Source: Tolypothrix sp. PCC 7910 (GTDB lineage Bacteria; Cyanobacteriota; Cyanobacteriia; Cyanobacteriales; Nostocaceae). From it: a DNA stretch of 64,000 bases. The stretch is taken from assembly GCF_011769525.1 (NCBI RefSeq), contig NZ_CP050440.1:5953501-6017500 (forward strand), in the 5' to 3' direction. The translations under genes were made by a program, and so were the position numbers. A model generated the notes under the pieces. That model saw nothing but the letters and a program-made list of their open reading frames with translations. It did no database searches and was not told where the DNA came from. The first letter of the stretch is position 1. The number at the start of each line of letters is the position of its first letter. Of the stretch, positions 1 to 64,000 are shown piece after piece.

Positions 1-156
1 AATACAGCTGGCTTACCCATCTTTGGCATCGCCCAATCTCGCCCCAGCCTAGATGACGTTTACCTCGCCGCCACCGGACGCACCCTCATGGATGCAGAAC
101 TTGCAGCCGCAGCTAATCGCGATCCAAAAGCCGAGAAGAAGCAGAATATGAGGTAG
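1..156 (+). CDS. ABC transporter ATP-binding protein, C-terminal fragment (5' end outside window)
   Basis: Frame 1 is open from the window edge to a TAG at 154-156, giving 51 residues. The piece contains SRPSLDDVYLAATGRTL, which matches the end of the ATPase domain of DrrA/CcmA-type exporters (the S-L-D-D-V-(F/Y)-L-x-x-T-G-R signature). The lysine-rich tail is typical of the C-terminus. The next gene on the same strand is an ABC-2 permease, so the two probably form one exporter. The nucleotide-binding motifs lie upstream of the window. The substrate cannot be read from this fragment. Confidence 0.8.
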   Translation, partial: NTAGLPIFGIAQSRPSLDDVYLAATGRTLMDAELAAAANRDPKAEKKQNMR

Positions 157-345
157 GGAGTGGGGATTGGGGACTAGGGACTGGGGATTGGGGAGCAGAG
201 GAAGCAGGGGAGAAATAATAATGACAAACACCAAACACCAAACCCCCAGTTACCAATCACCAATTACCAATTACCAATTACCAATGCCCAATGCCCCATG
301 CCCCATGCCCCATTCCTATTCCAAAATCTAAAATCCAAAATCCAA
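154..345. repeat. Short tandem heptamer repeats (STRR type)
   Basis: The spacer between the ATPase and permease genes is almost entirely degenerate heptamers: GGGGATT/GGGGACT on the left, ACCAATT and then ATGCCCC on the right. Such repeats are common between genes in Nostocales. They are non-coding here and separate two genes that probably belong together. Confidence 0.75.
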
Positions 346-352
346 AATTGTT

Positions 353-1240
353 ATGAGTGTTACTCCAAAATCTGATATCAATTGGCAACCAGCAACATCA
401 CCGCAAGGATATGTTGATGCTACTCCTAATTTTTTTGGTGAATTAGTACAGGAGACTTTAGCTTTAACTCGTCGCTTGTTTATTCAGTTGCAACGCCGTC
501 CTTCAACCTTGGTGGCGGGAATTATTCAGCCTGTAATGTGGCTGGTGCTGTTTGGTGCTTTGTTCCAAAATGCTCCCAAAGGACTTTTTGGCAGTACGAC
601 AAATTACGGTCAATTCTTAGCTGCTGGCGTAATTGTTTTTACAGCATTCGCTGGGGCTTTAAATGCCGGTTTGCCCGTAATGTTTGACCGGGAATTTGGC
701 TTTTTAAATCGCTTACTGGTAGCGCCTTTAGCTTCCCGGTTTTCCATTGTCTTTGCTTCGGCAATCTTTATCATCAGCCAAAGTTTACTGCAAGCGGCGG
801 TAATTGTAGGCGCAGCAGCATTTTTAGGCGCGGGCTTACCAGATATAGCTGGGCTGGGTGCGATCGCTTTAATTGTCTTCCTTTTGGCTTTGGGTGTTAC
901 AGCAATCTCTCTAGGTTTGGCTTTTGCCTTACCAGGACATATTGAACTCATCGCCGTAATTTTCGTCACCAACCTGCCGCTATTGTTTGCCAGTACAGCT
1001 TTAGCACCTTTATCTTTTATGCCCCAGTGGTTACAGGTAGTGGCTACCCTGAACCCCCTCAGCTACGCCATTGAACCAATCCGCTATCTCTATCTCCACA
1101 GCAATTGGGGATTGGGTAGTGTTGTGATGCAAGCTCCTTGGGGTGCTGTTACCTTTGGCGGAGCATTATTAATCTTACTGGGCTTTGCTGTTGTGGCTTT
1201 ATTAAGTATTCAGCCCCAACTTCGACGAACTCTTGCTTAA
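353..1240 (+). CDS. ABC-2 type transporter permease
   Basis: This 295-residue membrane protein has a hydrophilic N-terminus of about 30 residues followed by about six hydrophobic segments, as in DrrB/ABC-2 permeases. RPSTLVAGIIQPVMWLVLFG near residue 50 and the late stretch PLSFMPQWLQVVATLNPLSY (about residues 218-237) are characteristic of the family. It follows the ATPase fragment at the window start on the same strand, separated by STRR repeats. The pair would export a lipid, polysaccharide or drug-like compound across the plasma membrane; the substrate is unknown. The ATG at 353 directly follows the repeat tract. Confidence 0.88.
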   Translation: MSVTPKSDINWQPATSPQGYVDATPNFFGELVQETLALTRRLFIQLQRRPSTLVAGIIQPVMWLVLFGALFQNAPKGLFGSTTNYGQFLAAGVIVFTAFAGALNAGLPVMFDREFGFLNRLLVAPLASRFSIVFASAIFIISQSLLQAAVIVGAAAFLGAGLPDIAGLGAIALIVFLLALGVTAISLGLAFALPGHIELIAVIFVTNLPLLFASTALAPLSFMPQWLQVVATLNPLSYAIEPIRYLYLHSNWGLGSVVMQAPWGAVTFGGALLILLGFAVVALLSIQPQLRRTLA

Positions 1241-1283
1241 GATATAAGCATAATTTCATTGCAAAATTTAGGGTAAGATTCCT

Positions 1284-1682
1284 ATGAAAAAAATATTCCT
1301 ACCCCTGACTAAACTCGCAGCGATTACCGTCGCTGGAATTAGCTTTGCCTCTTTACTGGCTCAACCTAGCTTGGCTCAATTAGGCACAGTTGATTCTGGT
1401 AATAGTGGCGATCTCAACCAAAATAACGCCAATCCCTTCCCTGGTGGAGGCAGTTCAGATTTTAATATGTTCAACCTAATTCACCAGGCAAATTTTGGTA
1501 CTCTCAACTGGAATGCAGATCAGCAAAATCAGCAACTAGACGAAGCTGCCCTGGAGTTTAAAAGAAGACAACAACAAGCAATTCAAAAGGGCGGTCAACT
1601 AGGAACTGCTCCCCAGACTTTGCCAATCATCACACTCCCACAAAATCCTTCTGGGGAGCAAACAGTACCAGCAAAAAACTAA
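1284..1682 (+). CDS. Small secreted protein, unknown function
   Basis: The 132-residue product starts with a clear signal peptide: a charged start (MKKIFLPLTK), a hydrophobic core to about residue 27, and a probable cleavage site at AQPSLAQ (about residue 32). The mature part is rich in Asn, Gln and Gly and has no recognised domain. It lies 43 bp after the permease gene and may be co-transcribed with it. A hairpin at 1715-1749 ends the transcript. I know of no function; cyanobacteria carry many such small exported proteins. Confidence 0.65.
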   Translation: MKKIFLPLTKLAAITVAGISFASLLAQPSLAQLGTVDSGNSGDLNQNNANPFPGGGSSDFNMFNLIHQANFGTLNWNADQQNQQLDEAALEFKRRQQQAIQKGGQLGTAPQTLPIITLPQNPSGEQTVPAKN

Positions 1683-1714
1683 AAGATTACCAAAAAATAG
1701 ATTATCCATTAATG

Positions 1715-1749
1715 AGGGGCACAACGAAGTTTTTCTACGCTGTGCCCCT
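1715..1749. terminator. Hairpin terminator between convergent genes
   Basis: AGGGGCACA at 1715-1723 pairs perfectly with TGTGCCCCT at 1741-1749, and AT-rich sequence (ATAATTTTG) follows on the + strand. It sits between the secreted-protein gene (+) and the peroxiredoxin gene (-) and could serve both. Confidence 0.6.
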
Positions 1750-1778
1750 ATAATTTTGTTGATTTTAAATGGGAAATT

Positions 1779-2216
1779 CTATAACCCTAGAGCAGCTAAA
1801 ACATCACTGGCGTGAGTAGCTGTATTCACACTGGCATCAACATGGGTAATTTTGCCATTAGGGTCGATGACGTAGGTAACACGCTTAGCGTAACCACCAC
1901 CATCAACATCATATGCTTTGATGAGGCTGTGGTCACTGTCAGCTAGTAAAGGAAAATTCAGATTATATTTTGCTGTGAATGCCTGATGGGAAGCTTCATC
2001 ATCTGCACTCACACCTAGTACGACAATATCTTTCCCTTGATAGTCGCTTTGAGCATCCCGGAAGCTACAAGCTTGTTTTGTGCAGCCTGGGGTGTCATCT
2101 TTGGGGTAAAAATATAAAACTACTGTCTTACCTGCAAAATCAGATAAAGACACAGTGTTGCCGTTAGTATCTTTGGCGGTAAATTTAGGTGCATCGGTAC
2201 CGACTGCTAGAGCCAT
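1779..2216 (-). CDS. Thioredoxin-dependent peroxiredoxin, BCP/PrxQ type
   Basis: This enzyme reduces hydroperoxides using thioredoxin. The 145-residue protein has the PrxQ active site DDTPGCTKQACSFRD: peroxidatic Cys45 and resolving Cys50 are separated by four residues, as in the alpha-1 type of BCP/PrxQ. The thioredoxin-like fold is indicated by VVLYFYPKD before the active site and by the TYVIDPNGKI strand near the C-terminus. Length is normal for the family. It is convergent with the secreted-protein gene and divergent from the gene at 2323. Cyanobacteria usually have several PrxQ paralogues, so the exact one is not assigned. Confidence 0.92.
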   Translation of the reverse strand: MALAVGTDAPKFTAKDTNGNTVSLSDFAGKTVVLYFYPKDDTPGCTKQACSFRDAQSDYQGKDIVVLGVSADDEASHQAFTAKYNLNFPLLADSDHSLIKAYDVDGGGYAKRVTYVIDPNGKITHVDASVNTATHASDVLAALGL

Positions 2217-2322
2217 AATGAACCCTTCCTGTTTTAGATTGTTGGGGCATTTGAAATTTTACAATAATTTACAATAATTAAATTAATTACTTACTTAAAC
2301 GTAGAAAATTCCCCAGATTCAC

Positions 2323-2727
2323 ATGGCATCTGTTAATTCCTCCAACCCCAAAGCCTTTTCCTATTCTCCAAGCACTATAGAACGTGCTGAGCGATCGCTA
2401 ATTTGTTCTCCCTTCAACCCTGCTTTATTAGCGGCGATGCGTCAGCAGAGTGTCTCAGTAAATGCGATCGCTCAAGATAATGGTATCAAGTATGGCTACA
2501 CCAAACAGCCATTATCAGAATTAGCTTGCGATCAAGCTTTGGATTGGCTGATTCAAGTTGGTGTACTGCGGCGCGAAGTCGATGGCCAAGGAATTACCGA
2601 TAGTTTCCGCCTCACACCCCTGGGTCAAAAATTAGCAGCACAATACCAAAATAAAAATTGGCCTCAGCCTTCATGGAGCGATCGCATTCAAAATGCTGTG
2701 ACTCGTTGGTTTCGACTACCTTTTTAG
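2323..2727 (+). CDS. Conserved cyanobacterial protein (Npun_F0494-like)
   Basis: The 134-residue soluble protein matches what I remember of the small cyanobacterial Npun_F0494 family. The middle (about residues 60-105: ALDWLIQVGVLRREVDGQGI, then DSFRLTPLGQKLA) looks like a winged-helix fold, a helix followed by a beta-wing and the TPLG segment seen in helix-turn-helix proteins. DNA binding is therefore possible but unproven. The gene contains several HIP1 sites, as in native cyanobacterial genes. Confidence 0.55.
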   Translation: MASVNSSNPKAFSYSPSTIERAERSLICSPFNPALLAAMRQQSVSVNAIAQDNGIKYGYTKQPLSELACDQALDWLIQVGVLRREVDGQGITDSFRLTPLGQKLAAQYQNKNWPQPSWSDRIQNAVTRWFRLPF

Positions 2728-2991
2728 AATTTGAAACTAATAAGGTTAGGATGAGGGAGAAAAAGGGAACAATATATACGCAAGCATCGACCCCATTTAT
2801 AAAATCTTTATCATCAGCATTAGACTGAGTTTGTGCGGTGATGGTAGGGAGTACAACACGAATGTGGGAAATCTAGAGGCAAAATCACGCCTCTAACTAC
2901 TTCCTAGCTTGTTACCTGTTGACGAGCGGATTACCAGCTTACCGTTCAACCCTAAAATTCCGCCCCTTATGTCGAGCAACCGATAGTCATT

Positions 2992-4467
2992 ATGAAATCA
3001 ATTATGGTGGTGGGGACAACATCCCACGCGGGGAAATCACTAATAACTACAGCTATTTGTCGCATTCTATCGCGCCGTGGCTGGCGAGTGGCTCCCTTTA
3101 AAGGTCAAAATATGGCTTTAAATGCGTATGTAACCTCTAGCGGGGGAGAAATTGGCTACGCTCAAGCAGTGCAAGCTTGGGCGGCGGGAGTTGTACCTTG
3201 GGTAGAAATGAACCCAATTTTACTGAAGCCCCAAGGAGATATGACCTCGCAAGTCATTCTTAAAGGTAGACCTGTAGGTAAGGTGAGTGCGGTAGATTAC
3301 TACGAGCAGTATTTTGAACTGGGTTGGCGGACAATTGAAGAATCCCTACAACATTTAGGTACAGAATTTGACTTGTTGGTTTGTGAAGGCGCTGGTAGTC
3401 CTGCGGAGATTAATCTGAAGCATCGTGACTTGACAAATATGCGAGTTGCTAAGTATTTAAATGCACCAACTATATTGGTGGTAGATATAGATAGAGGTGG
3501 TGCATTTGCCCATGTTATAGGCACTTTAGAGCTATTAGACCAAGACGAACGCGATTTAATTAAAGGTATAGTAATTAACAAGTTCCGCGGACAGCGCTCC
3601 ATTTTAGAACCAGGTATCAAATGGTTAGAAGCGCGGACTGGTATTCCTGTGATCGGTGTTATACCTTACTTGGAACATATGTTCCCAGCAGAAGACTCCC
3701 TAGATTTATTGGAGAGGAAAGCCCAGAAATCCCAAGCTGACCTAGATATTGCTGTTCTACGCTTACCCAGAATTTCTAACTTTACCGACTTCGATCCTTT
3801 AGAATCAGAACCGACGGTATCTGTAAGATATCTCAATCCTAAGCAAGAATTAGGTCATCCAGATGCAGTAATTCTACCAGGTACTAAGACCACAATTCCT
3901 GACTTGATACTGCTACAGAAAAGCGGTATGGCAGAAGCTATACAACACTATGCAGCCTCTGGTGGTACAGTTTTAGGGATTTGTGGTGGTTACCAAATGC
4001 TAGGTCAAATCATCGCCGATCCAGAGGGGATAGAAGGACAAGCTGGCAGATATCAAGGGCTAAATTTATTACCAATTAGAACTGTAATTACTGGTCAGAA
4101 AATTGCCCGCCAGCGCCAAGTCAGCTCTAACTTCCCGCAAATGGGCCTACCAGTTTATGGGTTTGAAATTCATCAAGGGCGATCGCGTATTGAACAGCAA
4201 CCAGATAGCCAAGCCTACCAGCCTCTATTTGATGATATTAATTTAGGCTTAGTAGATAGTTGTCAATCTGTTTGGGGTACATATCTTCATGGTATCTTTG
4301 ACAACGGCCCTTGGAGAAGGGCTTGGTTAAACCGCCTCCGTCAACAACGGGGTCTCAAATCTCTGCCTACGGGTGTTTCTAACTACCGAGAACAGCGAGA
4401 GCAAACTTTGGATTCCCTAGCCACTGAAATTGAAAACCATTTAGACTTAACGCCGTTTTTGTCTTAG
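2992..4467 (+). CDS. cobQ: Cobyric acid synthase
   Basis: CobQ amidates four side chains of adenosylcobyrinic a,c-diamide with glutamine and ATP to make cobyric acid for cobalamin synthesis. The 491-residue protein has the N-terminal ATP-binding motif GTTSHAGKSLITTAICRIL (residues 7-25), the class I glutamine amidotransferase nucleophile region VLGICGGYQMLG near residue 331, and the catalytic His region WGTYLHGIFDNG near residue 430. Length and order match the family. A ferredoxin gene starts 15 bp downstream and is probably co-transcribed. Confidence 0.95.
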   Translation: MKSIMVVGTTSHAGKSLITTAICRILSRRGWRVAPFKGQNMALNAYVTSSGGEIGYAQAVQAWAAGVVPWVEMNPILLKPQGDMTSQVILKGRPVGKVSAVDYYEQYFELGWRTIEESLQHLGTEFDLLVCEGAGSPAEINLKHRDLTNMRVAKYLNAPTILVVDIDRGGAFAHVIGTLELLDQDERDLIKGIVINKFRGQRSILEPGIKWLEARTGIPVIGVIPYLEHMFPAEDSLDLLERKAQKSQADLDIAVLRLPRISNFTDFDPLESEPTVSVRYLNPKQELGHPDAVILPGTKTTIPDLILLQKSGMAEAIQHYAASGGTVLGICGGYQMLGQIIADPEGIEGQAGRYQGLNLLPIRTVITGQKIARQRQVSSNFPQMGLPVYGFEIHQGRSRIEQQPDSQAYQPLFDDINLGLVDSCQSVWGTYLHGIFDNGPWRRAWLNRLRQQRGLKSLPTGVSNYREQREQTLDSLATEIENHLDLTPFLS

Positions 4468-4482
4468 AGAGGTTGGTATTTG

Positions 4483-4722
4483 ATGAATGTTCGCGTCCAA
4501 TTTTTACCAGATGATGTCACAGTAGAAGCTGAAGTGGGAGAACCCCTGTTAGATGTAGCAGAACGGGCGGGGATCTTTATCCCTACTGGCTGTCTCATGG
4601 GGACTTGTCACGCTTGCACTGTGGAATTAGAAGATGGAGAAACCATCCGCGCTTGTATCACAGCAGTACCCCCAGGACGCGAACAATTAACCATTAATCT
4701 CTTTAGTGACCCAACTTGGTGA
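4483..4722 (+). CDS. Small [2Fe-2S] ferredoxin
   Basis: This is a 79-residue beta-grasp ferredoxin with cysteines at 37, 42, 45 and 58 (C-x4-C-x2-C-x12-C). The spacing before the last Cys is shorter than the roughly 29 residues of photosynthetic plant-type ferredoxins and is nearer to that of xanthine-dehydrogenase-type domains. I chose the ATG at 4483, which follows a GAGAGG ribosome-binding site; an in-frame TTG lies just upstream at 4480. Its position 15 bp after cobQ suggests one transcript. A role as electron donor near cobalamin synthesis is inference only. Confidence 0.85.
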   Translation: MNVRVQFLPDDVTVEAEVGEPLLDVAERAGIFIPTGCLMGTCHACTVELEDGETIRACITAVPPGREQLTINLFSDPTW

Positions 4723-4870
4723 TGAGGTAGCTATCACCAAGCTGACAATATGATTGCTTTCAAAGTGGAGCAAGACAATTGATGGCTAATGCTCCTTAAA
4801 CTACATTTTTTTCCCAAATAATCCCCTCATTACACCACTGAATCAGATTGCGCTACTTACTACCTTATAT

Positions 4871-5314
4871 TTACCCAGCTTTTGCATTCAAAGCATATTC
4901 TCTAAACCGTTCCAAATCGGCTTGAATTGTGGACTCCACCGCCCGTCCTAAAAATAGGTTATCCATGATTTTGCCAATAATTCCTGGAATGGCATAGGAA
5001 ACGCTGAGTTTCACAATACTACTATTGTGGCGATCGTAAAAACGAATCGCCCCTTGATTTGGCAAGCCATCAATCGATTTCCATTGAATAATCTGATTGG
5101 GTATAACTTTAAGAATCTGAGATTTCCAGGTAAAATCCAGACCGCCAGTACTTAGCTTCCAAATAGATATCTCTGGATTATCGGGTGGAACTGTCACCGA
5201 ATCAATCCACTTCATCCATTTGGGCATTTGTTCTAAATCAGACCAGAGGCTCCAGACAAAATCTATAGGAGCCTCTACTTCTACCTGTACACTATGCTCT
5301 AGCCAGTCTGACAT
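4871..5314 (-). CDS. SRPBCC (START-like/Coq10) family protein
   Basis: The 147-residue protein begins with SVQVEVEAPIDFVWSLWSDLEQMPKW, the hallmark of the SRPBCC fold (first beta strand, then PxxxVWxxwsDLExxPxW). The fold forms a hydrophobic ligand cavity, and members bind lipids, quinones or pigments. It lies 37 bp downstream of crtQ on the same strand, so the two are probably one operon. The association hints at binding a carotenoid or other isoprenoid, but the ligand is inference. Confidence 0.82.
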   Translation of the reverse strand: MSDWLEHSVQVEVEAPIDFVWSLWSDLEQMPKWMKWIDSVTVPPDNPEISIWKLSTGGLDFTWKSQILKVIPNQIIQWKSIDGLPNQGAIRFYDRHNSSIVKLSVSYAIPGIIGKIMDNLFLGRAVESTIQADLERFREYALNAKAG

Positions 5315-5351
5315 TTTTTCCTCTGCGCCTTTTGTTGCTGAGTGCGGTTCG

Positions 5352-6791
5352 TTATTGCTTCACATTCTCTAAAATTACTTTTGCTGCCCGCCTTCCGGAA
5401 ATTGTTGCTCCTTCCATACTATCGATATAGTCTTGCTGAGTGTAACTACCTGCCAAGAAGAAATTCGGTACAGGTGTCTTTTGGTTAGGACGATATACAT
5501 CCATGCCTGGTGCTTCGCGGTAGAGAGATTGGGCTAGTTTAACTACGTTATACCAAGTCATATTTAACTCCCGCGATGAGGGGAATAGTTCATGCACTTG
5601 CCCAAGAACATGCTGGGCGATTGCTTCGTTGCTTTGTTTAATAAATGGATCTCCCGGTGTCAGTACTAACTGCAATAATGAACCCTGTCCTGGGCGATAA
5701 TAATCTGCAGGGCTACTCAGTGCTAAATCAGAAAAGCAAGAAAAGTCAGCATCGGCGGTGTAAAGTAAGTTATCTATGCCAGCTGCATGATTTAGCTGTT
5801 TGCGTTTTTCCTCATCTTGCAGTTCTGTTACCCAGCCATCAAATCTCAGTTGTACTGTTGCTACAGGCACAGCGTCTAGTTTGTAGATATTGTCAAATTC
5901 TGACCACTTACGCCACTCCTGCGGTAATATCCGCTGAATACCTGGCACATCACAGGCAAAGACATAGGCATCAGCAGTAATTACTTCCTCTGTATCACCT
6001 TGGGCAACTACTATCCCAGTTACACGGGTTTCTTGATCTGATTCTGCAAACTGAATTTCCCGCACTTGCCGACGGGTATGAACTTGCGTGCCTCTAGCAG
6101 CCAAATATTCCAAAATGGGTTTGTGCAAGTACTCATGAGGCGAACCTTCCAGCATCCGCAATATGGAAGCCTCAGTTCTCACCGCGAAAAACTGAAAGAT
6201 TGTTAGCATACAGCGGGCGGAAATGTTTTCGCAATCAATAAATCCTAAGGCGTAAGCGATGGGGTTCCACATCCGCTTAATGCTACCTTGGCTACCACCG
6301 TGACTGCGAAACCAGTCAGCAAAGCTAATTTTATCTAAATCGCGAATAGTTTGCATCGCTCCCTCAAAGTCCACTAAACCGCGAACTATCGGGCTAGTAC
6401 CTAGGGCGATCGCATTTTGCAATTTATCTTGTAATGATAGTTGAGAGGTGGTGAAAAATGCCTTTAAACCATTAAAAGGCGCACCTGTGAAGAACCGAAA
6501 ATCTAAAGCACCAGTATGCCCACCTTTGTTGATAAAAGTATGGGTATGTTCTTTTAGACGTAAATTGTCTATCGCCCCTACCTTTTTCATCAAGTCAAAA
6601 AGCTGATAGTAGCAGCCGAAAAACACGTGCAACCCCATTTCAATATGGTTGCCATCGCCATCTACCCAGCTGCCAACTTTACCCCCAACAAATGGACGGG
6701 ATTCAAAAATCTGTATTTCACAGCCAGCATCCGCTAAATCTACGGCAGTGGCTAGTCCTGCCAGTCCCGCACCTACGATTGCAACGCGCAT
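5352..6791 (-). CDS. crtQ: Zeta-carotene desaturase
   Basis: CrtQ (plant-type ZDS) introduces two double bonds into zeta-carotene to form prolycopene. The 479-residue flavoprotein starts with a Rossmann FAD motif, [18 protein letters not shown], and ends with the FAD-binding C-terminal signature of carotene desaturases, [20 protein letters not shown]. The internal segment [18 protein letters not shown] is characteristic of ZDS rather than phytoene desaturase. Length is as expected. The enzyme associates with membranes. The SRPBCC gene follows on the same strand. Confidence 0.92.
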
Positions 6792-7208
6792 TCCGTCGTT
6801 CCTTTTCAGTTTCTTTACAGATTGTAACTGGCTTGGTGTCGGAATTTGCTATTTATATGCAGCTGATTACCAGATATGAAAACATGAGAGTTTGTTTACA
6901 CAAGACTCTCATGAACAAGAGACTAGAGGATCAAGACAATTCAAAATTCAGAAATTTTCTTTGAGGTTAACATTCCTACAAATTTTACAGCGATACTTGA
7001 CATCATTTGCTACATCGAGGCAACCCCAACATACACATTATTTAAGTCTGCAACGCTCCCCAAGGTGGTAGCCTCTACAACCTACTACCTACTTCACTGT
7101 AGTCTTCTCTTTTAGGAGAAGACCAAGTGATTATTTATTGACTTATCACCTATTTGGATGATACTGAAATAAAAACAAGTATTTAAAGGATTGTTGACAA
7201 ATACCTGT
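6792..7208. other. Intergenic region upstream of crtQ
   Basis: No convincing ORF is present in these 417 bp. A hairpin (CATGAGAGT 6883-6891 with ACTCTCATG 6905-6913) lies about 90 bp upstream of crtQ and could belong to its 5' leader. A second hairpin (GTCTTCTC 7102-7109 with GAGAAGAC 7116-7123) lies downstream of the small gene at 7209-7379. Neither has a strong U-tract on the relevant strand. I could not identify a promoter with confidence. Confidence 0.5.
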
Positions 7209-7379
7209 CTACCTGCTCACTTCTTTAGTCTCTTCAGCAATAGATAAACCTCTAATCAGTTCTCGAATTACATCAGTTGCTGGTCTCCCAGTTTGCTGAC
7301 AGTATTGTTCGAGTTTTTCAGCTTCCTGTGCAGCGAGATTGACAGTTATACGTTTGACAGCCCACTTCTTATTTGTCAT
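7209..7379 (-). CDS. Ribbon-helix-helix (CopG/Arc-like) small DNA-binding protein
   Basis: Reading the minus strand from the ATG at 7379 gives a 56-residue protein ending at TAG 7211-7209. A second in-frame ATG at 7385 would add two residues. KRITVNLAAQEAEKLEQYCQ followed by the turn TGRPATDVIRELIRGL is the pattern of a ribbon-helix-helix fold: a beta strand (residues 9-15), helix 1, a G-R-P turn, then helix 2. Such proteins act as dimeric repressors or antitoxins. No toxin-like ORF is adjacent, so an orphan regulator is more likely. It is the only gene-like ORF in about 2.4 kb. Confidence 0.6.
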   Translation of the reverse strand: MTNKKWAVKRITVNLAAQEAEKLEQYCQQTGRPATDVIRELIRGLSIAEETKEVSR

Positions 7380-7385
7380 TATCAT

Positions 7386-9163
7386 GTTAGTTGCTATATA
7401 TTAACATCATCAGGGACAGCTAATTAAAGATGAAAAAGGTAACATTCTTAGAATTAGTGTCAGTAAACAAGCAATGCCATTAACACTAAAAATGCTAGTT
7501 TTCTCAAAGATTGTTCATTTTCCAATAAAATATAAAAGGTAAAATTCCTTTGATAGTGTTGTGACAGGAAAAATACCGCACACTTGCCTTTGGAGGGCTT
7601 TGCATCGGCATAAGTATCTTGGTGAAAGCCAAACAATTAAGTTTTATAAATCAAGGGTTGCCCATACTGTTAAGTAAATAAAGATTGTTGAATTTTTTCT
7701 TTAGCAAAAGCATTTGTTTTCCGCTCACGACTAAATTGGTTAAAAAATTCTGGAAAAAACATAATATCATAAGATCTAACAATCAAGTTTTAGAAGATCA
7801 ACATTGTTAAACGCTTTCTGGGAAAGAGGTTTTAGCAATATATCTAGTTGGTTATTAATCACTGTTAAGCTCATACTAACCAGCCATAACGCCACTGGAG
7901 AGGTTGCTGTCCCTGGCATCTAGCTATTGACATAAAACTTTATGCTTATAAATGAAGATGTCTTGAGGGCAAAGGCTGAGTAAATTTTTATGTTCATCTC
8001 ATATGCACAGTTTGATGCAAAAATTTAGTAGCTTGTCATAAACTTTTAATTAATTTGATTGCTTTCCTCAGTTAGTATTGCCCATAGCAATAGCCAATGA
8101 TTGTGCTGTTCATATCTAAATTAATTAAGAGCAAATTACTACCAAATGATTATTTTAAAACTTATATCTTTGGTAAGTTGTGTTATCCATTTTCTGGCAA
8201 GTAACCACTATTCTTTTTTTAAGAAATGAATTTTGAGACTCTGAGGTAGTCGCTAAGCTTTTTCATAACTATAGATATGTGGTTGATTAAAAGTATTCAT
8301 CTGACTAAAGTTACAGATATTAAGAGAAATTCTTAATATATTTTCTTGCCATTGATGAATATCTTATTTATTGCCAAAAAAAGTTATTTGCTGTGAATCA
8401 TTATTTTGTGACCTGAGTTCACTGTATAAAAAATATTGTACACTTCAATATTTTTTGGGTGCATTTATTATAGCTATTATTGCTAAACTTTAAGCAATCT
8501 TTATTCAAGGCTTTAATCCTAGGTTTTGTATGCTTTGTAAAATAATTACATAAAAAACCTTGTTTACCTAAAGTTTTAGTGAATGAAATTTATAAATAAT
8601 AAAATGCTGAACTTTAATTTAAAAGCAAGACAAATGTCTGCACAAGGTTGGTCAATTTTAAAAAGCTTCAACTTAGCAACAAGCTTGGATGAAATTGTGA
8701 TAATTAATACATTTTAAATAGGAGAATAAGTAAGGATATAAAAGAAGACTATTGTTACTTCATAAAGTTTTGAGCAAGTAAATAATCAGGCTATACGAGT
8801 CAAAATACTGATACGAGTATGGAATTGAAGTTTGCCGACAAATCTACTTACAGAAAACCCTCCCTGCTGTTACAAAGCAAGGGATATTTTTGTAATTGGA
8901 AGTACTTTATGCTTTAAAACACCAATTGAGTATTCAGTAACTTGTAGTAAACCTGGGATGGGTACTTGTAAACAAAGCTGGAATGTAGCGGTACAGGCGC
9001 GTAATTAGTAGATATGACTCAAATGTAGAAATGAAGAGATCTAGGTATGTGCAGTTTTACTATTAGCTTGAAAAATAGCTAAGCACATAGGAGAGGCAAG
9101 GCGGTCTTCTACCAAGGGGAGAGGCTAGCGTCTGCCGTAGGATGCCCGTTCGCGTAGCGTCTC
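7386..9163. other. AT-rich gene-poor region
   Basis: About 1.8 kb carries no ORF of normal length or quality on either strand. It is visibly more AT-rich than its surroundings and lacks the HIP1 octamers scattered through the rest of the window. The best small candidate is a 37-codon + strand ORF at 8604-8717 with no recognisable similarity. The last 80 bp (about 9086-9163) consist of dispersed repeat sequence (CGTAGCGTCTCC, AGGAGAAGGG type). I could not recognise a structured RNA. It may be decayed DNA or hold non-coding RNAs. Confidence 0.5.
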
Positions 9164-9183
9164 CTTTAGGAGAAGGGCTGTAG
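9164..9183 (+). repeat. 20-bp direct repeat, left flank of ISAs1-like element
   Basis: CTTTAGGAGAAGGGCTGTAG here is repeated exactly at 10358-10377, directly outside the two inverted-repeat ends. It is the apparent target-site duplication, long for this family. Confidence 0.85.
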
Positions 9184-10357
9184 CAGGGTGGTTTCATACA
9201 AACAGAGAAAAATAATAATGATTCATAGGGGGAAATAAAACATTTACAACAGGCGAAGTATGAATCTGCTCGAGCAGTTGCAACAAGTTCCAGACTATCG
9301 GCATATCCGAGGACGAAGACACGAGCTATGGTTAGTTTTGTTGTTAATATTACTAGGAGCAATGACGGGGTACTGGGGTTATCGACCACTGGAGGACTTT
9401 ACTAAGGTACATCGGCAAAGCTTGATTCAAATGTTAGAACTGACAGATGATATTAAGTTTCCTTCATACTCGACATTCCGACGGGTACTAAAAACCATCG
9501 ATTTTCAGCCATTAACAGACTTATTTAATACTTGGGCATTGGCGATCGCCTCACCAAAACCAGAGGAAAGATTAGCAGTTGATGCTAAGAGCATTCGTTG
9601 CACACTGACAGATTATAGTCAGTCATATCAGAACTTTATCTCGGTTGTGTCAGTATTTAGTCACCAACGTGGTGTTGTTGTCCAGATGCAAGCATTTGCT
9701 AATAAACAAGTCAGCGAAGTCGCAGTTGTGCAACAGTTAATATCTGAGTTTACAGATTCTAGCGTCATGTTTACCCTGGATGCTCTGCACTGTCAAAAAA
9801 AACAGTATCGTTGATTATCAATACAGATAATGATTATTTGATTGGATTGAAGGAAAACCAGCCTAAACTCTACAAAATGGCTCAAACTCAATTCCTTCAA
9901 TCACCTCCACTCAGTTGTGCCACAGCTATTGATTCGGGGCATTCCAGAATTGTCAAACGCACTTGCCAAGTATTTGCAGTTCCCGAATCACTTCAAAATC
10001 AATGGGCTGGACTCAAAACATTTGTTGTTGTCGAGCGTCAGGGTGAACGCGATCGCCAACCATTTCACGAATATCAGTTTTACATTTGTAGTCAACATCT
10101 CGAAGCTCAACAATTGCTTGCTGATACTCAAGGACACTGGGGAATTGAAAATCGACTACACTGGGTCAAAGATGTGACATTTTCCGAAGATTTTCCACTG
10201 CGTCGTGGTGGCAATGCTCCTGTCAATTGGGCAATTTTGCACACCTTTTTCATTACGATCGCCAGATTTTTTGGTTTCCGAACTATCCCTCAAGCACAAC
10301 GTGCCTTATCCAACCAACTCCAAAAGGTTTTTTCTCTGTTTGTATGAAACCACCCTG
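9184..10357 (+). mobile_element. ISAs1-like insertion sequence, 1174 bp
   Basis: The ends are a perfect 29-bp terminal inverted repeat beginning CAGGGTGGTTTCATACAAAC; the right copy is at 10329-10357. One DDE transposase, split by a frameshift, fills the element, and its stop codon lies inside the right inverted repeat. Identical 20-bp direct repeats flank the element (9164-9183 and 10358-10377). Identical ends and duplications indicate a recent insertion. The target is a dispersed intergenic repeat. A short relative with the same kind of ends lies at 30185-30338. Confidence 0.9.
9260..10347 (+). pseudogene. ISAs1 family transposase, split by a frameshift in an A run
   Basis: The first frame (9260-9814, 184 residues) has the ISAs1 N-terminus (LLEQLQQVPDYRHIRGRRHE) and two acidic active-site regions, AVDAKSIRCTL and FTLDALHCQKK. 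The second frame (to 10347) carries GLKENQPKLY and the last acidic region, HWGIENRLHWVKDVTF. The switch falls in eight A residues at 9795-9802: reading CAA AAA AAA and slipping back one base gives the expected continuation HCQKKTVSLIINTDNDYLIG. It may be a broken gene or a slippage site used to make the full protein. The whole product would be about 361 residues, normal for the family. Confidence 0.85.
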
Positions 10358-10377
10358 CTTTAGGAGAAGGGCTGTAG
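10358..10377 (+). repeat. 20-bp direct repeat, right flank of ISAs1-like element
   Basis: Exact copy of 9164-9183, starting at the base after the right inverted repeat. After it the sequence continues as ordinary dispersed repeat (GGGTTTCCCTC) up to about 10430. Confidence 0.85.
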
Positions 10378-10599
10378 GGGGTTTCCCTCATGAGCAATTG
10401 CCGAAAGGGTTCCCGCGTTGTAGCAACTGTCATCATGGAAAAGACAGATTTTCATGCTTGGTTATGCCGAAACCGGGTGTGAATGGCTGAGTTGAAATTA
10501 ATCACAAGAAAAATCAGGGGAGCCACTCAATATATCTATCCCCAATGGCAAATGACAATATTTCCAGAAGGAGGCGTTTATCCCCCTTCTCACAAAAAG

Positions 10600-12231
10600 C
10601 TATTCAAATTGTAGTTCGGGTACGAGTTGCAGAGTCCCAATACCTAAATCTTTGGGTGAAAGCGATCGCGCTTCAAACAAAGCCATCATATCTCGCAATT
10701 GCGGGTTGCCACGAGCCGATCCTGTCAATCCTTTGGCAATAATTAAACCACAATAGCCTTTAGTATTTTTACACCGCTGATTCCATTTTTTGCGGGCTTC
10801 TACATGGATGGGATCATCATCTAAAAATTCCCCAAACAGAAATAATTCATTATTGTGGGTTTGTAATAAACCTAAGTCGTATTGATTGCCATCAAAGGGA
10901 TCAGCTCCCGGATTAAAGCAAATTGCTTTTAATCCCCCAGCAGCTTCTAAATGTTCAATTACCGTCTTCGCTCTGGGGCGAGAAGTTTGAATTAAAATCA
11001 CAGGTAAACCATCACCTACTTTAGTAATTTCACCCACAGGATGATAGGTAACGCCTTGACGCAAATACTCCAGCATTTCCCAAGAGACTACTCCCAAACT
11101 TAAGAACGAGTCTTCGGGGATCAAATCATCTCGTAATGAACTAAACATCATGGAGGAGTCTGCTATTTCGTCATCAATATCTAAGCCTGCCATTTCCTCC
11201 AATTCTGCCGCCAATTCTGGCATGGTAGAGACAGTCACAGATACTGTTTTCGTTGCTTCATCAGCATGAGGAAGTGTAATCCGATAGCGATGGCTGAGGC
11301 TGGGGAAGGAATCTGCATACATTTGGCGACGGTGATCGCGGATAAAGCGGTTAAGGCTTTCTAAAGCTACAAAGACAACTAATGCTTCTTCGTCGTACAA
11401 AACAGACCGCAACCCTTCTAAAGGGTGAATATTACCAAAGGTAGGGTCAACTTCAGATAACGGTAAATCTGCTAAATCGCCATCATCTTCTTCATCAGTT
11501 TCATCGTTACGCTCAAAGGTAAGAAACAGGCAATCTTGTTTGAGAAAAGCTTCTTCTAAACGTCCTTGTGATTCTTCGTCTCTTAAAACAGCGGCACGAA
11601 ACTGCTTTAGGGATTCTTCAGAACGGTAGAACAAGATACCATATTCCATTCCCAGCATCCCCATTACAGAGGCGTAGAGTTTACCTACATCCCATCTATT
11701 GATTTCTATAGATAAAATTTGCTGTTCTTCCAAAAATTGCCAGGGAGATGCTTGCCAAATCGTAAATGCCTTCTCTTGCAAAGCTTGGGCATACTGGGGA
11801 GGTAAATCAGGGATTTGACTATCAAGAATTTCCCCAAAAGAACGAAACAGTTCATCAATTAAAGGTAATTCTGGTGCGTAGTCAATGGCAATGTCCAAAT
11901 CTTGTAATACCCCGCGCAGATAAAATTGGATTTCGCGATCGCGCACGACAATTCTTTGGGGACGAGCAGGTTTTGCTGGACTATGAGGATGTTCCATTGC
12001 TCGCATTAATGTGCGAACAACCGCCTCAGGCCCTGTTTCTGTGCCAACTACATCCATTCCTCTGACAATACCTTGGGAACCGTCCACCCAAAGAATACAA
12101 TCGCCCTTTCCTTCTGGATCTCTGGGCTGGGTTTGGGAAGATGACAACGGACGGCGATCGCCCTCCCATACAGAAGGAATTTGGGTTAATTTCTTCAACC
12201 GACGACTGGTAGAGCGATTAAAACTTGTCAT
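10600..12231 (-). CDS. Conserved cyanobacterial protein of unknown function
   Basis: I do not firmly recognise this 543-residue soluble protein, though it resembles conserved proteins annotated only by DUF numbers in cyanobacteria. The N-terminus is basic and low in complexity. A region near residue 50 (DCILWVDGSQGIVRGMDVVG) looks like a small folded domain. An acidic stretch (DETDEEDDGDLADL) lies near residue 245. The C-terminal half has alternating hydrophobic strands and ends in SLSPKDLGIGTLQLVPE. No membrane segments or catalytic motifs were seen. HIP1 sites and codon use match the native background. Confidence 0.7.
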   Translation of the reverse strand: MTSFNRSTSRRLKKLTQIPSVWEGDRRPLSSSQTQPRDPEGKGDCILWVDGSQGIVRGMDVVGTETGPEAVVRTLMRAMEHPHSPAKPARPQRIVVRDREIQFYLRGVLQDLDIAIDYAPELPLIDELFRSFGEILDSQIPDLPPQYAQALQEKAFTIWQASPWQFLEEQQILSIEINRWDVGKLYASVMGMLGMEYGILFYRSEESLKQFRAAVLRDEESQGRLEEAFLKQDCLFLTFERNDETDEEDDGDLADLPLSEVDPTFGNIHPLEGLRSVLYDEEALVVFVALESLNRFIRDHRRQMYADSFPSLSHRYRITLPHADEATKTVSVTVSTMPELAAELEEMAGLDIDDEIADSSMMFSSLRDDLIPEDSFLSLGVVSWEMLEYLRQGVTYHPVGEITKVGDGLPVILIQTSRPRAKTVIEHLEAAGGLKAICFNPGADPFDGNQYDLGLLQTHNNELFLFGEFLDDDPIHVEARKKWNQRCKNTKGYCGLIIAKGLTGSARGNPQLRDMMALFEARSLSPKDLGIGTLQLVPELQFE

Positions 12232-12539
12232 AGAGTAAGTTAATTAAAAGAAGCAATTTATCCGTCAATTTTTGGGATTGGTTAGCCTCAGATGCAATTT
12301 TCCTAGCCTTTACCTGAATATTTAGAGGCAATTTAGGCTACCACAAGGCTAAATCTCCCAAAATAGCGAATCTTAAAAGGCACCGAATCTCTCAATTCTA
12401 GAATAAAAATATTTAGCTGCTTTTGACGCAGTCTTTACAATTTGCCAATCAGGGACATCAATGTCGCTAGAATGGATACAAAAACACTAACTACAACCCC
12501 AGCATACTGGTGAGAGCAATTTAGGAGTTACAACAGCAT
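12232..12539. other. Divergent intergenic region
   Basis: These 308 bp lie between two genes reading away from each other and must hold both promoters. No ORF, repeat or structured RNA stands out. Confidence 0.4.
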
Positions 12540-12896
12540 ATGACACAAGCCACTCAGCCACAACAACGTGGAATTCAGTTAAGCGAAACCGCATTACGTC
12601 AAGTAAAATCTCTTCGCGATAAGCAAGGTCAAGATTTATGCTTACGGGTAGGTGTGAGACAAGGCGGCTGTTCTGGGATGTCCTACATGATGGACTTTGA
12701 AGATGCCAGCAAGATTACCCCCCAGGATGAGATCTTTGACTATGAAGGCTTCAAAATTGTTTGCGATCGCAAAAGCTTATTATACCTCTATGGCTTAATG
12801 CTCGATTACAGCGATGCCATGATTGGTGGCGGCTTTCAATTTACTAACCCCAATGCCAACCAAACTTGTGGTTGCGGTAAGTCATTTGGTGTCTAG
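12540..12896 (+). CDS. A-type iron-sulfur cluster carrier (IscA/SufA/HesB family)
   Basis: This scaffold or carrier delivers Fe-S clusters to apoproteins. The 118-residue protein carries the three conserved cysteines: Cys44 in [13 protein letters not shown], and Cys110 and Cys112 in the C-terminal CGCGKSF. The segment [20 protein letters not shown] is typical of the cyanobacterial/plastid SufA branch. The start is the ATG at 12540. STRR-like repeats and a TPR gene follow. Confidence 0.93.
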
Positions 12897-12990
12897 TCCA
12901 AAGTCAACAGTCAACAGTCAACAGTTTACAGTCTTATATTATTGATCCTTCACTAGATGATCCTTTACTATTGACCCTTGACCCTTGACA
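12897..12990. repeat. Short tandem heptamer repeats
   Basis: The spacer after the Fe-S carrier gene consists of AGTCAAC-type heptamers (GTCAACAGTCAACAGTC) passing into TTGACCCTTGACAAC. It is the same STRR type as elsewhere in the window. Confidence 0.65.
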
Positions 12991-12998
12991 ACTGACCA

Positions 12999-13421
12999 AT
13001 GACTAATACTGTTGAATCCCTGTTTGATACAGGTTTAGAACGCTATAAAGCAGGAGAAAGCGCAGCTTCTTTAATTCCTGTTTTTAAAGAAGTTTGCGAT
13101 CGCTCTCCTAAAAGTAGTTCTGCTTGGACTTGTTTGGCTTGGTTATATATGCTCGACAACAAAGCCAACTTAGCTTACAAAGCTGCACTCAAGGCAGTCA
13201 AGCTCAATCCCCAAGACCCACAAGCTAGAATTAATCTCGCCGTGGCTATGTTAGAAATCGGTCAAAAAGGTTTGCGGCAACATATTGATTTCGCTCAACA
13301 GTTAATTTTTGTTAATCAAGAATGGGAAGAGGAAGTCAGGAACAGCATCGAAGATGGTTTAACAAGAAAACCAGATTGGCAGAGTTTGGCAAAAGTCAAA
13401 GGCTGGCTGTTTGAGAATTAG
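12999..13421 (+). CDS. Tetratricopeptide repeat protein
   Basis: The 140-residue soluble helical protein shows TPR signatures (SAWTCLAWLYMLDNKANLAY, then KAVKLNPQDPQARINLAVAM), giving about two repeats between residues 38 and 95. TPR domains mediate protein contacts. It follows the Fe-S carrier gene by about 100 bp on the same strand and precedes a small membrane-protein gene, so a loose operon is possible. No partner can be named. Confidence 0.8.
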   Translation: MTNTVESLFDTGLERYKAGESAASLIPVFKEVCDRSPKSSSAWTCLAWLYMLDNKANLAYKAALKAVKLNPQDPQARINLAVAMLEIGQKGLRQHIDFAQQLIFVNQEWEEEVRNSIEDGLTRKPDWQSLAKVKGWLFEN

Positions 13422-13529
13422 AGGCGCTTAGGCGCTCAGGCTAGGGTCTAGATAGTAGAATTATTGAGACTATAAAAATAAAGCTTAGTCTCTAATCCCT
13501 AGCCCTTTATCCCTCATTCTTAGATCTGT

Positions 13530-13772
13530 ATGAAAGAGAAATTGTTAAGCTGGCTAAACTTTGTTTTAGTTGCAGATGTATTCCTGGTTTTGTTTGGCTT
13601 TGCATGGTTTGCGATCGCAGTGATTGGAGATGCCTCTGGTGTGAATTTAGGACTAGATTTGTGGCATCAACTCTGGCAACCTTTGTTTAATCCAGCTATT
13701 GGGATTCTCATGGGAGGGGCACTTCTCAGTGGTCTGATCAATTGGGTTTCGCGTAAATTCCAGGCTGATTAG
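13530..13772 (+). CDS. Small membrane protein, two transmembrane segments
   Basis: The 80-residue product has two hydrophobic helices (about residues 10-33 and 52-70) joined by a short loop with GVNLGLDLWHQLWQPLF. I recognise it only as a conserved type of small cyanobacterial membrane protein. It may be co-transcribed with the TPR gene upstream. Function unknown. Confidence 0.6.
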   Translation: MKEKLLSWLNFVLVADVFLVLFGFAWFAIAVIGDASGVNLGLDLWHQLWQPLFNPAIGILMGGALLSGLINWVSRKFQAD

Positions 13773-13800
13773 TTTAAAGTTTGGCTCTCTACTCTTAAGG

Positions 13801-14721
13801 TTATTTTAAAATTTCTCTAAGTGCCGCTGGTAAATGAGGATACTGGTACTGAAAGCCTGATTCCACAGTGCGCTTAGGTAAAACTTGTTGACCTTCCAAA
13901 ACTACTTTTGCTCCGTCTCCCAAGAGTGCTTCTAATGCTAAAGCGGGAACGGGTAACCAAGAGGGACGATGCATTACTTGACCCATAGTTTGGCTTAACT
14001 CAGCCATACGGATGGGATTGGGAGCAGTAGCATTATATACGCCTTCCATTTGGGCTTTGGCGATTGCTTGCAGAATCAGATTAACTACGTCGTCTAAATG
14101 AATCCAAGAAAACCACTGCCTACCACTGCCAATGGGCCCACCGGCAAAGAGTTTGAAGGGAGTAATCATTTTACCCAAAGCGCCACCCATTCCTAAGACA
14201 ATACCAAACCGGAGAATGACTAAGCGCACACCAGCATCTTTAACTTTGTTCGCTTCTGCTTCCCAGGCGAGACAAACTTCAGACAGAAAATCATTTCCCG
14301 ATTGGCTGCTTTCGTCAAAGGTAGCAGTCTCACTAGTACCATAAAACCCAATAGCTGAGGCATTAACTAACACCTGTGGTTTGGGGTTAGCTTTAGCTAT
14401 GGCTTCCACAATTTTTTGTGTTCCTAACTGACGGCTATTAAGAATTTGCTTTTTGTGTTCCGGTGTCCAGCGTTCCTCAGCGATAGGTTCGCCTGCTAAG
14501 TTCACTACAGCATCACAACCCGTAATAGCATCCTGCCAAGAGCCAGATACAGTGGGTGTATAGGCAATAATCTCTACATTGGGGAATGCCTGAGAGGGAA
14601 AAACTTTTTGGGCAAAGGCTGTGTTACGAGTTAACACCAACACGCTATTACCTTCCTGGTGCAGCCGTTCCACTAAACGACTACCCACAAATCCTGATGC
14701 TCCAGCAATTGCTATTTTCAT
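13801..14721 (-). CDS. TIGR01777 family NAD(P)-binding epimerase/oxidoreductase (ThyD/SulA-like)
   Basis: The protein is an extended SDR-type nucleotide-sugar epimerase homologue with the NAD(P) motif GASGFVGSRLVERL at the start, a DAVVNLAGEPI strand, an active-site region VNASAIGFYGTS and the C-terminal LEALLGDGAKVVLEGQQVLP typical of TIGR01777. An upstream in-frame ATG at 14739 would add MAQVWI; I prefer 14721 because MKIAIAGASGFVG aligns with the family start. The cyanobacterial and plant relatives (ThyD, GC1) have been linked to thylakoid membranes and division, which is knowledge of the family, not of this gene. Confidence 0.85.
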   Translation of the reverse strand: MKIAIAGASGFVGSRLVERLHQEGNSVLVLTRNTAFAQKVFPSQAFPNVEIIAYTPTVSGSWQDAITGCDAVVNLAGEPIAEERWTPEHKKQILNSRQLGTQKIVEAIAKANPKPQVLVNASAIGFYGTSETATFDESSQSGNDFLSEVCLAWEAEANKVKDAGVRLVILRFGIVLGMGGALGKMITPFKLFAGGPIGSGRQWFSWIHLDDVVNLILQAIAKAQMEGVYNATAPNPIRMAELSQTMGQVMHRPSWLPVPALALEALLGDGAKVVLEGQQVLPKRTVESGFQYQYPHLPAALREILK

Positions 14722-14912
14722 AATCCACACCTGCGCCAAATCTTATTTTAAAGTTTTTTATCAAATTTTCAGCTTGCACTACTCTTCTTTTTGGGTGAAA
14801 AGACTTGGTTTGAGATTTTGGATGATATTTCTTTAATGAATCTGTAATCACTTGCTGTTTAGATGCTTCGATATTATAGGATGGACGGAGTGTTGCAAGG
14901 CGTGGGGCTATT

Positions 14913-15260
14913 ATGGCTCGCTATACCTGTTCATTTATTGTTTCTGTTCCTGTTGAGCATCTCCAGCCGTTGCTTGTAGATTTGCTACAAGACTGTGAAT
15001 TGGATATTCAATACTACACAGGCGATTACATTATGGCTCGGGAGATACCTGGGACTGTTTCATTTTCTAAAATGGTTAAAGTGGAAGTACTGATTGATAA
15101 ATCAACAGCGACCGAAACAGAAACCCGGATGAGTATTGTGGTGAAAAATGAGGAACTGCCACTCCAACTGGATAATCACTGCCGACAAATGTTTGAATTT
15201 ATCAAGCAAGCGATTGAACACAGTCGCCATTGGCATTTGATTGAAAGTTTAGCAGGGTAA
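14913..15260 (+). CDS. Conserved cyanobacterial protein of unknown function
   Basis: The 115-residue soluble protein alternates beta strands and helices (YTCSFIVSVPVEHLQPLLVD at the start). It could be a small SRPBCC-like or ferredoxin-like alpha/beta fold, but I do not recognise a family. It is divergent from the TIGR01777 gene. The ATG at 14913 follows a G-rich stretch (GGCGTGGGGC) that could help ribosome binding. Confidence 0.55.
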   Translation: MARYTCSFIVSVPVEHLQPLLVDLLQDCELDIQYYTGDYIMAREIPGTVSFSKMVKVEVLIDKSTATETETRMSIVVKNEELPLQLDNHCRQMFEFIKQAIEHSRHWHLIESLAG

Positions 15261-15545
15261 TTTTTGCTACATCTCATTTTAGGCATCGGCTGCGGCTAGC
15301 TTCAGGCAAAGCTAGCTCAAGCAACGCACCACAAATTATACTCATACTAATTTTAGATGGTGAATTTAGCTCAAAAGTTCTGACTACAGGCTTTTCGAGT
15401 AAACTCTGTTTAATAGATGTTGTTATTTCCAACTCATCATGACAAACGGTAGCTTACAGCTTCTGCATCTGTAAGCAGCCTATGAAGACATTGGCTGCTT
15501 GTAATTTTTTGAGCAAGCGCCTCTAATTTGATGATGTTATTGGTT

Positions 15546-16049
15546 TTAGATTTCCTCTAAATCATCAGTCATACCCGGATTGATTAGTGTAATATCATAC
15601 TCACTAGCATCCGTCATACCTGAACGATGAGTGTTTCTTAACAAGTAATAAATGGCACGTACTTGAGGCCCAAAAACGATTTCGTCTTCATTTCTCAGAT
15701 CGTGGGATGGCATCTTCCGTCCATTAATCATGAGACCGTTAGAACTAAGTTTGCCTTTAGCATCGCCATCGACAATTCGATAATAATAGCTATGGCTATT
15801 CTGTTCGCGTGGTAATCTTACTAATGTGGCATGGCGGCGAGAGACAAACTGCGACACCAAACGGATATTGCAATCGCGGTCTCTACCAATAGAGTAGATG
15901 GGATTTTCAAGCGAAAATTCCTTACGACCTTGATCGTCTTCAAGAATCAGAAGATGGCTTTCGTTGGTTTCTGCGGCCATTGATGCGTCGTTACTAAAAT
16001 CGCTTGAAATTTGATTGCTGAAGATGTGTTTAATATAGTTTCCTGCCAT
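15546..16049 (-). CDS. FHA domain protein
   Basis: The 167-residue protein has one forkhead-associated domain that binds phosphothreonine peptides. The key residues are visible: YSIGRDRDCNIRL (conserved GR), VSRRHATL (Ser-Arg-Arg-His) and LSSNGLMING (Asn-Gly). The domain spans about residues 33-135. No kinase or other domain is attached. It would read Ser/Thr kinase signals, which are abundant in filamentous cyanobacteria. It lies just downstream of the copper ATPase on the same strand, with a 212-bp gap. Confidence 0.88.
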   Translation of the reverse strand: MAGNYIKHIFSNQISSDFSNDASMAAETNESHLLILEDDQGRKEFSLENPIYSIGRDRDCNIRLVSQFVSRRHATLVRLPREQNSHSYYYRIVDGDAKGKLSSNGLMINGRKMPSHDLRNEDEIVFGPQVRAIYYLLRNTHRSGMTDASEYDITLINPGMTDDLEEI

Positions 16050-16261
16050 TATTACGCATTACAGTCTGTGGTACAGCTTTAATAAGCATTTAAGTGCATT
16101 TTGACTCAATAAAGTAGAATATTGCTCTTCTACTCCTGCTGCTTTCATTTTAGGAAGATTCTCAACAGATTTGGTAGATGCATCAATCCTGATGATTGGT
16201 TGAGTCTGCCTATAAAGGCAGAATTATGATGAGTTGAGCGTATGATCTCCGAAAAAGAAAT

Positions 16262-18736
16262 TTACGGTCGATGAGCCAAACGCCGTAATAAAACTGAGTT
16301 ACTAACAACACTAACTGAGCTGAATGCCATTAATGCGGCGGCACCAGATGGGCTAAGGAGAAAACCCAAACTCGGTAATAAAACACCTGCTGCTAAGGGA
16401 ATACCAATTGTATTATATGCAAAAGCCCAGAATAAATTCTGCCGGATTTTGTTGAAAGTGGCACGACTGAGGTGAATTGATTCCACAACATCGCTGAGGC
16501 GATCGCGCATTAATACAATAGCAGCAGTTTCCATCGCTACATCGGAACCAGAATATAAAGCAATTCCTACATCTGCTTGCGATAAAGCAGGCGCATCATT
16601 AATTCCATCTCCCACCATTGCCACAATAGATTTTGATTTGGAGATGTTGATTGTTTCCCCAACCTGAAGAGATTGGATAGCAGCAGCTTTTTTGCTTGGG
16701 GGAACACCAGCAATGACATCATCGTTACTTAGTCCCAGTTGTTTACCGATCGCACTCGCTGCTTCTTGGCGATCGCCACTGAGTAACATTACCCGTAAAC
16801 CCATCTGGCGTAATTTATCGACTGTAGCTTTGGCATCTGGTCTCAGGGTATCAGCAACGCCGATAATTCCAGTTAAAATCCCGTCTACTGCCACACAAAC
16901 AACTGTTTTACCCTCTGCGGCTAATTTCTGGCTTAATTGTTGTGCAGTGTCACTAATGGCAATTCCGTGCCAACTCAGCCATTCCCAATTTCCCAACAAG
17001 ACATTTTTACCTTGGACTACAGCCGATACACCTAGTCCTGGTTCTGTGTGGAAGTCTACAGCCTCAGGTATAGTTAATTCTTGTCGTTGTGCTTCCTGCT
17101 GAATGGCTTTAGCAAGAGGATGGTATGTGCCGCTTTCTACAGCCGCAGCAAATTGCAGGAGGGATTGGGGGTTAGCAACTAGAGAATATTCGCCCTCAGA
17201 GCCTACTTCTTCAATTAGCAGACAATCTGTAACAGTGGGATTACCTGTAGTCAACGTGCCTGTTTTATCAAAAACTACTGTATCTAGCTGGTGAACTCGT
17301 TCTAAAACGTCACCACCTTTAATTAACAAACCCCGTTCTGCACCTAAGCCAGTCCCAACAAGAATGGCTGTAGGTGTAGCCAAACCTAAAGCACAAGGAC
17401 AAGCCACCACCATGACTGCGATCGCTAATTTTAAGCTGATCAGGAGTGGAGAATAATGAGCGGTAAGTGCTGAGTGGGAAGTGCTAAGTGGGGAGTGGTG
17501 AGCCATTTCCATGCTGGTTGACATGGCAATATCTGGCCAGATGTGGACACCTAAGAAGTACCAAAAGATAAAGGTTAATGAAGCGGCTGCTAAAACACCA
17601 TAGGTAAAGTAACCAGCTACCGTATCAGCTAATTTCTGAACAGGTGCTTTGCGGGTTTGGGCATCTTCCACCAGGGCAACAATATGGCCTAATGTGGTAT
17701 CGCTACCTGTACGGGTGGCTTGGATTGCGATCGCGCCTGATTGATTAATAGTACCTGCTGTAACAAAATCTCCAGGTTGTTTGATGACTGGTACAGCTTC
17801 CCCTGTCAACATCGACTCATCAACCGTGGTTTGCCCTAACCGCACCTCGCCATCTACCGGGATTTTATCGCCAGGTAGTATCTGTAGCCATTCACCAACT
17901 CGCACTTGTTCTGCTGGAATCTCGATGCTAGCAGAACCGATAACAGCATCTCGACTTGCACCATTACTTTCTTGCCCAATTTTCTCAGGATTAGCAATCA
18001 ACCGCGCTATTTGTGGTTGTAATGCTAGCAGTTGGCGAAATGCTGCCGCAGCGCGACCTCTAGCTTGTTGTTCTAATGTGCGCCCCAAAAGAATGAAGCC
18101 TAACATCATCACTGGTTCATCAAAAAAGCACTCCCAACCCATTTGCGGGAAGATTAGCGCCACCAAACTGGCTGTATAGGCTGTTAGGGTTCCCAAACCT
18201 ATCAAAGTATTCATATTGGGCGCATTTCGCCGCCAGCCTAGCCAGCCATCAACTAAAATCGGGCGACCGGGAAATAGGATTGCCACTGTTGCCAGTCCAC
18301 AATGGAACCAGATGTTATTTAAAAATGGCAACGTTACACCGCTAATCGTACTAAAATGCCCAATTCCTGACAAAACTAGTAGGAAGCCAGCAACCAATAA
18401 CTGCTTGAGTGCAGATTGCATTTCTCGGCGCTGTCGTGCTTCTGGGTCTTCTCGGGTAGATATTTCACCTGCGGCTGTTCGTGGTTGAGTTGGGAAGCCA
18501 TTGGCACTCAAATGCGTTGCCAATTGTTCGGCATCAACTGCGCCCACTTCTGACTCTACAACTGCGACCTCAGTCGCCAGGTTCACACAGGCACTCTTGA
18601 CTCCTGGATGTTGAGTTAGCTGCCTTTCTACTGCTTTCACACACCCAGCACACTTCATGCCCCCAACATCCAGAATTATTTTCTCTGTAATGGGCATCAT
18701 TTCTGGGGTGAGATTCGTTTTGGGAACAAGTTGCAT
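16262..18736 (-). CDS. Copper-translocating P-type ATPase (CtaA/PacS type)
   Basis: This P1B ATPase moves Cu+ across the plasma or thylakoid membrane. The 824-residue protein has an N-terminal metal-binding domain with GGMKCAGCVKAVE (about residues 25-37), the membrane CPCALGLATP motif near residue 445, the phosphorylation site DKTGTLT, an HP motif in YHPLAKAI, and GDGINDAPALSQADV. Just before the CPC helix is an unusual insert rich in Ser and His, encoded by heptamer repeats (17443-17510). Cyanobacteria have two such pumps, CtaA (import) and PacS (thylakoid), and I cannot say which this is. Confidence 0.92.
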   Translation of the reverse strand: MQLVPKTNLTPEMMPITEKIILDVGGMKCAGCVKAVERQLTQHPGVKSACVNLATEVAVVESEVGAVDAEQLATHLSANGFPTQPRTAAGEISTREDPEARQRREMQSALKQLLVAGFLLVLSGIGHFSTISGVTLPFLNNIWFHCGLATVAILFPGRPILVDGWLGWRRNAPNMNTLIGLGTLTAYTASLVALIFPQMGWECFFDEPVMMLGFILLGRTLEQQARGRAAAAFRQLLALQPQIARLIANPEKIGQESNGASRDAVIGSASIEIPAEQVRVGEWLQILPGDKIPVDGEVRLGQTTVDESMLTGEAVPVIKQPGDFVTAGTINQSGAIAIQATRTGSDTTLGHIVALVEDAQTRKAPVQKLADTVAGYFTYGVLAAASLTFIFWYFLGVHIWPDIAMSTSMEMAHHSPLSTSHSALTAHYSPLLISLKLAIAVMVVACPCALGLATPTAILVGTGLGAERGLLIKGGDVLERVHQLDTVVFDKTGTLTTGNPTVTDCLLIEEVGSEGEYSLVANPQSLLQFAAAVESGTYHPLAKAIQQEAQRQELTIPEAVDFHTEPGLGVSAVVQGKNVLLGNWEWLSWHGIAISDTAQQLSQKLAAEGKTVVCVAVDGILTGIIGVADTLRPDAKATVDKLRQMGLRVMLLSGDRQEAASAIGKQLGLSNDDVIAGVPPSKKAAAIQSLQVGETINISKSKSIVAMVGDGINDAPALSQADVGIALYSGSDVAMETAAIVLMRDRLSDVVESIHLSRATFNKIRQNLFWAFAYNTIGIPLAAGVLLPSLGFLLSPSGAAALMAFSSVSVVSNSVLLRRLAHRP
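17443..17510. repeat. STRR-like heptamer repeat inside the copper ATPase coding sequence
   Basis: The + strand shows AGTGCTGAGTGGGAAGTGCT followed by AAGTGGGGAGTGG, the type of heptamer repeat usually found between genes. On the minus strand it is read in frame as Ser/His/Leu-rich residues between a transmembrane loop and the helix before CPCALG, and the frame is intact. Confidence 0.6.
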
Positions 18737-18974
18737 GGCAAGAGTTTAGTTAAATTCGCTGCAAATTTTCAACGCTCATTCAAAGCGTCCTAATTTGAGG
18801 GTAGGCGAAATTTTGAACTAAGACTGCTTGTCGAAGATAAATTTAAACAAGGGATTGGGTATTGGGGAACTCGGGGCCCCCTCTGGGGATAAGGGGTAAT
18901 GGGGATTGGGGGAGATGAGGGAGATACGGGAGAATACTAAACGAATTTCTTAATTACGAATTACGAATTACGAA
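18737..18974. repeat. Intergenic region with STRR repeats
   Basis: About 240 bp upstream of the copper ATPase contain GGGATTGGGTATTGGGG-type heptamers and four copies of ATTACGA/ATTACGAATTACGA near 18951-18980. The pump's promoter must lie here too, but I do not see a recognisable operator. Confidence 0.55.
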
Positions 18975-19145
18975 TTACGAATTCTTATAAGATACATAGA
19001 CTAATGCCGCAATTTGGATAGGAAGAAAAGCAATTAGGCTTTTTAAAAAATAGTTGATCTCTAGATTAGACATGGTGATGAAATATGCCGCACCAACTAG
19101 CAATAAAAAGGCTAACGAAAATTTTTGATGTTTAATGTTGAGCAT
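18975..19145 (-). CDS. Predicted small membrane protein, 56 residues
   Basis: A minus-strand ORF from the ATG at 19145 to TAA at 18977-18975 encodes two hydrophobic segments (about residues 10-25 and 33-52) with a basic N-terminus (MLNIKHQKF). The C-terminus and stop run into the ATTACGA repeat tract. The helical hydrophobic pattern and lack of another gene in the gap favour a real gene, but no family is recognised and there is no clear ribosome-binding site. Confidence 0.4.
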   Translation of the reverse strand: MLNIKHQKFSLAFLLLVGAAYFITMSNLEINYFLKSLIAFLPIQIAALVYVSYKNS

Positions 19146-19208
19146 AATGGTAGATATAAGTTTTTAATATCGCAATCCTATCTAATTTCTCAGAATCAGT
19201 AAACTTCA

Positions 19209-19239
19209 GATACCCGACTTATTTAATAAGCCGGGCATC
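19209..19239. terminator. Hairpin terminator downstream of TM2 gene
   Basis: GATACCCGACTTATT pairs with AATAAGCCGGGCATC apart from wobble and small mismatches. The + strand continues CTCAATTTTT. It lies between the TM2 gene (-, ends 19323) and the small ORF at 18975-19145 and could end the TM2 transcript. Confidence 0.5.
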
Positions 19240-19322
19240 TCAATTTTTATGCATGATTTACGATTCGTATATGCATTTAGAATATATAGCCATAAATATC
19301 AGTTAAATTGTGAGCTATAAAT

Positions 19323-19598
19323 TTAAAACCACCCCTGCTTATTCACAAAATAGGTATCTACGAATTCTTCTTGGGACTTGTTTAAATAGATCATGCCTTC
19401 AATTAAGCCTACAAGTTGCATAATTAACAAAGTAAATCCGTAGGTAAAAGTACCGCCAACTACTGTGATAACTAGCATAATGAAGCCTTCTGGAGCATAC
19501 CCGAGAATAAACTTATGAACTCCAAAACCTCCAAAAATAATGCCACAGTAACCAGCGATGAGTTGTTTGTTTGTTTGGCTCGAGTTTAGATTTGCCAT
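19323..19598 (-). CDS. TM2 domain protein
   Basis: The 91-residue protein fits the TM2 family: an N-terminal polar stretch, a helix beginning LIAGYCGIIFGGFGVHKFIL with the characteristic G-x-H-K/R-F(Y)-x-G region, a short turn, and a second helix ending in QLVGLIEGMIYL. TM2 proteins are small membrane proteins of poorly known role. It stands alone between long non-coding stretches. Confidence 0.85.
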   Translation of the reverse strand: MANLNSSQTNKQLIAGYCGIIFGGFGVHKFILGYAPEGFIMLVITVVGGTFTYGFTLLIMQLVGLIEGMIYLNKSQEEFVDTYFVNKQGWF

Positions 19599-20671
19599 AT
19601 TGAGTACTGCTCCTGAAGAAATAGGGGGTAATCTAAAATGATTCTTTCAGAAAAAAAGTAAATATATTCACTGAGGAAATATATTTTTACTTTCCCGAGC
19701 GAAAAAGCTCTAATTTAGATAAATAAGCATAGAAAAAGTCTACAATGCCGTCAGAATCGTAAAAATAATGCTTAAGAGTTAATGGTTAAGGGAAAAGGAA
19801 AGGAAAAACCTTTAAGCATTACCCTTTAACTTTTTACCCAAACTAAATTCTCTGTTCAAAATGCTGAATCGACTACTTTTGACACAGAGGTTATTTGATA
19901 TTGTTTGGAAGTATATCGTGCTTAGATATCTGATTAACGTTTGTATCTTTGGTGACAAATCTCAACACATAAGCTTTGCAGAATCTTAGGTGAATTTTTC
20001 TCTTGAGGAGAATTCACCCTCAATTATCAGCAAATACTCCTATATTGGAATACCCCTATCTACAAGTTCATCAGTTTTATGTCCGGAATTTTTTGGATAT
20101 GGCTGCAATGATGAGGACGTATTTAATAGAAACTTTATGGAGAGTACCAACTTAGGTATCTTTCCACAGAAGAGAAGCAATTTTCCTACTACCAAAGATA
20201 TGGAAGTAGATTGTGCAAAAATTCATTAATCACTGCTAGCTGCTGTTCCAAACATTCTGAAACAGAATCCTTGGTAAGCTAATCCCCATCTCTACAAGGG
20301 CTAATATGACCTAGAGGTGACTAAATGTCGCTCTAGATACTTTGCTATGTATTTTTTGGTATTGCTTAAGTGACTTATACCACCAGCAATATTTACCCTA
20401 AAAATAGCATTTATTGATGCTGATTACTGACTAAGAAAAGTGCTGAGGAGCCATTGCGTTGCGGGGGTTTTCACGGCAGTCCGCTCAAGTCGGGAAACCC
20501 GCCCACGCGGCTGCCTCCCCGTTGTAGCAAGTGGGGTTGCTGAGTAAAAAATACTAGCCTCTATTTCTTAGCTGGCTACTTATAAGCAGTAATGATTGTT
20601 ATATATTATTGCCATATATGGAGATGAAAGCAAATATTTTTCTGCTTCGGCAACCGTAAATTTACGTATAA
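19599..20671. other. Long intergenic region
   Basis: About 1.07 kb without a convincing gene. One GTG-started ORF at 19990-20229 exists but has no coding character. Repeat-like G+C-rich sequence lies at 20450-20545 (AGCCATTGCGTTGCGGGGGT through GTGGGGTTGCTGAG), related to the dispersed repeat near 10370-10430. The rest is AT-rich and I see no known RNA in it. Confidence 0.45.
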
Positions 20672-22246
20672 TTAATTACCGCTACCTAGAATAAACAAAC
20701 TGAGTAGGGTACCACTATTCCAAAGGCTGTGGAGAAGCATCGGTGCGAGGAGGTTACGCGATCGCGTGTAGACTACACCTAAGACGATCCCCAAGGCTGT
20801 GAGGGGGAGAATTTCCGATAAGCTGAGGTGAGCAGCCGCAAATAGCAAGCTACTTAACAGAATTGATCCCCACACGGGAAGGTAACGAGTCAAGGAAGGT
20901 AACAAGAAGCCGCGGAAGAGAATTTCTTCAAAAATAGGAGCTGCGATCGCAGCTGTGATAAAAAATATTCCGAGTGCTACAGAATCTTGACTTTCTAATG
21001 CCAGTTGCAACAGAGGATTACTACCACCCTGTCCTTGCCATAGTTGTTGATTAATCAAGGATACGACTACTACTATCGGTAAAGCGGCGCAATAGCCACC
21101 TAATCCCCATAAAAACCAATTACTGCGAACATTGAAGCGAAACCAGTATTCTGGTAGTGGGAAAAAGCGCTTAATCGATAAATATAGTACTGCTAACGCG
21201 CCTGATGCGACGATAATATAACGCAGCAAAACCGAGAAAGCCTGAAAGCGCACATCACCACCACTTAAGGAGATGGGGAGCAGGGATAATATTAATGGCA
21301 CAAAAACTTGCCCCATCAAGAAAAAGCCGATGACAAAAACTTGGAGGATCGTTTCACCACCCCAAGGAGTTGACCAAGCTAAATCAGCATTTTGAGCTAG
21401 TAAAGCTGCTTTTCCTTTCACCAAATATTGCACCAATACTGCAATTAGCAGTACTATCCCAATGACAGCTGCCAAAGTGGGGATGATCCCAATCACTGCT
21501 AATTTCACGACAGCTTGGGTAGCAGCTTCTTGTTGTGCTGCTTTTACTGTCGCCAGTGCATCAGGACGTTGCTGAAGTTGGTATAGTTGCACTAACGCAG
21601 TAGCACGAAACCAACCATCTAAATTTTTTTGAATCAACTGTTGAGCATTGGGGAGCAGACGGGGAGGATTACTCCACAATCCTATTAATACAGCAGATGT
21701 TTCTGGAAATTGAGGATTAATATCTGAGCGTTGCTGCACATCATTCCAAGTCTTAATTGCTGTCTCAGTCTTTCCCTGCTGTGCTTGTAAAATTCCCAGA
21801 CGTAAATCTAATTCCGCCGATAATTTTTGCAGTTGCTTTAAGGACTGTTGCAACTGTTGTTCCTGTTGATTAGCAGGATTTTCCCCAGGACGAGTTTCGG
21901 GTAAGGGTTTAGACGGTGTGGGAGTATCAACAGATGGAGAACGCAGTTTTTCCAGTTGAGTTTTAGCCTTCTCCAAATTGGTTTGTACTGATTTCCGCGC
22001 ATCTTCATATTGCTTGGCAGCATTTTCCAGAGGTTCTTCACCCAGTATGGTTTCGCGAACCACTTGTAAATTTTCTTTGCTGCTCTCTTCTGGCTGCCAA
22101 GCTTGTGCTTGCAGTGCCAAATTTGTTTGGTACAACTCCAAACGACTTTGAAACTGGGGTTCTTGCCAACTGCCAAATAAAGACAAGCCGCACAACAACA
22201 ACGAAATCAGCGTCAACCCAATTAAACCCAACCGTTTAATAGTCAT
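20672..22246 (-). CDS. CPBP family intramembrane metalloprotease (CAAX protease-like)
   Basis: The 524-residue membrane protein has an N-terminal helix, a soluble coiled-coil-like region (about residues 50-250, rich in Gln, Lys and Glu), and a C-terminal membrane part. That part holds the ABI/CPBP motifs EEILFRGFLLP (Glu-Glu-x3-Arg), LLFAAAHLSLSE (Phe-x3-His) and a final MLLHSLWN. These residues form the metal-dependent active site of Rce1-type proteases. The long soluble region is typical of a cyanobacterial subgroup. Substrate unknown. HIP1 sites are frequent. Confidence 0.88.
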   Translation of the reverse strand: MTIKRLGLIGLTLISLLLCGLSLFGSWQEPQFQSRLELYQTNLALQAQAWQPEESSKENLQVVRETILGEEPLENAAKQYEDARKSVQTNLEKAKTQLEKLRSPSVDTPTPSKPLPETRPGENPANQQEQQLQQSLKQLQKLSAELDLRLGILQAQQGKTETAIKTWNDVQQRSDINPQFPETSAVLIGLWSNPPRLLPNAQQLIQKNLDGWFRATALVQLYQLQQRPDALATVKAAQQEAATQAVVKLAVIGIIPTLAAVIGIVLLIAVLVQYLVKGKAALLAQNADLAWSTPWGGETILQVFVIGFFLMGQVFVPLILSLLPISLSGGDVRFQAFSVLLRYIIVASGALAVLYLSIKRFFPLPEYWFRFNVRSNWFLWGLGGYCAALPIVVVVSLINQQLWQGQGGSNPLLQLALESQDSVALGIFFITAAIAAPIFEEILFRGFLLPSLTRYLPVWGSILLSSLLFAAAHLSLSEILPLTALGIVLGVVYTRSRNLLAPMLLHSLWNSGTLLSLFILGSGN

Positions 22247-22562
22247 TATCTCCCCTTGACTAACCTGTTTAAAGCGCGTGCCCCTTGGAATTATCGCAAG
22301 AAAAAGGGGGAATGGGGAATGGGGATTGGGGATTGGGGATTGGGTAATTGTTTTTTTCTGAGCAGTAGGGGTATTGGTGGCTTACAACCTGCTATTAAGT
22401 GATACTAAGTAATTTAACCCCTTTTCCCCTTTGCCTTTGACCTTTTCCCACTTAATCTTAAAAGCCAAGTCATATTACAATTAGCACCCTGCTGTTACTG
22501 GCAGATGGATAGCAAAAAATAGATTAAATTAATTTTTATATATAGTTATTATTACTGAGTAT
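22247..22562. repeat. Intergenic region with GGGGATT heptamers
   Basis: The 316-bp gap between divergent genes contains GGGAATGGGGAATGGGGATT-type repeats at about 22310-22345. The accessory island begins on its right. I see no other structure. Confidence 0.5.
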
Positions 22563-23021
22563 ATGGAACCTGTGACGCTGACGGCTGTGGTAACTGCGAT
22601 CGCTACTATACTTTTGACGAAACCACTAGAGAAAGTAGGCGAAAACATTGGTGATGTGGTTTGGACACAAAGTGGCAAGTTAATTGAAAAGCTCCGCAAT
22701 AAGAATAAATTGCCATTGCTGACTGCGGCTGTAGAAGCCAAAGAACCGCAACGATTAGATTATGGTCAAGCAGTGCTGGAACTGAAAGCCGCAGCAGAAC
22801 AAGACCCGGAAATTGCTCAAGCAGTTGTGGATGTGGAAACAGCTGCTAACAATGATCAGTCTGAGACGGGGAAAGAAATTCAAAAATTAGCAAATGAAAT
22901 TAAGTCACAGCCGTCAGTCGTCAACAACTTTGCGAAATTGGCAGAGGAGATAAAAGCCGAAAAAGGTGCAATGGTTGCTCAACAAATCATTATTGAGCAG
23001 CAAACCAATACTTACAACTGA
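22563..23021 (+). CDS. NLR-associated protein or N-terminal part of the downstream NACHT protein
   Basis: The 152-residue product has a hydrophobic N-terminal helix (about residues 4-20: VTLTAVVTAIATILLTKPLE) followed by charged helices rich in Ala, Glu and Lys, with no known catalytic motif. It ends at TGA 23019-23021. The next gene is in the same reading frame, and the frame stays open from 23022 onward. It may therefore be a separate signalling protein translated before the NACHT protein, or an N-terminal effector domain cut off by a stop codon. I recall similar short ORFs upstream of other cyanobacterial NACHT genes, but this is unverified. Confidence 0.6.
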   Translation: MEPVTLTAVVTAIATILLTKPLEKVGENIGDVVWTQSGKLIEKLRNKNKLPLLTAAVEAKEPQRLDYGQAVLELKAAAEQDPEIAQAVVDVETAANNDQSETGKEIQKLANEIKSQPSVVNNFAKLAEEIKAEKGAMVAQQIIIEQQTNTYN

Positions 23022-23093
23022 CTAAAGTCGTCCGATAGGGAGCATGGGAAAAAGTTAACTCCCGATGACTGGCGTGAAATCTGTCGTGAAATA

Positions 23094-25541
23094 TTGACGG
23101 AAAGGCGTAAGCTGACTACAAATCCTCTGACATCAACTGAAGGAGTCGCCTTGCAAGTTGATGATGTTTACGTACCACTGGGATTAGTTGAGCGTAAAAA
23201 ACCATCTAAACGTCAGGGTGATGTTTCTCCAGAACAGGGATCAGACCTGTACAAAGAGATAGAAATTACCAAAACATTTGAGCATGATGCTTTTCTGGAA
23301 GAGGTTTTAAAACACAAGAACACGCCTAAAAGTAAGGGTAAGCGAATTGCAATTATTGGTGAACCAGGAGCAGGAAAGACAACATTATTACAGCAAATTG
23401 CTGATTGGGTATCTCATGAGATTCACCAGTCTATTGTCATTTGGGTATCATTAGCAGATTTGCGAGGTAAAGAATTAAAAGCTTATCTATTGGAGAGTTG
23501 GTTGACTCAGGTGGCTGAGAAAATAGGGAAAGCTGAAGTCACTAAGCAACTGAAGGATGATTTTGTTACTCTATTTAATCAAAATAATGTGTGGCTGCTG
23601 CTAGATGGATTAGATGAAATGTCCACATCTTCAGGTAATCCATTAACAGAAATTGCCCGACAATTCCGTGAAGTAGGATTAATTACTCAAGCGCGAATTG
23701 TGCTAACCTGTCGGGTTAATCTGTGGGATGGCAACATTAATGCACTTGATGATTTTGATACCTATCGCAGTTTAGATTTTTCTTATCCACGACAGGTAGA
23801 GAGATTTATTCATCAATGGTTCAGTGCTATTCCCGAAACTGGAAAACAGTTATGTACGGCTTTGAAAGCACCCGGTAAAGAACGGATTCAAGATTTAGTA
23901 AAAAATCCTTTGCGGTTGACGCTGCTGTGCTTAAATTGGCAATCAGGAGATGGGAAATTACCAGATACTCAAGCCGGACTTTATCAGCAATTTGTTGATG
24001 ACTTTTACAAGTGGAAGAAAGACGAATTTGCAACAAACTCTCACCAGCGTCAGCAACTTAATATCAAATTGGGGGAATTAGCTAAAGCAGCAATAGACAA
24101 AGAAGCAACCCGGTTTCGCTTGCGGCAAGATTTTGTTAATCAATTCTTAGGGGATGTTGATGATGAAAATTCGCTGCTGAAATTGGCACTAAATCGTGGC
24201 TGGCTGAACTGTATAGGGATAGATGAACAGAGAAAACCTGTTTACGCTTTCTTTCATACCTCATTTCAAGAATACTTTGCTGCTAAAGCAATTGATGATT
24301 GGCATTTCTTTCTCAACCACGTTCCCAATAATCTCAAGCAAGGAACCTATCGCATCTTTGAACCGCAATGGAAGCAAACAATATTGTTTTGGTTAGGGAG
24401 AAAAGAAGAAAATCTTAAACAGCAGAAGCAAGAGTTTATTGATGCTTTAGTTAGTTTTAAAGATGGATGTGGTAAGTGGAATAGTAAAGATGTAGATAAA
24501 GGATTTTATGAATATCGCGCCTATTTTTTAGCAGCCGCAGGAATTGCAGAATTTAGGGCTTATTTTAAAGCGGATGAAATAGTAAAACAAATTGTCAAGT
24601 GGACAATAGATAGTCGAATTTCAATCCGAGCGGAAGCTAGGTCAGCACTACAACAAACAGACCGGACTAAAGAGATCGCTGCTTTGGTGAAACTGCTGCA
24701 ATCTACTACTGTGGATGACTACACCCGTATGCAGGCAGGAGAAAGCTTAGGGAAAATCGACCCAGGCAATGAAATAGCGATCGCCACCTTGGTGCAACTG
24801 CTGCAATCAACTACTGTGGATGATTCCACCCGTATGCAGGCAGCAGAAAGCTTAGGGAAAATCGACCCAGGCAATGAAATAGCGATCGCCACCTTGGTGC
24901 AACTGCTGCAATCAACTACTGTGGATGATTCCACCCGTATGCAGGCAGCAGAAAGCTTATGGCAAATAGAACCTAGCAGTGAAATGCCGATCACCGCCTT
25001 GGTGCAACTGCTGCAATCAACAACTGTGGATGATTCCACCCATATGCAGGCAGCAGAAAGCTTATGGCAAATAGAACCTGGCAATGAAATGGCGATTGCC
25101 GCCTTAGTGCAACTGCTGCAATCAACAACTGTGGATGATTCCACCCGTACGCAGGTAGCATCAAGCTTAGAGAAAATCGGTACTGGCAATGAAATTGCGA
25201 TCACCGCCTTGGTGCAACTGCTGCAATCGAATCATTTGGATATCTATACTCGTATGCAGGATGCATCTAGGTTAGGATTAATCGACTCTGGAAATGAAAT
25301 TGCAATTACCACCTTAGTGCAAGTGCTGCAATCCAATCATTTTAATTATTACCCCATCCGTTTCCTAGCAGCATTTAGCTTAGAGAAAATCAGTACAAGC
25401 AATGAAAATGTGATCGCCGCTTTAGTGCAACTGCTGCAATCAAAACATGTGGATTACTACGCTCGTAGGCAGGCAGCATATAGCTTAGATAGAATTATAC
25501 GAGACAATAACCATCGGTTTCAAACAGTTAAAGCTTTATAG
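23094..25541 (+). CDS. NACHT-HEAT NLR-like NTPase, 3' end altered by IS insertion
   Basis: This STAND-class NTPase resembles bacterial NLRs. In the 815 residues a short N-terminal KLTTNPLTS segment and DVYVPLGLVERK precede the NACHT domain: Walker A GEPGAGKTT (89-97), Walker B WLLLDGLDEM (167-176) and a sensor strand IVLTCRVNLWD. A helical region (about 300-520, with FFHTSFQEYFAAKAI) leads to eight HEAT-like repeats of 35 residues from 24681. The listed start is a TTG at 23094; the frame is open back to 23022 and reads GKKLTPDDWREICREIL, which looks like family sequence. The TAG stop is made of target-site TA plus the first G of an IS630 element. Many such proteins act in phage defence; that role here is inference. 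Confidence 0.85.
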   Translation: MTERRKLTTNPLTSTEGVALQVDDVYVPLGLVERKKPSKRQGDVSPEQGSDLYKEIEITKTFEHDAFLEEVLKHKNTPKSKGKRIAIIGEPGAGKTTLLQQIADWVSHEIHQSIVIWVSLADLRGKELKAYLLESWLTQVAEKIGKAEVTKQLKDDFVTLFNQNNVWLLLDGLDEMSTSSGNPLTEIARQFREVGLITQARIVLTCRVNLWDGNINALDDFDTYRSLDFSYPRQVERFIHQWFSAIPETGKQLCTALKAPGKERIQDLVKNPLRLTLLCLNWQSGDGKLPDTQAGLYQQFVDDFYKWKKDEFATNSHQRQQLNIKLGELAKAAIDKEATRFRLRQDFVNQFLGDVDDENSLLKLALNRGWLNCIGIDEQRKPVYAFFHTSFQEYFAAKAIDDWHFFLNHVPNNLKQGTYRIFEPQWKQTILFWLGRKEENLKQQKQEFIDALVSFKDGCGKWNSKDVDKGFYEYRAYFLAAAGIAEFRAYFKADEIVKQIVKWTIDSRISIRAEARSALQQTDRTKEIAALVKLLQSTTVDDYTRMQAGESLGKIDPGNEIAIATLVQLLQSTTVDDSTRMQAAESLGKIDPGNEIAIATLVQLLQSTTVDDSTRMQAAESLWQIEPSSEMPITALVQLLQSTTVDDSTHMQAAESLWQIEPGNEMAIAALVQLLQSTTVDDSTRTQVASSLEKIGTGNEIAITALVQLLQSNHLDIYTRMQDASRLGLIDSGNEIAITTLVQVLQSNHFNYYPIRFLAAFSLEKISTSNENVIAALVQLLQSKHVDYYARRQAAYSLDRIIRDNNHRFQTVKAL
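24681..25538 (+). repeat. Eight tandem HEAT-like repeats (about 105 bp each) in the NLR gene
   Basis: Units start at 24681, 24786, 24891, 24996, 25101, 25206, 25311 and 25419. Each encodes LVQLLQSTTVDDSTRMQAAE followed by SLGKIDPGNEIAIA or a close variant. The first five are nearly identical even at DNA level; the last three have diverged. The seventh is one codon longer. Confidence 0.9.
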
Positions 25542-26567
25542 CGTTTACCAGTCTAATGAAGTACAGTAATTAAAATAAATCAGTGTATCTACTCAAGGGT
25601 AAAAATGAAACCATATTCCCTGGACTTTCGCCAAAAAATATTGGATACATACTTATCAGGTGGAATATCACAACGTCAATTAGCAAACAAATTTTGTGTC
25701 AGTTTAGGTTTTATTGAGAAATTACTAAAGCAATATAGAGAAACAGCAAGTATCGCTCCTAAAGTTAGTACAAAACAAACTCCTCCAAAGCTCAACGAAG
25801 AACAAATTAAGATTCTGGAAGAAATAGTTGAAGCTAAAAATGATGCGACCTTAAAAGAAATCCGCTTCATTCTCAAAGAAAAAACAGGGATAACAGTTGG
25901 TATATCTACGGTAGACAGGATGTTACAGAGGATAGAAATAAGCCTTAAAAAAAAACATTGCACGCCTCCGAAAAAGAGACTGAAAGAGTTCAATTATTAA
26001 GAGTACAGTTCTGGCTTCAACTTCATGGTATACCAGCGGAAAACCTTGTCTTTATTGACGAAGCCGGAGCTAATCTATCTTTAATAAGACACTCTGCTCG
26101 TTCTAAAAAAGGTAAAAGAGCTCATGGGTCGCGACCTCAAAAACGCTGTAAAAATGTCTCCATAATTGGAGCGATTGCTCTCAAAGGTGTGATTAGTCAA
26201 TATAGTATTTTAGGAGCATCTGACGGGCTAACATTTGAGGCTTACATTTCTCAAAAATTAGTTCCTCTTCTGTGGGAAGGCGCTTGTGTAATCATGGATA
26301 ATTGTTCAATTCATAAAGGTAGAGATATTGAGAAATTAATCGAAGCTGCTGGAGCTAAATTGATTTATTTACCACCATATTCCCCGGATTTTTCACCAAT
26401 TGAAAACTGTTGGTCAAAAATTAAAACTTTACTACGTTCTATTGGAGCTAGAAGTTATCCAGACTTAGCAAAAGCAATTGAAAGTGCTTTTAATCAAGTC
26501 TCGTTAAATGATATTTATAATTGGTTTACCCATTCTTGTTACTGTACTTCACCAGACTGAGAAACGC
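25541..26567 (+). mobile_element. IS630 family insertion sequence, about 1027 bp
   Basis: Inverted repeats of 29 bp (25541-25569, GCGTTTACCAGTCTAATGAA; right copy 26539-26567) match at 25 positions. A TA dinucleotide flanks each side (25539-25540, 26568-26569), the duplication typical of IS630/Tc1-mariner elements. Two overlapping transposase frames lie inside. The insertion is in the 3' part of the NLR reading frame. Confidence 0.88.
25605..26560 (+). CDS. IS630 family transposase in two frames (-1 frameshift)
   Basis: The first frame (25605-26000, 131 residues) is the helix-turn-helix part (YSLDFRQKILDTYLSGGISQ, then RQLANKF), ending SLKKKHCTPP. The second frame (from about 25958 to 26560, 200 residues) is the DDE catalytic part with VFIDEAGANLS, CVIMDNCSIHKG and LPPYSPDFSPIENCWSKIK. 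The frames join at nine A residues (25945-25953): CTT AAA AAA AAA then a slip back of one base gives LKKKTLHASEKETERVQ. Slippage on such a run is common in this family, so the gene may be functional. Confidence 0.85.
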
Positions 26568-26577
26568 TATAACTTAT

Positions 26578-27955
26578 ATCTTGCACCTCACGGTATAAAC
26601 CACTAATATGCAAATAGAAGCGTAAAAAAGTGACTCTAGCAGTGACAAGTACTTTAAGTAGACTAAGGAAACTTAAATCACTAAATAAGGATTGAGATTA
26701 CTTAAATTACCCAAGAGCAGGCGATGGCTGCGCCAAGGTCTTTGACGAACGCTAACGTCAAAGAGTCAGTGGATTTGCATTTATCAGCCGAAATATGAGA
26801 AAAAAGGGCGTGAAAAGCATAATTAACAGCAAGAAACATGATTTCAATTCTTGCCCACGCCCAAGGGCTAGTTTACACTCTACTGTCATTGATGCCCTCA
26901 AAATACCAGCAACAAAACTTAGAAGCAATGTTGGGATTGTTCCTACAGGCACAAGGACATCCATTACCAGAACATTCTAAAAGTAAGTCTGCCAGTGCCT
27001 TAAGCCGATTTCTCAATATTTATGATTGGTCAACCCGTAGTGTAATTCGCACTGCTCGCACTCGTATCATTGAGGAGATTTTGTCTCACTGTCCAAAAGG
27101 ACGCAAACCTTGTCTACAAGTAATTATTGACCTGACAACTTTAGAGAAATGTGGCAAATTTCCGCAATTTAAAGATTTAATCCGTGTCTACAACGGAAAA
27201 AGAGGCTTGCATTTAGTTGTCGTGTATTTAGTTGTCGGTCAGTGGCGAGTCCCTTGGAGTTTCCGTGTCTGGAGGGGGAAAGGCACTTCCTCTCCAGCAC
27301 AGTTGGCTTTAAAGTTGGTCAAATGCTTACCTCCAGAATTAACCCAGCGCTTCCAAGTTATGATCCTCGTAGATACGGCCTTCGGCAGTGTGGAATTTCT
27401 ACATGGTGTCCGAAAGCTCAAGTATCACGTAATTGCTGGTATCGCAAGGAAACGGACATTAACTTCGGGATACAGCGTTTCTCAATTACATAAACGCGGA
27501 CAACACCTGCACCTTTTAGGTTTAAAGTTTCCTGTTTATGTATCTTGGTATTATTTTAAACGTGATGATGGCAAGTACGAAAAACGATTTGTGGTGTCCA
27601 CCAAAGCTCTCAAACCCAGCACTATTTCTTGGTGGGGTAAACGACGATGGCAGATAGAGGGCTGGTTTAAGACGGCCAAGCATCGTTTCGGACTACACCG
27701 CTTTGGGCAAGGAACACTTTTAGGTGTTTACCGTTGGTTGATACTTTCCCTCATCTCCTATATCTTGGCCCATTGGGCTTACTTATCTACAACAGTCGCA
27801 TCAACAAATTTACCCAATTGGGGGCAAGCCGCAGAAATTGCATTCCAAGCTATATTTCCACAATTAGTGCTGTTATTTCTTTTACAAGATATTGAACGTC
27901 TGAGAAACTTGGCACTTAGTCATGGAATTGACATCCAAGTTTACAGGTGCAAGAT
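26578..27955 (+). mobile_element. IS701/IS4-like insertion sequence (boundaries inferred)
   Basis: An 11-bp inverted repeat, ATCTTGCACCT at 26578-26588 and AGGTGCAAGAT at 27945-27955, brackets a DDE transposase gene. No clean target-site duplication is seen, so the ends may be off by a few bases. Joining 26577 to 27956 restores the NLR reading frame, which supports these limits. The left 260 bp before the gene are non-coding and include dispersed-repeat sequence near 26720-26770. Confidence 0.6.
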
Positions 27956-27959
27956 CTGA
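26838..27959 (+). CDS. DDE transposase, IS701/IS4-like
   Basis: The 373-residue protein has acidic active-site candidates in VIIDLTTLEKCG, MILVDTAFGSVEF and RRWQIEGWFKTAKHRFGL; the last matches the Y/W-x2-R-W-x-I-E-x-x-F-K pattern of IS4-like and IS701-like transposases. No frameshift is present. The coding region ends a few bases beyond the presumed right inverted repeat. Family assignment between IS701 and IS4 is uncertain without a search. Confidence 0.82.
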   Translation: MISILAHAQGLVYTLLSLMPSKYQQQNLEAMLGLFLQAQGHPLPEHSKSKSASALSRFLNIYDWSTRSVIRTARTRIIEEILSHCPKGRKPCLQVIIDLTTLEKCGKFPQFKDLIRVYNGKRGLHLVVVYLVVGQWRVPWSFRVWRGKGTSSPAQLALKLVKCLPPELTQRFQVMILVDTAFGSVEFLHGVRKLKYHVIAGIARKRTLTSGYSVSQLHKRGQHLHLLGLKFPVYVSWYYFKRDDGKYEKRFVVSTKALKPSTISWWGKRRWQIEGWFKTAKHRFGLHRFGQGTLLGVYRWLILSLISYILAHWAYLSTTVASTNLPNWGQAAEIAFQAIFPQLVLLFLLQDIERLRNLALSHGIDIQVYRCKI

Positions 27960-28122
27960 GATAAGTAGTTATTGGCGATTGAATTATAAGTTCTACGATT
28001 TAGCCTGGGAATGCGCTCAGAATATACCTTACCCCGATTTCTATCAAGCTTGGCATCAGCATAATTTTGTTACTCGTGCGCTGCAAAGCTTTGCAAGAAT
28101 CCTTTTCACAAGAATAATTTGA
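27956..28122 (+). pseudogene. C-terminal relic of the NACHT-HEAT NLR gene
   Basis: After the second transposon the sequence encodes SEISSYWRLNYKFYDLAWEC, AQNIPYPDFYQAWH and a short tail ending at TGA 28120-28122. The CAQN(M/I)xYPDFYQAWH pattern is one I remember from the C-terminus of cyanobacterial NACHT-repeat proteins. Splicing out both transposons places it in frame with the NLR (KALYNLSEISSYW at the junction). An annotation starting at 27922 would wrongly include transposon sequence. Confidence 0.6.
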
Positions 28123-28466
28123 GTACTTTAGCAGCAGCAACGTTACAAATGTCGTGCATTAAGTAACGACAGCTTGCCCATTCGTTACAAAAGTCGTGAT
28201 GTTGGTGACGAACATCGTCATGTTGGTGACCAATGTCGTGATGTTGGTGACGAACATCGTCATGTTGGTGACCAATGCTTATGTTGTGGTCACCACAGCT
28301 TCAGCAAAACTTATCAATCAACGCTATTCTAGTTTTGCTTGTACATCAACTCAGAGAGTCAAGCCTTTCGTGAGAAAAACGGATTCATAATACAAAGGCG
28401 ATCGCTTCCTAAAATTCTAAGGTTAGGAAATGCTAAGATTTCAATCAAATTTGCACTACTACTTAC
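28123..28466. repeat. 21-bp tandem repeats (42-bp period) and flanks
   Basis: Four exact-register 21-bp units fill 28195-28278, alternating CGTGATGTTGGTGACGAACA and CGTCATGTTGGTGACCAATG forms, so the true period is 42 bp. Degenerate units precede them from about 28141 (GTTACAAATGTCGTG, TTCGTTACAAAAGTCG). Units contain small inverted repeats (GATGTT with AACATC). The ORF through them (heptapeptide VMLVTNI) is probably not a gene. The remaining bases up to xisI show nothing notable. Confidence 0.75.
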
Positions 28467-28802
28467 CTAAAAAATTGCAAATTCTGTGTGTTTTCGCTGT
28501 TCAAGGGGTCTAAAAGCCAGAACAATCTGCTTTTTGGGAATTCCCGCAGCTACTAAGTCATTAGCGATACCTTCTTCTGTACCATCGTGTTGAATCCAAA
28601 GTTTATGATCAATCACATCTATGTGCAGCAAAGTGCCATAGATGCGATAACCGTTTTGCCAGCCTGTTTCAACTAACAGATAGCGATCGCGCTCTCTATC
28701 TAACACCAACTCAACTTTTACCCCATCATCACTCTGGAGAAAGTCGGCATAGTCTTGGAATACTTTTTCAATTGTCTGGCGATACTGGGTTAGTGAATCC
28801 AT
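28467..28802 (-). CDS. xisI: XisI-like protein (fdxN element excision controlling factor)
   Basis: The 111-residue protein matches XisI: DSLTQYRQTIEKVFQDYADF at the start, then LVETGWQNGYRIYGTLLHID and IWIQHDGTEEG-type sequence, ending in PLEQRKHTEFAI. In Anabaena, XisI and XisH control XisF-dependent excision of the fdxN element in heterocysts. The gene overlaps xisH by 13 bp, so translation is coupled. No recombinase is nearby, and such pairs occur in many copies in cyanobacteria, so the role here may differ. Confidence 0.92.
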   Translation of the reverse strand: MDSLTQYRQTIEKVFQDYADFLQSDDGVKVELVLDRERDRYLLVETGWQNGYRIYGTLLHIDVIDHKLWIQHDGTEEGIANDLVAAGIPKKQIVLAFRPLEQRKHTEFAIF

Positions 28803-29209
28803 CGGCTAATTGCCTCCTGACTCGGATCAAAGGTTACTAAACGAATGATGCCATCTTCAATTAAGGTTTGTCCGGCTTCTTCTTCAAAGACAGTTTTGCA
28901 AGTTGCTTCAGTGACGGCAAGATACAGGATATGCTCTGGATAGTACCGCTTTAATAATTGTGCGTACAAAACAAATTGACCTAACGCTTCTTCAAGATCC
29001 TTCATATCCGAAGGACGGGTAAAGCTTTTGACTTCGACAGCAATCTTTTCAGTGCCACGTTCGGCTGCCAGCAATCTTTCTGCCCCCAAATCGACAAATA
29101 GGTTTTTACCTCGCGCCAGACGAATTCGTAGCGGATCATGGGTGATGATCCAGCCGTCTTTAATCAGGGCATTTTTAACGTTATCGTGATACAGGTCTCT
29201 GGCAGGCAT
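28790..29209 (-). CDS. xisH: XisH-like protein (endonuclease-fold, excision controlling factor)
   Basis: The 139-residue protein matches XisH: MPARDLYHDNVKNALIKDGW, then FVDLGAERLLAAERGTEKIA, VEVKSF, and LYLAVTEATCKTVF. The D-x(n)-E-V-K arrangement is that of a PD-(D/E)XK nuclease-like core. It is the first gene of an xisH-xisI pair, with the start at 29209. It borders a transposon-rich island. The established role is in excision of the fdxN element together with XisF and XisI. Confidence 0.92.
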   Translation of the reverse strand: MPARDLYHDNVKNALIKDGWIITHDPLRIRLARGKNLFVDLGAERLLAAERGTEKIAVEVKSFTRPSDMKDLEEALGQFVLYAQLLKRYYPEHILYLAVTEATCKTVFEEEAGQTLIEDGIIRLVTFDPSQEAISRWIH

Positions 29210-29390
29210 ATTTTTTTGATTTTATCGTGCCTGTTATCAAGATTATTATGAGCAGGCGATCGCCCTTCGTTGAGGGGTATCATTACTCAGGTCTGTAAGG
29301 CTTTCCTAATTACGAATTACCATTAAACTTCTATTTCCATACAGTTTGGATATCTAATACTGAAACAATGGAAATAGACACAAAAGTAAA

Positions 29391-30131
29391 ATGCCGACTA
29401 TGAGTGAACTTCCCAAGAGTCTTGAAGAAGCGATCGCCCAATCTCGCATAGCTACCCAAGCTGCTTTAGCAGATGGCTGTACTCGCTTACAAGTTGAGTA
29501 TTTGTTCCCAGAACTGAAAATGATGCTGGTGGCGGCAGATTTTTTACCGATGTTTGACGAATACGGTTCTCGCTTAAAGATTTTTTTTGCTGATGCTGGT
29601 GCTGCTGCCCTTGCTCGTCGTGAATGGGCAGACAAACCATATAAAATTGAGGATATCGGTACAGGTAGGGCAACTCCTGTCGGGTCAAAAGTTCAGCCAG
29701 AGGATGAAATTTTTCTATTTATTACCCCGACGGCTGTAGAAGTACCGCAGTTGGAAAAACTCTGCCAAGAAATAGGCGATCGCCCCATAGTTCTCTTAAA
29801 TCCCCGCCTCGAAGATGCTGGAACTATAGGTATTGGTTACGCTGGAAGACAAACTCGTGAACGGTTCATTAGTACCATAGAATCTTCTTACTACCTGCGC
29901 CCTGTAGATGATGAAACTGCCGTTTTTCGCTGCTACCCTGGGCTGTGGGAAGTTTGGGTAGAAAAAGACGGCGACTATCAAAAAATCACAGAATTACCCA
30001 ACAGACCTTCAGGTGATGAGTTAGATCTCATCCTGATGAAACAATCCCAAACAGCAACAGACTCTACACCTGCCAAAAAACCAAGTGTGTTTAAGAGTCT
30101 GCAACGATTTATCAAAGCGTTGAGTAGCTAG
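29391..30131 (+). CDS. DUF1995 family protein
   Basis: The 246-residue protein fits the DUF1995 family found in cyanobacteria and plastids: SLEEAIAQSRIATQAALADG, then LQVEYLFPEL, a central domain with DEIFLFITPTAVEV, and LLNPRLEDAGTIGIGYAGR. Two in-frame ATGs exist (29391, 29400). The C-terminal 35 residues are a Lys/Ser-rich tail. Plant members include LPA3-type proteins linked to photosystem assembly, but the function of this one is unknown. Confidence 0.8.
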   Translation: MPTMSELPKSLEEAIAQSRIATQAALADGCTRLQVEYLFPELKMMLVAADFLPMFDEYGSRLKIFFADAGAAALARREWADKPYKIEDIGTGRATPVGSKVQPEDEIFLFITPTAVEVPQLEKLCQEIGDRPIVLLNPRLEDAGTIGIGYAGRQTRERFISTIESSYYLRPVDDETAVFRCYPGLWEVWVEKDGDYQKITELPNRPSGDELDLILMKQSQTATDSTPAKKPSVFKSLQRFIKALSS

Positions 30132-30164
30132 GATTGGGGACTGGGGATTAGGGACTGGGGACTG

Positions 30165-30184
30165 GGGACTGGGATATGAGCAAG
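30165..30184 (+). repeat. 20-bp direct repeat, left flank of MITE
   Basis: GGGACTGGGATATGAGCAAG is repeated exactly at 30339-30358, immediately outside both ends of the element. Confidence 0.85.
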
Positions 30185-30338
30185 CAAGGTGGTTTCATAC
30201 GAAAAAAGAAAAATACATAAGTCTTGATTTCTCGTTTTGTAGCATGGCTTTTTCCCTCTCTCCAAACCTCTCTCCCACGGGGAGAGAGGCTTTGAAACCC
30301 AGTTTTAGTTTTTTCTCTGCTTGTATGAAACCACCCTG
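30185..30338. mobile_element. 154-bp MITE related to the ISAs1-like element
   Basis: The left end reads CAAGGTGGTTTCATAC and the right end, inverted, CAGGGTGGTTTCATAC; both continue into A-rich sequence as in the IS at 9184-10357. The interior is non-coding and holds an inverted GAGAGAGG/CCTCTCTC-type stem (about 30257-30292). Exact 20-bp direct repeats flank it. It is best explained as a non-autonomous element moved by that IS's transposase. Confidence 0.82.
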
Positions 30339-30439
30339 GGGACTGGGATATGAGCAAGGGGCAGGGGAGAAATAATTAATGACAACCCCAAACCCCAATT
30401 ACCCATTACCCATTACCCATTACCAATGCCCCATGCCCA
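30339..30439. repeat. 20-bp direct repeat and STRR tract right of the MITE
   Basis: The first 20 bases copy 30165-30184. They are followed by AATTACCCATTACCCATTAC-type heptamers and ATGCCCC repeats up to the stop of the metalloprotease gene. The target of the MITE was itself heptamer repeat sequence. Confidence 0.7.
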
Positions 30440-33400
30440 CTAATTACTTCTTATGGGCGCATTCAAGACTTTCTCAATGCGATCGCGTGTTTCGAGAATG
30501 TGCGCTTTTGTATACTCGTCGTCAGAATTTGCTCCTGCTAGTTTTTCGTTGAGTTGCTTTATTTTATACCAAGCTAATGTACGTGCGTCTTCGGGTACGT
30601 ATTCTTTGCGTAACACCATATCACTCAGAATATTCACATATTCCCGCTGTAAGCCTCGCCGCAGGCTGGAAATCTTCAGGGGTTTGTTTTGAGGTTTGAT
30701 GACTTCTGTCCAAATATCAGTTTGCAGAGTATCTAATAGCTCTGGAATAGTAAGGGTTTTTTGGGTAGGATTTTTAAGTTCAATGTCCTTGAGGCGGGTA
30801 AGGCGATCGCCTGAAAGTAAATCCGTCAATACTGCACTCTGTAAGATTAACACCAAGTCATGAATTGGGTAATCTAAACGCCCAATCATCGGATAGCTAC
30901 CCCAATGGTACCAGCGGGAAGGTGCTAATTTATTCAGCAATTCTGGCGAGAAGTTAAAAGCATCTTCAGCAAAGACATATTTATTTAATGTCGCTAATGC
31001 TTGGCGTTGTTCTTCTACTGGTACGGCTTGGAATGGTAATCGCCGTTGACTGTTGACTTTGCTAGATGAAGCGCTAGCACGAATGCGATAGAAGGACTGT
31101 CCACCAATATATTTTGTAGTGTAGAAAATATTTTGGAAGTAGTTACCTAATACAGTACCAAAGCGATCGCTCAAGTCGCTAAAACTTTCTCCGGCAATGG
31201 GATAACGTTTGGTGAGACGATCCCACATCACACGAGAATTATCTAGCTGCCATTGAGAATAGCGCAGTACATTGCCGCTATTGTCCCAAGCATTAGCGGT
31301 TGGGTCGAGATCATACCTATCTTCATCTGTAGAGTAACTCAACTCTGGGCGATCGGATTGGTTAGCAATTTCTTCTAAAAATGCTTTCTCGGCGATGGGG
31401 GTTGATGCTTGTGTAGGTGTATAGCCGTACTGAATTGCCCAGTCATCATAAGGCCCAACCATACTGGGGAAATAATCACCCTGTTTAGTACCTTGGGGAG
31501 CAATATTTGGCGGAATATAATCCATTACCGAAGCTGTTAAACCTTTGTGATGCGTAATTTGCTGATCGTTGAGTTCTTCTGGCTGTAGTAGATTGCTACC
31601 CCGGAAGTTGTGGCGTAACCCCAAGGTGTGACCAACTTCGTGGGCAATAATTAAGCGTAAGTATTGATTGATATATTCTTTTAATTGCTCTTGACTAGTG
31701 GTGTTGTCTTCTAGGAGTGTCATTGCTAAGGAACCCAAAGCAAACTGCTGCGAGGCTTCCATGCCATAGCATAAGTCAGACTCACCAGCAATTTTCGCTA
31801 AACGACCTAACAAAGGCTTTTGCTTCGCTGGCTGCTGCTGATTATCGTTAGACTTGCCACCTAAGCCATTGACGCAAAGCATATTATTTTGCATCAAAGC
31901 TGATAAAGAAGTACGTGTAGATGAGACATTGGGTTGTACTATTTGACGATATTCATTCTTCAGTACACGGACAAAGCTGCCATCTACTAAAATATCTGCA
32001 TCTAAAATTTCTCCAGTTAAGGGATTAACACGGGATGGCCCCCTAGCAAAAAAACCATCGATGGTGTTAATCCAACGAATAGTATTGTAACGAATATCTG
32101 CAGGGTCCCATGTGGCATTATCTGGCATTTGCCGTACTTCAATTGCGTCTTTAAAGCCTGCCTTGAGAAAGGCTTTATTCCACATTAATATCCCTTCTTT
32201 AATGGCATCGCGATACTCAAAAGGTACAGCGTTATCAATCCAGAAGACTATCGGTTTTTTCGGTCGAGATATTGCTGCTTGGGGGTCGGCTTTTTCTAAG
32301 TTCCAGCGATTGATATAACGCATAAACGGGTCGCCGCGATCGTCTTTAGATAAGTCTTGATAGGCAGTGATAAAATAGCCCACACGCTCGTCAGCCAAAC
32401 GCGGTTGATATTTATTGTTCGGCAATTGGGAGATACTGTAGTGCAGACGGAGAGTAAAGCCACGGCTGTCAGGTAAAGACTCAAAGTTGAGCATTTCACT
32501 TTCGCTACTGCTACCGCCACCACCAGAAAAATTTAATACAGTTTCCACTTCTAGGTTTTCTGGAAAGACTTTGGCTTCACCAAAATAGGATTGGTCTGTA
32601 CCACCTGGTATCCCCAAACTTAGAGATAAGCCTGCTAAATCTGTCAGTAACAAATCGCCCAAGTCAATCAGCAGAGTTTTGCGTTCTGGATGAATGCTTT
32701 TAATGGGAATAGTGTACAGTACAGAGTCACTAAAAGACCGAACCAGCGATCGCGCTTGTGGATCTCCTTCACGAGTACGAAAATTCACATTACGGACAGC
32801 AAATTGCAGGTTGTTATCGACTCGTTTAAAGTAAAATAAAAAATCCTGCAAAGGCATACCGCTATAAATACCTTGTTCCCCAATACCAGATTCCAAGGTA
32901 GACGTAGCTAAGTAATTTTTATTTAGTTGCTCTGGTTGAATTTCTAAATAAATTTTATTCTTTTCTTTCTGGCGATAAAGCGTGAACACTCCCGCTGACT
33001 TTTCAGTGTCTTTGGTGACTTCATCAAACGACTCTAAATCATCCTTTTTTGGTGGTTTACTAGATGAGTTAGGTTTTTCGTTTGGCTTATCTGGGGTTTT
33101 TCCCGCTTGTAAAAAAGGTTGTTTTCCTACTTGTTTGGGACTTTTAACTATCCAGTTAAAAGGTTGCTGCTGTACCTGTTGATTTTGATTAAGCACCCAG
33201 ACTTTATCTATCTTTTGCCCTAGAGAATCCGGTAACTGTGGCTTACCTAAGGCTTGTTTGGGAGCATCATTGTCTAGTTTTTTTAAAGGTTTCAGGTTTT
33301 GCTGGCTACTCTCAGCTGTTTCTGTAACCTTTACTAGGCCTGGATTTAAACTAAATATATTTACCTTTTGTGGATTGTGTAACTCAGTATTTACTCCCTT

Positions 33401-33484
33401 GTTAGGCACAGACTTAGCACTAGCAGTTGTTAATCCTAAAAACAAACCATGCAACAAAATTACATAAAAAGTTAATCTATTCAT
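30440..33484 (-). CDS. Secreted zinc-dependent metalloprotease (DUF5117/DUF5118 type)
   Basis: The 1014-residue protein has a signal peptide (MNRLTFYVILLHGLFLGLTT, cleavage after ASA) and a low-complexity, Pro/Lys-rich N-terminal region to about residue 165. A large domain with AGVFTLYRQKEKNKIYLEIQ follows, as in this family. The metzincin-like zinc site HEVGHTLGLRHNF is near residue 620, where two His and a third His/Asp bind zinc and Glu is catalytic. SVMDY lies about 30 residues later, as in metzincins. It is probably periplasmic or outer-membrane associated. Confidence 0.88.
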   Translation of the reverse strand: MNRLTFYVILLHGLFLGLTTASAKSVPNKGVNTELHNPQKVNIFSLNPGLVKVTETAESSQQNLKPLKKLDNDAPKQALGKPQLPDSLGQKIDKVWVLNQNQQVQQQPFNWIVKSPKQVGKQPFLQAGKTPDKPNEKPNSSSKPPKKDDLESFDEVTKDTEKSAGVFTLYRQKEKNKIYLEIQPEQLNKNYLATSTLESGIGEQGIYSGMPLQDFLFYFKRVDNNLQFAVRNVNFRTREGDPQARSLVRSFSDSVLYTIPIKSIHPERKTLLIDLGDLLLTDLAGLSLSLGIPGGTDQSYFGEAKVFPENLEVETVLNFSGGGGSSSESEMLNFESLPDSRGFTLRLHYSISQLPNNKYQPRLADERVGYFITAYQDLSKDDRGDPFMRYINRWNLEKADPQAAISRPKKPIVFWIDNAVPFEYRDAIKEGILMWNKAFLKAGFKDAIEVRQMPDNATWDPADIRYNTIRWINTIDGFFARGPSRVNPLTGEILDADILVDGSFVRVLKNEYRQIVQPNVSSTRTSLSALMQNNMLCVNGLGGKSNDNQQQPAKQKPLLGRLAKIAGESDLCYGMEASQQFALGSLAMTLLEDNTTSQEQLKEYINQYLRLIIAHEVGHTLGLRHNFRGSNLLQPEELNDQQITHHKGLTASVMDYIPPNIAPQGTKQGDYFPSMVGPYDDWAIQYGYTPTQASTPIAEKAFLEEIANQSDRPELSYSTDEDRYDLDPTANAWDNSGNVLRYSQWQLDNSRVMWDRLTKRYPIAGESFSDLSDRFGTVLGNYFQNIFYTTKYIGGQSFYRIRASASSSKVNSQRRLPFQAVPVEEQRQALATLNKYVFAEDAFNFSPELLNKLAPSRWYHWGSYPMIGRLDYPIHDLVLILQSAVLTDLLSGDRLTRLKDIELKNPTQKTLTIPELLDTLQTDIWTEVIKPQNKPLKISSLRRGLQREYVNILSDMVLRKEYVPEDARTLAWYKIKQLNEKLAGANSDDEYTKAHILETRDRIEKVLNAPIRSN

Positions 33485-33987
33485 TTAATCAATCCCCGAT
33501 AACAATCACTAGCTAATTTCTCATTGTTGTAAACTTAAGCTGCTTTGGGTTCATATAACTGAAGCTTATTCTAAAAATATTATTAGCTGCTTAATATCCA
33601 GCAGTGAACTTTTTCGTTAAGTTATCATTATTTTTTTCAACCTGATTGGACAGTTTTACTGTAGTATTTTTGCTAACAATTGTGTCTGTAGCATACAGTA
33701 CGTATTATTTTGACACCAGACTAGTAAACTTGCTGGGAAGAAAGTATAACAATTTAGGCTAAATCAATGACATTACTGGAAAAGGCACAACTTCTCAAGC
33801 TGTCGATTTCGATTTACACGGAGAAAAATTGTCAGGCTCCTATTGGTTAGCTACCACGGAAATATCCCACAGTATTACTAGTTATAAATTATACGTACGC
33901 ATTTTTGCCTGATAAGCTTCTGAATCCGTCTTAACCTTTAAATCATCTCTAATTAATCAGTAACAACATAGTAATACGAGATACAAA
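33485..33987. other. Divergent intergenic region
   Basis: About 500 bp separate two divergent genes. The sequence is AT-rich and I see no ORF, tandem repeat, HIP1 cluster or recognisable RNA. It must hold the promoters of both neighbours. Confidence 0.4.
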
Positions 33988-35760
33988 ATGTCATATTTAT
34001 CGCAAATCTGGAAGCGTTTAAGCAATTACGCCAGAGGGACAAAGTTGCTAGAGATATCGCACACAGAATCTCTGGAAGCCGAAGCAGTGTCTTTTAAGAG
34101 AAAAACAACTTCAGATTTTGAGCAAGGCGTTAAATTTGCTCAAAATAATTTACCAGACTCCTTACTACCCCAACAATTACAAAAAAGGTTGGAAGAATGG
34201 TCAAACCCAAGTAGTGGTCTACTAGAGTTTACAAACGAGATGCCATCCGCCACAATCAGTATAGACGCGCAGCGGCTCACCGCTAGATATCGCCAATTAT
34301 ATGCACAAATTTACGATTTATTAGGTGAGAGTGCGTTGACTCCAGACATGGTTGAACAAGTTATGAACTTGTTAATTGTGGGGAAAAAATTTCGTCCAGT
34401 AGTCTTATTTCAACGTCTAGAAGAATTTTATCGTCGCTGGTGTCGAGGGGAATTTATCGATGCAGCACCGAATGATAACTTGCCCCAGAAAAAAATGCTA
34501 CAGATGCTAGAGAAAAATCGAGACATCGGACTGAGGCAAGTAGATATATATACAGGACTTAATGTACTCATTTTACTATTGGAGTTACACCGCTACGCCC
34601 AAAGGCTAGCTGAACTCCAGCAGCATATTACGTTTTATCCTTCCAGCCAACCGGATACAGAAAGTTTTTTCACATCGCAACTTCTACGTATTATTAACTA
34701 TAGCGATGCCATAGAAATTGGTAATTTTGCTAGTATCGTTGGGGAATTCTTAAGAGGTGGCAACTTCCGTGGTGCTTATTTAGGAAATGCTAACTTGGCA
34801 GGTGCTAACTTTAGCGGCGCTAACCTTACTGGTGCATACTTAGGAGATGCCAACTTAACTGGTGCTAACTTTAGCGGCGCTAACCTTACTGGTGCATACT
34901 TAGGAGATGCCAACCTCAGTGGTGCAAACTTTAGTAATGCCAACCTTAGCCGCACCGACCTGAGTAGTGCCAACTTCAGCGGTGCCAACCTCAACCATGC
35001 TGACCTCAGCCGCGCTAACCTTAGCCATGCTGACCTCAGCAGCACCAATCTCAAAAATGCTAATCTCACTAGTGCCGACTTGAGCAGCACTAATCTCAAA
35101 GATGCTAACCTCAGTGGTAGCGACCTTAGTCACGCCATACTTTTCGGTGCTAATCTCAGCGAAGCTAACTTGACTGGCATCAACCTCAGTCATGCTGATC
35201 TCTGCCGTGCTGACCTCAGTGGCGCAGACCTCAGCCGTGGTATCCTCAATGGTGCCAACCTCAGCGACACGATACTTTTCAGTACCAACCTAAATGATGC
35301 CATTCTTGTGGCTGCAGATCTCAGTTACGCCAAACTCAACGGTGCAAAACTCAACGGCGCGAAGCTCAACGGTGCAATGTTTTTAGGTGCAGATCTCAGC
35401 GGTGTAGATTTGAGTGGTGTAATTCTCAACGATGCCGACCTGAGTGGTGTGATGCTTAACGATGCTGACCTCAGCGGTGCCGATTTGAGTGATGCCATGC
35501 TTTTTGGTACCGACCTCAGTTATGCCAATCTCAATCAAGCCAACCTCAGTGGTAGTAACCTTAGTGGTGCTTTACTCAATGGCGCAGACCTCAGCCAGAG
35601 CAACCTCAGCTACGCCATACTCAGCAACGCTGATGTTAGCGAAGCCAACCTAGAAGAAATGACCTGGGGAGAAAAGCAGCAATGGGAAACTGTTCGCGGA
35701 TTAGAAACCGCGCTCAATGTACCAGAAGGATTGAAGCAGCAGCTTGGGTTAAGGGGATGA
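33988..35760 (+). CDS. Pentapeptide repeat protein with N-terminal helical domain
   Basis: Residues 1 to about 250 are a helical region without repeats (for example LQKRLEEWSNPSSGLLEFTN). From about residue 253 to 555 the protein is almost continuous A(D/N)LSx pentapeptides (ANLAGANFSGANLTGAYL), which fold into a right-handed quadrilateral beta-helix. A short tail (EEMTWGEKQQWETVRGLETA) closes the protein. Some repeats vary (GVDLSGVILNDADL). Such proteins are frequent in filamentous cyanobacteria and mostly of unknown function. A frame on the opposite strand is open only because the repeat is so regular. Confidence 0.88.
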   Translation: MSYLSQIWKRLSNYARGTKLLEISHTESLEAEAVSFKRKTTSDFEQGVKFAQNNLPDSLLPQQLQKRLEEWSNPSSGLLEFTNEMPSATISIDAQRLTARYRQLYAQIYDLLGESALTPDMVEQVMNLLIVGKKFRPVVLFQRLEEFYRRWCRGEFIDAAPNDNLPQKKMLQMLEKNRDIGLRQVDIYTGLNVLILLLELHRYAQRLAELQQHITFYPSSQPDTESFFTSQLLRIINYSDAIEIGNFASIVGEFLRGGNFRGAYLGNANLAGANFSGANLTGAYLGDANLTGANFSGANLTGAYLGDANLSGANFSNANLSRTDLSSANFSGANLNHADLSRANLSHADLSSTNLKNANLTSADLSSTNLKDANLSGSDLSHAILFGANLSEANLTGINLSHADLCRADLSGADLSRGILNGANLSDTILFSTNLNDAILVAADLSYAKLNGAKLNGAKLNGAMFLGADLSGVDLSGVILNDADLSGVMLNDADLSGADLSDAMLFGTDLSYANLNQANLSGSNLSGALLNGADLSQSNLSYAILSNADVSEANLEEMTWGEKQQWETVRGLETALNVPEGLKQQLGLRG

Positions 35761-35850
35761 TGAGGGAGACAAGGAGACAAGAGGAAAGGGAGAAATTACT
35801 ATTACCAATTACCCAATGCCCAATGCCCAATGCCCCATGCCCTATTCAAT
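35761..35850. repeat. STRR repeats between convergent genes
   Basis: The 90-bp gap carries ACCAATTACCCAATGCCCAA-type heptamers (about 35798-35842). It separates the pentapeptide gene (+) from the kdp operon (-). Confidence 0.65.
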
Positions 35851-36465
35851 TTATTCATTTGCCTTACGATTAATATCTTGCAAATCAAGAGCGTAATTTA
35901 ATCGCAAAACATTTACTCCTGGCTCACCAAAAACCCATAGAAATCTATCATCAGTATATTTATTAATTAGAGGTAATATTTCATCTTCTTTGAGATTCCG
36001 GGCATGAGCTACTCTCTCCAATTGCTGCCTAGCAGACTTCACCGAAATATGAGGATCTAAGCCAGATGCAGAGGTGTAAATTAAATCTGCGCTTGGTTGA
36101 ATATTTTCGTCTCGAAATTGATTAGCTTGCTCAACAATACGATTAAGTAATTCTGGATTAGTAGGAGCCAGATTACTAGCGCCAGAAATGCCAGTTGCTT
36201 TGGCTTTTTTACCTTGGCTATATCTCACTGTACTGGGACGACCATGAAAATATTTCTCTGATGTAAACACTTGACCAATTAAGGCAGAACCAATTGGTGG
36301 GCCATCTGGTTGAGCATCTATATTTTGCATGATGCTGCCATTAGCTTGCAAAGGGAAAAAAACTTGACCGACTACTAAAATTAACAGAGGATATATGATT
36401 GCCGTTAGTAACCAAAGTACCAGAGTTATACGAATTGACCTGATGATTTCTCGAATAATAGACAT
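35851..36465 (-). CDS. kdpC: Potassium-transporting ATPase subunit C
   Basis: KdpC stabilises the KdpFABC high-affinity K+ pump. The 204-residue protein has one N-terminal membrane segment (LVLWLLTAIIYPLLILVVGQ), then GSALIGQVFTSEKYFHGRPS with the conserved G-S-x-L-I-G-Q and the F-x-G-R-P-S motif, and SGLDPHISVKSARQQLERVA. It ends the operon kdpA-kdpB-(small subunit)-kdpC on the minus strand. No kdpD sensor follows, unlike the arrangement I recall from Anabaena. Confidence 0.93.
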   Translation of the reverse strand: MSIIREIIRSIRITLVLWLLTAIIYPLLILVVGQVFFPLQANGSIMQNIDAQPDGPPIGSALIGQVFTSEKYFHGRPSTVRYSQGKKAKATGISGASNLAPTNPELLNRIVEQANQFRDENIQPSADLIYTSASGLDPHISVKSARQQLERVAHARNLKEDEILPLINKYTDDRFLWVFGEPGVNVLRLNYALDLQDINRKANE

Positions 36466-36522
36466 ACAATAATCTGTGCGATCGCTCTTTTGAATTTAAT
36501 ATTGAATAATAATTTTGAACTG

Positions 36523-36777
36523 TTAGAAGCGTTCTGGCTGAAAAACAACAACAAACAAGTATATAACCAGGGATATCGTAACAAGTCCCAAAATGCCAAT
36601 TGCCCATGTGGTGCGGCTTTCTAAATTTACATCAGAGGCGGCATAAACTACAGGGGCAAATGCTAAGGTGAATCCCAGCGCTATCAACGTTGACAGCAGG
36701 AACTGTTGTTTACGCAATTTTGTCCAGACAAAAGATATTGTCTGTCTTAAACTTCTATCCTGAAAATTTTTGTTCAT
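36523..36777 (-). CDS. Small KdpF/KdpG-like subunit
   Basis: The 84-residue protein has two membrane helices. The second, ILGLVTISLVIYLFVVVFQP followed by ERF, is almost a KdpF peptide (KdpF is usually about 29 residues). The first half (QFLLSTLIALGFTLAFAPVV, then YAA) is an added helix resembling a signal anchor. It sits between kdpB and kdpC, the place called kdpG in some Anabaena. An extra, longer frame variant at 36341-36607 is a shadow. Confidence 0.8.
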   Translation of the reverse strand: MNKNFQDRSLRQTISFVWTKLRKQQFLLSTLIALGFTLAFAPVVYAASDVNLESRTTWAIGILGLVTISLVIYLFVVVFQPERF

Positions 36778-37065
36778 TTTGCTTTATTTTTACACCCTGA
36801 GTATTTACGTTTAATGGAAAATCATTTTATTAAACGCAGAGTAATGCGGAGGTTAACGCAGCGAAAAGTTCCTTAAATCGGGGTTTCCCAGCGTAGGAAA
36901 CTTTTCAAGGCAAAGTAACGCAGGTAATTAGGTTGGTGGAAATCAACAAAACTATGTTAAGAAACATAAATAGACTCTAAATCCTTACTAATGACAAATA
37001 GCTAAGGACAAATGACAGCCTCCGCCATTTATCTTTAATTAAACAGGAATTCATGAAATACTGTA
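36778..37065. other. Gap inside the kdp operon with repeat sequence
   Basis: A 288-bp spacer separates kdpB from the small subunit gene. It contains inverted or dispersed repeat pieces (ACGCAGAGTAATGCGGAGG, GGTTTCCCAGCGTAGGAAAC at about 36887-36901). Such a gap is unusual inside a kdp operon and may hold an internal promoter or processing site. Confidence 0.5.
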
Positions 37066-39171
37066 CTAAGTTAAACCTGCTATTGTAATCAGCATATCGA
37101 TTAATTTAATGGCGATAAATGGCGTAATTATTCCACCCAAACCATAAATTAAAATATTGCGTTGCAGGAGTTGATTGGCTGTCAAGGGTCGAAAATACAC
37201 GCCCTTTAAAGCTAAGGGAATTAAGGCAGGAATAATCAACGCGTTATAAATTAATGCCGATAATACAGCCGAATTAGTACTAGTCAATTTCATAATATTC
37301 AGGCTTTGCAAATTAGCAGAAGCAAATATTACGGGAATAATTGCAAAGTATTTAGCAATATCATTAGCTAGGGAAAATGTCGTCAACGCCCCACGGGTAA
37401 TGAGCAATTGTTTACCAACATTGACGATATCAATCAATTTTGTGGGATCAGAGTCTAAATCCACCATGTTAGCTGCTTCTTTTGCTGCCTGAGTCCCCGT
37501 ATTCATGGCTAAACCAACATTAGCTTGTGCTAGTGCTGGGGCATCATTGGTGCCATCTCCGGTCATGGCGACTAGTTTGCCTTTAGCCTGTTCCTGTTTA
37601 ATAACAGTAATTTTATCTTCGGGAGTGGCTTCGGCAATGAAATCATCAACGCCAGCTTCTTTGGCAATCACTGCTGCAGTAATATGGTTGTCTCCAGTCA
37701 GCATGATGGTACGTACTCCCATGCGGCGTAACTGGTCAAAGCGTTCGCGAATACCAGGTTTGACAATATCTTTGAGATAAATTACGCCGTAGATTTCATG
37801 GTCTAAGCACACAGCTAAGGGTGTACCTCCCTGCTGGGAAACTCGCTCGTAAGCTGCATCAAGTTCTGGGGTTTCACGACCATTACGGGAACGTACAAAC
37901 CCTTTAATTGCTCCTACTGCTCCTTTGCGTACCTCCCGTCCACCGGGTAAGTTGGTACCACTCATGCGGGTTTTGGCCGAAAACTCTACTGCTTGTGCTT
38001 GATGGTAGTCAAAATCTACCCTTGCGCCTAATTTTTCTGCTAGTCGCAAAATCGATTTACCTTCAGGGGTATCATCAAATACGCTAGCTACCCAAGCAAC
38101 ATTGGCGATTTCCTCAAGTGTATGACCATTGATGGGGATAAACTCTTCTGCCAAGCGGTTACCAAGGGTAATTGTCCCTGTCTTATCTAAGACTAGAGTA
38201 TTGACATCCCCACAGGCTTCGACAGCTCTACCAGATGTGGCAATCACGTTAAATTGGGCAACTCGATCCATACCCGCAATGCCAATAGCACTCAGCAACC
38301 CGCCAATGGTAGTGGGGATTAGTGCAACTAACAGAGCAATTAAAACTGGTATGCTGACTGGATTATTAACGGTATAAGCAAATGCAGGCAGAGTTACGAC
38401 TACAAATAAAAACACTAAGCTGAGAACTGCCAATAATACAGTCAAGGCAATTTCATTAGGTGTCTTGCTACGTTCTGCCCCTTCCACCAAAGCAATCATC
38501 CGGTCGATAAAGCCTTTGCCTGAGTCGGCTGTAATGCGGATGATTAATTCATCTGAGATAATCCGCGTACCACCAGTCACAGAACTAGCAACATCTGAGC
38601 CAGATTCTTTGAGTACTGGTGCAGATTCCCCAGTAATTGCCGATTCATCCACCGAAGCAACACCCATAATCACTTCCCCATCGGCGGGAATAAAATCGCC
38701 TGCTACCACGTAGACGGTATCACCTTGTTTGAGGCTGCTAGATGGGACTTCAGTAATAGTGCCATCGGTGGCGAGTTGCTTGGCAATAGTATCTGATTTT
38801 GTCGATCGCAAAACATCGGCTTGGGCTTTACCTCGTCCTTCGGCTACAGCTTCTGCAAAATTGGCAAACCAGACTGTAAAAAACAAAATCCCAGTTAATA
38901 TGCCGTTGAAGAGTTGGGGATTATTCTGCTGAACAGGGCCAAACAAACTAGGATCAATTGTGACCGCTAAAGTAATCAGTGTACCAATCCACACCAAAAA
39001 CATTACTGGGTTTTTGATGGCGTGTTGCGGAGTGAGCTTCACAAAAGCATCTTTAATAGCTCTAAAGTATATGCCTCTAGTACTTATCTTGGCTTTTTTG
39101 CGTGGTTGACGGCGATCGCCTGAACGTGAACGTGGGGGTCTAGCTTTGGAGGTAGTTGCAACTTGATTCAT
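37066..39171 (-). CDS. kdpB: Potassium-transporting ATPase ATP-binding subunit
   Basis: KdpB is the P-type ATPase subunit of the Kdp pump. The 701-residue protein shows the phosphorylation motif NTLVLDKTGTITLGN, the TGES loop (DESAITGESAPV), the KdpB-specific PTTIGGLLSAIGIAGMDR, GDGTNDAPALAQANVG and C-terminal membrane helices. Length matches known KdpB. The N-terminus has an extra basic stretch (PPRSRSGDRRQPRKKAKIST). It follows kdpA by about 80 bp, a spacer with heptamer-like GGGGATG repeats. Confidence 0.96.
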   Translation of the reverse strand: MNQVATTSKARPPRSRSGDRRQPRKKAKISTRGIYFRAIKDAFVKLTPQHAIKNPVMFLVWIGTLITLAVTIDPSLFGPVQQNNPQLFNGILTGILFFTVWFANFAEAVAEGRGKAQADVLRSTKSDTIAKQLATDGTITEVPSSSLKQGDTVYVVAGDFIPADGEVIMGVASVDESAITGESAPVLKESGSDVASSVTGGTRIISDELIIRITADSGKGFIDRMIALVEGAERSKTPNEIALTVLLAVLSLVFLFVVVTLPAFAYTVNNPVSIPVLIALLVALIPTTIGGLLSAIGIAGMDRVAQFNVIATSGRAVEACGDVNTLVLDKTGTITLGNRLAEEFIPINGHTLEEIANVAWVASVFDDTPEGKSILRLAEKLGARVDFDYHQAQAVEFSAKTRMSGTNLPGGREVRKGAVGAIKGFVRSRNGRETPELDAAYERVSQQGGTPLAVCLDHEIYGVIYLKDIVKPGIRERFDQLRRMGVRTIMLTGDNHITAAVIAKEAGVDDFIAEATPEDKITVIKQEQAKGKLVAMTGDGTNDAPALAQANVGLAMNTGTQAAKEAANMVDLDSDPTKLIDIVNVGKQLLITRGALTTFSLANDIAKYFAIIPVIFASANLQSLNIMKLTSTNSAVLSALIYNALIIPALIPLALKGVYFRPLTANQLLQRNILIYGLGGIITPFIAIKLIDMLITIAGLT

Positions 39172-39252
39172 AGATTTTTGTGAGTGAGGGGATGGGAAGC
39201 AGGGGGAGATGAGGGGGATGAAGAAGATTTTTATATTGTCTTCCTTATGTAC

Positions 39253-40968
39253 TTAACTGCCAGAGGATAATTTAATACCCTCGGCTATGGGGCCTAAGGC
39301 CAAGACTGGGAAAAATGTGAGTACGCCTAAAATGAGACTTACGCCAGCTGTGACACAAGTAAATAGCAGAGAATCGGTTCTGAGGGTACCAGGGGTTTCT
39401 GGTACTGGTTTCTTACGAGACATACTATCAGCCAGTAACAATATGGCAATAATCGGTATGTAGCGTCCTGCTAAAAGAGGAAATAAGCAACTCAAATTCC
39501 ACCACAAGGCTGTAGGTGCAGGGTGGGTAGTAGCTAAACCTGCCAATCCAGAACCATTGTTAGCTGCGGCTGAGGCATATTCATAAACTACTTGGGAAAT
39601 GCCATGAAAGCCAGGGTTGGTAATTCCCGCGAAGGAGATGGGGTAGGCTAAGGCGATCGCACTGGGAATTAATACTGCAATTGGATGGATCAGTAATACT
39701 ATACTGGCGAGAACAATTTCCCGTTTTTCAATTTTGCGTCCTAAAAATTCTGGGGTACGTCCTACCATTAACCCAGTGAGAAAGACGGTAAGAATTACGT
39801 AAATTAATAGATAAGCTATTCCAGTTCCTTGACCACCCCAGATAATCTGGAGGAACAAGTTAAATAAAGTTGAAAATAATCCTTGGGGCATTAAGGAATC
39901 GTGCATTCCGTTGACAGCACCAGACATAGTGGCGGTAGTCATGACTGCCCATAATGCTGTTTGTGCCCAACCAAATCGGACTTCTTTGCCTTCTAGATTT
40001 GGGAGTTCTAACCCCAAGGTGCCATTGATCAGGGGATTACCTTGTAGTTCGGCGCTGGCTGTGATTCCTACCAAAACGACAAACACCACAAACACCATCC
40101 AAAAAAGCAACCAAGCTTGTTTGAGGTTATTGGCAAATACACCATAGGTGTAAATCAAAGCAGCGGGGATAGAAATCATAGCTATGAGCTCTATTAAATT
40201 AGAAGCACCATTAGGATTTTCAAAGGGGTGAGCAGAGTTAACGCCAAAAAAGCCACCACCGTTTTCACCCAACATTTTAATCATCTCGAAGGATGCAACT
40301 GGCCCTCTAGCTATATACTGTGTCCCGCCTTCTAAGGTTCTCACCACTAAAGTCTCGCCTAATGTTTGCGGTACACCTAATATGAGAAGTGCGATCGCAC
40401 CCACTACCGATATTGGTAGTAATATGCGGCTAATGGCACGGGTGATGTCAATATAAAAGTTCCCTAATTTCCTACCTGTCAGTCCGCGAATGAAGGCAAT
40501 TCCTACCGCCAACCCTGTAGCCGCGGAGGTGAACATCAAAAACCCCAAAGCTGCTACCTGACTAAAATAGCTTAAGGTCGTCTCACCTGCGTAGTGTTGC
40601 TGGTCGGTATTAGTAACAAAAGAAACCGTGGTGTGCAGTAGTGTATCCCAGGTTGGCGCACCAAAGCCATTGGGATTCCAGGGTAAAAATCTCTGAAAAA
40701 ATATTAATAAATACACTACAATGCCCATGACGAGGTTACTGTATACTACAGCCCTGGCATATTGCCCACCTGTCATACTATCTTTCGGTCTTACACCCGC
40801 TAGGACGAAGATACTTCGTTCTATGGGATTCATGAAGGAATCAAGCAGGGTTTTTTCTCCCATGAAGACACGTGCTATGTATCTTCCGAACACTGATGTG
40901 ATTGCTATCACAATACACAGTGTTAACCCAATTTGTAAAAAACCTTGTCCCATGTATTTTCTACTCAA
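39253..40968 (-). CDS. kdpA: Potassium-transporting ATPase K+-binding subunit
   Basis: KdpA forms the K+ channel-like subunit. The 571-residue membrane protein contains the family stretches [38 protein letters not shown], and [19 protein letters not shown]. Its selectivity-filter regions include [13 protein letters not shown]. It is the first gene of the minus-strand operon, so the operon promoter should lie in the 819-bp gap to the right. K+ limitation or turgor control through KdpDE is known elsewhere, but no kdpDE genes are in the window. Confidence 0.95.
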
Positions 40969-41787
40969 TTAAATTTAAATTCTCGACAGTTACTCATACA
41001 AACTAATACATCAACTGCCTGACAATATCTCATATAAACTCGATTGATTAATCTGGATTAACTGTTTTTATGATTTTCTATTTTCCAGATACTTCTTGAA
41101 GTTTCGGTCAAGAATAGTTAAATTTTACTTTTAGTCATTAATCTGTCTCCTGTGTACTATTTGTTTATACAATACATTTTCTGATGTTGCTACTTACATA
41201 TATCCTGCTATATCAGGGAGGATGATATTTTTATTACCCATGCTTTAGGCGACATAGTATCAGCCGACACAGTTCTGTAATAAGAGCCTCAGCCAAACTG
41301 AAGTTAGCAAAAAATTATATTGCATATTTCCAAAATTTGGCGAAATTAATCACAAAAATCTGGTAGCAAAACTGATTCCTTGTCATTAAGGTATGAATGT
41401 TAATCTGCTGTTATGTGTGGTTATTAGTAAAAACAAATGTTTTAATTTTAAATTTTGGATTCTAGATTGATTGGTGATGCAACATCCAGAATTATTGGTA
41501 GCACAATCTCATTGATGAAATTAAGTAAGATGAGATGAATGTTACACCAGTTTCTAAGCAGAATACGACAAATACATTAGTAGGGACGCACATCTGTGTT
41601 TCCCTATATTTTCAATTGGTATTATTTAAATCAAAAAACATTATAAAAATTTATATAATTCGGTTGAATCACACCTACCTAGCTAATCAAACCCAGGGAT
41701 GATGAGAAATTGAGGCTAAATTGCCATGATTACACTTGAATAAGTGAGATTTCAGTGGTTGCTAGCGATCGCAAAGGATAGGGCGGC
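40969..41787. other. Long divergent intergenic region (kdp / tspO)
   Basis: About 820 bp of AT-rich DNA lies between kdpA and the first TspO-like gene. It probably holds the kdp promoter. I looked for a c-di-AMP (ydaO-type) riboswitch and did not find its conserved segments. A 56-codon ORF at 41535 has no coding character. A dispersed repeat fragment (TAGTAGGGACGCACATCTGT) is at 41578-41597. Confidence 0.45.
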
Positions 41788-42261
41788 ATGATTAAATCTT
41801 GGATGGTAATTGGGGCTGTAGCTTTTGTAGTTGCTTTAGGTGCTAACTTAATTACGCCTAGCGATCGCAAATGGTTCCAGCGTTTGCAAAGACCTAGATG
41901 GCTAACTTTTGAGGCTGCAATTCCAATTATTTGGACTGTAATTTTTATTTGTGGTGCTTGGTCGGCTTACATTGTGTGGGAAAGAGACCCAGGAAGCAGC
42001 AATACTTGGCTATTAATGGCTATATATCTACTTTTAGAGATTGTTACTATTGCTTACACGCCTGTAATGTTTCGCCTGCGTAGCCTCAAAGTGGGTACTA
42101 TTCTCGGCGGTACAGGCTTTATTATTGGTTTACTATTGGCACTTGCGGTTTTAACTACTTCTAATTGGGCAGCACTTTTATTAGTTCCTTATCTGCTTTG
42201 GAGTCCCATCGGTACTTATACCACTTGGCAGATGCTGCACCTCAATCCTCAAGAAGCATAA
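41788..42261 (+). CDS. TspO/MBR-like membrane protein (first of tandem pair)
   Basis: The 157-residue protein has five membrane helices and a high Trp content. RPRWLTFEAAIPIIWTVIFI (helix 2 entry) and the end LVPYLLWSPIGTYTTWQMLH followed by LNP fit the TspO/MBR fold, whose members bind porphyrins. The start MIKSWMVIGAVAF aligns with its neighbour. A close paralogue follows, so this is a local duplication. Classical TspO motifs are only partly kept, so I call it TspO-like. Confidence 0.78.
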   Translation: MIKSWMVIGAVAFVVALGANLITPSDRKWFQRLQRPRWLTFEAAIPIIWTVIFICGAWSAYIVWERDPGSSNTWLLMAIYLLLEIVTIAYTPVMFRLRSLKVGTILGGTGFIIGLLLALAVLTTSNWAALLLVPYLLWSPIGTYTTWQMLHLNPQEA

Positions 42262-42362
42262 ATCAACATCCAGATCCCACCCGCGACTGATTTCACTCAT
42301 GCCTGTAATTGCCAAACTTGCATTGTATGGCTTAACAAAATATACAGGCAAAGGTGAACACC

Positions 42363-42836
42363 ATGATTGAATCTTGGTTGGTGATTGGTGCTGTCACATT
42401 CTTGATTGCACTCGGTAGTTTCTTCATCACACCCCGTGATGTCAAATGGTTCGCGCTGTTAAGTCGCCCTCGATGGCTAGTTTTTGAACCACTTATTCCA
42501 TTTATTTGGACAACGATTTTTATTTGTGGTGCAGCTTCCGCTAATATTGTGTGGCAAAAAAATCCAGGCAGTTTAATTACTTGGATACTAATGGGTTTGT
42601 ATCTATTACTAGAAATTATTACTGTTGCCTACATACCTCTAATGTTGAGATTTCGTAGCCTTAACACTGGGGAAAGTTTGGGTCTAAGTGGTCTAATTTT
42701 AAGTGTGATTCTCGCAATTTTCGTTTTGCCAATTTCTTGGGTGGCAGCACTTCTACTCGTTCCTTATCTAGTTTGGAGTCCTATCGGGACATATACTACT
42801 GATGAGTTAAAACATCTCAATCCAGAAGATGCTTAG
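42363..42836 (+). CDS. TspO/MBR-like membrane protein (second of tandem pair)
   Basis: The protein is a paralogue of the preceding gene over its full length: MIESWLVIGAVTFLIALGSF at the start, RPRWLVFEPLIPFIWTTIFI, and LVPYLVWSPIGTYTTDELKH at the end. I chose the ATG at 42363, which aligns with the paralogue and has AAGG about 8 bp upstream; an upstream GTG at 42354 is also in frame. The pair are about 100 bp apart and probably co-transcribed. A terminator follows at 42879-42907. Confidence 0.78.
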   Translation: MIESWLVIGAVTFLIALGSFFITPRDVKWFALLSRPRWLVFEPLIPFIWTTIFICGAASANIVWQKNPGSLITWILMGLYLLLEIITVAYIPLMLRFRSLNTGESLGLSGLILSVILAIFVLPISWVAALLLVPYLVWSPIGTYTTDELKHLNPEDA

Positions 42837-42878
42837 GCTATCAAAAAGGGATAATTTGTGAAAATGCATGATGTTCAG

Positions 42879-42907
42879 ATTCCCGGCTTCTTTGAGAAGT
42901 TGGGAAT
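42879..42907 (+). terminator. Hairpin terminator after TspO-like pair
   Basis: ATTCCCGGCTTCT (42879-42891) pairs with AGAAGTTGGGAAT (42895-42907), with two G-U wobbles, around a three-base loop. T-rich sequence (TTAATTTTTC) follows. Confidence 0.65.
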
Positions 42908-42971
42908 TTAATTTTTCAATAATGATTTAGCTTTGTTGCTGATGCCGTACTCTCGTTGCTAACGCATCCTA

Positions 42972-43418
42972 CTAGTGTTTATGCTTGGGGAAATTCTTTA
43001 ATAAGTACCAAAATACTCCTAAGTTGACTATTAAAACAATTAATTTTATGGGAGAGAGAGCCTTTATTAACTCATAAATTTCTGGTGGTATACTAATACC
43101 GACTAGTCCCAGCACTAAAATATGTGCCCAACGCTTTTCGTACCATAATCCAATAGCTTCAATGGCAGTCACAATAGCATATATCCCTGAAGCAATACCG
43201 CTAAATACTAGGGTTTTACGATTATAATTTAGAATTTTTTCAACAAGCCAATTAATAATACTTGATTTACCTTCTAATACGTAGTTATCGGAAAATTCTT
43301 CTAGATATTGATGATTTTTTAATGCCAATAATAAAGCTATAGAAGTAACCATTAAAAGCGAAGCAACGAATGCTTTGTAACAAACAATTGTTATCAATCC
43401 CGGTGAACGCTTTGCCAA
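42972..43418 (-). CDS. DUF2127 family membrane protein
   Basis: The 148-residue protein has four hydrophobic helices. The segment VFSGIASGIYAIVTAIEAIG followed by LWYEKRWAHILVL and PPEIYELIKALSPIKLIVLI is typical of DUF2127. Function unknown. It is convergent with the TspO-like pair. Confidence 0.8.
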   Translation of the reverse strand: MAKRSPGLITIVCYKAFVASLLMVTSIALLLALKNHQYLEEFSDNYVLEGKSSIINWLVEKILNYNRKTLVFSGIASGIYAIVTAIEAIGLWYEKRWAHILVLGLVGISIPPEIYELIKALSPIKLIVLIVNLGVFWYLLKNFPKHKH

Positions 43419-43594
43419 GCAACCTCCTGAGTAGGATAGATATGATATTGAGTTTCCTACATTATTTATAATAATTTTTCCCTTAACCTACCTCAAAATA
43501 TTTAATATTTGCCTAGGATGGACAGATTTAATTAGCACCTAACTGCTTGCAAAACTAGATTTATTGAAGATTAATTGAGACTAATTACGATAAA

Positions 43595-44308
43595 TTAATT
43601 TATGTGAAAACGCCCATAGCGGGCTGTAAAAGAATTATTGGGATGAGATTGATTATTTAACCAAGCCCACATTTGATCACCATAAGAAAAATGCCACCAC
43701 TCTCTGGGATTGCGGCAAAATCCAGCTTTTAACATCACATCTCGCAATAACTCACGGTGAGTATGATACTGTTTTGCCTCTGGGGATTCACTACTGGCAT
43801 AGTAATCGGGAAGCGATCGCTCTGACAATTCATCAATCGGTGAACCCATATCCACAGTTTTTCCACTATCATCCACCAATGTCACATCTACTGCTGCGCC
43901 AGTACTGTGAGGCGGGGGCGTTTTTGCATCTAAGCTAGGTGCAGCCCAAATTTGATAAACAGCTTCCCAAATTTCTTGGCGTTGGTTGGGCGATAACTCC
44001 GCCTCAATCAGTCCTCTTTGCTTCAGTGCTTCGGCAAAGCTGTAATCTACCATAAACTGCTGCACTGCAACAGGGCGATAAGCATCAAAAATTTGGATGT
44101 ACCAATTAGGATATAGCGATCGCAGATAATTTTGCGCTTGAATTAAACATTCAATGACACTTTGCCGTAAATAATAAGGAGAATGCTCTCCATAAGGCGC
44201 ACCTAGTTTTTCATAAGGATGGGGAGATTCCACAGCAAATAGTTCTAAGGGAATCGCTATTAAAGGTTCACCACATTCTAAAATCGGGATTTGGTGATAT
44301 GGTCTCAT
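43595..44308 (-). CDS. D-Ala-D-Ala dipeptidase-like M15 peptidase (VanX family)
   Basis: The 237-residue enzyme matches M15D peptidases that hydrolyse D-Ala-D-Ala or related peptidoglycan-derived dipeptides. Seen motifs are IFDAYRPVAVQQ, the zinc-binding PPHSTGAAVDVTL (His and Asp) and the catalytic REWWHFSYGD (Glu and His). No signal peptide is evident, so it is probably cytoplasmic and may act in wall recycling. Resistance to vancomycin is not implied, as vanH and vanA homologues are absent. Confidence 0.88.
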   Translation of the reverse strand: MRPYHQIPILECGEPLIAIPLELFAVESPHPYEKLGAPYGEHSPYYLRQSVIECLIQAQNYLRSLYPNWYIQIFDAYRPVAVQQFMVDYSFAEALKQRGLIEAELSPNQRQEIWEAVYQIWAAPSLDAKTPPPHSTGAAVDVTLVDDSGKTVDMGSPIDELSERSLPDYYASSESPEAKQYHTHRELLRDVMLKAGFCRNPREWWHFSYGDQMWAWLNNQSHPNNSFTARYGRFHIN

Positions 44309-44351
44309 TGTTGCAGCAGCTAGAGGCTCAAAAGATATACCGTAAAAATTG

Positions 44352-44588
44352 TTAATCTTTAGTTACTTTTTCTACAACTTCCGGTACGGGATCGTAACCA
44401 CCGGGATGGAAGGGATGACAACGCAAAATGCGGCGAATTCCCATCCAAGTACCCCGCAATGCACCGAATTTTTCAATTGCTTCGATAGTATACATTGAAC
44501 AGGTAGGCTGAAACCTACAAGTTGGTGGGAACAGTGGGGAAATAAACATTCGATAGCCCCGAATCAGCCAAATCAATAATACTTTCAT
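44352..44588 (-). CDS. yidD: Membrane protein insertion efficiency factor YidD
   Basis: The 78-residue protein has the YidD signature: [33 protein letters not shown], and [17 protein letters not shown], with three conserved cysteines. It assists YidC-dependent membrane insertion. It lies 43 bp downstream of the VanX-like start region on the same strand but is transcribed before it, so the two could share a transcript. Confidence 0.93.
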
Positions 44589-44649
44589 CGCAATAACCTA
44601 AATCTAATAAAGTAGTAAATAAGAGCCAAGTTTTCTACTAGCATTTTTG

Positions 44650-45351
44650 GTGATTACAATTCCTGGTTTAGAGTCAATTCCCCCTTTATGGCTACAAATT
44701 GCGATCGCTGCAGTTTGGGTGTTATTTATTTTAGCGATCGCTTGGGGGGTAAATCGCTCCGCCAATAAAGAGCCAGAAATCGTCCGCAAGATAGTTCACA
44801 TTGGCACTGGTAATGTGATTTTACTGGCGTGGTGGTTAAATATTCCCGCAAGTATTGGTATTACAGCTTCAATTTTAGCCAGTGCCATTACTTTATTGTC
44901 TTACCGTTTGCCAATTCTTCCTGGTATTAATAGTGTCGGTCGTCAAAGTTTGGGGACATTTTTTTACTCTTTGAGTTTCGGCATTTTAATTGGCTGCTTT
45001 TGGTATTTGCAACAACCCCAGTACGCAGCTTTAGGAATTTTGGTAATGACATGGGGTGATGGCTTCGCAGCTTTAATTGGTCAGCGTTTTGGTCAACATA
45101 AGTATAAAGTTTTTGGCTCTCAAAAAAGCTGGGAAGGCTCATTAACTATGACCCTTGTGAGTTACCTAGTCAGTAGTTTTGTTTTACTAGGCAGTCAAGG
45201 TAATATCTGGCAAACGTGGGTAGTATCCTTGCTAGTAGCTGTTGTCGCTACTGGTTTAGAAGCTTTTTCGTTTCTAGGAATTGATAATCTCACAGTTCCT
45301 TTAGGTAGCGCAGCTTTAGCGTTTATGTTAATGCAGCTTTTTCCCATCTAG
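44650..45351 (+). CDS. Phytol kinase / dolichol-kinase-like protein (VTE5 type)
   Basis: The 233-residue membrane protein has about seven helices. EPEIVRKIVHIGTGNVILLA near residue 41 and the nucleotide-binding-like KVFGSQKSWEGSLTMTLVSY near residue 155 are hallmarks of the VTE5/DGK1 CTP-dependent kinases. VTE5 phosphorylates phytol salvaged from chlorophyll for tocopherol synthesis. No ATG fits; GTG at 44650 or TTG at 44647 is the likely start. It is divergent from yidD with only about 60 bp between them. Confidence 0.82.
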   Translation: MITIPGLESIPPLWLQIAIAAVWVLFILAIAWGVNRSANKEPEIVRKIVHIGTGNVILLAWWLNIPASIGITASILASAITLLSYRLPILPGINSVGRQSLGTFFYSLSFGILIGCFWYLQQPQYAALGILVMTWGDGFAALIGQRFGQHKYKVFGSQKSWEGSLTMTLVSYLVSSFVLLGSQGNIWQTWVVSLLVAVVATGLEAFSFLGIDNLTVPLGSAALAFMLMQLFPI

Positions 45352-45387
45352 AAATATGATTTAAATTCTGAAAAATCTGATTACCAT

Positions 45388-45422
45388 GTAGGATGCGTTA
45401 GCTTCAGCGTAACGCATCCTAC
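45388..45422. repeat. Palindromic dispersed repeat (GTAGGATGCGTTA type)
   Basis: GTAGGATGCGTTAGC and its inverse GCGTAACGCATCCTAC face each other around TTCA. A related copy occurs at 57194-57224 and a half copy near 42957-42972. Confidence 0.75.
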
Positions 45423-45532
45423 GTGGATTTCAAAAATCAAAAATAAGTCTTATATGCAACATAGGTACTAGCTAATTTAGAAGTTAAAAGATTAGCTATG
45501 ATTTACTGACTCAATTACTATTAAAAAATCTT

Positions 45533-45562
45533 AATTCCGACTGTATAGAGGTCGGAATTTTT
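45533..45562 (+). terminator. Hairpin terminator
   Basis: AATTCCGAC (45533-45541) pairs with GTCGGAATT (45551-45559) and is followed by TTTG. It is about 180 bp past the phytol kinase stop and could end that transcript. Confidence 0.6.
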
Positions 45563-45774
45563 GTCATGAAATCATAATAATTCAGCCATTGGATAATTTT
45601 TTTGAGTTCAGATTTATTTATCCATCCAGGTTTCTGTAAAAACAATTACAAAAGTATGACTAAATACAGAATATAACAAAGCTAAATTTATCACCCAAGA
45701 GAGATTAGATTAAAACTCAAATAATTTTATATATAACAAAAAAGATTATATAAACTTGGTAAAAACTTTCCATA

Positions 45775-46386
45775 ATGAGTTTTTTTAATTATTCGCAACC
45801 TCTTTTAGTCCGTAAACTATTAACTCTAGAAGTTCAAAAACAGTTTGGAATCAGGTATATTAACTGGCAAATCGGCAGTTTTAAACTTCATTCCACTTTT
45901 TACACATGCGTCGATCAAGCTTGCATATTTTGGAGTTTACTACTACTAACAATATTTATAAATGCTCAGTTTCTTCCTATTAGTTGGAGTTTGCAAGCTA
46001 CGTTATGGACTATCCTCAGTTGTATCGGCACAGTAGCAATGGTAAGTTGGGCTACTTACTGGGTAAGCGAAAGAAAAGTGAAATGGGTGCTGTATTCCTG
46101 GGTAATACTAATGCTGTTTGGAGTGATATTAACAGATCTGAGTATTTATTTGGGTTGGGTTGAAATACTATCAAATCTCTGTGGATTGTGGTTAGGGTTA
46201 AGCGCTATCGGATACATTTGTACTGGTTTGGGAGTGCGATCGCGTGCCCTAATCTTCACTGGTATACTGCACCTATTGTTAATCTTTTTATTACCTTATA
46301 TTGCTCCTTGGCAGTTTCTCATTACTGGCGCTTTTATGGCTTTTTGCTTATTAATGCTAGCTGAATTTCAGTGGGATGGTTTATAG
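45775..46386 (+). CDS. Multi-pass membrane protein, unknown function
   Basis: The 203-residue protein has a polar N-terminus of about 45 residues, then about six hydrophobic helices (for example LQATLWTILSCIGTVAMVSW; LIFTGILHLLLIFLLPYIAP). I recognise no domain. The start at 45775 has no clear ribosome-binding site, but the frame is clean and the helix pattern regular. A palindromic repeat (GTTGGGT/ACCCAAC near 46439-46464) follows the gene. Confidence 0.6.
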   Translation: MSFFNYSQPLLVRKLLTLEVQKQFGIRYINWQIGSFKLHSTFYTCVDQACIFWSLLLLTIFINAQFLPISWSLQATLWTILSCIGTVAMVSWATYWVSERKVKWVLYSWVILMLFGVILTDLSIYLGWVEILSNLCGLWLGLSAIGYICTGLGVRSRALIFTGILHLLLIFLLPYIAPWQFLITGAFMAFCLLMLAEFQWDGL

Positions 46387-46609
46387 AGTAATAGCTAAAC
46401 CTGGATTTCTCCCAAATAGCAGATATAGCAGATATAGGTTGGGTTAAGCGCAGCGCCACCCAACATCTTAAAAGCTTAACCTATATTTCTTTATTAAAAG
46501 ATTTATAGCCTAACAAAAATACTTAGCCAAGACAAGTATACTAATAGTCTATTTTTCTGTAATATCTAGATATTAAAATTAGTAGTAAGTATTTTATTAG
46601 TATAAAAAA

Positions 46610-47461
46610 ATGAGATTTAGAGAATGGGCGACTAAAGTAATGCTTATTTTCTTATTGTTCGCCACTCTAATTTTGGCTGTTTTTGCTGGTAAATCAGCAA
46701 AAATTGAGAACAATAGTGCCATATCTAATCCAGAGGTTATAGCTTGGAGTGAGTACCCACAGGCGCAATTACAATCAGCGAAAAATCCCGAGGCTAAATC
46801 TCAGATTGCAATCAAACCACCTACCAACAAGAAAAAAGTTGCAGGATTGTATCGCACTACTCAAGCATTTGCTAGCTATAAACCTCGATATCTCATCACT
46901 CATGTAAACCCAACCAACTATGGAGAACGTTACGCCAAAGATATTAATGGTGTGACTCTCCACAATCAGCCAATTATAGTCATACATGAAACTGGTAATT
47001 CTGCTTCTAGCGCGGTTAATTTTTTTCAAACACCCCATGATAATGAAAATATTCAAGCAAGTTATCACACCTTAATTACCCTAGATGGGACTGTAGTTTA
47101 TCTAATTCCTCCAGAAAAACGCGCCTTTGGTGCAGGTAACTCAGTGTTTGAAGGCCCTAATGGAGAGGAAACTGTGAAAACAAATCCCAATTTACCACCT
47201 TCTGTTAATAACTTTGCTTATCACGTTTCTTTAGAAACACCCCCAGAAGCTTGGGGAAATGACAAAGCCGAATACCACAGCGGCTACACAGAAGCTCAAT
47301 ATCAATCTTTAGCTTGGTTAATTGCTCAAAGTCAAGTTCCCGATGAGCGGATTACTACGCATAAAGCCGTAGACCGTTCACGCCAAAAAATTGACCCGAT
47401 AAATTTTGATTTCGACAAATTCTTTAATTTACTTCACAGCTATCGCCAGCGGTTAGGCTAA
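46610..47461 (+). CDS. N-acetylmuramoyl-L-alanine amidase (Amidase_2 type)
   Basis: The 283-residue protein has an N-terminal membrane anchor or signal (VMLIFLLFATLILAVFAG) and an amidase_2 (PGRP-like) domain at about residues 110-270: PIIVIHETGNSASSAVNFFQ, with the first zinc-binding His; ASYHTLITLDGTVVYLIPPE, with the second; and ERITTHKAVDRSRQKIDPINFD, with the third His and a basic residue. It would cleave peptidoglycan between MurNAc and L-Ala. A 21-bp repeat array starts 24 bp after the stop. Confidence 0.85.
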   Translation: MRFREWATKVMLIFLLFATLILAVFAGKSAKIENNSAISNPEVIAWSEYPQAQLQSAKNPEAKSQIAIKPPTNKKKVAGLYRTTQAFASYKPRYLITHVNPTNYGERYAKDINGVTLHNQPIIVIHETGNSASSAVNFFQTPHDNENIQASYHTLITLDGTVVYLIPPEKRAFGAGNSVFEGPNGEETVKTNPNLPPSVNNFAYHVSLETPPEAWGNDKAEYHSGYTEAQYQSLAWLIAQSQVPDERITTHKAVDRSRQKIDPINFDFDKFFNLLHSYRQRLG

Positions 47462-47484
47462 ATTCACAAGGGTTTCACCTAGAT

Positions 47485-47757
47485 TTAACAAGCTAACGAG
47501 TTTGTTTAACAAGACTACGATTTTCTTTAACAAGGTCGCGAGTTTGTTTAACAAGACTACGATTTTCTTTAACAAGGTCGCGAGTTTGTTTAACAAGACT
47601 ACGATTTTCTTTAACAAGCTAACGAGTTTGTTTAACAAGACTACGACTTTCTTTAACAAGCTAACGAGTTTGTTTAACAAGACTACGACTTTCTTTAACA
47701 AGCTAACGAGTTTGTTTAACAAGGTCGCGATTTTGTTTAACAAAGCAACGAGTTTCA
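47485..47757. repeat. Array of thirteen 21-bp tandem repeats
   Basis: Thirteen units run without a break: TTAACAAG followed by CTAACGAG, ACTACGAT, GTCGCGAG and similar, each ending TTTGT, TTTCT or TTTCA. Two forms alternate, giving a 42-bp period over most of the array. Both strands have an open frame across it (+ repeats of LFNKTTIFFNKVAS; - repeats of LLNKLVSLLKKVVV), an effect of the 21-bp period. No signal supports translation. The next 600 bp contain a dispersed repeat (about 47855-47895) and a hairpin at 48216-48251. Confidence 0.85.
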
Positions 47758-48378
47758 GAGGGAGAGTTTAATCAACCTCACTGGATTAAGCCTAGACTCT
47801 TGTTTGGTACACCCGATGACTTCCTATTCACCACTTATTTCAATATACAAGGGTGTGTTATGCCGTTCGCTTTTAGCGTTCCCGCAGGGTAGGCTAACGC
47901 ACCTTTTATTATGGAAAATATTTCGGTGCCTTGCGCTGCGCGACAACACACCCTACCTTTTTAATTATGAATTACGAATTATTAGTAAATCACTCATCTA
48001 AAAACCTAAAAAAAATTTGACAGCGCTTGGTAGGGGATCTAATCCTGGCTCATATTCACTAATCCCTATTAGCAGTGCTACCTTCGCCATCTTTGCTGTA
48101 TTGCACCTTATTGATTTCCTGTTAAATCAAAGAGAATAATACCAATTCAAAATTGAGAAAGCCAGAAATAAAAATAGTTTAAGTTTGTGTATCTATTCTA
48201 TATACATTACAAGCAAAACCCACGCTCATTAAACAGGTGAGACGTGGGTTTGTACAAGATTTAGAGACTTTCAGAAATTAAATTATGCATTTTTCAGAGC
48301 GAAGACCATAATTATATTCTTCCTCCTCTGTATCCTCTGCTGAAACACCGATAGGGTATTTTTTTAGTTGGAAGTCCC
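47758..48378. other. Intergenic region with dispersed repeats
   Basis: About 620 bp between the tandem array and ribBA's 3' end. It holds repeat fragments (TTCGCTTTTAGCGTTCCCGC at 47868-47887, then TAGGCTAACGCACC) and AATTATGAATTACGAATTAT near 47961-47981. No ORF of note. Confidence 0.45.
48216..48251. terminator. Hairpin terminator
   Basis: AAACCCACG (48216-48224) pairs with CGTGGGTTT (48243-48251). It is downstream of ribBA on the minus strand (ends 48379). The U-tract on that strand is short. Confidence 0.5.
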
Positions 48379-50205
48379 TTAGCTAAAGCTGTAAATTTTC
48401 TGAGTTTCTAGGCGATCGCAAATTGTTGAAGGTAGTGTACCCCCTTCAAAGGTTTGACGATCTACCTGGACTTGCAAATTCGTTAGGGGATCGCTACCAG
48501 GAGAAATCAAAAATTCTAGCTTTTCGATATAAGGCAAATTTGCAAGATAATCGAGAATTTGACAGATGGCTTGCAGGTAAGGATGACCTTTCTGCTGATA
48601 CCAATCGCCATCTGCAACTTTCGGTTGATCAAAACCCAAGTGTACTGTTAATGATGGCTTGTCGAAGAGGGCGATCGCTAGTGGTCGCGCTTCTTCTTGC
48701 AGTAATAGGTGATGATTTTTCGCTAAATGCCGAATTTTTTCTAGGCGTTCATAGCGTTGTGTTACTAATTGGGGATCATCTTGCCAGTGAATAGCTACTG
48801 TTACTAAATAAGTTTGCAGCAGCATATGTCCTAACTTCTTAGCTTTGGTTGCTAAGTAATAGGAATTGTAGTCGTTGGCTTCAATCAATAACGGTACGCG
48901 ATCGACTACTTCTAAGCCATAGCCTTTCACCCCCGCAATTTTACGGGGATTATTGGTAATCAAACGAATTTGCTTGACTCCTAAATCCATGAGCATTTGT
49001 GCGCCCATACCGTAGTCTCGCAAATCGGCGGCGAATCCTAAGCGCTCGTTGGCTTCTACCGTATCCAAGCCCATATCCTGTAAAGAATAAGCTTTGAGTT
49101 TATTAATTAAGCCAATTCCTCGCCCTTCTTGACGCAGGTAAACTACGACACCTTGTCCAGCCGCTTCAATCATTTTGAGTGCAGCTTGCAACTGCATCCG
49201 ACAATCGCAGCGCAAAGAACCCAAAGCGTCACCAGTCAGACATTCCGAGTGCATCCGCACCATGACTGGCTCATCTTTAAAGGTAGCGGGATCGCCCTTA
49301 ACAATGGCTACGTGTTCGCAATTATCTAAAGTATGGCGGTAAGCGTAGATTTTGAAATGACCAAACTGAGTAGGTAAATCGGCAATACTTTCGCGAATCA
49401 CTAAGCGATCATGTTGCAGACGATAACTAATTAAATCCGCAATACTAATAATTTTGAGGTTATGACTACGAGCATACTCAATTAGCTGGGGCAACCGCGC
49501 CATAGAACCATCGGAGTTTTGAATTTCACAAATTACTCCGGCTGGGTATAACCCTGCTAATCGAGATAAGTCTACAGCCGCTTCTGTATGTCCCGCCCGT
49601 TTGAGTACTCCTCCGGCTTTGGCGCGCAGGGGGAAAATATGCCCAGGACGGCGTAAATCTGAGGGTTTTGTGGCTGGGTTGAGAGTCACCTGGATAGTAC
49701 GAGCGCGGTCTTCAGCTGATATCCCCGTACTGACACCCAAATGCGGCCCCGCATCAATGCTGACTGTAAAAGCAGTTTGGTTGGTGTCTGTAATATTGCT
49801 CACCATTAAAGGTAAGTCTAGTTCATCCAGGCGATCGCCACTCATCGCCAGACAAATCAGCCCTCTTGCTTCCACGGCCATAAAATTAATCATGTCGGGG
49901 GTAGCGAATTGGGCAGCACAAATCAAGTCACCCTCATTTTCGCGATTTTCGTCATCTACCACGACGATGACACGGCCAGCTTTTAAATCTGCTAAAGCTG
50001 CGTCAATGGAATCGAACTTGAAGGATGAAATTGTAGTGCTAGCACCATCAGCCGACTCAGGCGACTGCTGAAAGGCTTGCTCTACTTGCGGAGCCACCCC
50101 AGTACTCTGGTCACTAGAGTTTAGGGGAGTGGCTTGCGACTGCCGTTTAGTCTTAGGCTTTGACACAGAGGAATTCCAGCTACCAAAAGTAAATTTTTTT
50201 AACAA
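48379..50205 (-). CDS. ribBA: Bifunctional DHBP synthase / GTP cyclohydrolase II
   Basis: RibBA makes both riboflavin precursors. Of 608 residues, about 1-60 are a low-complexity extension; the RibB domain (about 62-260) contains [20 protein letters not shown] and [12 protein letters not shown]; the RibA domain (about 280-430) has [20 protein letters not shown], binding zinc with three Cys, and [20 protein letters not shown]. The C-terminal 180 residues form an extra region ([20 protein letters not shown]) with no family name I can give, seen also in other cyanobacterial RibBA as I recall. No FMN riboswitch was found upstream. Confidence 0.94.
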
Positions 50206-50632
50206 TTTCTTCTTTTAGATTGTAACTCCTTTATAAGGCAGAGAAGTACACTAGCAATGATTTGATAACATGACAAAAAATTTCTGCCCTAAAATTGAGG
50301 TTTAATACTCAAGTGTGGCAGCAGGAGGCTAAAAGCGAGAGTATTCTTTATGGCTCATTCCTGCCCAAAAGGTATGGAATCCCGTGAATTTGGTATTTTC
50401 CCAATGTCTAATTTCCTCTTTACTAAAGTGTGTAAACAGCTGCTAGTTCCCTCTTGGGAGGAAACAGCTAAAAAATTGACTTTTGGTGAGAATATAAAAT
50501 CTCGCCGCTACTAAGTGCAGAGCCACTAACACCCGGCTTCAGTCCGTGGCTGATTGTGCGTTGCGCCTCTGGTCGCTGATATGTTGATAGCTAATAACTG
50601 ATTAAACAAAAGCTGATAAGGATTTCATCATC
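50206..50632. other. Divergent intergenic region (ribBA / argC)
   Basis: 427 bp with no ORF. Dispersed repeat-like sequence (GCTTCAGTCCGTGGCTGATT, GCGTTGCGCCTCTGG) lies near 50540-50580. I looked for an FMN riboswitch before ribBA and an ARG-box-like operator before argC and recognised neither. Confidence 0.4.
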
Positions 50633-51691
50633 ATGGGCAAAAATGGACGCGTACCAGTTGGGATTGTTGGCGCGTCAGGCTATGGCGGAGTGCAGTTAGT
50701 TCGGCTACTCATGGATCATCCAGAAGTCGAATTAGTTTATTTAGGCGGTGAGAGTAGTGCAGGAAAACCCTTTGCAGATCTCTACCCTCATCTGGCTCAT
50801 GCAGTTAACCTGCCAATAGAGGCGGTAGATGCTGAAGTCATCGCCCAACGCTGTGAAGCAGTGTTTCTCTCTCTACCAAATGGTCTGGCTTGCCAAATTA
50901 CACCAAAACTAATCGAAAAAGGATGTAAGGTACTAGATTTAAGTGCCGATTACCGATTTAGCGATTTGGCAACCTATACCACTTGGTATGGAACTGAGCG
51001 TAGCGATCAAGCAACTGCTGCTACAGCAGTATACGGGTTACCAGAACTTTATCGCGATCGCATTAGCGAAGCTCAGCTTGTCGGCTGTCCTGGCTGTTAT
51101 CCTACTGCTAGTCTGCTCGCGCTTTCACCACTCTTGAAGCAAGGCTTAATTGTCCCCGAAACCGCCATTATCGACGCTAAATCTGGCACTTCTGGTGGAG
51201 GACGACAAGCCAAAATAAATATGCTCTTAGCTGAGGCAGACAACTCTCTTGCTCCCTACGGAGTTACCCGTCACCGCCATACTCCAGAAATTGAGCAAAT
51301 TTGTAGCGATCTCGCAGGACATGAAGTCAAAGTTCAATTTACACCGCATTTGATCCCAATGGTGCGGGGAATTTTGGCCACAGTCTATGCCACCTTGCGC
51401 GATCCCGGTCTAGTCAGGGATGATATGGTAACAATTTACAATGCTTTTTACCGTAATTGCCCTTGGGTAAGAGTTTGCGATAGTGGAGTTTACCCGCAAA
51501 CAAAGTGGGCTAGCGGCAGCAATCTTTGCTACATAGGTATAGAAGTTGACCCGCGCACTGGACGTGTGATTGTGATGTCAGCAATCGATAACCTCATCAA
51601 AGGGCAGGCGGGTCAAGCTATTCAATGTTTAAACATCATGATGGGTTGGGATGAAACTTTGGGATTGCCCAAACTTGGGTTTTATCCGTAA
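50633..51691 (+). CDS. argC: N-acetyl-gamma-glutamyl-phosphate reductase
   Basis: ArgC reduces N-acetylglutamyl phosphate to the semialdehyde in arginine synthesis. The 352-residue enzyme has the NADP motif [20 protein letters not shown], the catalytic Cys in [30 protein letters not shown], and HRHTPEIEQ. Length matches the type 1 family. The ATG at 50633 follows AAGGA-like sequence about 8-12 bp upstream. Confidence 0.96.
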
Positions 51692-51859
51692 AGGGGCATT
51701 GGTAATGGGTAATGGGTAATGGGTAATGGGTAATGGGTAATGGGTAATGGGTAATGAGTGTTTGTTATTTTGCCTCTTCTCCCACCCTTCGGGAAGCCGC
51801 TACGCGTCTACATCCCCCTTTTCCCCAGTCCCCAGTCCCCAATGCCCAATCCCCAATCC
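51692..51859. repeat. STRR arrays between argC and eno
   Basis: About eight uninterrupted copies of TAATGGG run from 51701 to 51755. A second set of CCCCAGT/CCCCAAT heptamers occupies about 51822-51859, touching the eno stop. Between them lies dispersed repeat sequence (CTTCGGGAAGCCGCTACGCG). Confidence 0.8.
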
Positions 51860-53542
<1,683 letters not shown>

Positions 53543-54757
53543 TCAGTTGGAACTATAGTTATAAGCTTTGAAAAAACTACGTCCAGTTGAATGAGATGGG
53601 TCTAAGCCTTCGTTGCGAGAACGACGACGTAAATCACCGATATCTGGTGTATTGTTGAAGGCATCTTCAATACTGATTTGACCAGTTAACATCAATTCGC
53701 AAAGGGCATCATTCATTACTTGCATACCTTCTTTGCGGCTAGCTTCCATCAGTTGATATGCTTCTGTGTCTTCACCCTTTAATAGATAATCTTGCATAGT
53801 GGGTGTATTAATTAAGATTTCCATAGGTGCTGTGCGACCACCATCTGTTGTGCTGAGTAAACGTTGGGCAACAACAGCCACTAAGGAATCAACAATTTGT
53901 ACCCGCATGATTGCCTGCTCATCAGGATTATAAAGATTGAGAAGGCGATTAATTGCGCCAATTGAATCTTTAGAGTGCAGAGTACCTAATACTAAGTGAC
54001 CAGTTTGTGCAGCTTTAATAGCAGTATCAACAGTTATGCGATCGCGCATTTCTCCTACTACAATCACATCTGGGTCTTCCCGTAATGCTGACCGCAAAGC
54101 ATCATGGAATTCGTGGGTGTGTAAACCTACTTCTCTTTGACTAATTAAGCTATTTTGGGAAGTATGAACATATTCAATTGGGTCTTCAATTGTGATGATA
54201 TGTTTTTGTTTAGTTTCATTTAAATAGCGGATCATTGCCGCTATGGTTGTAGATTTACCAGAACCAGTTGCCCCGGTAACTAAAATTAATCCTTGTTTTT
54301 TATTAACAACATTTTTGAGGATTGGTGGCAATCCCAAACTATCAATACTAGGAACGTGCAGTGTAATTAACCGCAGCACCATTGCACCACCAGTTAATGT
54401 TTCAAAACAATTGATGCGACAGCGTACAAGCCCAGGATAAACAATTGCTGTATCTAATTCTTGGGTTTCGGCAAACCGCTGTTTGGCAGATGGGGAGAGA
54501 ATTTCATCTAAGTAATTCTCAAATAGTTTTGGTGTGACTACACCTGCTAATTCGTAAACTTCCATCTGTCCACGAATGCGAAAGCGTGGCAATTCTCCGA
54601 CACGAATATGTATATCAGTAGCTTGAAGATTGTAAGCATCATGCACCATCTGTTGAATAGAAACTACCTTTTTATGAATGGCAAATGGTGGTGGTGGCGG
54701 TGCTGGTAGTGTTGGAATTTGGGGAATTAAATATTGTGAGGGGGATTCGCCGTTCAT
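53543..54757 (-). CDS. pilT: Type IV pilus retraction ATPase PilT
   Basis: PilT hexamers power pilus retraction in twitching or gliding motility. The 404-residue protein has the N-terminal PAS-like region (LQATDIHIRVGELPRFRIRG), Walker A GATGSGKSTTIAAMIRYLNE, Asp box TIEDPIEYVH, Walker B DPDVIVVGEMRD and His box QTGHLVLGTLHSKDS. The N-terminus (PQIPTLPAPPPPPFAIH) is a proline-rich extension of about 40 residues. Which PilT paralogue this is cannot be told. It ends before a strong terminator. Confidence 0.92.
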   Translation of the reverse strand: MNGESPSQYLIPQIPTLPAPPPPPFAIHKKVVSIQQMVHDAYNLQATDIHIRVGELPRFRIRGQMEVYELAGVVTPKLFENYLDEILSPSAKQRFAETQELDTAIVYPGLVRCRINCFETLTGGAMVLRLITLHVPSIDSLGLPPILKNVVNKKQGLILVTGATGSGKSTTIAAMIRYLNETKQKHIITIEDPIEYVHTSQNSLISQREVGLHTHEFHDALRSALREDPDVIVVGEMRDRITVDTAIKAAQTGHLVLGTLHSKDSIGAINRLLNLYNPDEQAIMRVQIVDSLVAVVAQRLLSTTDGGRTAPMEILINTPTMQDYLLKGEDTEAYQLMEASRKEGMQVMNDALCELMLTGQISIEDAFNNTPDIGDLRRRSRNEGLDPSHSTGRSFFKAYNYSSN

Positions 54758-55003
54758 TAGTCTTTCCTATAGTAAATATCTGGTTAAAAAGCAGGCTAAA
54801 ACTTAACTTTGATGCCCAAAGTTAGCAGTTAATAGAATTTGTAGATTAATCAATTCTTCTGAGGTCAACCGTGGAGTTACTTAGATTTTCAATCTACAAC
54901 ATACTTAGGTAAGATTTTCGTTTTCACGATAGTCTTTACCAATTCTTTAGTGAAACCATGAATTTCTATGAATTTCATTCATGGTTGGGCTAGAAAGGAA
55001 ATT

Positions 55004-56164
55004 ATGAAAATCATTAAACGCACCATCAACTGGTTAGAAACCCGCGCTTGTGCCCCTGCATACAGCGGTTGTGTTTTAGCAGGAATTGCTATCTGCTTTT
55101 TTGGCGCTGCTGTAAATACAATGGCTGGTTGGCTTTACGCCATCAGTGGAGTGAGTTTTGCTCTGTTAGCCATAGCAGCTATTTTGCCGCCGCGATCGCT
55201 TGTTGGTTTAACTGTGAAACGCCGTGTAATTAAGCCTGTAACAGCCGGAGATGAATTAACGGTAGAAATCGAAATTCACAATCAGACAAAGCAAGCTGTT
55301 AACTTGCTACGAGTTGAAGATATGTTGCCTTTTGTGTTGGGGAAACCAGTAACCAAGGCCATAGAAACCATTCCCCCACATGAGCATTACCGTTGGGTAT
55401 ATTACCAACAAACCCCACGCCGGGGTGTTTATCGCTGGCATACAGTCGAACTTGTTAGCGGTGCGCCTTTAGGCTTGTTTTGGTGTCGCCGTCAGCGTGA
55501 ATGTGCTGCCACCGCGATTGTTTATCCCAGCGTGTTACCGCTAACTTACTGCCCGCTAGTCGATGAAATGGGGCAAGACGAAAGCGATATGAGCAACTTT
55601 CGTGGTAAAACTTTGCAAACAGAGACAACTGGACTAGTGCGATCGCTTCGTCCTTATCGTCTAGGCGATCCTACTCGCCTGATTCACTGGCGTACTAGCG
55701 CCCGCTACGGGGAATTACGGGTACGGGAATTAGAAATAGTTACTAGTGGTCAAGAAATTATTATTGCTCTTGACAGTGCGGTGAATTGGGCAGAAGAAAA
55801 CTTTGAACAAGCCGTCATCGCCGCTGCATCACTATATTTTTATGCCCAACGGCAAAATATCCAAGTCCAACTGTGGACAGCATTCACAGGATTAATTAAA
55901 GGCGATCGCATAGTTCAAGAAGCCTTAGCAGCCACTACCACTCAAGAAGATGCTAACGCATCAACTCCAGAAGGCTATCCCTTAATATGGCTAACTTCCA
56001 ACCCCCAAAGCCTTTCTTCCTTGCCTTTAGGTAGTCGCTGGGTTTTGTGGGAGAATAATCCTTCTGCCACAGAACCAGTAATAGCTAACCGAGATTATCC
56101 GGGTATTGTTATACAAACTGAGAAAGGATTACAACCACAACTACAAAAATCCTTACACTCATAA
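55004..56164 (+). CDS. DUF58 domain protein
   Basis: I chose the ATG at 55004, which has AAAGGAA at 54994-55000; an in-frame ATG at 54968 lacks such a site. The 386-residue product has two membrane helices near the N-terminus (about residues 18-60) and a DUF58 core: DFxG-like SNFRGKTLQTETTGLVRSLR, then PYRLGDPTRLIHWRTSARYG, followed by a von Willebrand-like strand EIIIALDSAVNWAEENFEQA. DUF58 genes often pair with MoxR ATPases and transglutaminases, but none is adjacent here. Confidence 0.88.
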   Translation: MKIIKRTINWLETRACAPAYSGCVLAGIAICFFGAAVNTMAGWLYAISGVSFALLAIAAILPPRSLVGLTVKRRVIKPVTAGDELTVEIEIHNQTKQAVNLLRVEDMLPFVLGKPVTKAIETIPPHEHYRWVYYQQTPRRGVYRWHTVELVSGAPLGLFWCRRQRECAATAIVYPSVLPLTYCPLVDEMGQDESDMSNFRGKTLQTETTGLVRSLRPYRLGDPTRLIHWRTSARYGELRVRELEIVTSGQEIIIALDSAVNWAEENFEQAVIAAASLYFYAQRQNIQVQLWTAFTGLIKGDRIVQEALAATTTQEDANASTPEGYPLIWLTSNPQSLSSLPLGSRWVLWENNPSATEPVIANRDYPGIVIQTEKGLQPQLQKSLHS

Positions 56165-56385
56165 ATTACTGACAATTTCATGTATTGAAAATTTCAATGT
56201 CTGCTTTCAAGTTAAGCTTTTCTGATGACTCCAAGATTTTTTTGTCGCAGTAACCCAGGTATATCCGCCTTTGGGCAAACCCTATTTAAATTTAGTAACA
56301 AAGGTTGGGGAAATCTCCCCAAGATTACCGCGATCGGGCTGAGGTACAATGCAAAGAAATGTTTAAATTATGAGCGGCTGATCTA

Positions 56386-56751
56386 ATGATCTCATCAGAA
56401 GTGAATACAAAATCCAGCGATAAAAGCCTAGAGGCAATGCGGCATTTTTCCGAACAATACGCCAAGCGTACTGGAACCTACTTCTGTTCTGAACCTTCGG
56501 TTACCGCAGTCGTGATTGAAGGGCTAGCTAAACATAAAGACGAACTTGGTGCGCCTTTATGCCCTTGCCGCCACTACGAAGATAAAGAAGCCGAAGTACA
56601 CGCCACATACTGGAACTGTCCCTGTGTGCCGATGCGGGAACGTAAGGAGTGCCATTGTATGCTGTTTCTTACCACAGACAACGAGTTTGCCGGAGAACAG
56701 CAAGAAATCACTCTCGAAACCATCAAAGAAGTTAGAGACAGCATGGCATGA
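56386..56751 (+). CDS. ftrC: Ferredoxin-thioredoxin reductase, catalytic subunit
   Basis: The 121-residue subunit holds the [4Fe-4S] cluster and the disulfide that transfers electrons from ferredoxin to thioredoxin. The motifs are complete: CPC (Cys59, 61), 16 residues, CPC (Cys78, 80), 8 residues, CHC (Cys89, 91), plus Cys34. Its stop overlaps the start of the next gene by four bases (ATGA), so the two are translationally coupled. The variable subunit gene (ftrV) is not in the window. Confidence 0.95.
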   Translation: MISSEVNTKSSDKSLEAMRHFSEQYAKRTGTYFCSEPSVTAVVIEGLAKHKDELGAPLCPCRHYEDKEAEVHATYWNCPCVPMRERKECHCMLFLTTDNEFAGEQQEITLETIKEVRDSMA

Positions 56752-57143
56752 GTGAAACCATGCCCCAAGAGTTTTGGCAAGGCGTAGAACAGTTTAATAC
56801 TGGACAGTTCTATGCCTGTCATGACACTTTAGAAGCTTTGTGGATTGAAGCCAGCGAGCCAGAAAAAACCTTTTATCAAGGGATTCTCCAAATTGCCGTA
56901 GCACTTTATCATTTGAGTAATCACAACTGGCGGGGTGCAGTCATTCTACTAGGAGAAGGCAGTAATCGTCTGCGACGTTACCCTTCCATTTACGGTGGCA
57001 TCGATTTAGAAGCTTTATTAATCCAGAGTGTGGCATTGTTGCAAGCATTACAAAAAATCAGCCCAGATCAAATTGCTGCTGATGATCTGGGTGAATCTGA
57101 CACTTTGCCTTTGCCCAGGATTGAGCTAGTACAAGAAAGCTGA
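56748..57143 (+). CDS. DUF309 family protein
   Basis: The 131-residue protein matches DUF309: FWQGVEQFNTGQFYACHDTL, EALWIEASEPEKTFYQGILQ, and IAVALYHLSNHNWRGAVILL. The H/D/E residues in ACHDTLEALW are conserved and could bind a metal. It overlaps ftrC by four bases, which suggests co-regulation with redox control, though its function is unknown. A palindromic repeat follows at 57194-57224. Confidence 0.85.
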   Translation: MSETMPQEFWQGVEQFNTGQFYACHDTLEALWIEASEPEKTFYQGILQIAVALYHLSNHNWRGAVILLGEGSNRLRRYPSIYGGIDLEALLIQSVALLQALQKISPDQIAADDLGESDTLPLPRIELVQES

Positions 57144-57193
57144 AGTCTGAAAGCTATATGCTAGAGGACTCATATTTGATTTTTGCAGTTCAA

Positions 57194-57224
57194 GTAGGAT
57201 GCGTTAGCGATCGCGTAACGCATC
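57194..57224. repeat. Palindromic dispersed repeat (GTAGGATGCGTTA type)
   Basis: GTAGGATGCGTTAGCGATCG followed by CGTAACGCATC, a second copy of the repeat seen at 45388-45422 but with a HIP1-like core in place of the TTCA loop. Confidence 0.7.
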
Positions 57225-57336
57225 AGCAACAAAACTGAGATTTTGTCTAGAAATCAAATCGGATTCCTATATAAACTTTCTACACATTGAGAATCGTAGT
57301 TATACTTCCGCCGTCATCTACTAGTTAATCTTAAAA

Positions 57337-58584
57337 TTATTTAATGCTGAAAAAATGCCCAATTAAATAAAGAGAACCGCATAAAACAACTAAGTCCTCG
57401 GGAGAAGTAAAAGCTGCTTCCAAGGCAGTAGTTAAATCTGGGTAAGATTGACAAAAACTCAATTCTGGACAAATTTCCGCAGCTAGCTTGGCTAATTCAT
57501 CGGGAATCGCCGAAGAAGTATCTGGTATAGGTACGAGACATAACTTGTCTCCCTCTCGTAATAAAGCCTGGAAAATGTCGGCATGGTCTTTATTTGCCAT
57601 CATTCCCATCACCCAAGTGATATTTGGGTTAGCTAATGTATCGGCATAATCGCGTAAAACTTGAGCGCCAGCTGGATTGTGGGCACCATCTAGCAATAAT
57701 TTGTGCTTTTTCCAAGTTACCCATTGAATACGTCCAGGCCATTTAGTGTTAGCCATGCCATTAATTATGGCTGTTTGAGAAATGTGCCAGCCTTGTTTTT
57801 GCAGAATTTCGATCACCGCTAAAGCTAAGGCAGAATTTGTTAACTGAATTTGCCCTTGTAAAGCTAGCGGATATTGAATTAATTTGCCATCCAAAGTTTG
57901 ATATTCCGCCCATCCTGAAGATACAGAACGCGCAGGTTGGGGTGTAAATATCGGGCATTCTAATTCTTGAATACGCGATCGCACAACTGCCTCTGCTTCT
58001 TTTGGTAATGGCCCCACCACCGCCGGACATCCAGGTTTAAGAATCCCGGCTTTTTCGCCAGCAATATGGGCAACAGTCGGCCCTAGCTGCTGCCAATGTT
58101 CCCGGCTAATAGAAGTAATGACTGTCACTAAAGGCTGTGAGCAAACGTTAGTAGCATCTAAGCGTCCGCCCAATCCTACTTCTACCACTGCTATATCCAC
58201 TTGCTGCTGGGCAAAATATAACCAAGCAGCGGCGGTAATCACTTCAAATTGAGTGGGTGATTCTTCATCAGGTGCGTTCGCATCTTTAACCTTTTGTAGT
58301 AATTTACACAATTCCTCTGAAGCAATTGGCTGTTGATTAACAGAAATACGTTCTGTCCAATCAACTAAATGAGGAGAAGTATAAAGTCCTGTCCGATAAC
58401 CAGCTTGAGTGAGAACTGATGATAGATAGGCACAAACTGAACCTTTACCATTAGTACCAGCAACATGAATTACAGGCACTTGCTGATGGGGATTACCAAG
58501 CTTGTCCAAGAGTTTGACAATGCGTGACAATCCCAGATTGATACCGAAGTGTTGAAAGGATTGTAATAGAGAGTCAATATCCAC
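57337..58584 (-). CDS. folC: Bifunctional folylpolyglutamate/dihydrofolate synthase
   Basis: FolC adds glutamate to dihydropteroate and to folates. The 415-residue enzyme shows the P-loop VAGTNGKGSVCAYLSSVL, the second ATP region EVGLGGRLDATNVC, HIAGEKAGILKPGCP, and LLLDGAHNPAG. Length matches the family. On the minus strand the start is at 58584, just inside an STRR tract (GGAATGGGGAATGGG). Confidence 0.93.
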   Translation of the reverse strand: MDIDSLLQSFQHFGINLGLSRIVKLLDKLGNPHQQVPVIHVAGTNGKGSVCAYLSSVLTQAGYRTGLYTSPHLVDWTERISVNQQPIASEELCKLLQKVKDANAPDEESPTQFEVITAAAWLYFAQQQVDIAVVEVGLGGRLDATNVCSQPLVTVITSISREHWQQLGPTVAHIAGEKAGILKPGCPAVVGPLPKEAEAVVRSRIQELECPIFTPQPARSVSSGWAEYQTLDGKLIQYPLALQGQIQLTNSALALAVIEILQKQGWHISQTAIINGMANTKWPGRIQWVTWKKHKLLLDGAHNPAGAQVLRDYADTLANPNITWVMGMMANKDHADIFQALLREGDKLCLVPIPDTSSAIPDELAKLAAEICPELSFCQSYPDLTTALEAAFTSPEDLVVLCGSLYLIGHFFSIK

Positions 58585-58587
58585 GAT

Positions 58588-58661
58588 TGAGGAATGGGGA
58601 ATGGGGAATGGGTGAAATTATTACCCTTTAATTTCTTGTACAGACGCGATGAATCGCGTCT
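58588..58661. repeat. STRR and near-palindromic repeat downstream of psbY
   Basis: Heptamers GGAATGGGGAATGGG lie near 58591-58612. AGACGCGATGAATCGCGTCT (58642-58661) is a near-palindrome, one of three copies of this family in the window (also 59015-59034 and 61899-61918). Confidence 0.7.
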
Positions 58662-58701
58662 CTGTGACTTTTGACAAACAGCAAACACCCTAATAAAAAT
58701 G

Positions 58702-58736
58702 AACCGACTGCCCCCATAAAAGGGAAACAGTCGGTT
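58702..58736 (-). terminator. Terminator of psbY
   Basis: AACCGACTG (58702-58710) pairs with CAGTCGGTT (58728-58736). On the minus strand the stem is followed by CATTTTTATT. It lies 25 bp after the psbY stop. Confidence 0.75.
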
Positions 58737-58761
58737 AGAGAATGTTAAGTTTGATTAGAGT

Positions 58762-58887
58762 TTAAGCTTCTCTATTTAAAAAGTTTTGCACTTGTCGTAA
58801 AGCAGCTGCACCAATGTTAAATACAGCCCAACCAGCAGCAACGGCTATTGGTGCTAAAACAACGGCTACACGAAAATCAATGTCCAT
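58762..58887 (-). CDS. psbY: Photosystem II protein Y
   Basis: A minus-strand ORF from the ATG at 58887 to TAA at 58764-58762 encodes 41 residues. [20 protein letters not shown] continues with [18 protein letters not shown], which matches PsbY, a single-helix subunit of photosystem II. GAGGGG about 9 bases upstream of the start could serve as a ribosome-binding site, and a terminator follows. It is too short for many gene finders. Two inverted copies of a dispersed repeat flank the gene (58642-58661, 59015-59034). Confidence 0.9.
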
Positions 58888-59014
58888 ATTAGAACCCCTC
58901 TGTTAAATAAATTAAACTTTTGTCAACTGCTCTCATTTTTATTGTTAGCTGAAGTGGGCAAATTTTCCAGCCCCATGTGTAAAGAATGTTTACAATTTAG
59001 GTCAAGAGTCACAG

Positions 59015-59034
59015 AGACGCGACGAATCGCGTCT
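59015..59034. repeat. Near-palindromic repeat upstream of psbY
   Basis: AGACGCGACGAATCGCGTCT, with AGTCACAG to its left and GTACAA to its right. It is an inverted counterpart of the copy at 58642-58661, which carries CTGTGACT and TTGTAC on the opposite sides. Confidence 0.7.
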
Positions 59035-59070
59035 GTACAAAAAAGTCTTTATCCCCAATCCCTAATCCCA

Positions 59071-59598
59071 TTACTTTTGAGCAAACCCGATATCAGTTCC
59101 CTTACCAGCATGAACTAAAGCTAATTTTTGGTAGCGTTCGGCGTGTTCGATTAATTCTTTGGCTTCGGTGTCTGATAATTGGCGCACGACTTTTCCAGGA
59201 ACGCCAACTACTAATGACAATGGTGGTACATCCTTTGTAACTACTGAGCCAGCACCAATAATGCTACCAGCACCGACGCGTACGCCATTAAGCACGATCG
59301 CACCGATCCCAATTAAACTGCCGCGCTCAATGTAGGCAGAATGTATCACAGCACGATGTCCTACGGTTACATGATCTTCTAATATGGTAGGAAAACCAGG
59401 ATCGCCATGTAGAATAGCTCCATCTTGTATATTCGTGCATTCGCCAATATCGATGCGTTCTACATCGCCTCTGACTACTGCCCCATACCAAATGCTCACA
59501 CCTGCCCTTATGTTTACGGAACCGATCACGCTCGCATTGGCTGCAACAAAGGCAGCTTGAGAAAAATCAGGAGATGGCCAGTAAGAAGCGATAGACAC
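59071..59598 (-). CDS. Gamma-carbonic-anhydrase-like hexapeptide repeat protein
   Basis: The protein is a left-handed beta-helix of the gamma-CA family: SVNIRAGVSIWYGAVVRGDV, CTNIQDGAILHG, and HVTVGHRAVIHSAYIERGSL, where the three His positions fit zinc binding. I prefer the GTG at 59598 (VSIASYWPSPDFSQAAFV) over the ATG at 59646, since the extra 16 residues look unlike the family. The C-terminus (about 40 residues) is a helix. Carbonic anhydrase activity is not shown for many such proteins. Confidence 0.82.
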   Translation of the reverse strand: MSIASYWPSPDFSQAAFVAANASVIGSVNIRAGVSIWYGAVVRGDVERIDIGECTNIQDGAILHGDPGFPTILEDHVTVGHRAVIHSAYIERGSLIGIGAIVLNGVRVGAGSIIGAGSVVTKDVPPLSLVVGVPGKVVRQLSDTEAKELIEHAERYQKLALVHAGKGTDIGFAQK

Positions 59599-59838
59599 GG
59601 TAGAATATGAATATGGTACCCAGGAACACTGGAACAACTCCAACATTTCGGGCTGGTTGCAAAAACCAGAATATCACAGGGTCAAGCTTCTATGCTGAAT
59701 TAAGACACTAGTGAATGCTGTTCCTGCATCAGTCAGTGACTTTTTAGCAGTGAGCGGGTAAACCAAAGTGGTGGAGCCGAAGTGTAATATCCAACCCACT
59801 GGCGCTGGTGAAGACTAAATTATGTTTCTACGCACTTC

Positions 59839-60351
59839 ATGATGAATCCAGGCTTGCAGTACCCAATATTTGGCCCTGAAATACAGTGTCCCCACTGTCG
59901 CCAAACAATTCCGGCGCTGACACTGACAGATACTTATTTGTGTCCGCGTCATGGGGCGTTCGAGGCTAATCCCAAGACGGGAGAATTAATTCATTTACAG
60001 TCGGGGCGACATTGGCGAAAGTGGAATAGTGAATGGTATAGGCAACATACCCATCCCGATGGTATTCGGTTTGAAATTCACGAAGCACTAGACAAACTCT
60101 ATACCCAAGGTTTCCGAGCCACGCGAGTGATTATTGCTCGTCGTTATCAGGAATTGATGAGTGGCTATTTAGAACGCAGCACGCCTTGGCGTTCCGGACA
60201 GCCAGAAAATTCCTCAGCAAGGCTTTACGGTTTACCTGTGGACTTTAGCCCCGAATCCACAGAAGATCCCTGCTGGGAAGTAATTAATTTTGATTTGGAA
60301 AAAGAGCCTGGTGTCCCTGTGCGCTACCCTTATTTCCGATTATTTGAGTAA
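59839..60351 (+). CDS. Conserved cyanobacterial protein (TIGR02652 type)
   Basis: The 170-residue protein has a zinc-ribbon-like N-terminus (IQCPHCRQTIPALTL, then YLCPRHGAFEANP) and a conserved body (HWRKWNSEWYRQHTHPDGIR, ATRVIIARRYQELM). It resembles the cyanobacterial family TIGR02652, of unknown function. In-frame starts at 59839 and 59842 are adjacent. The C-terminus is complete at PYFRLFE. Confidence 0.75.
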   Translation: MMNPGLQYPIFGPEIQCPHCRQTIPALTLTDTYLCPRHGAFEANPKTGELIHLQSGRHWRKWNSEWYRQHTHPDGIRFEIHEALDKLYTQGFRATRVIIARRYQELMSGYLERSTPWRSGQPENSSARLYGLPVDFSPESTEDPCWEVINFDLEKEPGVPVRYPYFRLFE

Positions 60352-60480
60352 ATTGTCATTAGTCATTAGTCAAGAGTTATTAGTCAAGAGTTATTAGTCA
60401 TTGCTGAAAAGCAAATGACCAAAGCAAACGCCAAAAGACAAATGACTAATGACAACGGACAAATGACTAATGGCATAATT
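60352..60480. repeat. STRR repeats
   Basis: TCATTAGTCATTAGTCAAGA-type units and then AATGACTAATGACAACGGAC-type sequence fill the gap. A longer frame from 60415 runs through it (giving MTNDNGQMTNG) and should not be taken as coding. Confidence 0.7.
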
Positions 60481-60924
60481 ATGCATCACGCTTCTATTCG
60501 GACTGCGAATATTCATCGAGCGATCGCCTTTTATGAACAACTGGGGTTTACAGTTTGTGAACGCTTCACTACAGGCTACACCCTAGCTTGTTGGATGGAA
60601 GGACTGAATGGCAGAATTGAACTCATCCAAATTCCCGAACCAAAACCAGCCCCAGATGCTTTTGAAGACGAGCATTATGTGGGTTATTATCATCTTTCAT
60701 TTGATTTAACAGAAATTACTTCCGACTTGCCTAGTTGGCTGAACAATTTACGAGAACAATTAAAAATAGCGGCCCAAAACCAACCAGAACAATTTCAACC
60801 TCTCAAGGTGCTTTTAGAACCTACACAGCAGCAGATAGGCGATCGCATCTATGAGGTCGCTTTTATTGCAGATTATGACGGACTACCCCTAGAATTCATT
60901 CGGATTTTAGCAAAACTCAACTAA
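60481..60924 (+). CDS. VOC (glyoxalase/bleomycin-resistance-like) family protein
   Basis: The 147-residue protein begins MHHASIRTANIHRAIAFYEQ, then LGFTVCERFTTGYTL, with a beta-alpha-beta-beta-beta VOC module. ELIQIPEPKPAPDAFEDEHY and GYYHLSFDL provide likely metal-ligand positions (His, Glu). The start at 60481 is preferred because the earlier frame is heptamer repeat. The substrate is unknown. Confidence 0.82.
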   Translation: MHHASIRTANIHRAIAFYEQLGFTVCERFTTGYTLACWMEGLNGRIELIQIPEPKPAPDAFEDEHYVGYYHLSFDLTEITSDLPSWLNNLREQLKIAAQNQPEQFQPLKVLLEPTQQQIGDRIYEVAFIADYDGLPLEFIRILAKLN

Positions 60925-61066
60925 TTTCGCTTTTATATTGATTATTTTTGTTGATAAAATATCACATCTCTGTAGTTTTGCGTAGGTGTTCAATGGAGCG
61001 CAAAGATTAGACTATAGTCATCAATGCCAAAAATGTAACTTAGTTTACAGGGTATCTCCAAAATCA

Positions 61067-63889
61067 ATGTCTGTGTTTTCCATCTTGTATAGATATCGTT
61101 TTCCTTTATTCCTGTTGTGCTTTGCGATGATTGCAGTGTTGTCATTTAGTGGTAAACCTGCTGATAGTCAACACGTGCTTGCGTCCCAACAGATACATCA
61201 TCACTCAATGATAAATGTACAAAAATCCACACCTATAAAAGTGACAGACAACGTCCGCAAAAGTTTGCTAGAAAATGGCTTAACGGTGCTGACAAAAGAA
61301 GTACATACAGCACCCGTAGTAACTGTACAGGTGTGGTACAAGGTGGGTTCGCGCAATGAAGAACCTGGTGTAAACGGTATTGCTCACCAGTTGGAACACA
61401 TGATGTTTAAAGGTACCAAAAATCGTCCTATTCAATTTGGGCGATTGTTTAGTGCTTTAGGTAGCGACTCAAATGCCTTTACTAGCTACGATCAAACAGC
61501 GTATTACGGCACTGCAGAACGAAATAAGCTGAAATCGCTCTTAGTTCTAGAAGCGGATCGGATGCAAAATGCTGTCATTGATACTGAACAACTAGGAAGT
61601 GAAAAGCGTGTAGTCATTTCTGAGTTACAAGGTTACGAAAATAGTCCTGAATATCGCCTCAATCGCGCTGTCATGCGAGCCGCCTTTCCTAATCATGCAT
61701 ATGGTTTACCTGTAGGCGGTACAAAAGCTGATGTAGAAAAATTTACAGTCGAGCAGGTACAGCAGTATTACCGCGAATTTTACACTCCCGACAACGCCAT
61801 TTTGGTGATTGTCGGAGATTTTCAAACTGAGTCCACATTAGAAACAGTAAAAGAAATCTTTGGTAAATTACCTAAGAGCAAAGAGTCAAGAGTCGGGAAG
61901 ACGCGATTAATCGCGTCTGTACAAGAGTCAACAGTCAGCACTCCCATTGTGCTGCGAGAACCAGGTGCAGGGAAACTCTTGCAAGCGATTTATCCGCTAC
62001 CAGATATAAATCACCCAGATGTACCAGCACTGGAAGTAATGGATTATATTTTGACCCAAGGACGGAGTTCTCGCCTTTATCAAGCATTAATAGAATCAGG
62101 CCTAGCTAACGATATTACTGCTTATATTTCTAGCCTACGGGAATCTGGCTGGTATGAATTGTCGGTTACTGCTGCTCCTAAGCAAAATTTGGCAAAAATT
62201 GACTCGGTATTGAATAAAGCGATCGCAAATCTGGTAAAAACTGGGGTGACAGCAGAGGAAGTCAACCGCGCTAAAAACCAAGTTGAAGCAAATGTCATTT
62301 TAAGCAACCGCGATCTCACAAACCTAGCAATACAATTAGGTAATGATGAGACAACTACCGGCGATTATCGCTACACAGAAAGGTACTTGGGTGGTGTCCG
62401 CAAAGTCAAACCAGCTGATGTTGTTGCTGTAGTTAATAAATATCTCACACCAGAATTACGTACAGTCGGCTGGTTTGAACCCAGCCAAAAGCAGACAAAA
62501 GCACTTACTACTAAAATTCAGTACGCGCAAACTACAGAAAAATTTTCCCCTGGTTCTCCTGTAGCGCCACAAGAGGTAATGAAGTACTTACCGCCTGTGG
62601 ATGAAGCCACATATCTTAGCACTCGCGAACTACCACAACAATTTACCCTAGCTAATGGTTTGCAGTTATTACTACTACCTGATAAAAGTACGCCCACAGT
62701 TACCCTCAGCGGCTACATTAATGCAGGGATGGAATTTGATCCAGAAAATAAAGCTGGATTAGCTTCCCTGGTAGCAGATAATTTGATGAATGGGACGAAA
62801 ACCCAGGACTTCTTAGCAATTGCCAAAGCTTTAGAAGAACGAGGCGCAGGTTTAGATTTTGAAGCCTATCGCGAAGGTGTGCGAATTGAGGGTGAAAGTT
62901 TAGCTGGCGACTTGCCTGTACTTGTAAAAACTTTAGCAGATGTCGTCAGAAATAGTACATTTCCGTCAACAGAGCTAGAATTAGACCGCCAGCAAGCTTT
63001 GACTAATCTCAAACTAGATCTAGATGATCCTGATGAAGTAGCAATTAGAACCTTTGTTCAGTCTATTTATCCCAAAAACCATCCATTGCATACTTATCCA
63101 ACAGAAAAAAGCTTACAGCGGATTAAGCGTCAGGATGTGATTGCTTTTAAGACAAAATATTATCGTCCCGATACTACAGTGTTAGCACTGGTAGGAGATT
63201 TTGAACCAGCAAAAGTGCGATCGCTCATTGAAGCTGAGTTTGGTGGTTGGAAAGTCAGCGGTGAACCACCAAAATTAAAATATCCGCCAGTGCCAATGCC
63301 GGAAAAAATAGTGCGTGTCAACTCAGTCCTCCCCGGTAAGGCTCAGGCTATCACTTATATGGGTTACACAGGCATTAACCGTCAAGATCCTCGATTCTAT
63401 GCAGCCTCAGTATTGAATCAGATTTTGGGAGGCGACACCTTATCTAGTAGACTCGGAGCAGAAGTGCGCGATCGCCAAGGTTTAACCTATGGAATTTATA
63501 GCTATTTCAAGGTAGGCAAGAATGCCGGGACATTTTGGATTGAAATGCAAACCAGCCCAGAAGATACTAGTAAAGCGATCGCTAGTACTCACGAGCAATT
63601 AAAGCAAATCCATCAGGATGGTGTGAGTGCATCCGAAGTGGAAGCAGCAAAGCAGACTCTGATTAGCAACTACAATGTTTCACTGGCAAACCCAGAAGAA
63701 TTAGCAAAACAAATTCTCATGAATCAAGTCTATGGACTTGATGAAGTGGAACTGCGCTCTTTGACTAATAAAATTCAGCAAGTTAACCTATCTCAAGTTA
63801 ATCAGGCTGCTCGTGAACTACTCCACCCCGATAAAATTGTCGTGGTCACAGCCGGGCCTGCTGTTTTAGCAGATCATACTATTCAGTAA
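61067..63889 (+). CDS. M16 family zinc peptidase (two M16 halves)
   Basis: Start at ATG 61067, the first after a non-conserved stretch that opens at a GTG (60986); MSVFSILYRYRFPLFLLCFA begins a signal or anchor helix. The 940-residue protein is a tandem M16: the first half has the inverted zinc motif HQLEHMMFKGT (His107, Glu110, His111) and the later Glu in ELQGYENSPEYRLN; the second half (from about residue 525, LANGLQLLLLPDKS) lacks it and is structural. Between about residues 270 and 287 lies KESRVGKTRLIASVQES, encoded by a dispersed repeat. Probably periplasmic. Confidence 0.9.
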   Translation: MSVFSILYRYRFPLFLLCFAMIAVLSFSGKPADSQHVLASQQIHHHSMINVQKSTPIKVTDNVRKSLLENGLTVLTKEVHTAPVVTVQVWYKVGSRNEEPGVNGIAHQLEHMMFKGTKNRPIQFGRLFSALGSDSNAFTSYDQTAYYGTAERNKLKSLLVLEADRMQNAVIDTEQLGSEKRVVISELQGYENSPEYRLNRAVMRAAFPNHAYGLPVGGTKADVEKFTVEQVQQYYREFYTPDNAILVIVGDFQTESTLETVKEIFGKLPKSKESRVGKTRLIASVQESTVSTPIVLREPGAGKLLQAIYPLPDINHPDVPALEVMDYILTQGRSSRLYQALIESGLANDITAYISSLRESGWYELSVTAAPKQNLAKIDSVLNKAIANLVKTGVTAEEVNRAKNQVEANVILSNRDLTNLAIQLGNDETTTGDYRYTERYLGGVRKVKPADVVAVVNKYLTPELRTVGWFEPSQKQTKALTTKIQYAQTTEKFSPGSPVAPQEVMKYLPPVDEATYLSTRELPQQFTLANGLQLLLLPDKSTPTVTLSGYINAGMEFDPENKAGLASLVADNLMNGTKTQDFLAIAKALEERGAGLDFEAYREGVRIEGESLAGDLPVLVKTLADVVRNSTFPSTELELDRQQALTNLKLDLDDPDEVAIRTFVQSIYPKNHPLHTYPTEKSLQRIKRQDVIAFKTKYYRPDTTVLALVGDFEPAKVRSLIEAEFGGWKVSGEPPKLKYPPVPMPEKIVRVNSVLPGKAQAITYMGYTGINRQDPRFYAASVLNQILGGDTLSSRLGAEVRDRQGLTYGIYSYFKVGKNAGTFWIEMQTSPEDTSKAIASTHEQLKQIHQDGVSASEVEAAKQTLISNYNVSLANPEELAKQILMNQVYGLDEVELRSLTNKIQQVNLSQVNQAARELLHPDKIVVVTAGPAVLADHTIQ
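61899..61918. repeat. Perfect 20-bp palindrome inside the M16 peptidase gene
   Basis: AGACGCGATTAATCGCGTCT, followed by GTACAAGAGTC, matches the family at 58642 and 59015 but lies inside coding sequence and is read in frame near residue 278-284. Confidence 0.75.
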
Positions 63890-64000
63890 GGAATGGTGAA
63901 ATGGGGAAGGGGTAAAGGCAACTTTTTGAAAGTTACAAAAATTATTCAAAATTTTCCGCAGATTGTGATTAAGATGCAGAATTAATATCAACAATTTGCC
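63890..64000. other. Sequence after the M16 gene
   Basis: 111 bp with a GGAATGGTGAAATGGGGAAG heptamer-like stretch and AT-rich DNA. No feature is visible before the window ends. Confidence 0.4.

Follow-up and report, generated by a model that had tools for sequence, protein, structure and literature searches.

Target-site duplications of 19 to 20 bp in a cyanobacterial subgroup of insertion sequences related to ISAs1

The stretch of DNA analyzed here, which we call the window, comprises 64,000 nucleotides of the genome of Tolypothrix sp. PCC 7910 and contains an insertion sequence of 1174 bp flanked by exact copies of a 20-bp sequence. We assign this element to an ISAs1-related subgroup, found here in cyanobacteria and having the ends CAGGGTGGTTTCAT and close variants thereof. 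Comparison of insertion sites makes it very probable that the transposase of this subgroup joins the element ends to target positions 19 or 20 bp apart. Gap repair after strand transfers at that spacing would then leave the direct repeats of 19 to 20 bp that surround the element. The window also carries a miniature element with ends of the same type and a 20-bp duplication of its own. The features of both, all on the + strand, are as follows.

9164..9183, + strand: left copy of the 20-bp target-site duplication (exact match)
9184..10357, + strand: insertion sequence with an ISAs1-type transposase, 1174 bp, with 15 near-identical copies in the genome
9184..9212, + strand: left terminal inverted repeat, CAGGGTGGTTTCATACAAACAGAGAAAAA
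9260..9814, + strand: transposase ORF1, 184 aa, the N-terminal half, matching DDE_Tnp_1_assoc and the first half of the ISAs1 model
9795..9802, + strand: run of eight A residues at the frame change (-1) between ORF1 and ORF2
9811..10347, + strand: transposase ORF2, 178 aa from a TTG (open frame from 9763), the C-terminal half, ISAs1-type
10329..10357, + strand: right terminal inverted repeat, the perfect complement of the left one
10358..10377, + strand: right copy of the 20-bp target-site duplication (exact match)
30165..30184, + strand: left copy of a different 20-bp duplication, GGGACTGGGATATGAGCAAG
30185..30338, + strand: non-autonomous element (MITE) of 154 bp with ends of the same type
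30339..30358, + strand: right copy of the GGGACTGGGATATGAGCAAG duplication

The ends of the insertion sequence are perfect 29-bp inverted repeats, the 31 bp returned by the repeat-finding tool being due to two flanking bases that pair by chance. When CTTTAGGAGAAGGGCTGTAG was sought in the window with up to three mismatches allowed, it matched twice, both times exactly (9164-9183 and 10358-10377), and it had no matches across 100 shuffles. This window matching confirmed an earlier note, made from the letters of the sequence, which had reported perfect 29-bp ends and an exact flanking 20-mer for the element at 9184-10357. In a search of the NCBIfam library, ORF1 and ORF2 scored 91.9 and 125.9 bits, respectively, against ISAs1 (NF033564), for which the cut-off is 70. 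ISAs1 was the sole NCBIfam match for both ORFs, and neither matched the IS1634 model that the library includes. An Rfam scan of the window returned nothing at the gathering score, and the plasmid collection was without a match.

Elements of the ISAs1 family have terminal inverted repeats that start with CAGGG, a single transposase ORF, and a target duplication of 8 to 10 bp. The window element resembles them in its transposase family, its length (~1.2 kb), and its CAGGG ends, with CAGGGTGG at both termini and CAGGGC in relatives. It differs in having two ORFs joined at an A run, since A8 splits the transposase of the window copy and its 15 own copies have the same sequence. It also differs in duplication length, which is 19 to 20 bp in its clade (below, the long clade) and 9 to 13 bp in relatives with other ends. 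We speak of an ISAs1-related subgroup because the transposase, the ends, and the transposase tree all fit ISAs1, whereas the duplication length violates the 8- to 10-bp rule.

The 19- to 20-bp length was found across the long group. The host genome (8.76 Mb, 7 contigs) contains 15 copies of the element, 14 of them identical across 1174 bp and one across 1173. Ten are flanked by exact duplications, each with a sequence of its own, of which seven measure 19 bp and three 20 bp, and the other five have none; a search of this genome with the ISAs1 model found no transposase beyond the two halves of these 15 copies. Scytonema sp. NIES-4073 (G085) has exact repeats at 21 of 26 copies, with a length of 19 bp at 14 and of 20 bp at 7, and none at the other 5, and one of its copies (L239) is 2316 bp long and bears an additional transposase ORF that resembles IS5-family models (81.6 bits, under the cut-off). 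A single-ORF version of the element, from genomes G695 and G794, had 19-bp duplications in 6/6 and 7/8 fetched copies, respectively (13/14 together).

The full set of distinct clade insertions numbered 101, drawn from 112 loci entered; 107 of these were usable at both ends, no pair being available for L265, L269, and L295 to L297. If more than one pair of ends could be chosen at a locus, the counts use the pair with the longest repeat. Of these insertions, 33 had no exact duplication and 68 did; in the latter the length was 19 bp in 43 cases, 20 bp in 23, and 17 and 21 bp in one case each. No exact duplication of 8 to 16 bp occurred among the 101. As a control, the left flank of each copy was paired with the right flank of another, and a match of at least 16 bp arose in 31 of 10,100 such pairs, versus 68 of 101 true pairs (at least 17 bp). 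The earlier note had treated the 20-bp duplication as a departure from the family rule. This holds with respect to the relatives, with their 9 to 13 bp, but not as a quirk of a single element, as the trait recurs across a subgroup and the length is more often 19 than 20. The 8- to 10-bp copies that the note regarded as contrary evidence are missing from the 68 exact clade duplications.

The targets of these insertions have characteristic borders. In the 19-bp set, the three bases outside the left border are C in 67, 84, and 93% of cases and the first base inside is C in 91%, while at the right border the last base inside is G in 100% and the bases outside are G in 93, 93, and 63%. The 20-bp duplications have the same C/G border pattern in weaker form. 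The long-group target is symmetric and can be written as CCC^C...G^GGG. REP-like and terminator-like palindromes with CCCC/GGGG stems are frequent among the targets.

Sites that lack the element in related genomes bear directly on the origin of the repeats. The joined flanks of five copies (L031, L033, L034, L038, and L039) were searched against eight genomes of the genus, one of them that of the host. The empty sites of L033 (in G013, G015, and G016) and L034 (in G014) matched exactly through the target, with the 20-mer or 19-mer present once. For L039, a copy located within a terminator-like hairpin close to a tRNA-Phe gene, the target was likewise present once, with one substitution in the 20-mer in G013 and G015 and more diverged in G016. 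Other matches to the L034 site (L160, L168, and L169) had substitutions or short insertions in the target, and no clean empty site for L031 or L038 was found among the eight genomes. The window copy's own site is spanned in only one relative, G016, where the target is part-deleted and only its AAGGGCTGTAG portion is present, once; this is no clean empty-site case and neither supports nor refutes a wide cut. Given the single-copy empty sites of L033, L034, and L039, the duplication was made at insertion, at three loci or more. These results support the unusually wide staggered cut proposed in the earlier note, as does the finding that 66 of the 68 exact repeats measure 19 or 20 bp. They also make it barely credible that the repeats were there beforehand, whether through insertion between tandem 20-mers or through copies spreading together with a flanking repeat. 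Some targets are indeed dispersed repeats, and L041 and L044 have flanks in common, as such an origin would predict, but it is rejected at three unrelated loci by the single-copy empty sites and fits poorly with so narrow a range of lengths. Empty sites already holding two 20-mers, to which the note had given weight as evidence against a wide cut, were not found at these loci.

The palindromic nature of many targets raises the question of whether DNA structure, rather than the transposase, sets the length, for instance through a nick at the base of an extruded hairpin or cruciform, the duplication then being as long as the hairpin. The REP-like and terminator-like targets agree with this, as does the L039 target near the tRNA-Phe gene, which folds well as RNA (z = -2.46). 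However, 50 of the 68 long duplications are non-palindromic about their centre (at most 45% pairs) and are still 19 to 21 bp long. A part of these 50 has an off-centre hairpin, in which case the cut does not lie at the base, and L031, L034, L346, L372, and L374 have no obvious hairpin. It is thus unlikely that the duplication takes its size from the length of a hairpin, and we regard such targeting as a very unlikely explanation. It is also conceivable that the cut spans ~10 bp, as in the relatives, and that a second step such as strand displacement or gap resection roughly doubles the repeat. The long duplications are near twice the 10 bp of the canonical relatives, but doubling of this kind is highly improbable in view of their tight length distribution and of the C/G half-sites, which lie at the outer borders as cut points would. 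Strand transfer at positions 19 or 20 bp apart is thus the reading we adopt.

Relatives with other ends have shorter duplications. We entered 117 loci into this survey, of which 110 had usable ends (an inverted-repeat match of at least 13/20), with several copies per genome counted; the relatives were grouped by end sequence and not by the tree, and a few odd-ended rows of the long clade (e.g., L344) fall among the others. Exact duplications of 9 to 13 bp occurred at 49 of the 87 other-ended loci, and none was found at 38. Canonical single-ORF relatives with the ends CAGGGCAAACGCATC and variants (23 loci) had 10 bp at ten loci, 11 bp at one, and none at 12. The 64 other ISAs1 relatives had 9 to 13 bp in 38 cases (one of 9 bp, 17 of 10, nine of 11, ten of 12, and one of 13) and none in 26, and in both groups some of the rows without an exact repeat (12/23 and 26/64) result from wrongly found ends. 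There were no exact repeats of 14 to 18 bp among the other-ended relatives, and a 31-bp repeat beside poor ends (L410) was removed by the end filter. Outside the long clade, copies with exact repeats (L380 to L425) vary by lineage, with 10 bp in G732, G821, and G271, 11 bp in G723, and 11 to 12 bp in G255 and G228. When these short relatives were examined by length, those with 12 bp showed a clear border, with CCC outside and CC inside the cut; the pattern was weak at 11 bp and less still in the pooled 10-bp set, and aligned duplications of the canonical short group had no C-run border pattern.

The C-terminal halves of the transposases were used to build a tree of 90 rows, that is, 105 minus 14 that repeated a locus or copy or were damaged and minus L076, which has a 19-bp duplication and was too short. 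It was rooted at the midpoint, 43 of its rows had no assigned duplication, and the program warned of several long branches. All 14 long rows, including L344, which was scored as long despite a single mismatch in its 19-bp repeat, fell into one clade of 32 rows that contained none of the 33 short rows; the other 18 clade rows had no assigned duplication. Support for this clade was 99/94 when the divergent L360, its most distant long member, was excluded and 91/52 when it was included. The long clade is nested among ISAs1 rows. The tree requires one change of state for long versus short duplications and seven for one-ORF versus two-ORF transposases. Because the long clade has single-ORF members (L342 and L346), the split reading frame is not the cause of the long duplication. 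We also looked for an added domain in the long-clade transposases and saw none, single-ORF lengths being 364 to 370 aa (n = 4) versus 363 to 370 aa in short relatives (n = 6).

Genome G821, whose lineage lies in the sister group of the long clade, is informative here. All four of its exact duplications (L395, L397, L398, and L399) are 10 bp long, and all have CCC^C...G^GGG at their borders. As far as the aligned sequences indicate, this lineage cuts at the same position in the C-run as the long clade, and the spacing alone differs, by 9 to 10 bp. Our preferred reading is that a C-rich half-site (CCC^C) guides each element end separately and that the synaptic complex would act as a ruler, with a distance between half-sites of about two helical turns in the long clade and of about one in the sister lineage. 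The step from 10-12 to 19-20 bp amounts to 7 to 10 bp, which is one helical turn only roughly. We lean, with some reserve, toward the view that the strand-transfer spacing grew once by about one turn, without an added domain and with CCC^C kept, in which case a shiftable synaptic ruler and not the catalytic fold would set the stagger.

Long duplications and mixtures of long and short ones have been described for other insertion sequences. In the IS1202 family, as presented in the passages cited, the transposase tree splits a subgroup with short duplications (3 to 5 bp) from one with unusually long ones (16 to 28 bp) (PMC10132070). The likeness to our case is that of a DDE family with long- and short-duplication subgroups separated on a tree; by the description given there, IS1202 is another transposase group, modelled on TnsB, with a spread of 16 to 28 bp and with no common target in the long group (PMC10132070). 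IS1634 and IS1549 also make long repeats, with reported lengths of 8 to 514 bp that vary between copies (PMC2266710), unlike those of the window clade with its 66/68 at 19 or 20. Relative to IS1202 and IS1634, what is new is the tight 19- to 20-bp length, the defined target, the empty sites at three loci, and the sister group with the same half-sites at 10 bp. Among the titles and abstract openings listed in literature searches, none reported 19- to 20-bp duplications in ISAs1, and ISfinder may record the trait.

Insertion sequences are classified by duplication length, among other characters, according to the cited part of PMC10132070, and this length is thought to mirror the geometry of the strand-transfer complex, according to that of PMC2266710. 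The sister transposases described here are alignable and similar in length and yet differ in duplication (10-12 versus 19-20 bp), which makes the determinant of the stagger directly testable and offers a natural experiment for doing so. In addition, tools that assume 8 to 10 bp for ISAs1 could misplace the ends of long-group elements.

The 33 clade insertions that lack an exact repeat retain traces of the same target. Two of them have inexact repeats, of 16 bp (L063) and 21 bp (L261), each with one mismatch. The left half-site, CC|C, was present at 19 bp in 20/33 and at 20 bp in 20/33, and the right one, G|GG, in 16/33 and 20/33, respectively. At other distances between 10 and 33 bp the mean was ~4/33, with maxima of 10/33 at 21 bp (both sides) and 27 bp (right). 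As the half-sites peak at 19 and 20 bp, these copies fit ordinary insertions whose flanks were later lost, exchanged, or mutated, a reading that applies to the set and is no proof for individual copies. In the copy L066, the flanks are near-perfect inverted copies of one another and not direct repeats, which could reflect recombination between copies lying in dispersed repeats of opposite orientation.

Arrangements like the split transposase of the window element are already known. Published work describes transcriptional slippage on A runs of insertion sequences, including those of Nostoc PCC 7120 (PMC1088944), and the elements in that paper likewise have ORFs that overlap at an A run, there of 8 to 10 A. 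The term ISAs1 is absent from the paper, and its cited passages have no bearing on duplication length (PMC1088944). In our set of 14 full-length relatives, several with other ORF damage, 13 have A8 at the same place of the alignment and the remaining one has A7. The overlap could be resolved in 34 of 49 split rows: 17 have A8 (16 read at -1 and one at +1), 14 have A7 (all read at +1), and three have neither. Slippage of either sign along the A run agrees better with this pattern than a classical -1 site does, and no downstream RNA structure that might stimulate frameshifting was found above chance (z = 0.24). Slippage on A8, whether ribosomal or transcriptional, probably yields an ORF1-ORF2 fusion that would be the full transposase. 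Both ORFs are under purifying selection, with dN/dS values of ~0.10 for ORF1 and ~0.15 for ORF2 between L064 and L066.

The miniature element at 30185-30338 has ends that are 83% complementary. The tool gives its flanking repeat as 23 bp, and a CTG shared by chance accounts for the excess over 20. The earlier note had described this site as showing the same 20 bp as the insertion sequence, which is right as to length and wrong as to sequence, the repeat being GGGACTGGGATATGAGCAAG and not CTTTAGGAGAAGGGCTGTAG. Because a genome of the same genus, G013, has the insertion with an identical duplication (L284), the miniature element represents one older event, separate from the insertion of the window element. 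The corresponding site is gapped in G015 and G016 and is unusable as an empty site. Immediately to the left of the miniature element, at 30131-30179, lie short tandem repeats of the GGGGACT type, and similar stretches are frequent in genomes of the genus. A further miniature copy elsewhere in the host genome (L278) has a 20-bp duplication as well. Finally, a 2887-bp element in G013 (L286) shares the terminal motif, has a 20-bp duplication, and carries an IS1634-family transposase (NF033559, 290 bits) and a 141-aa ORF; it is probably an IS1634 element nested inside a miniature element.
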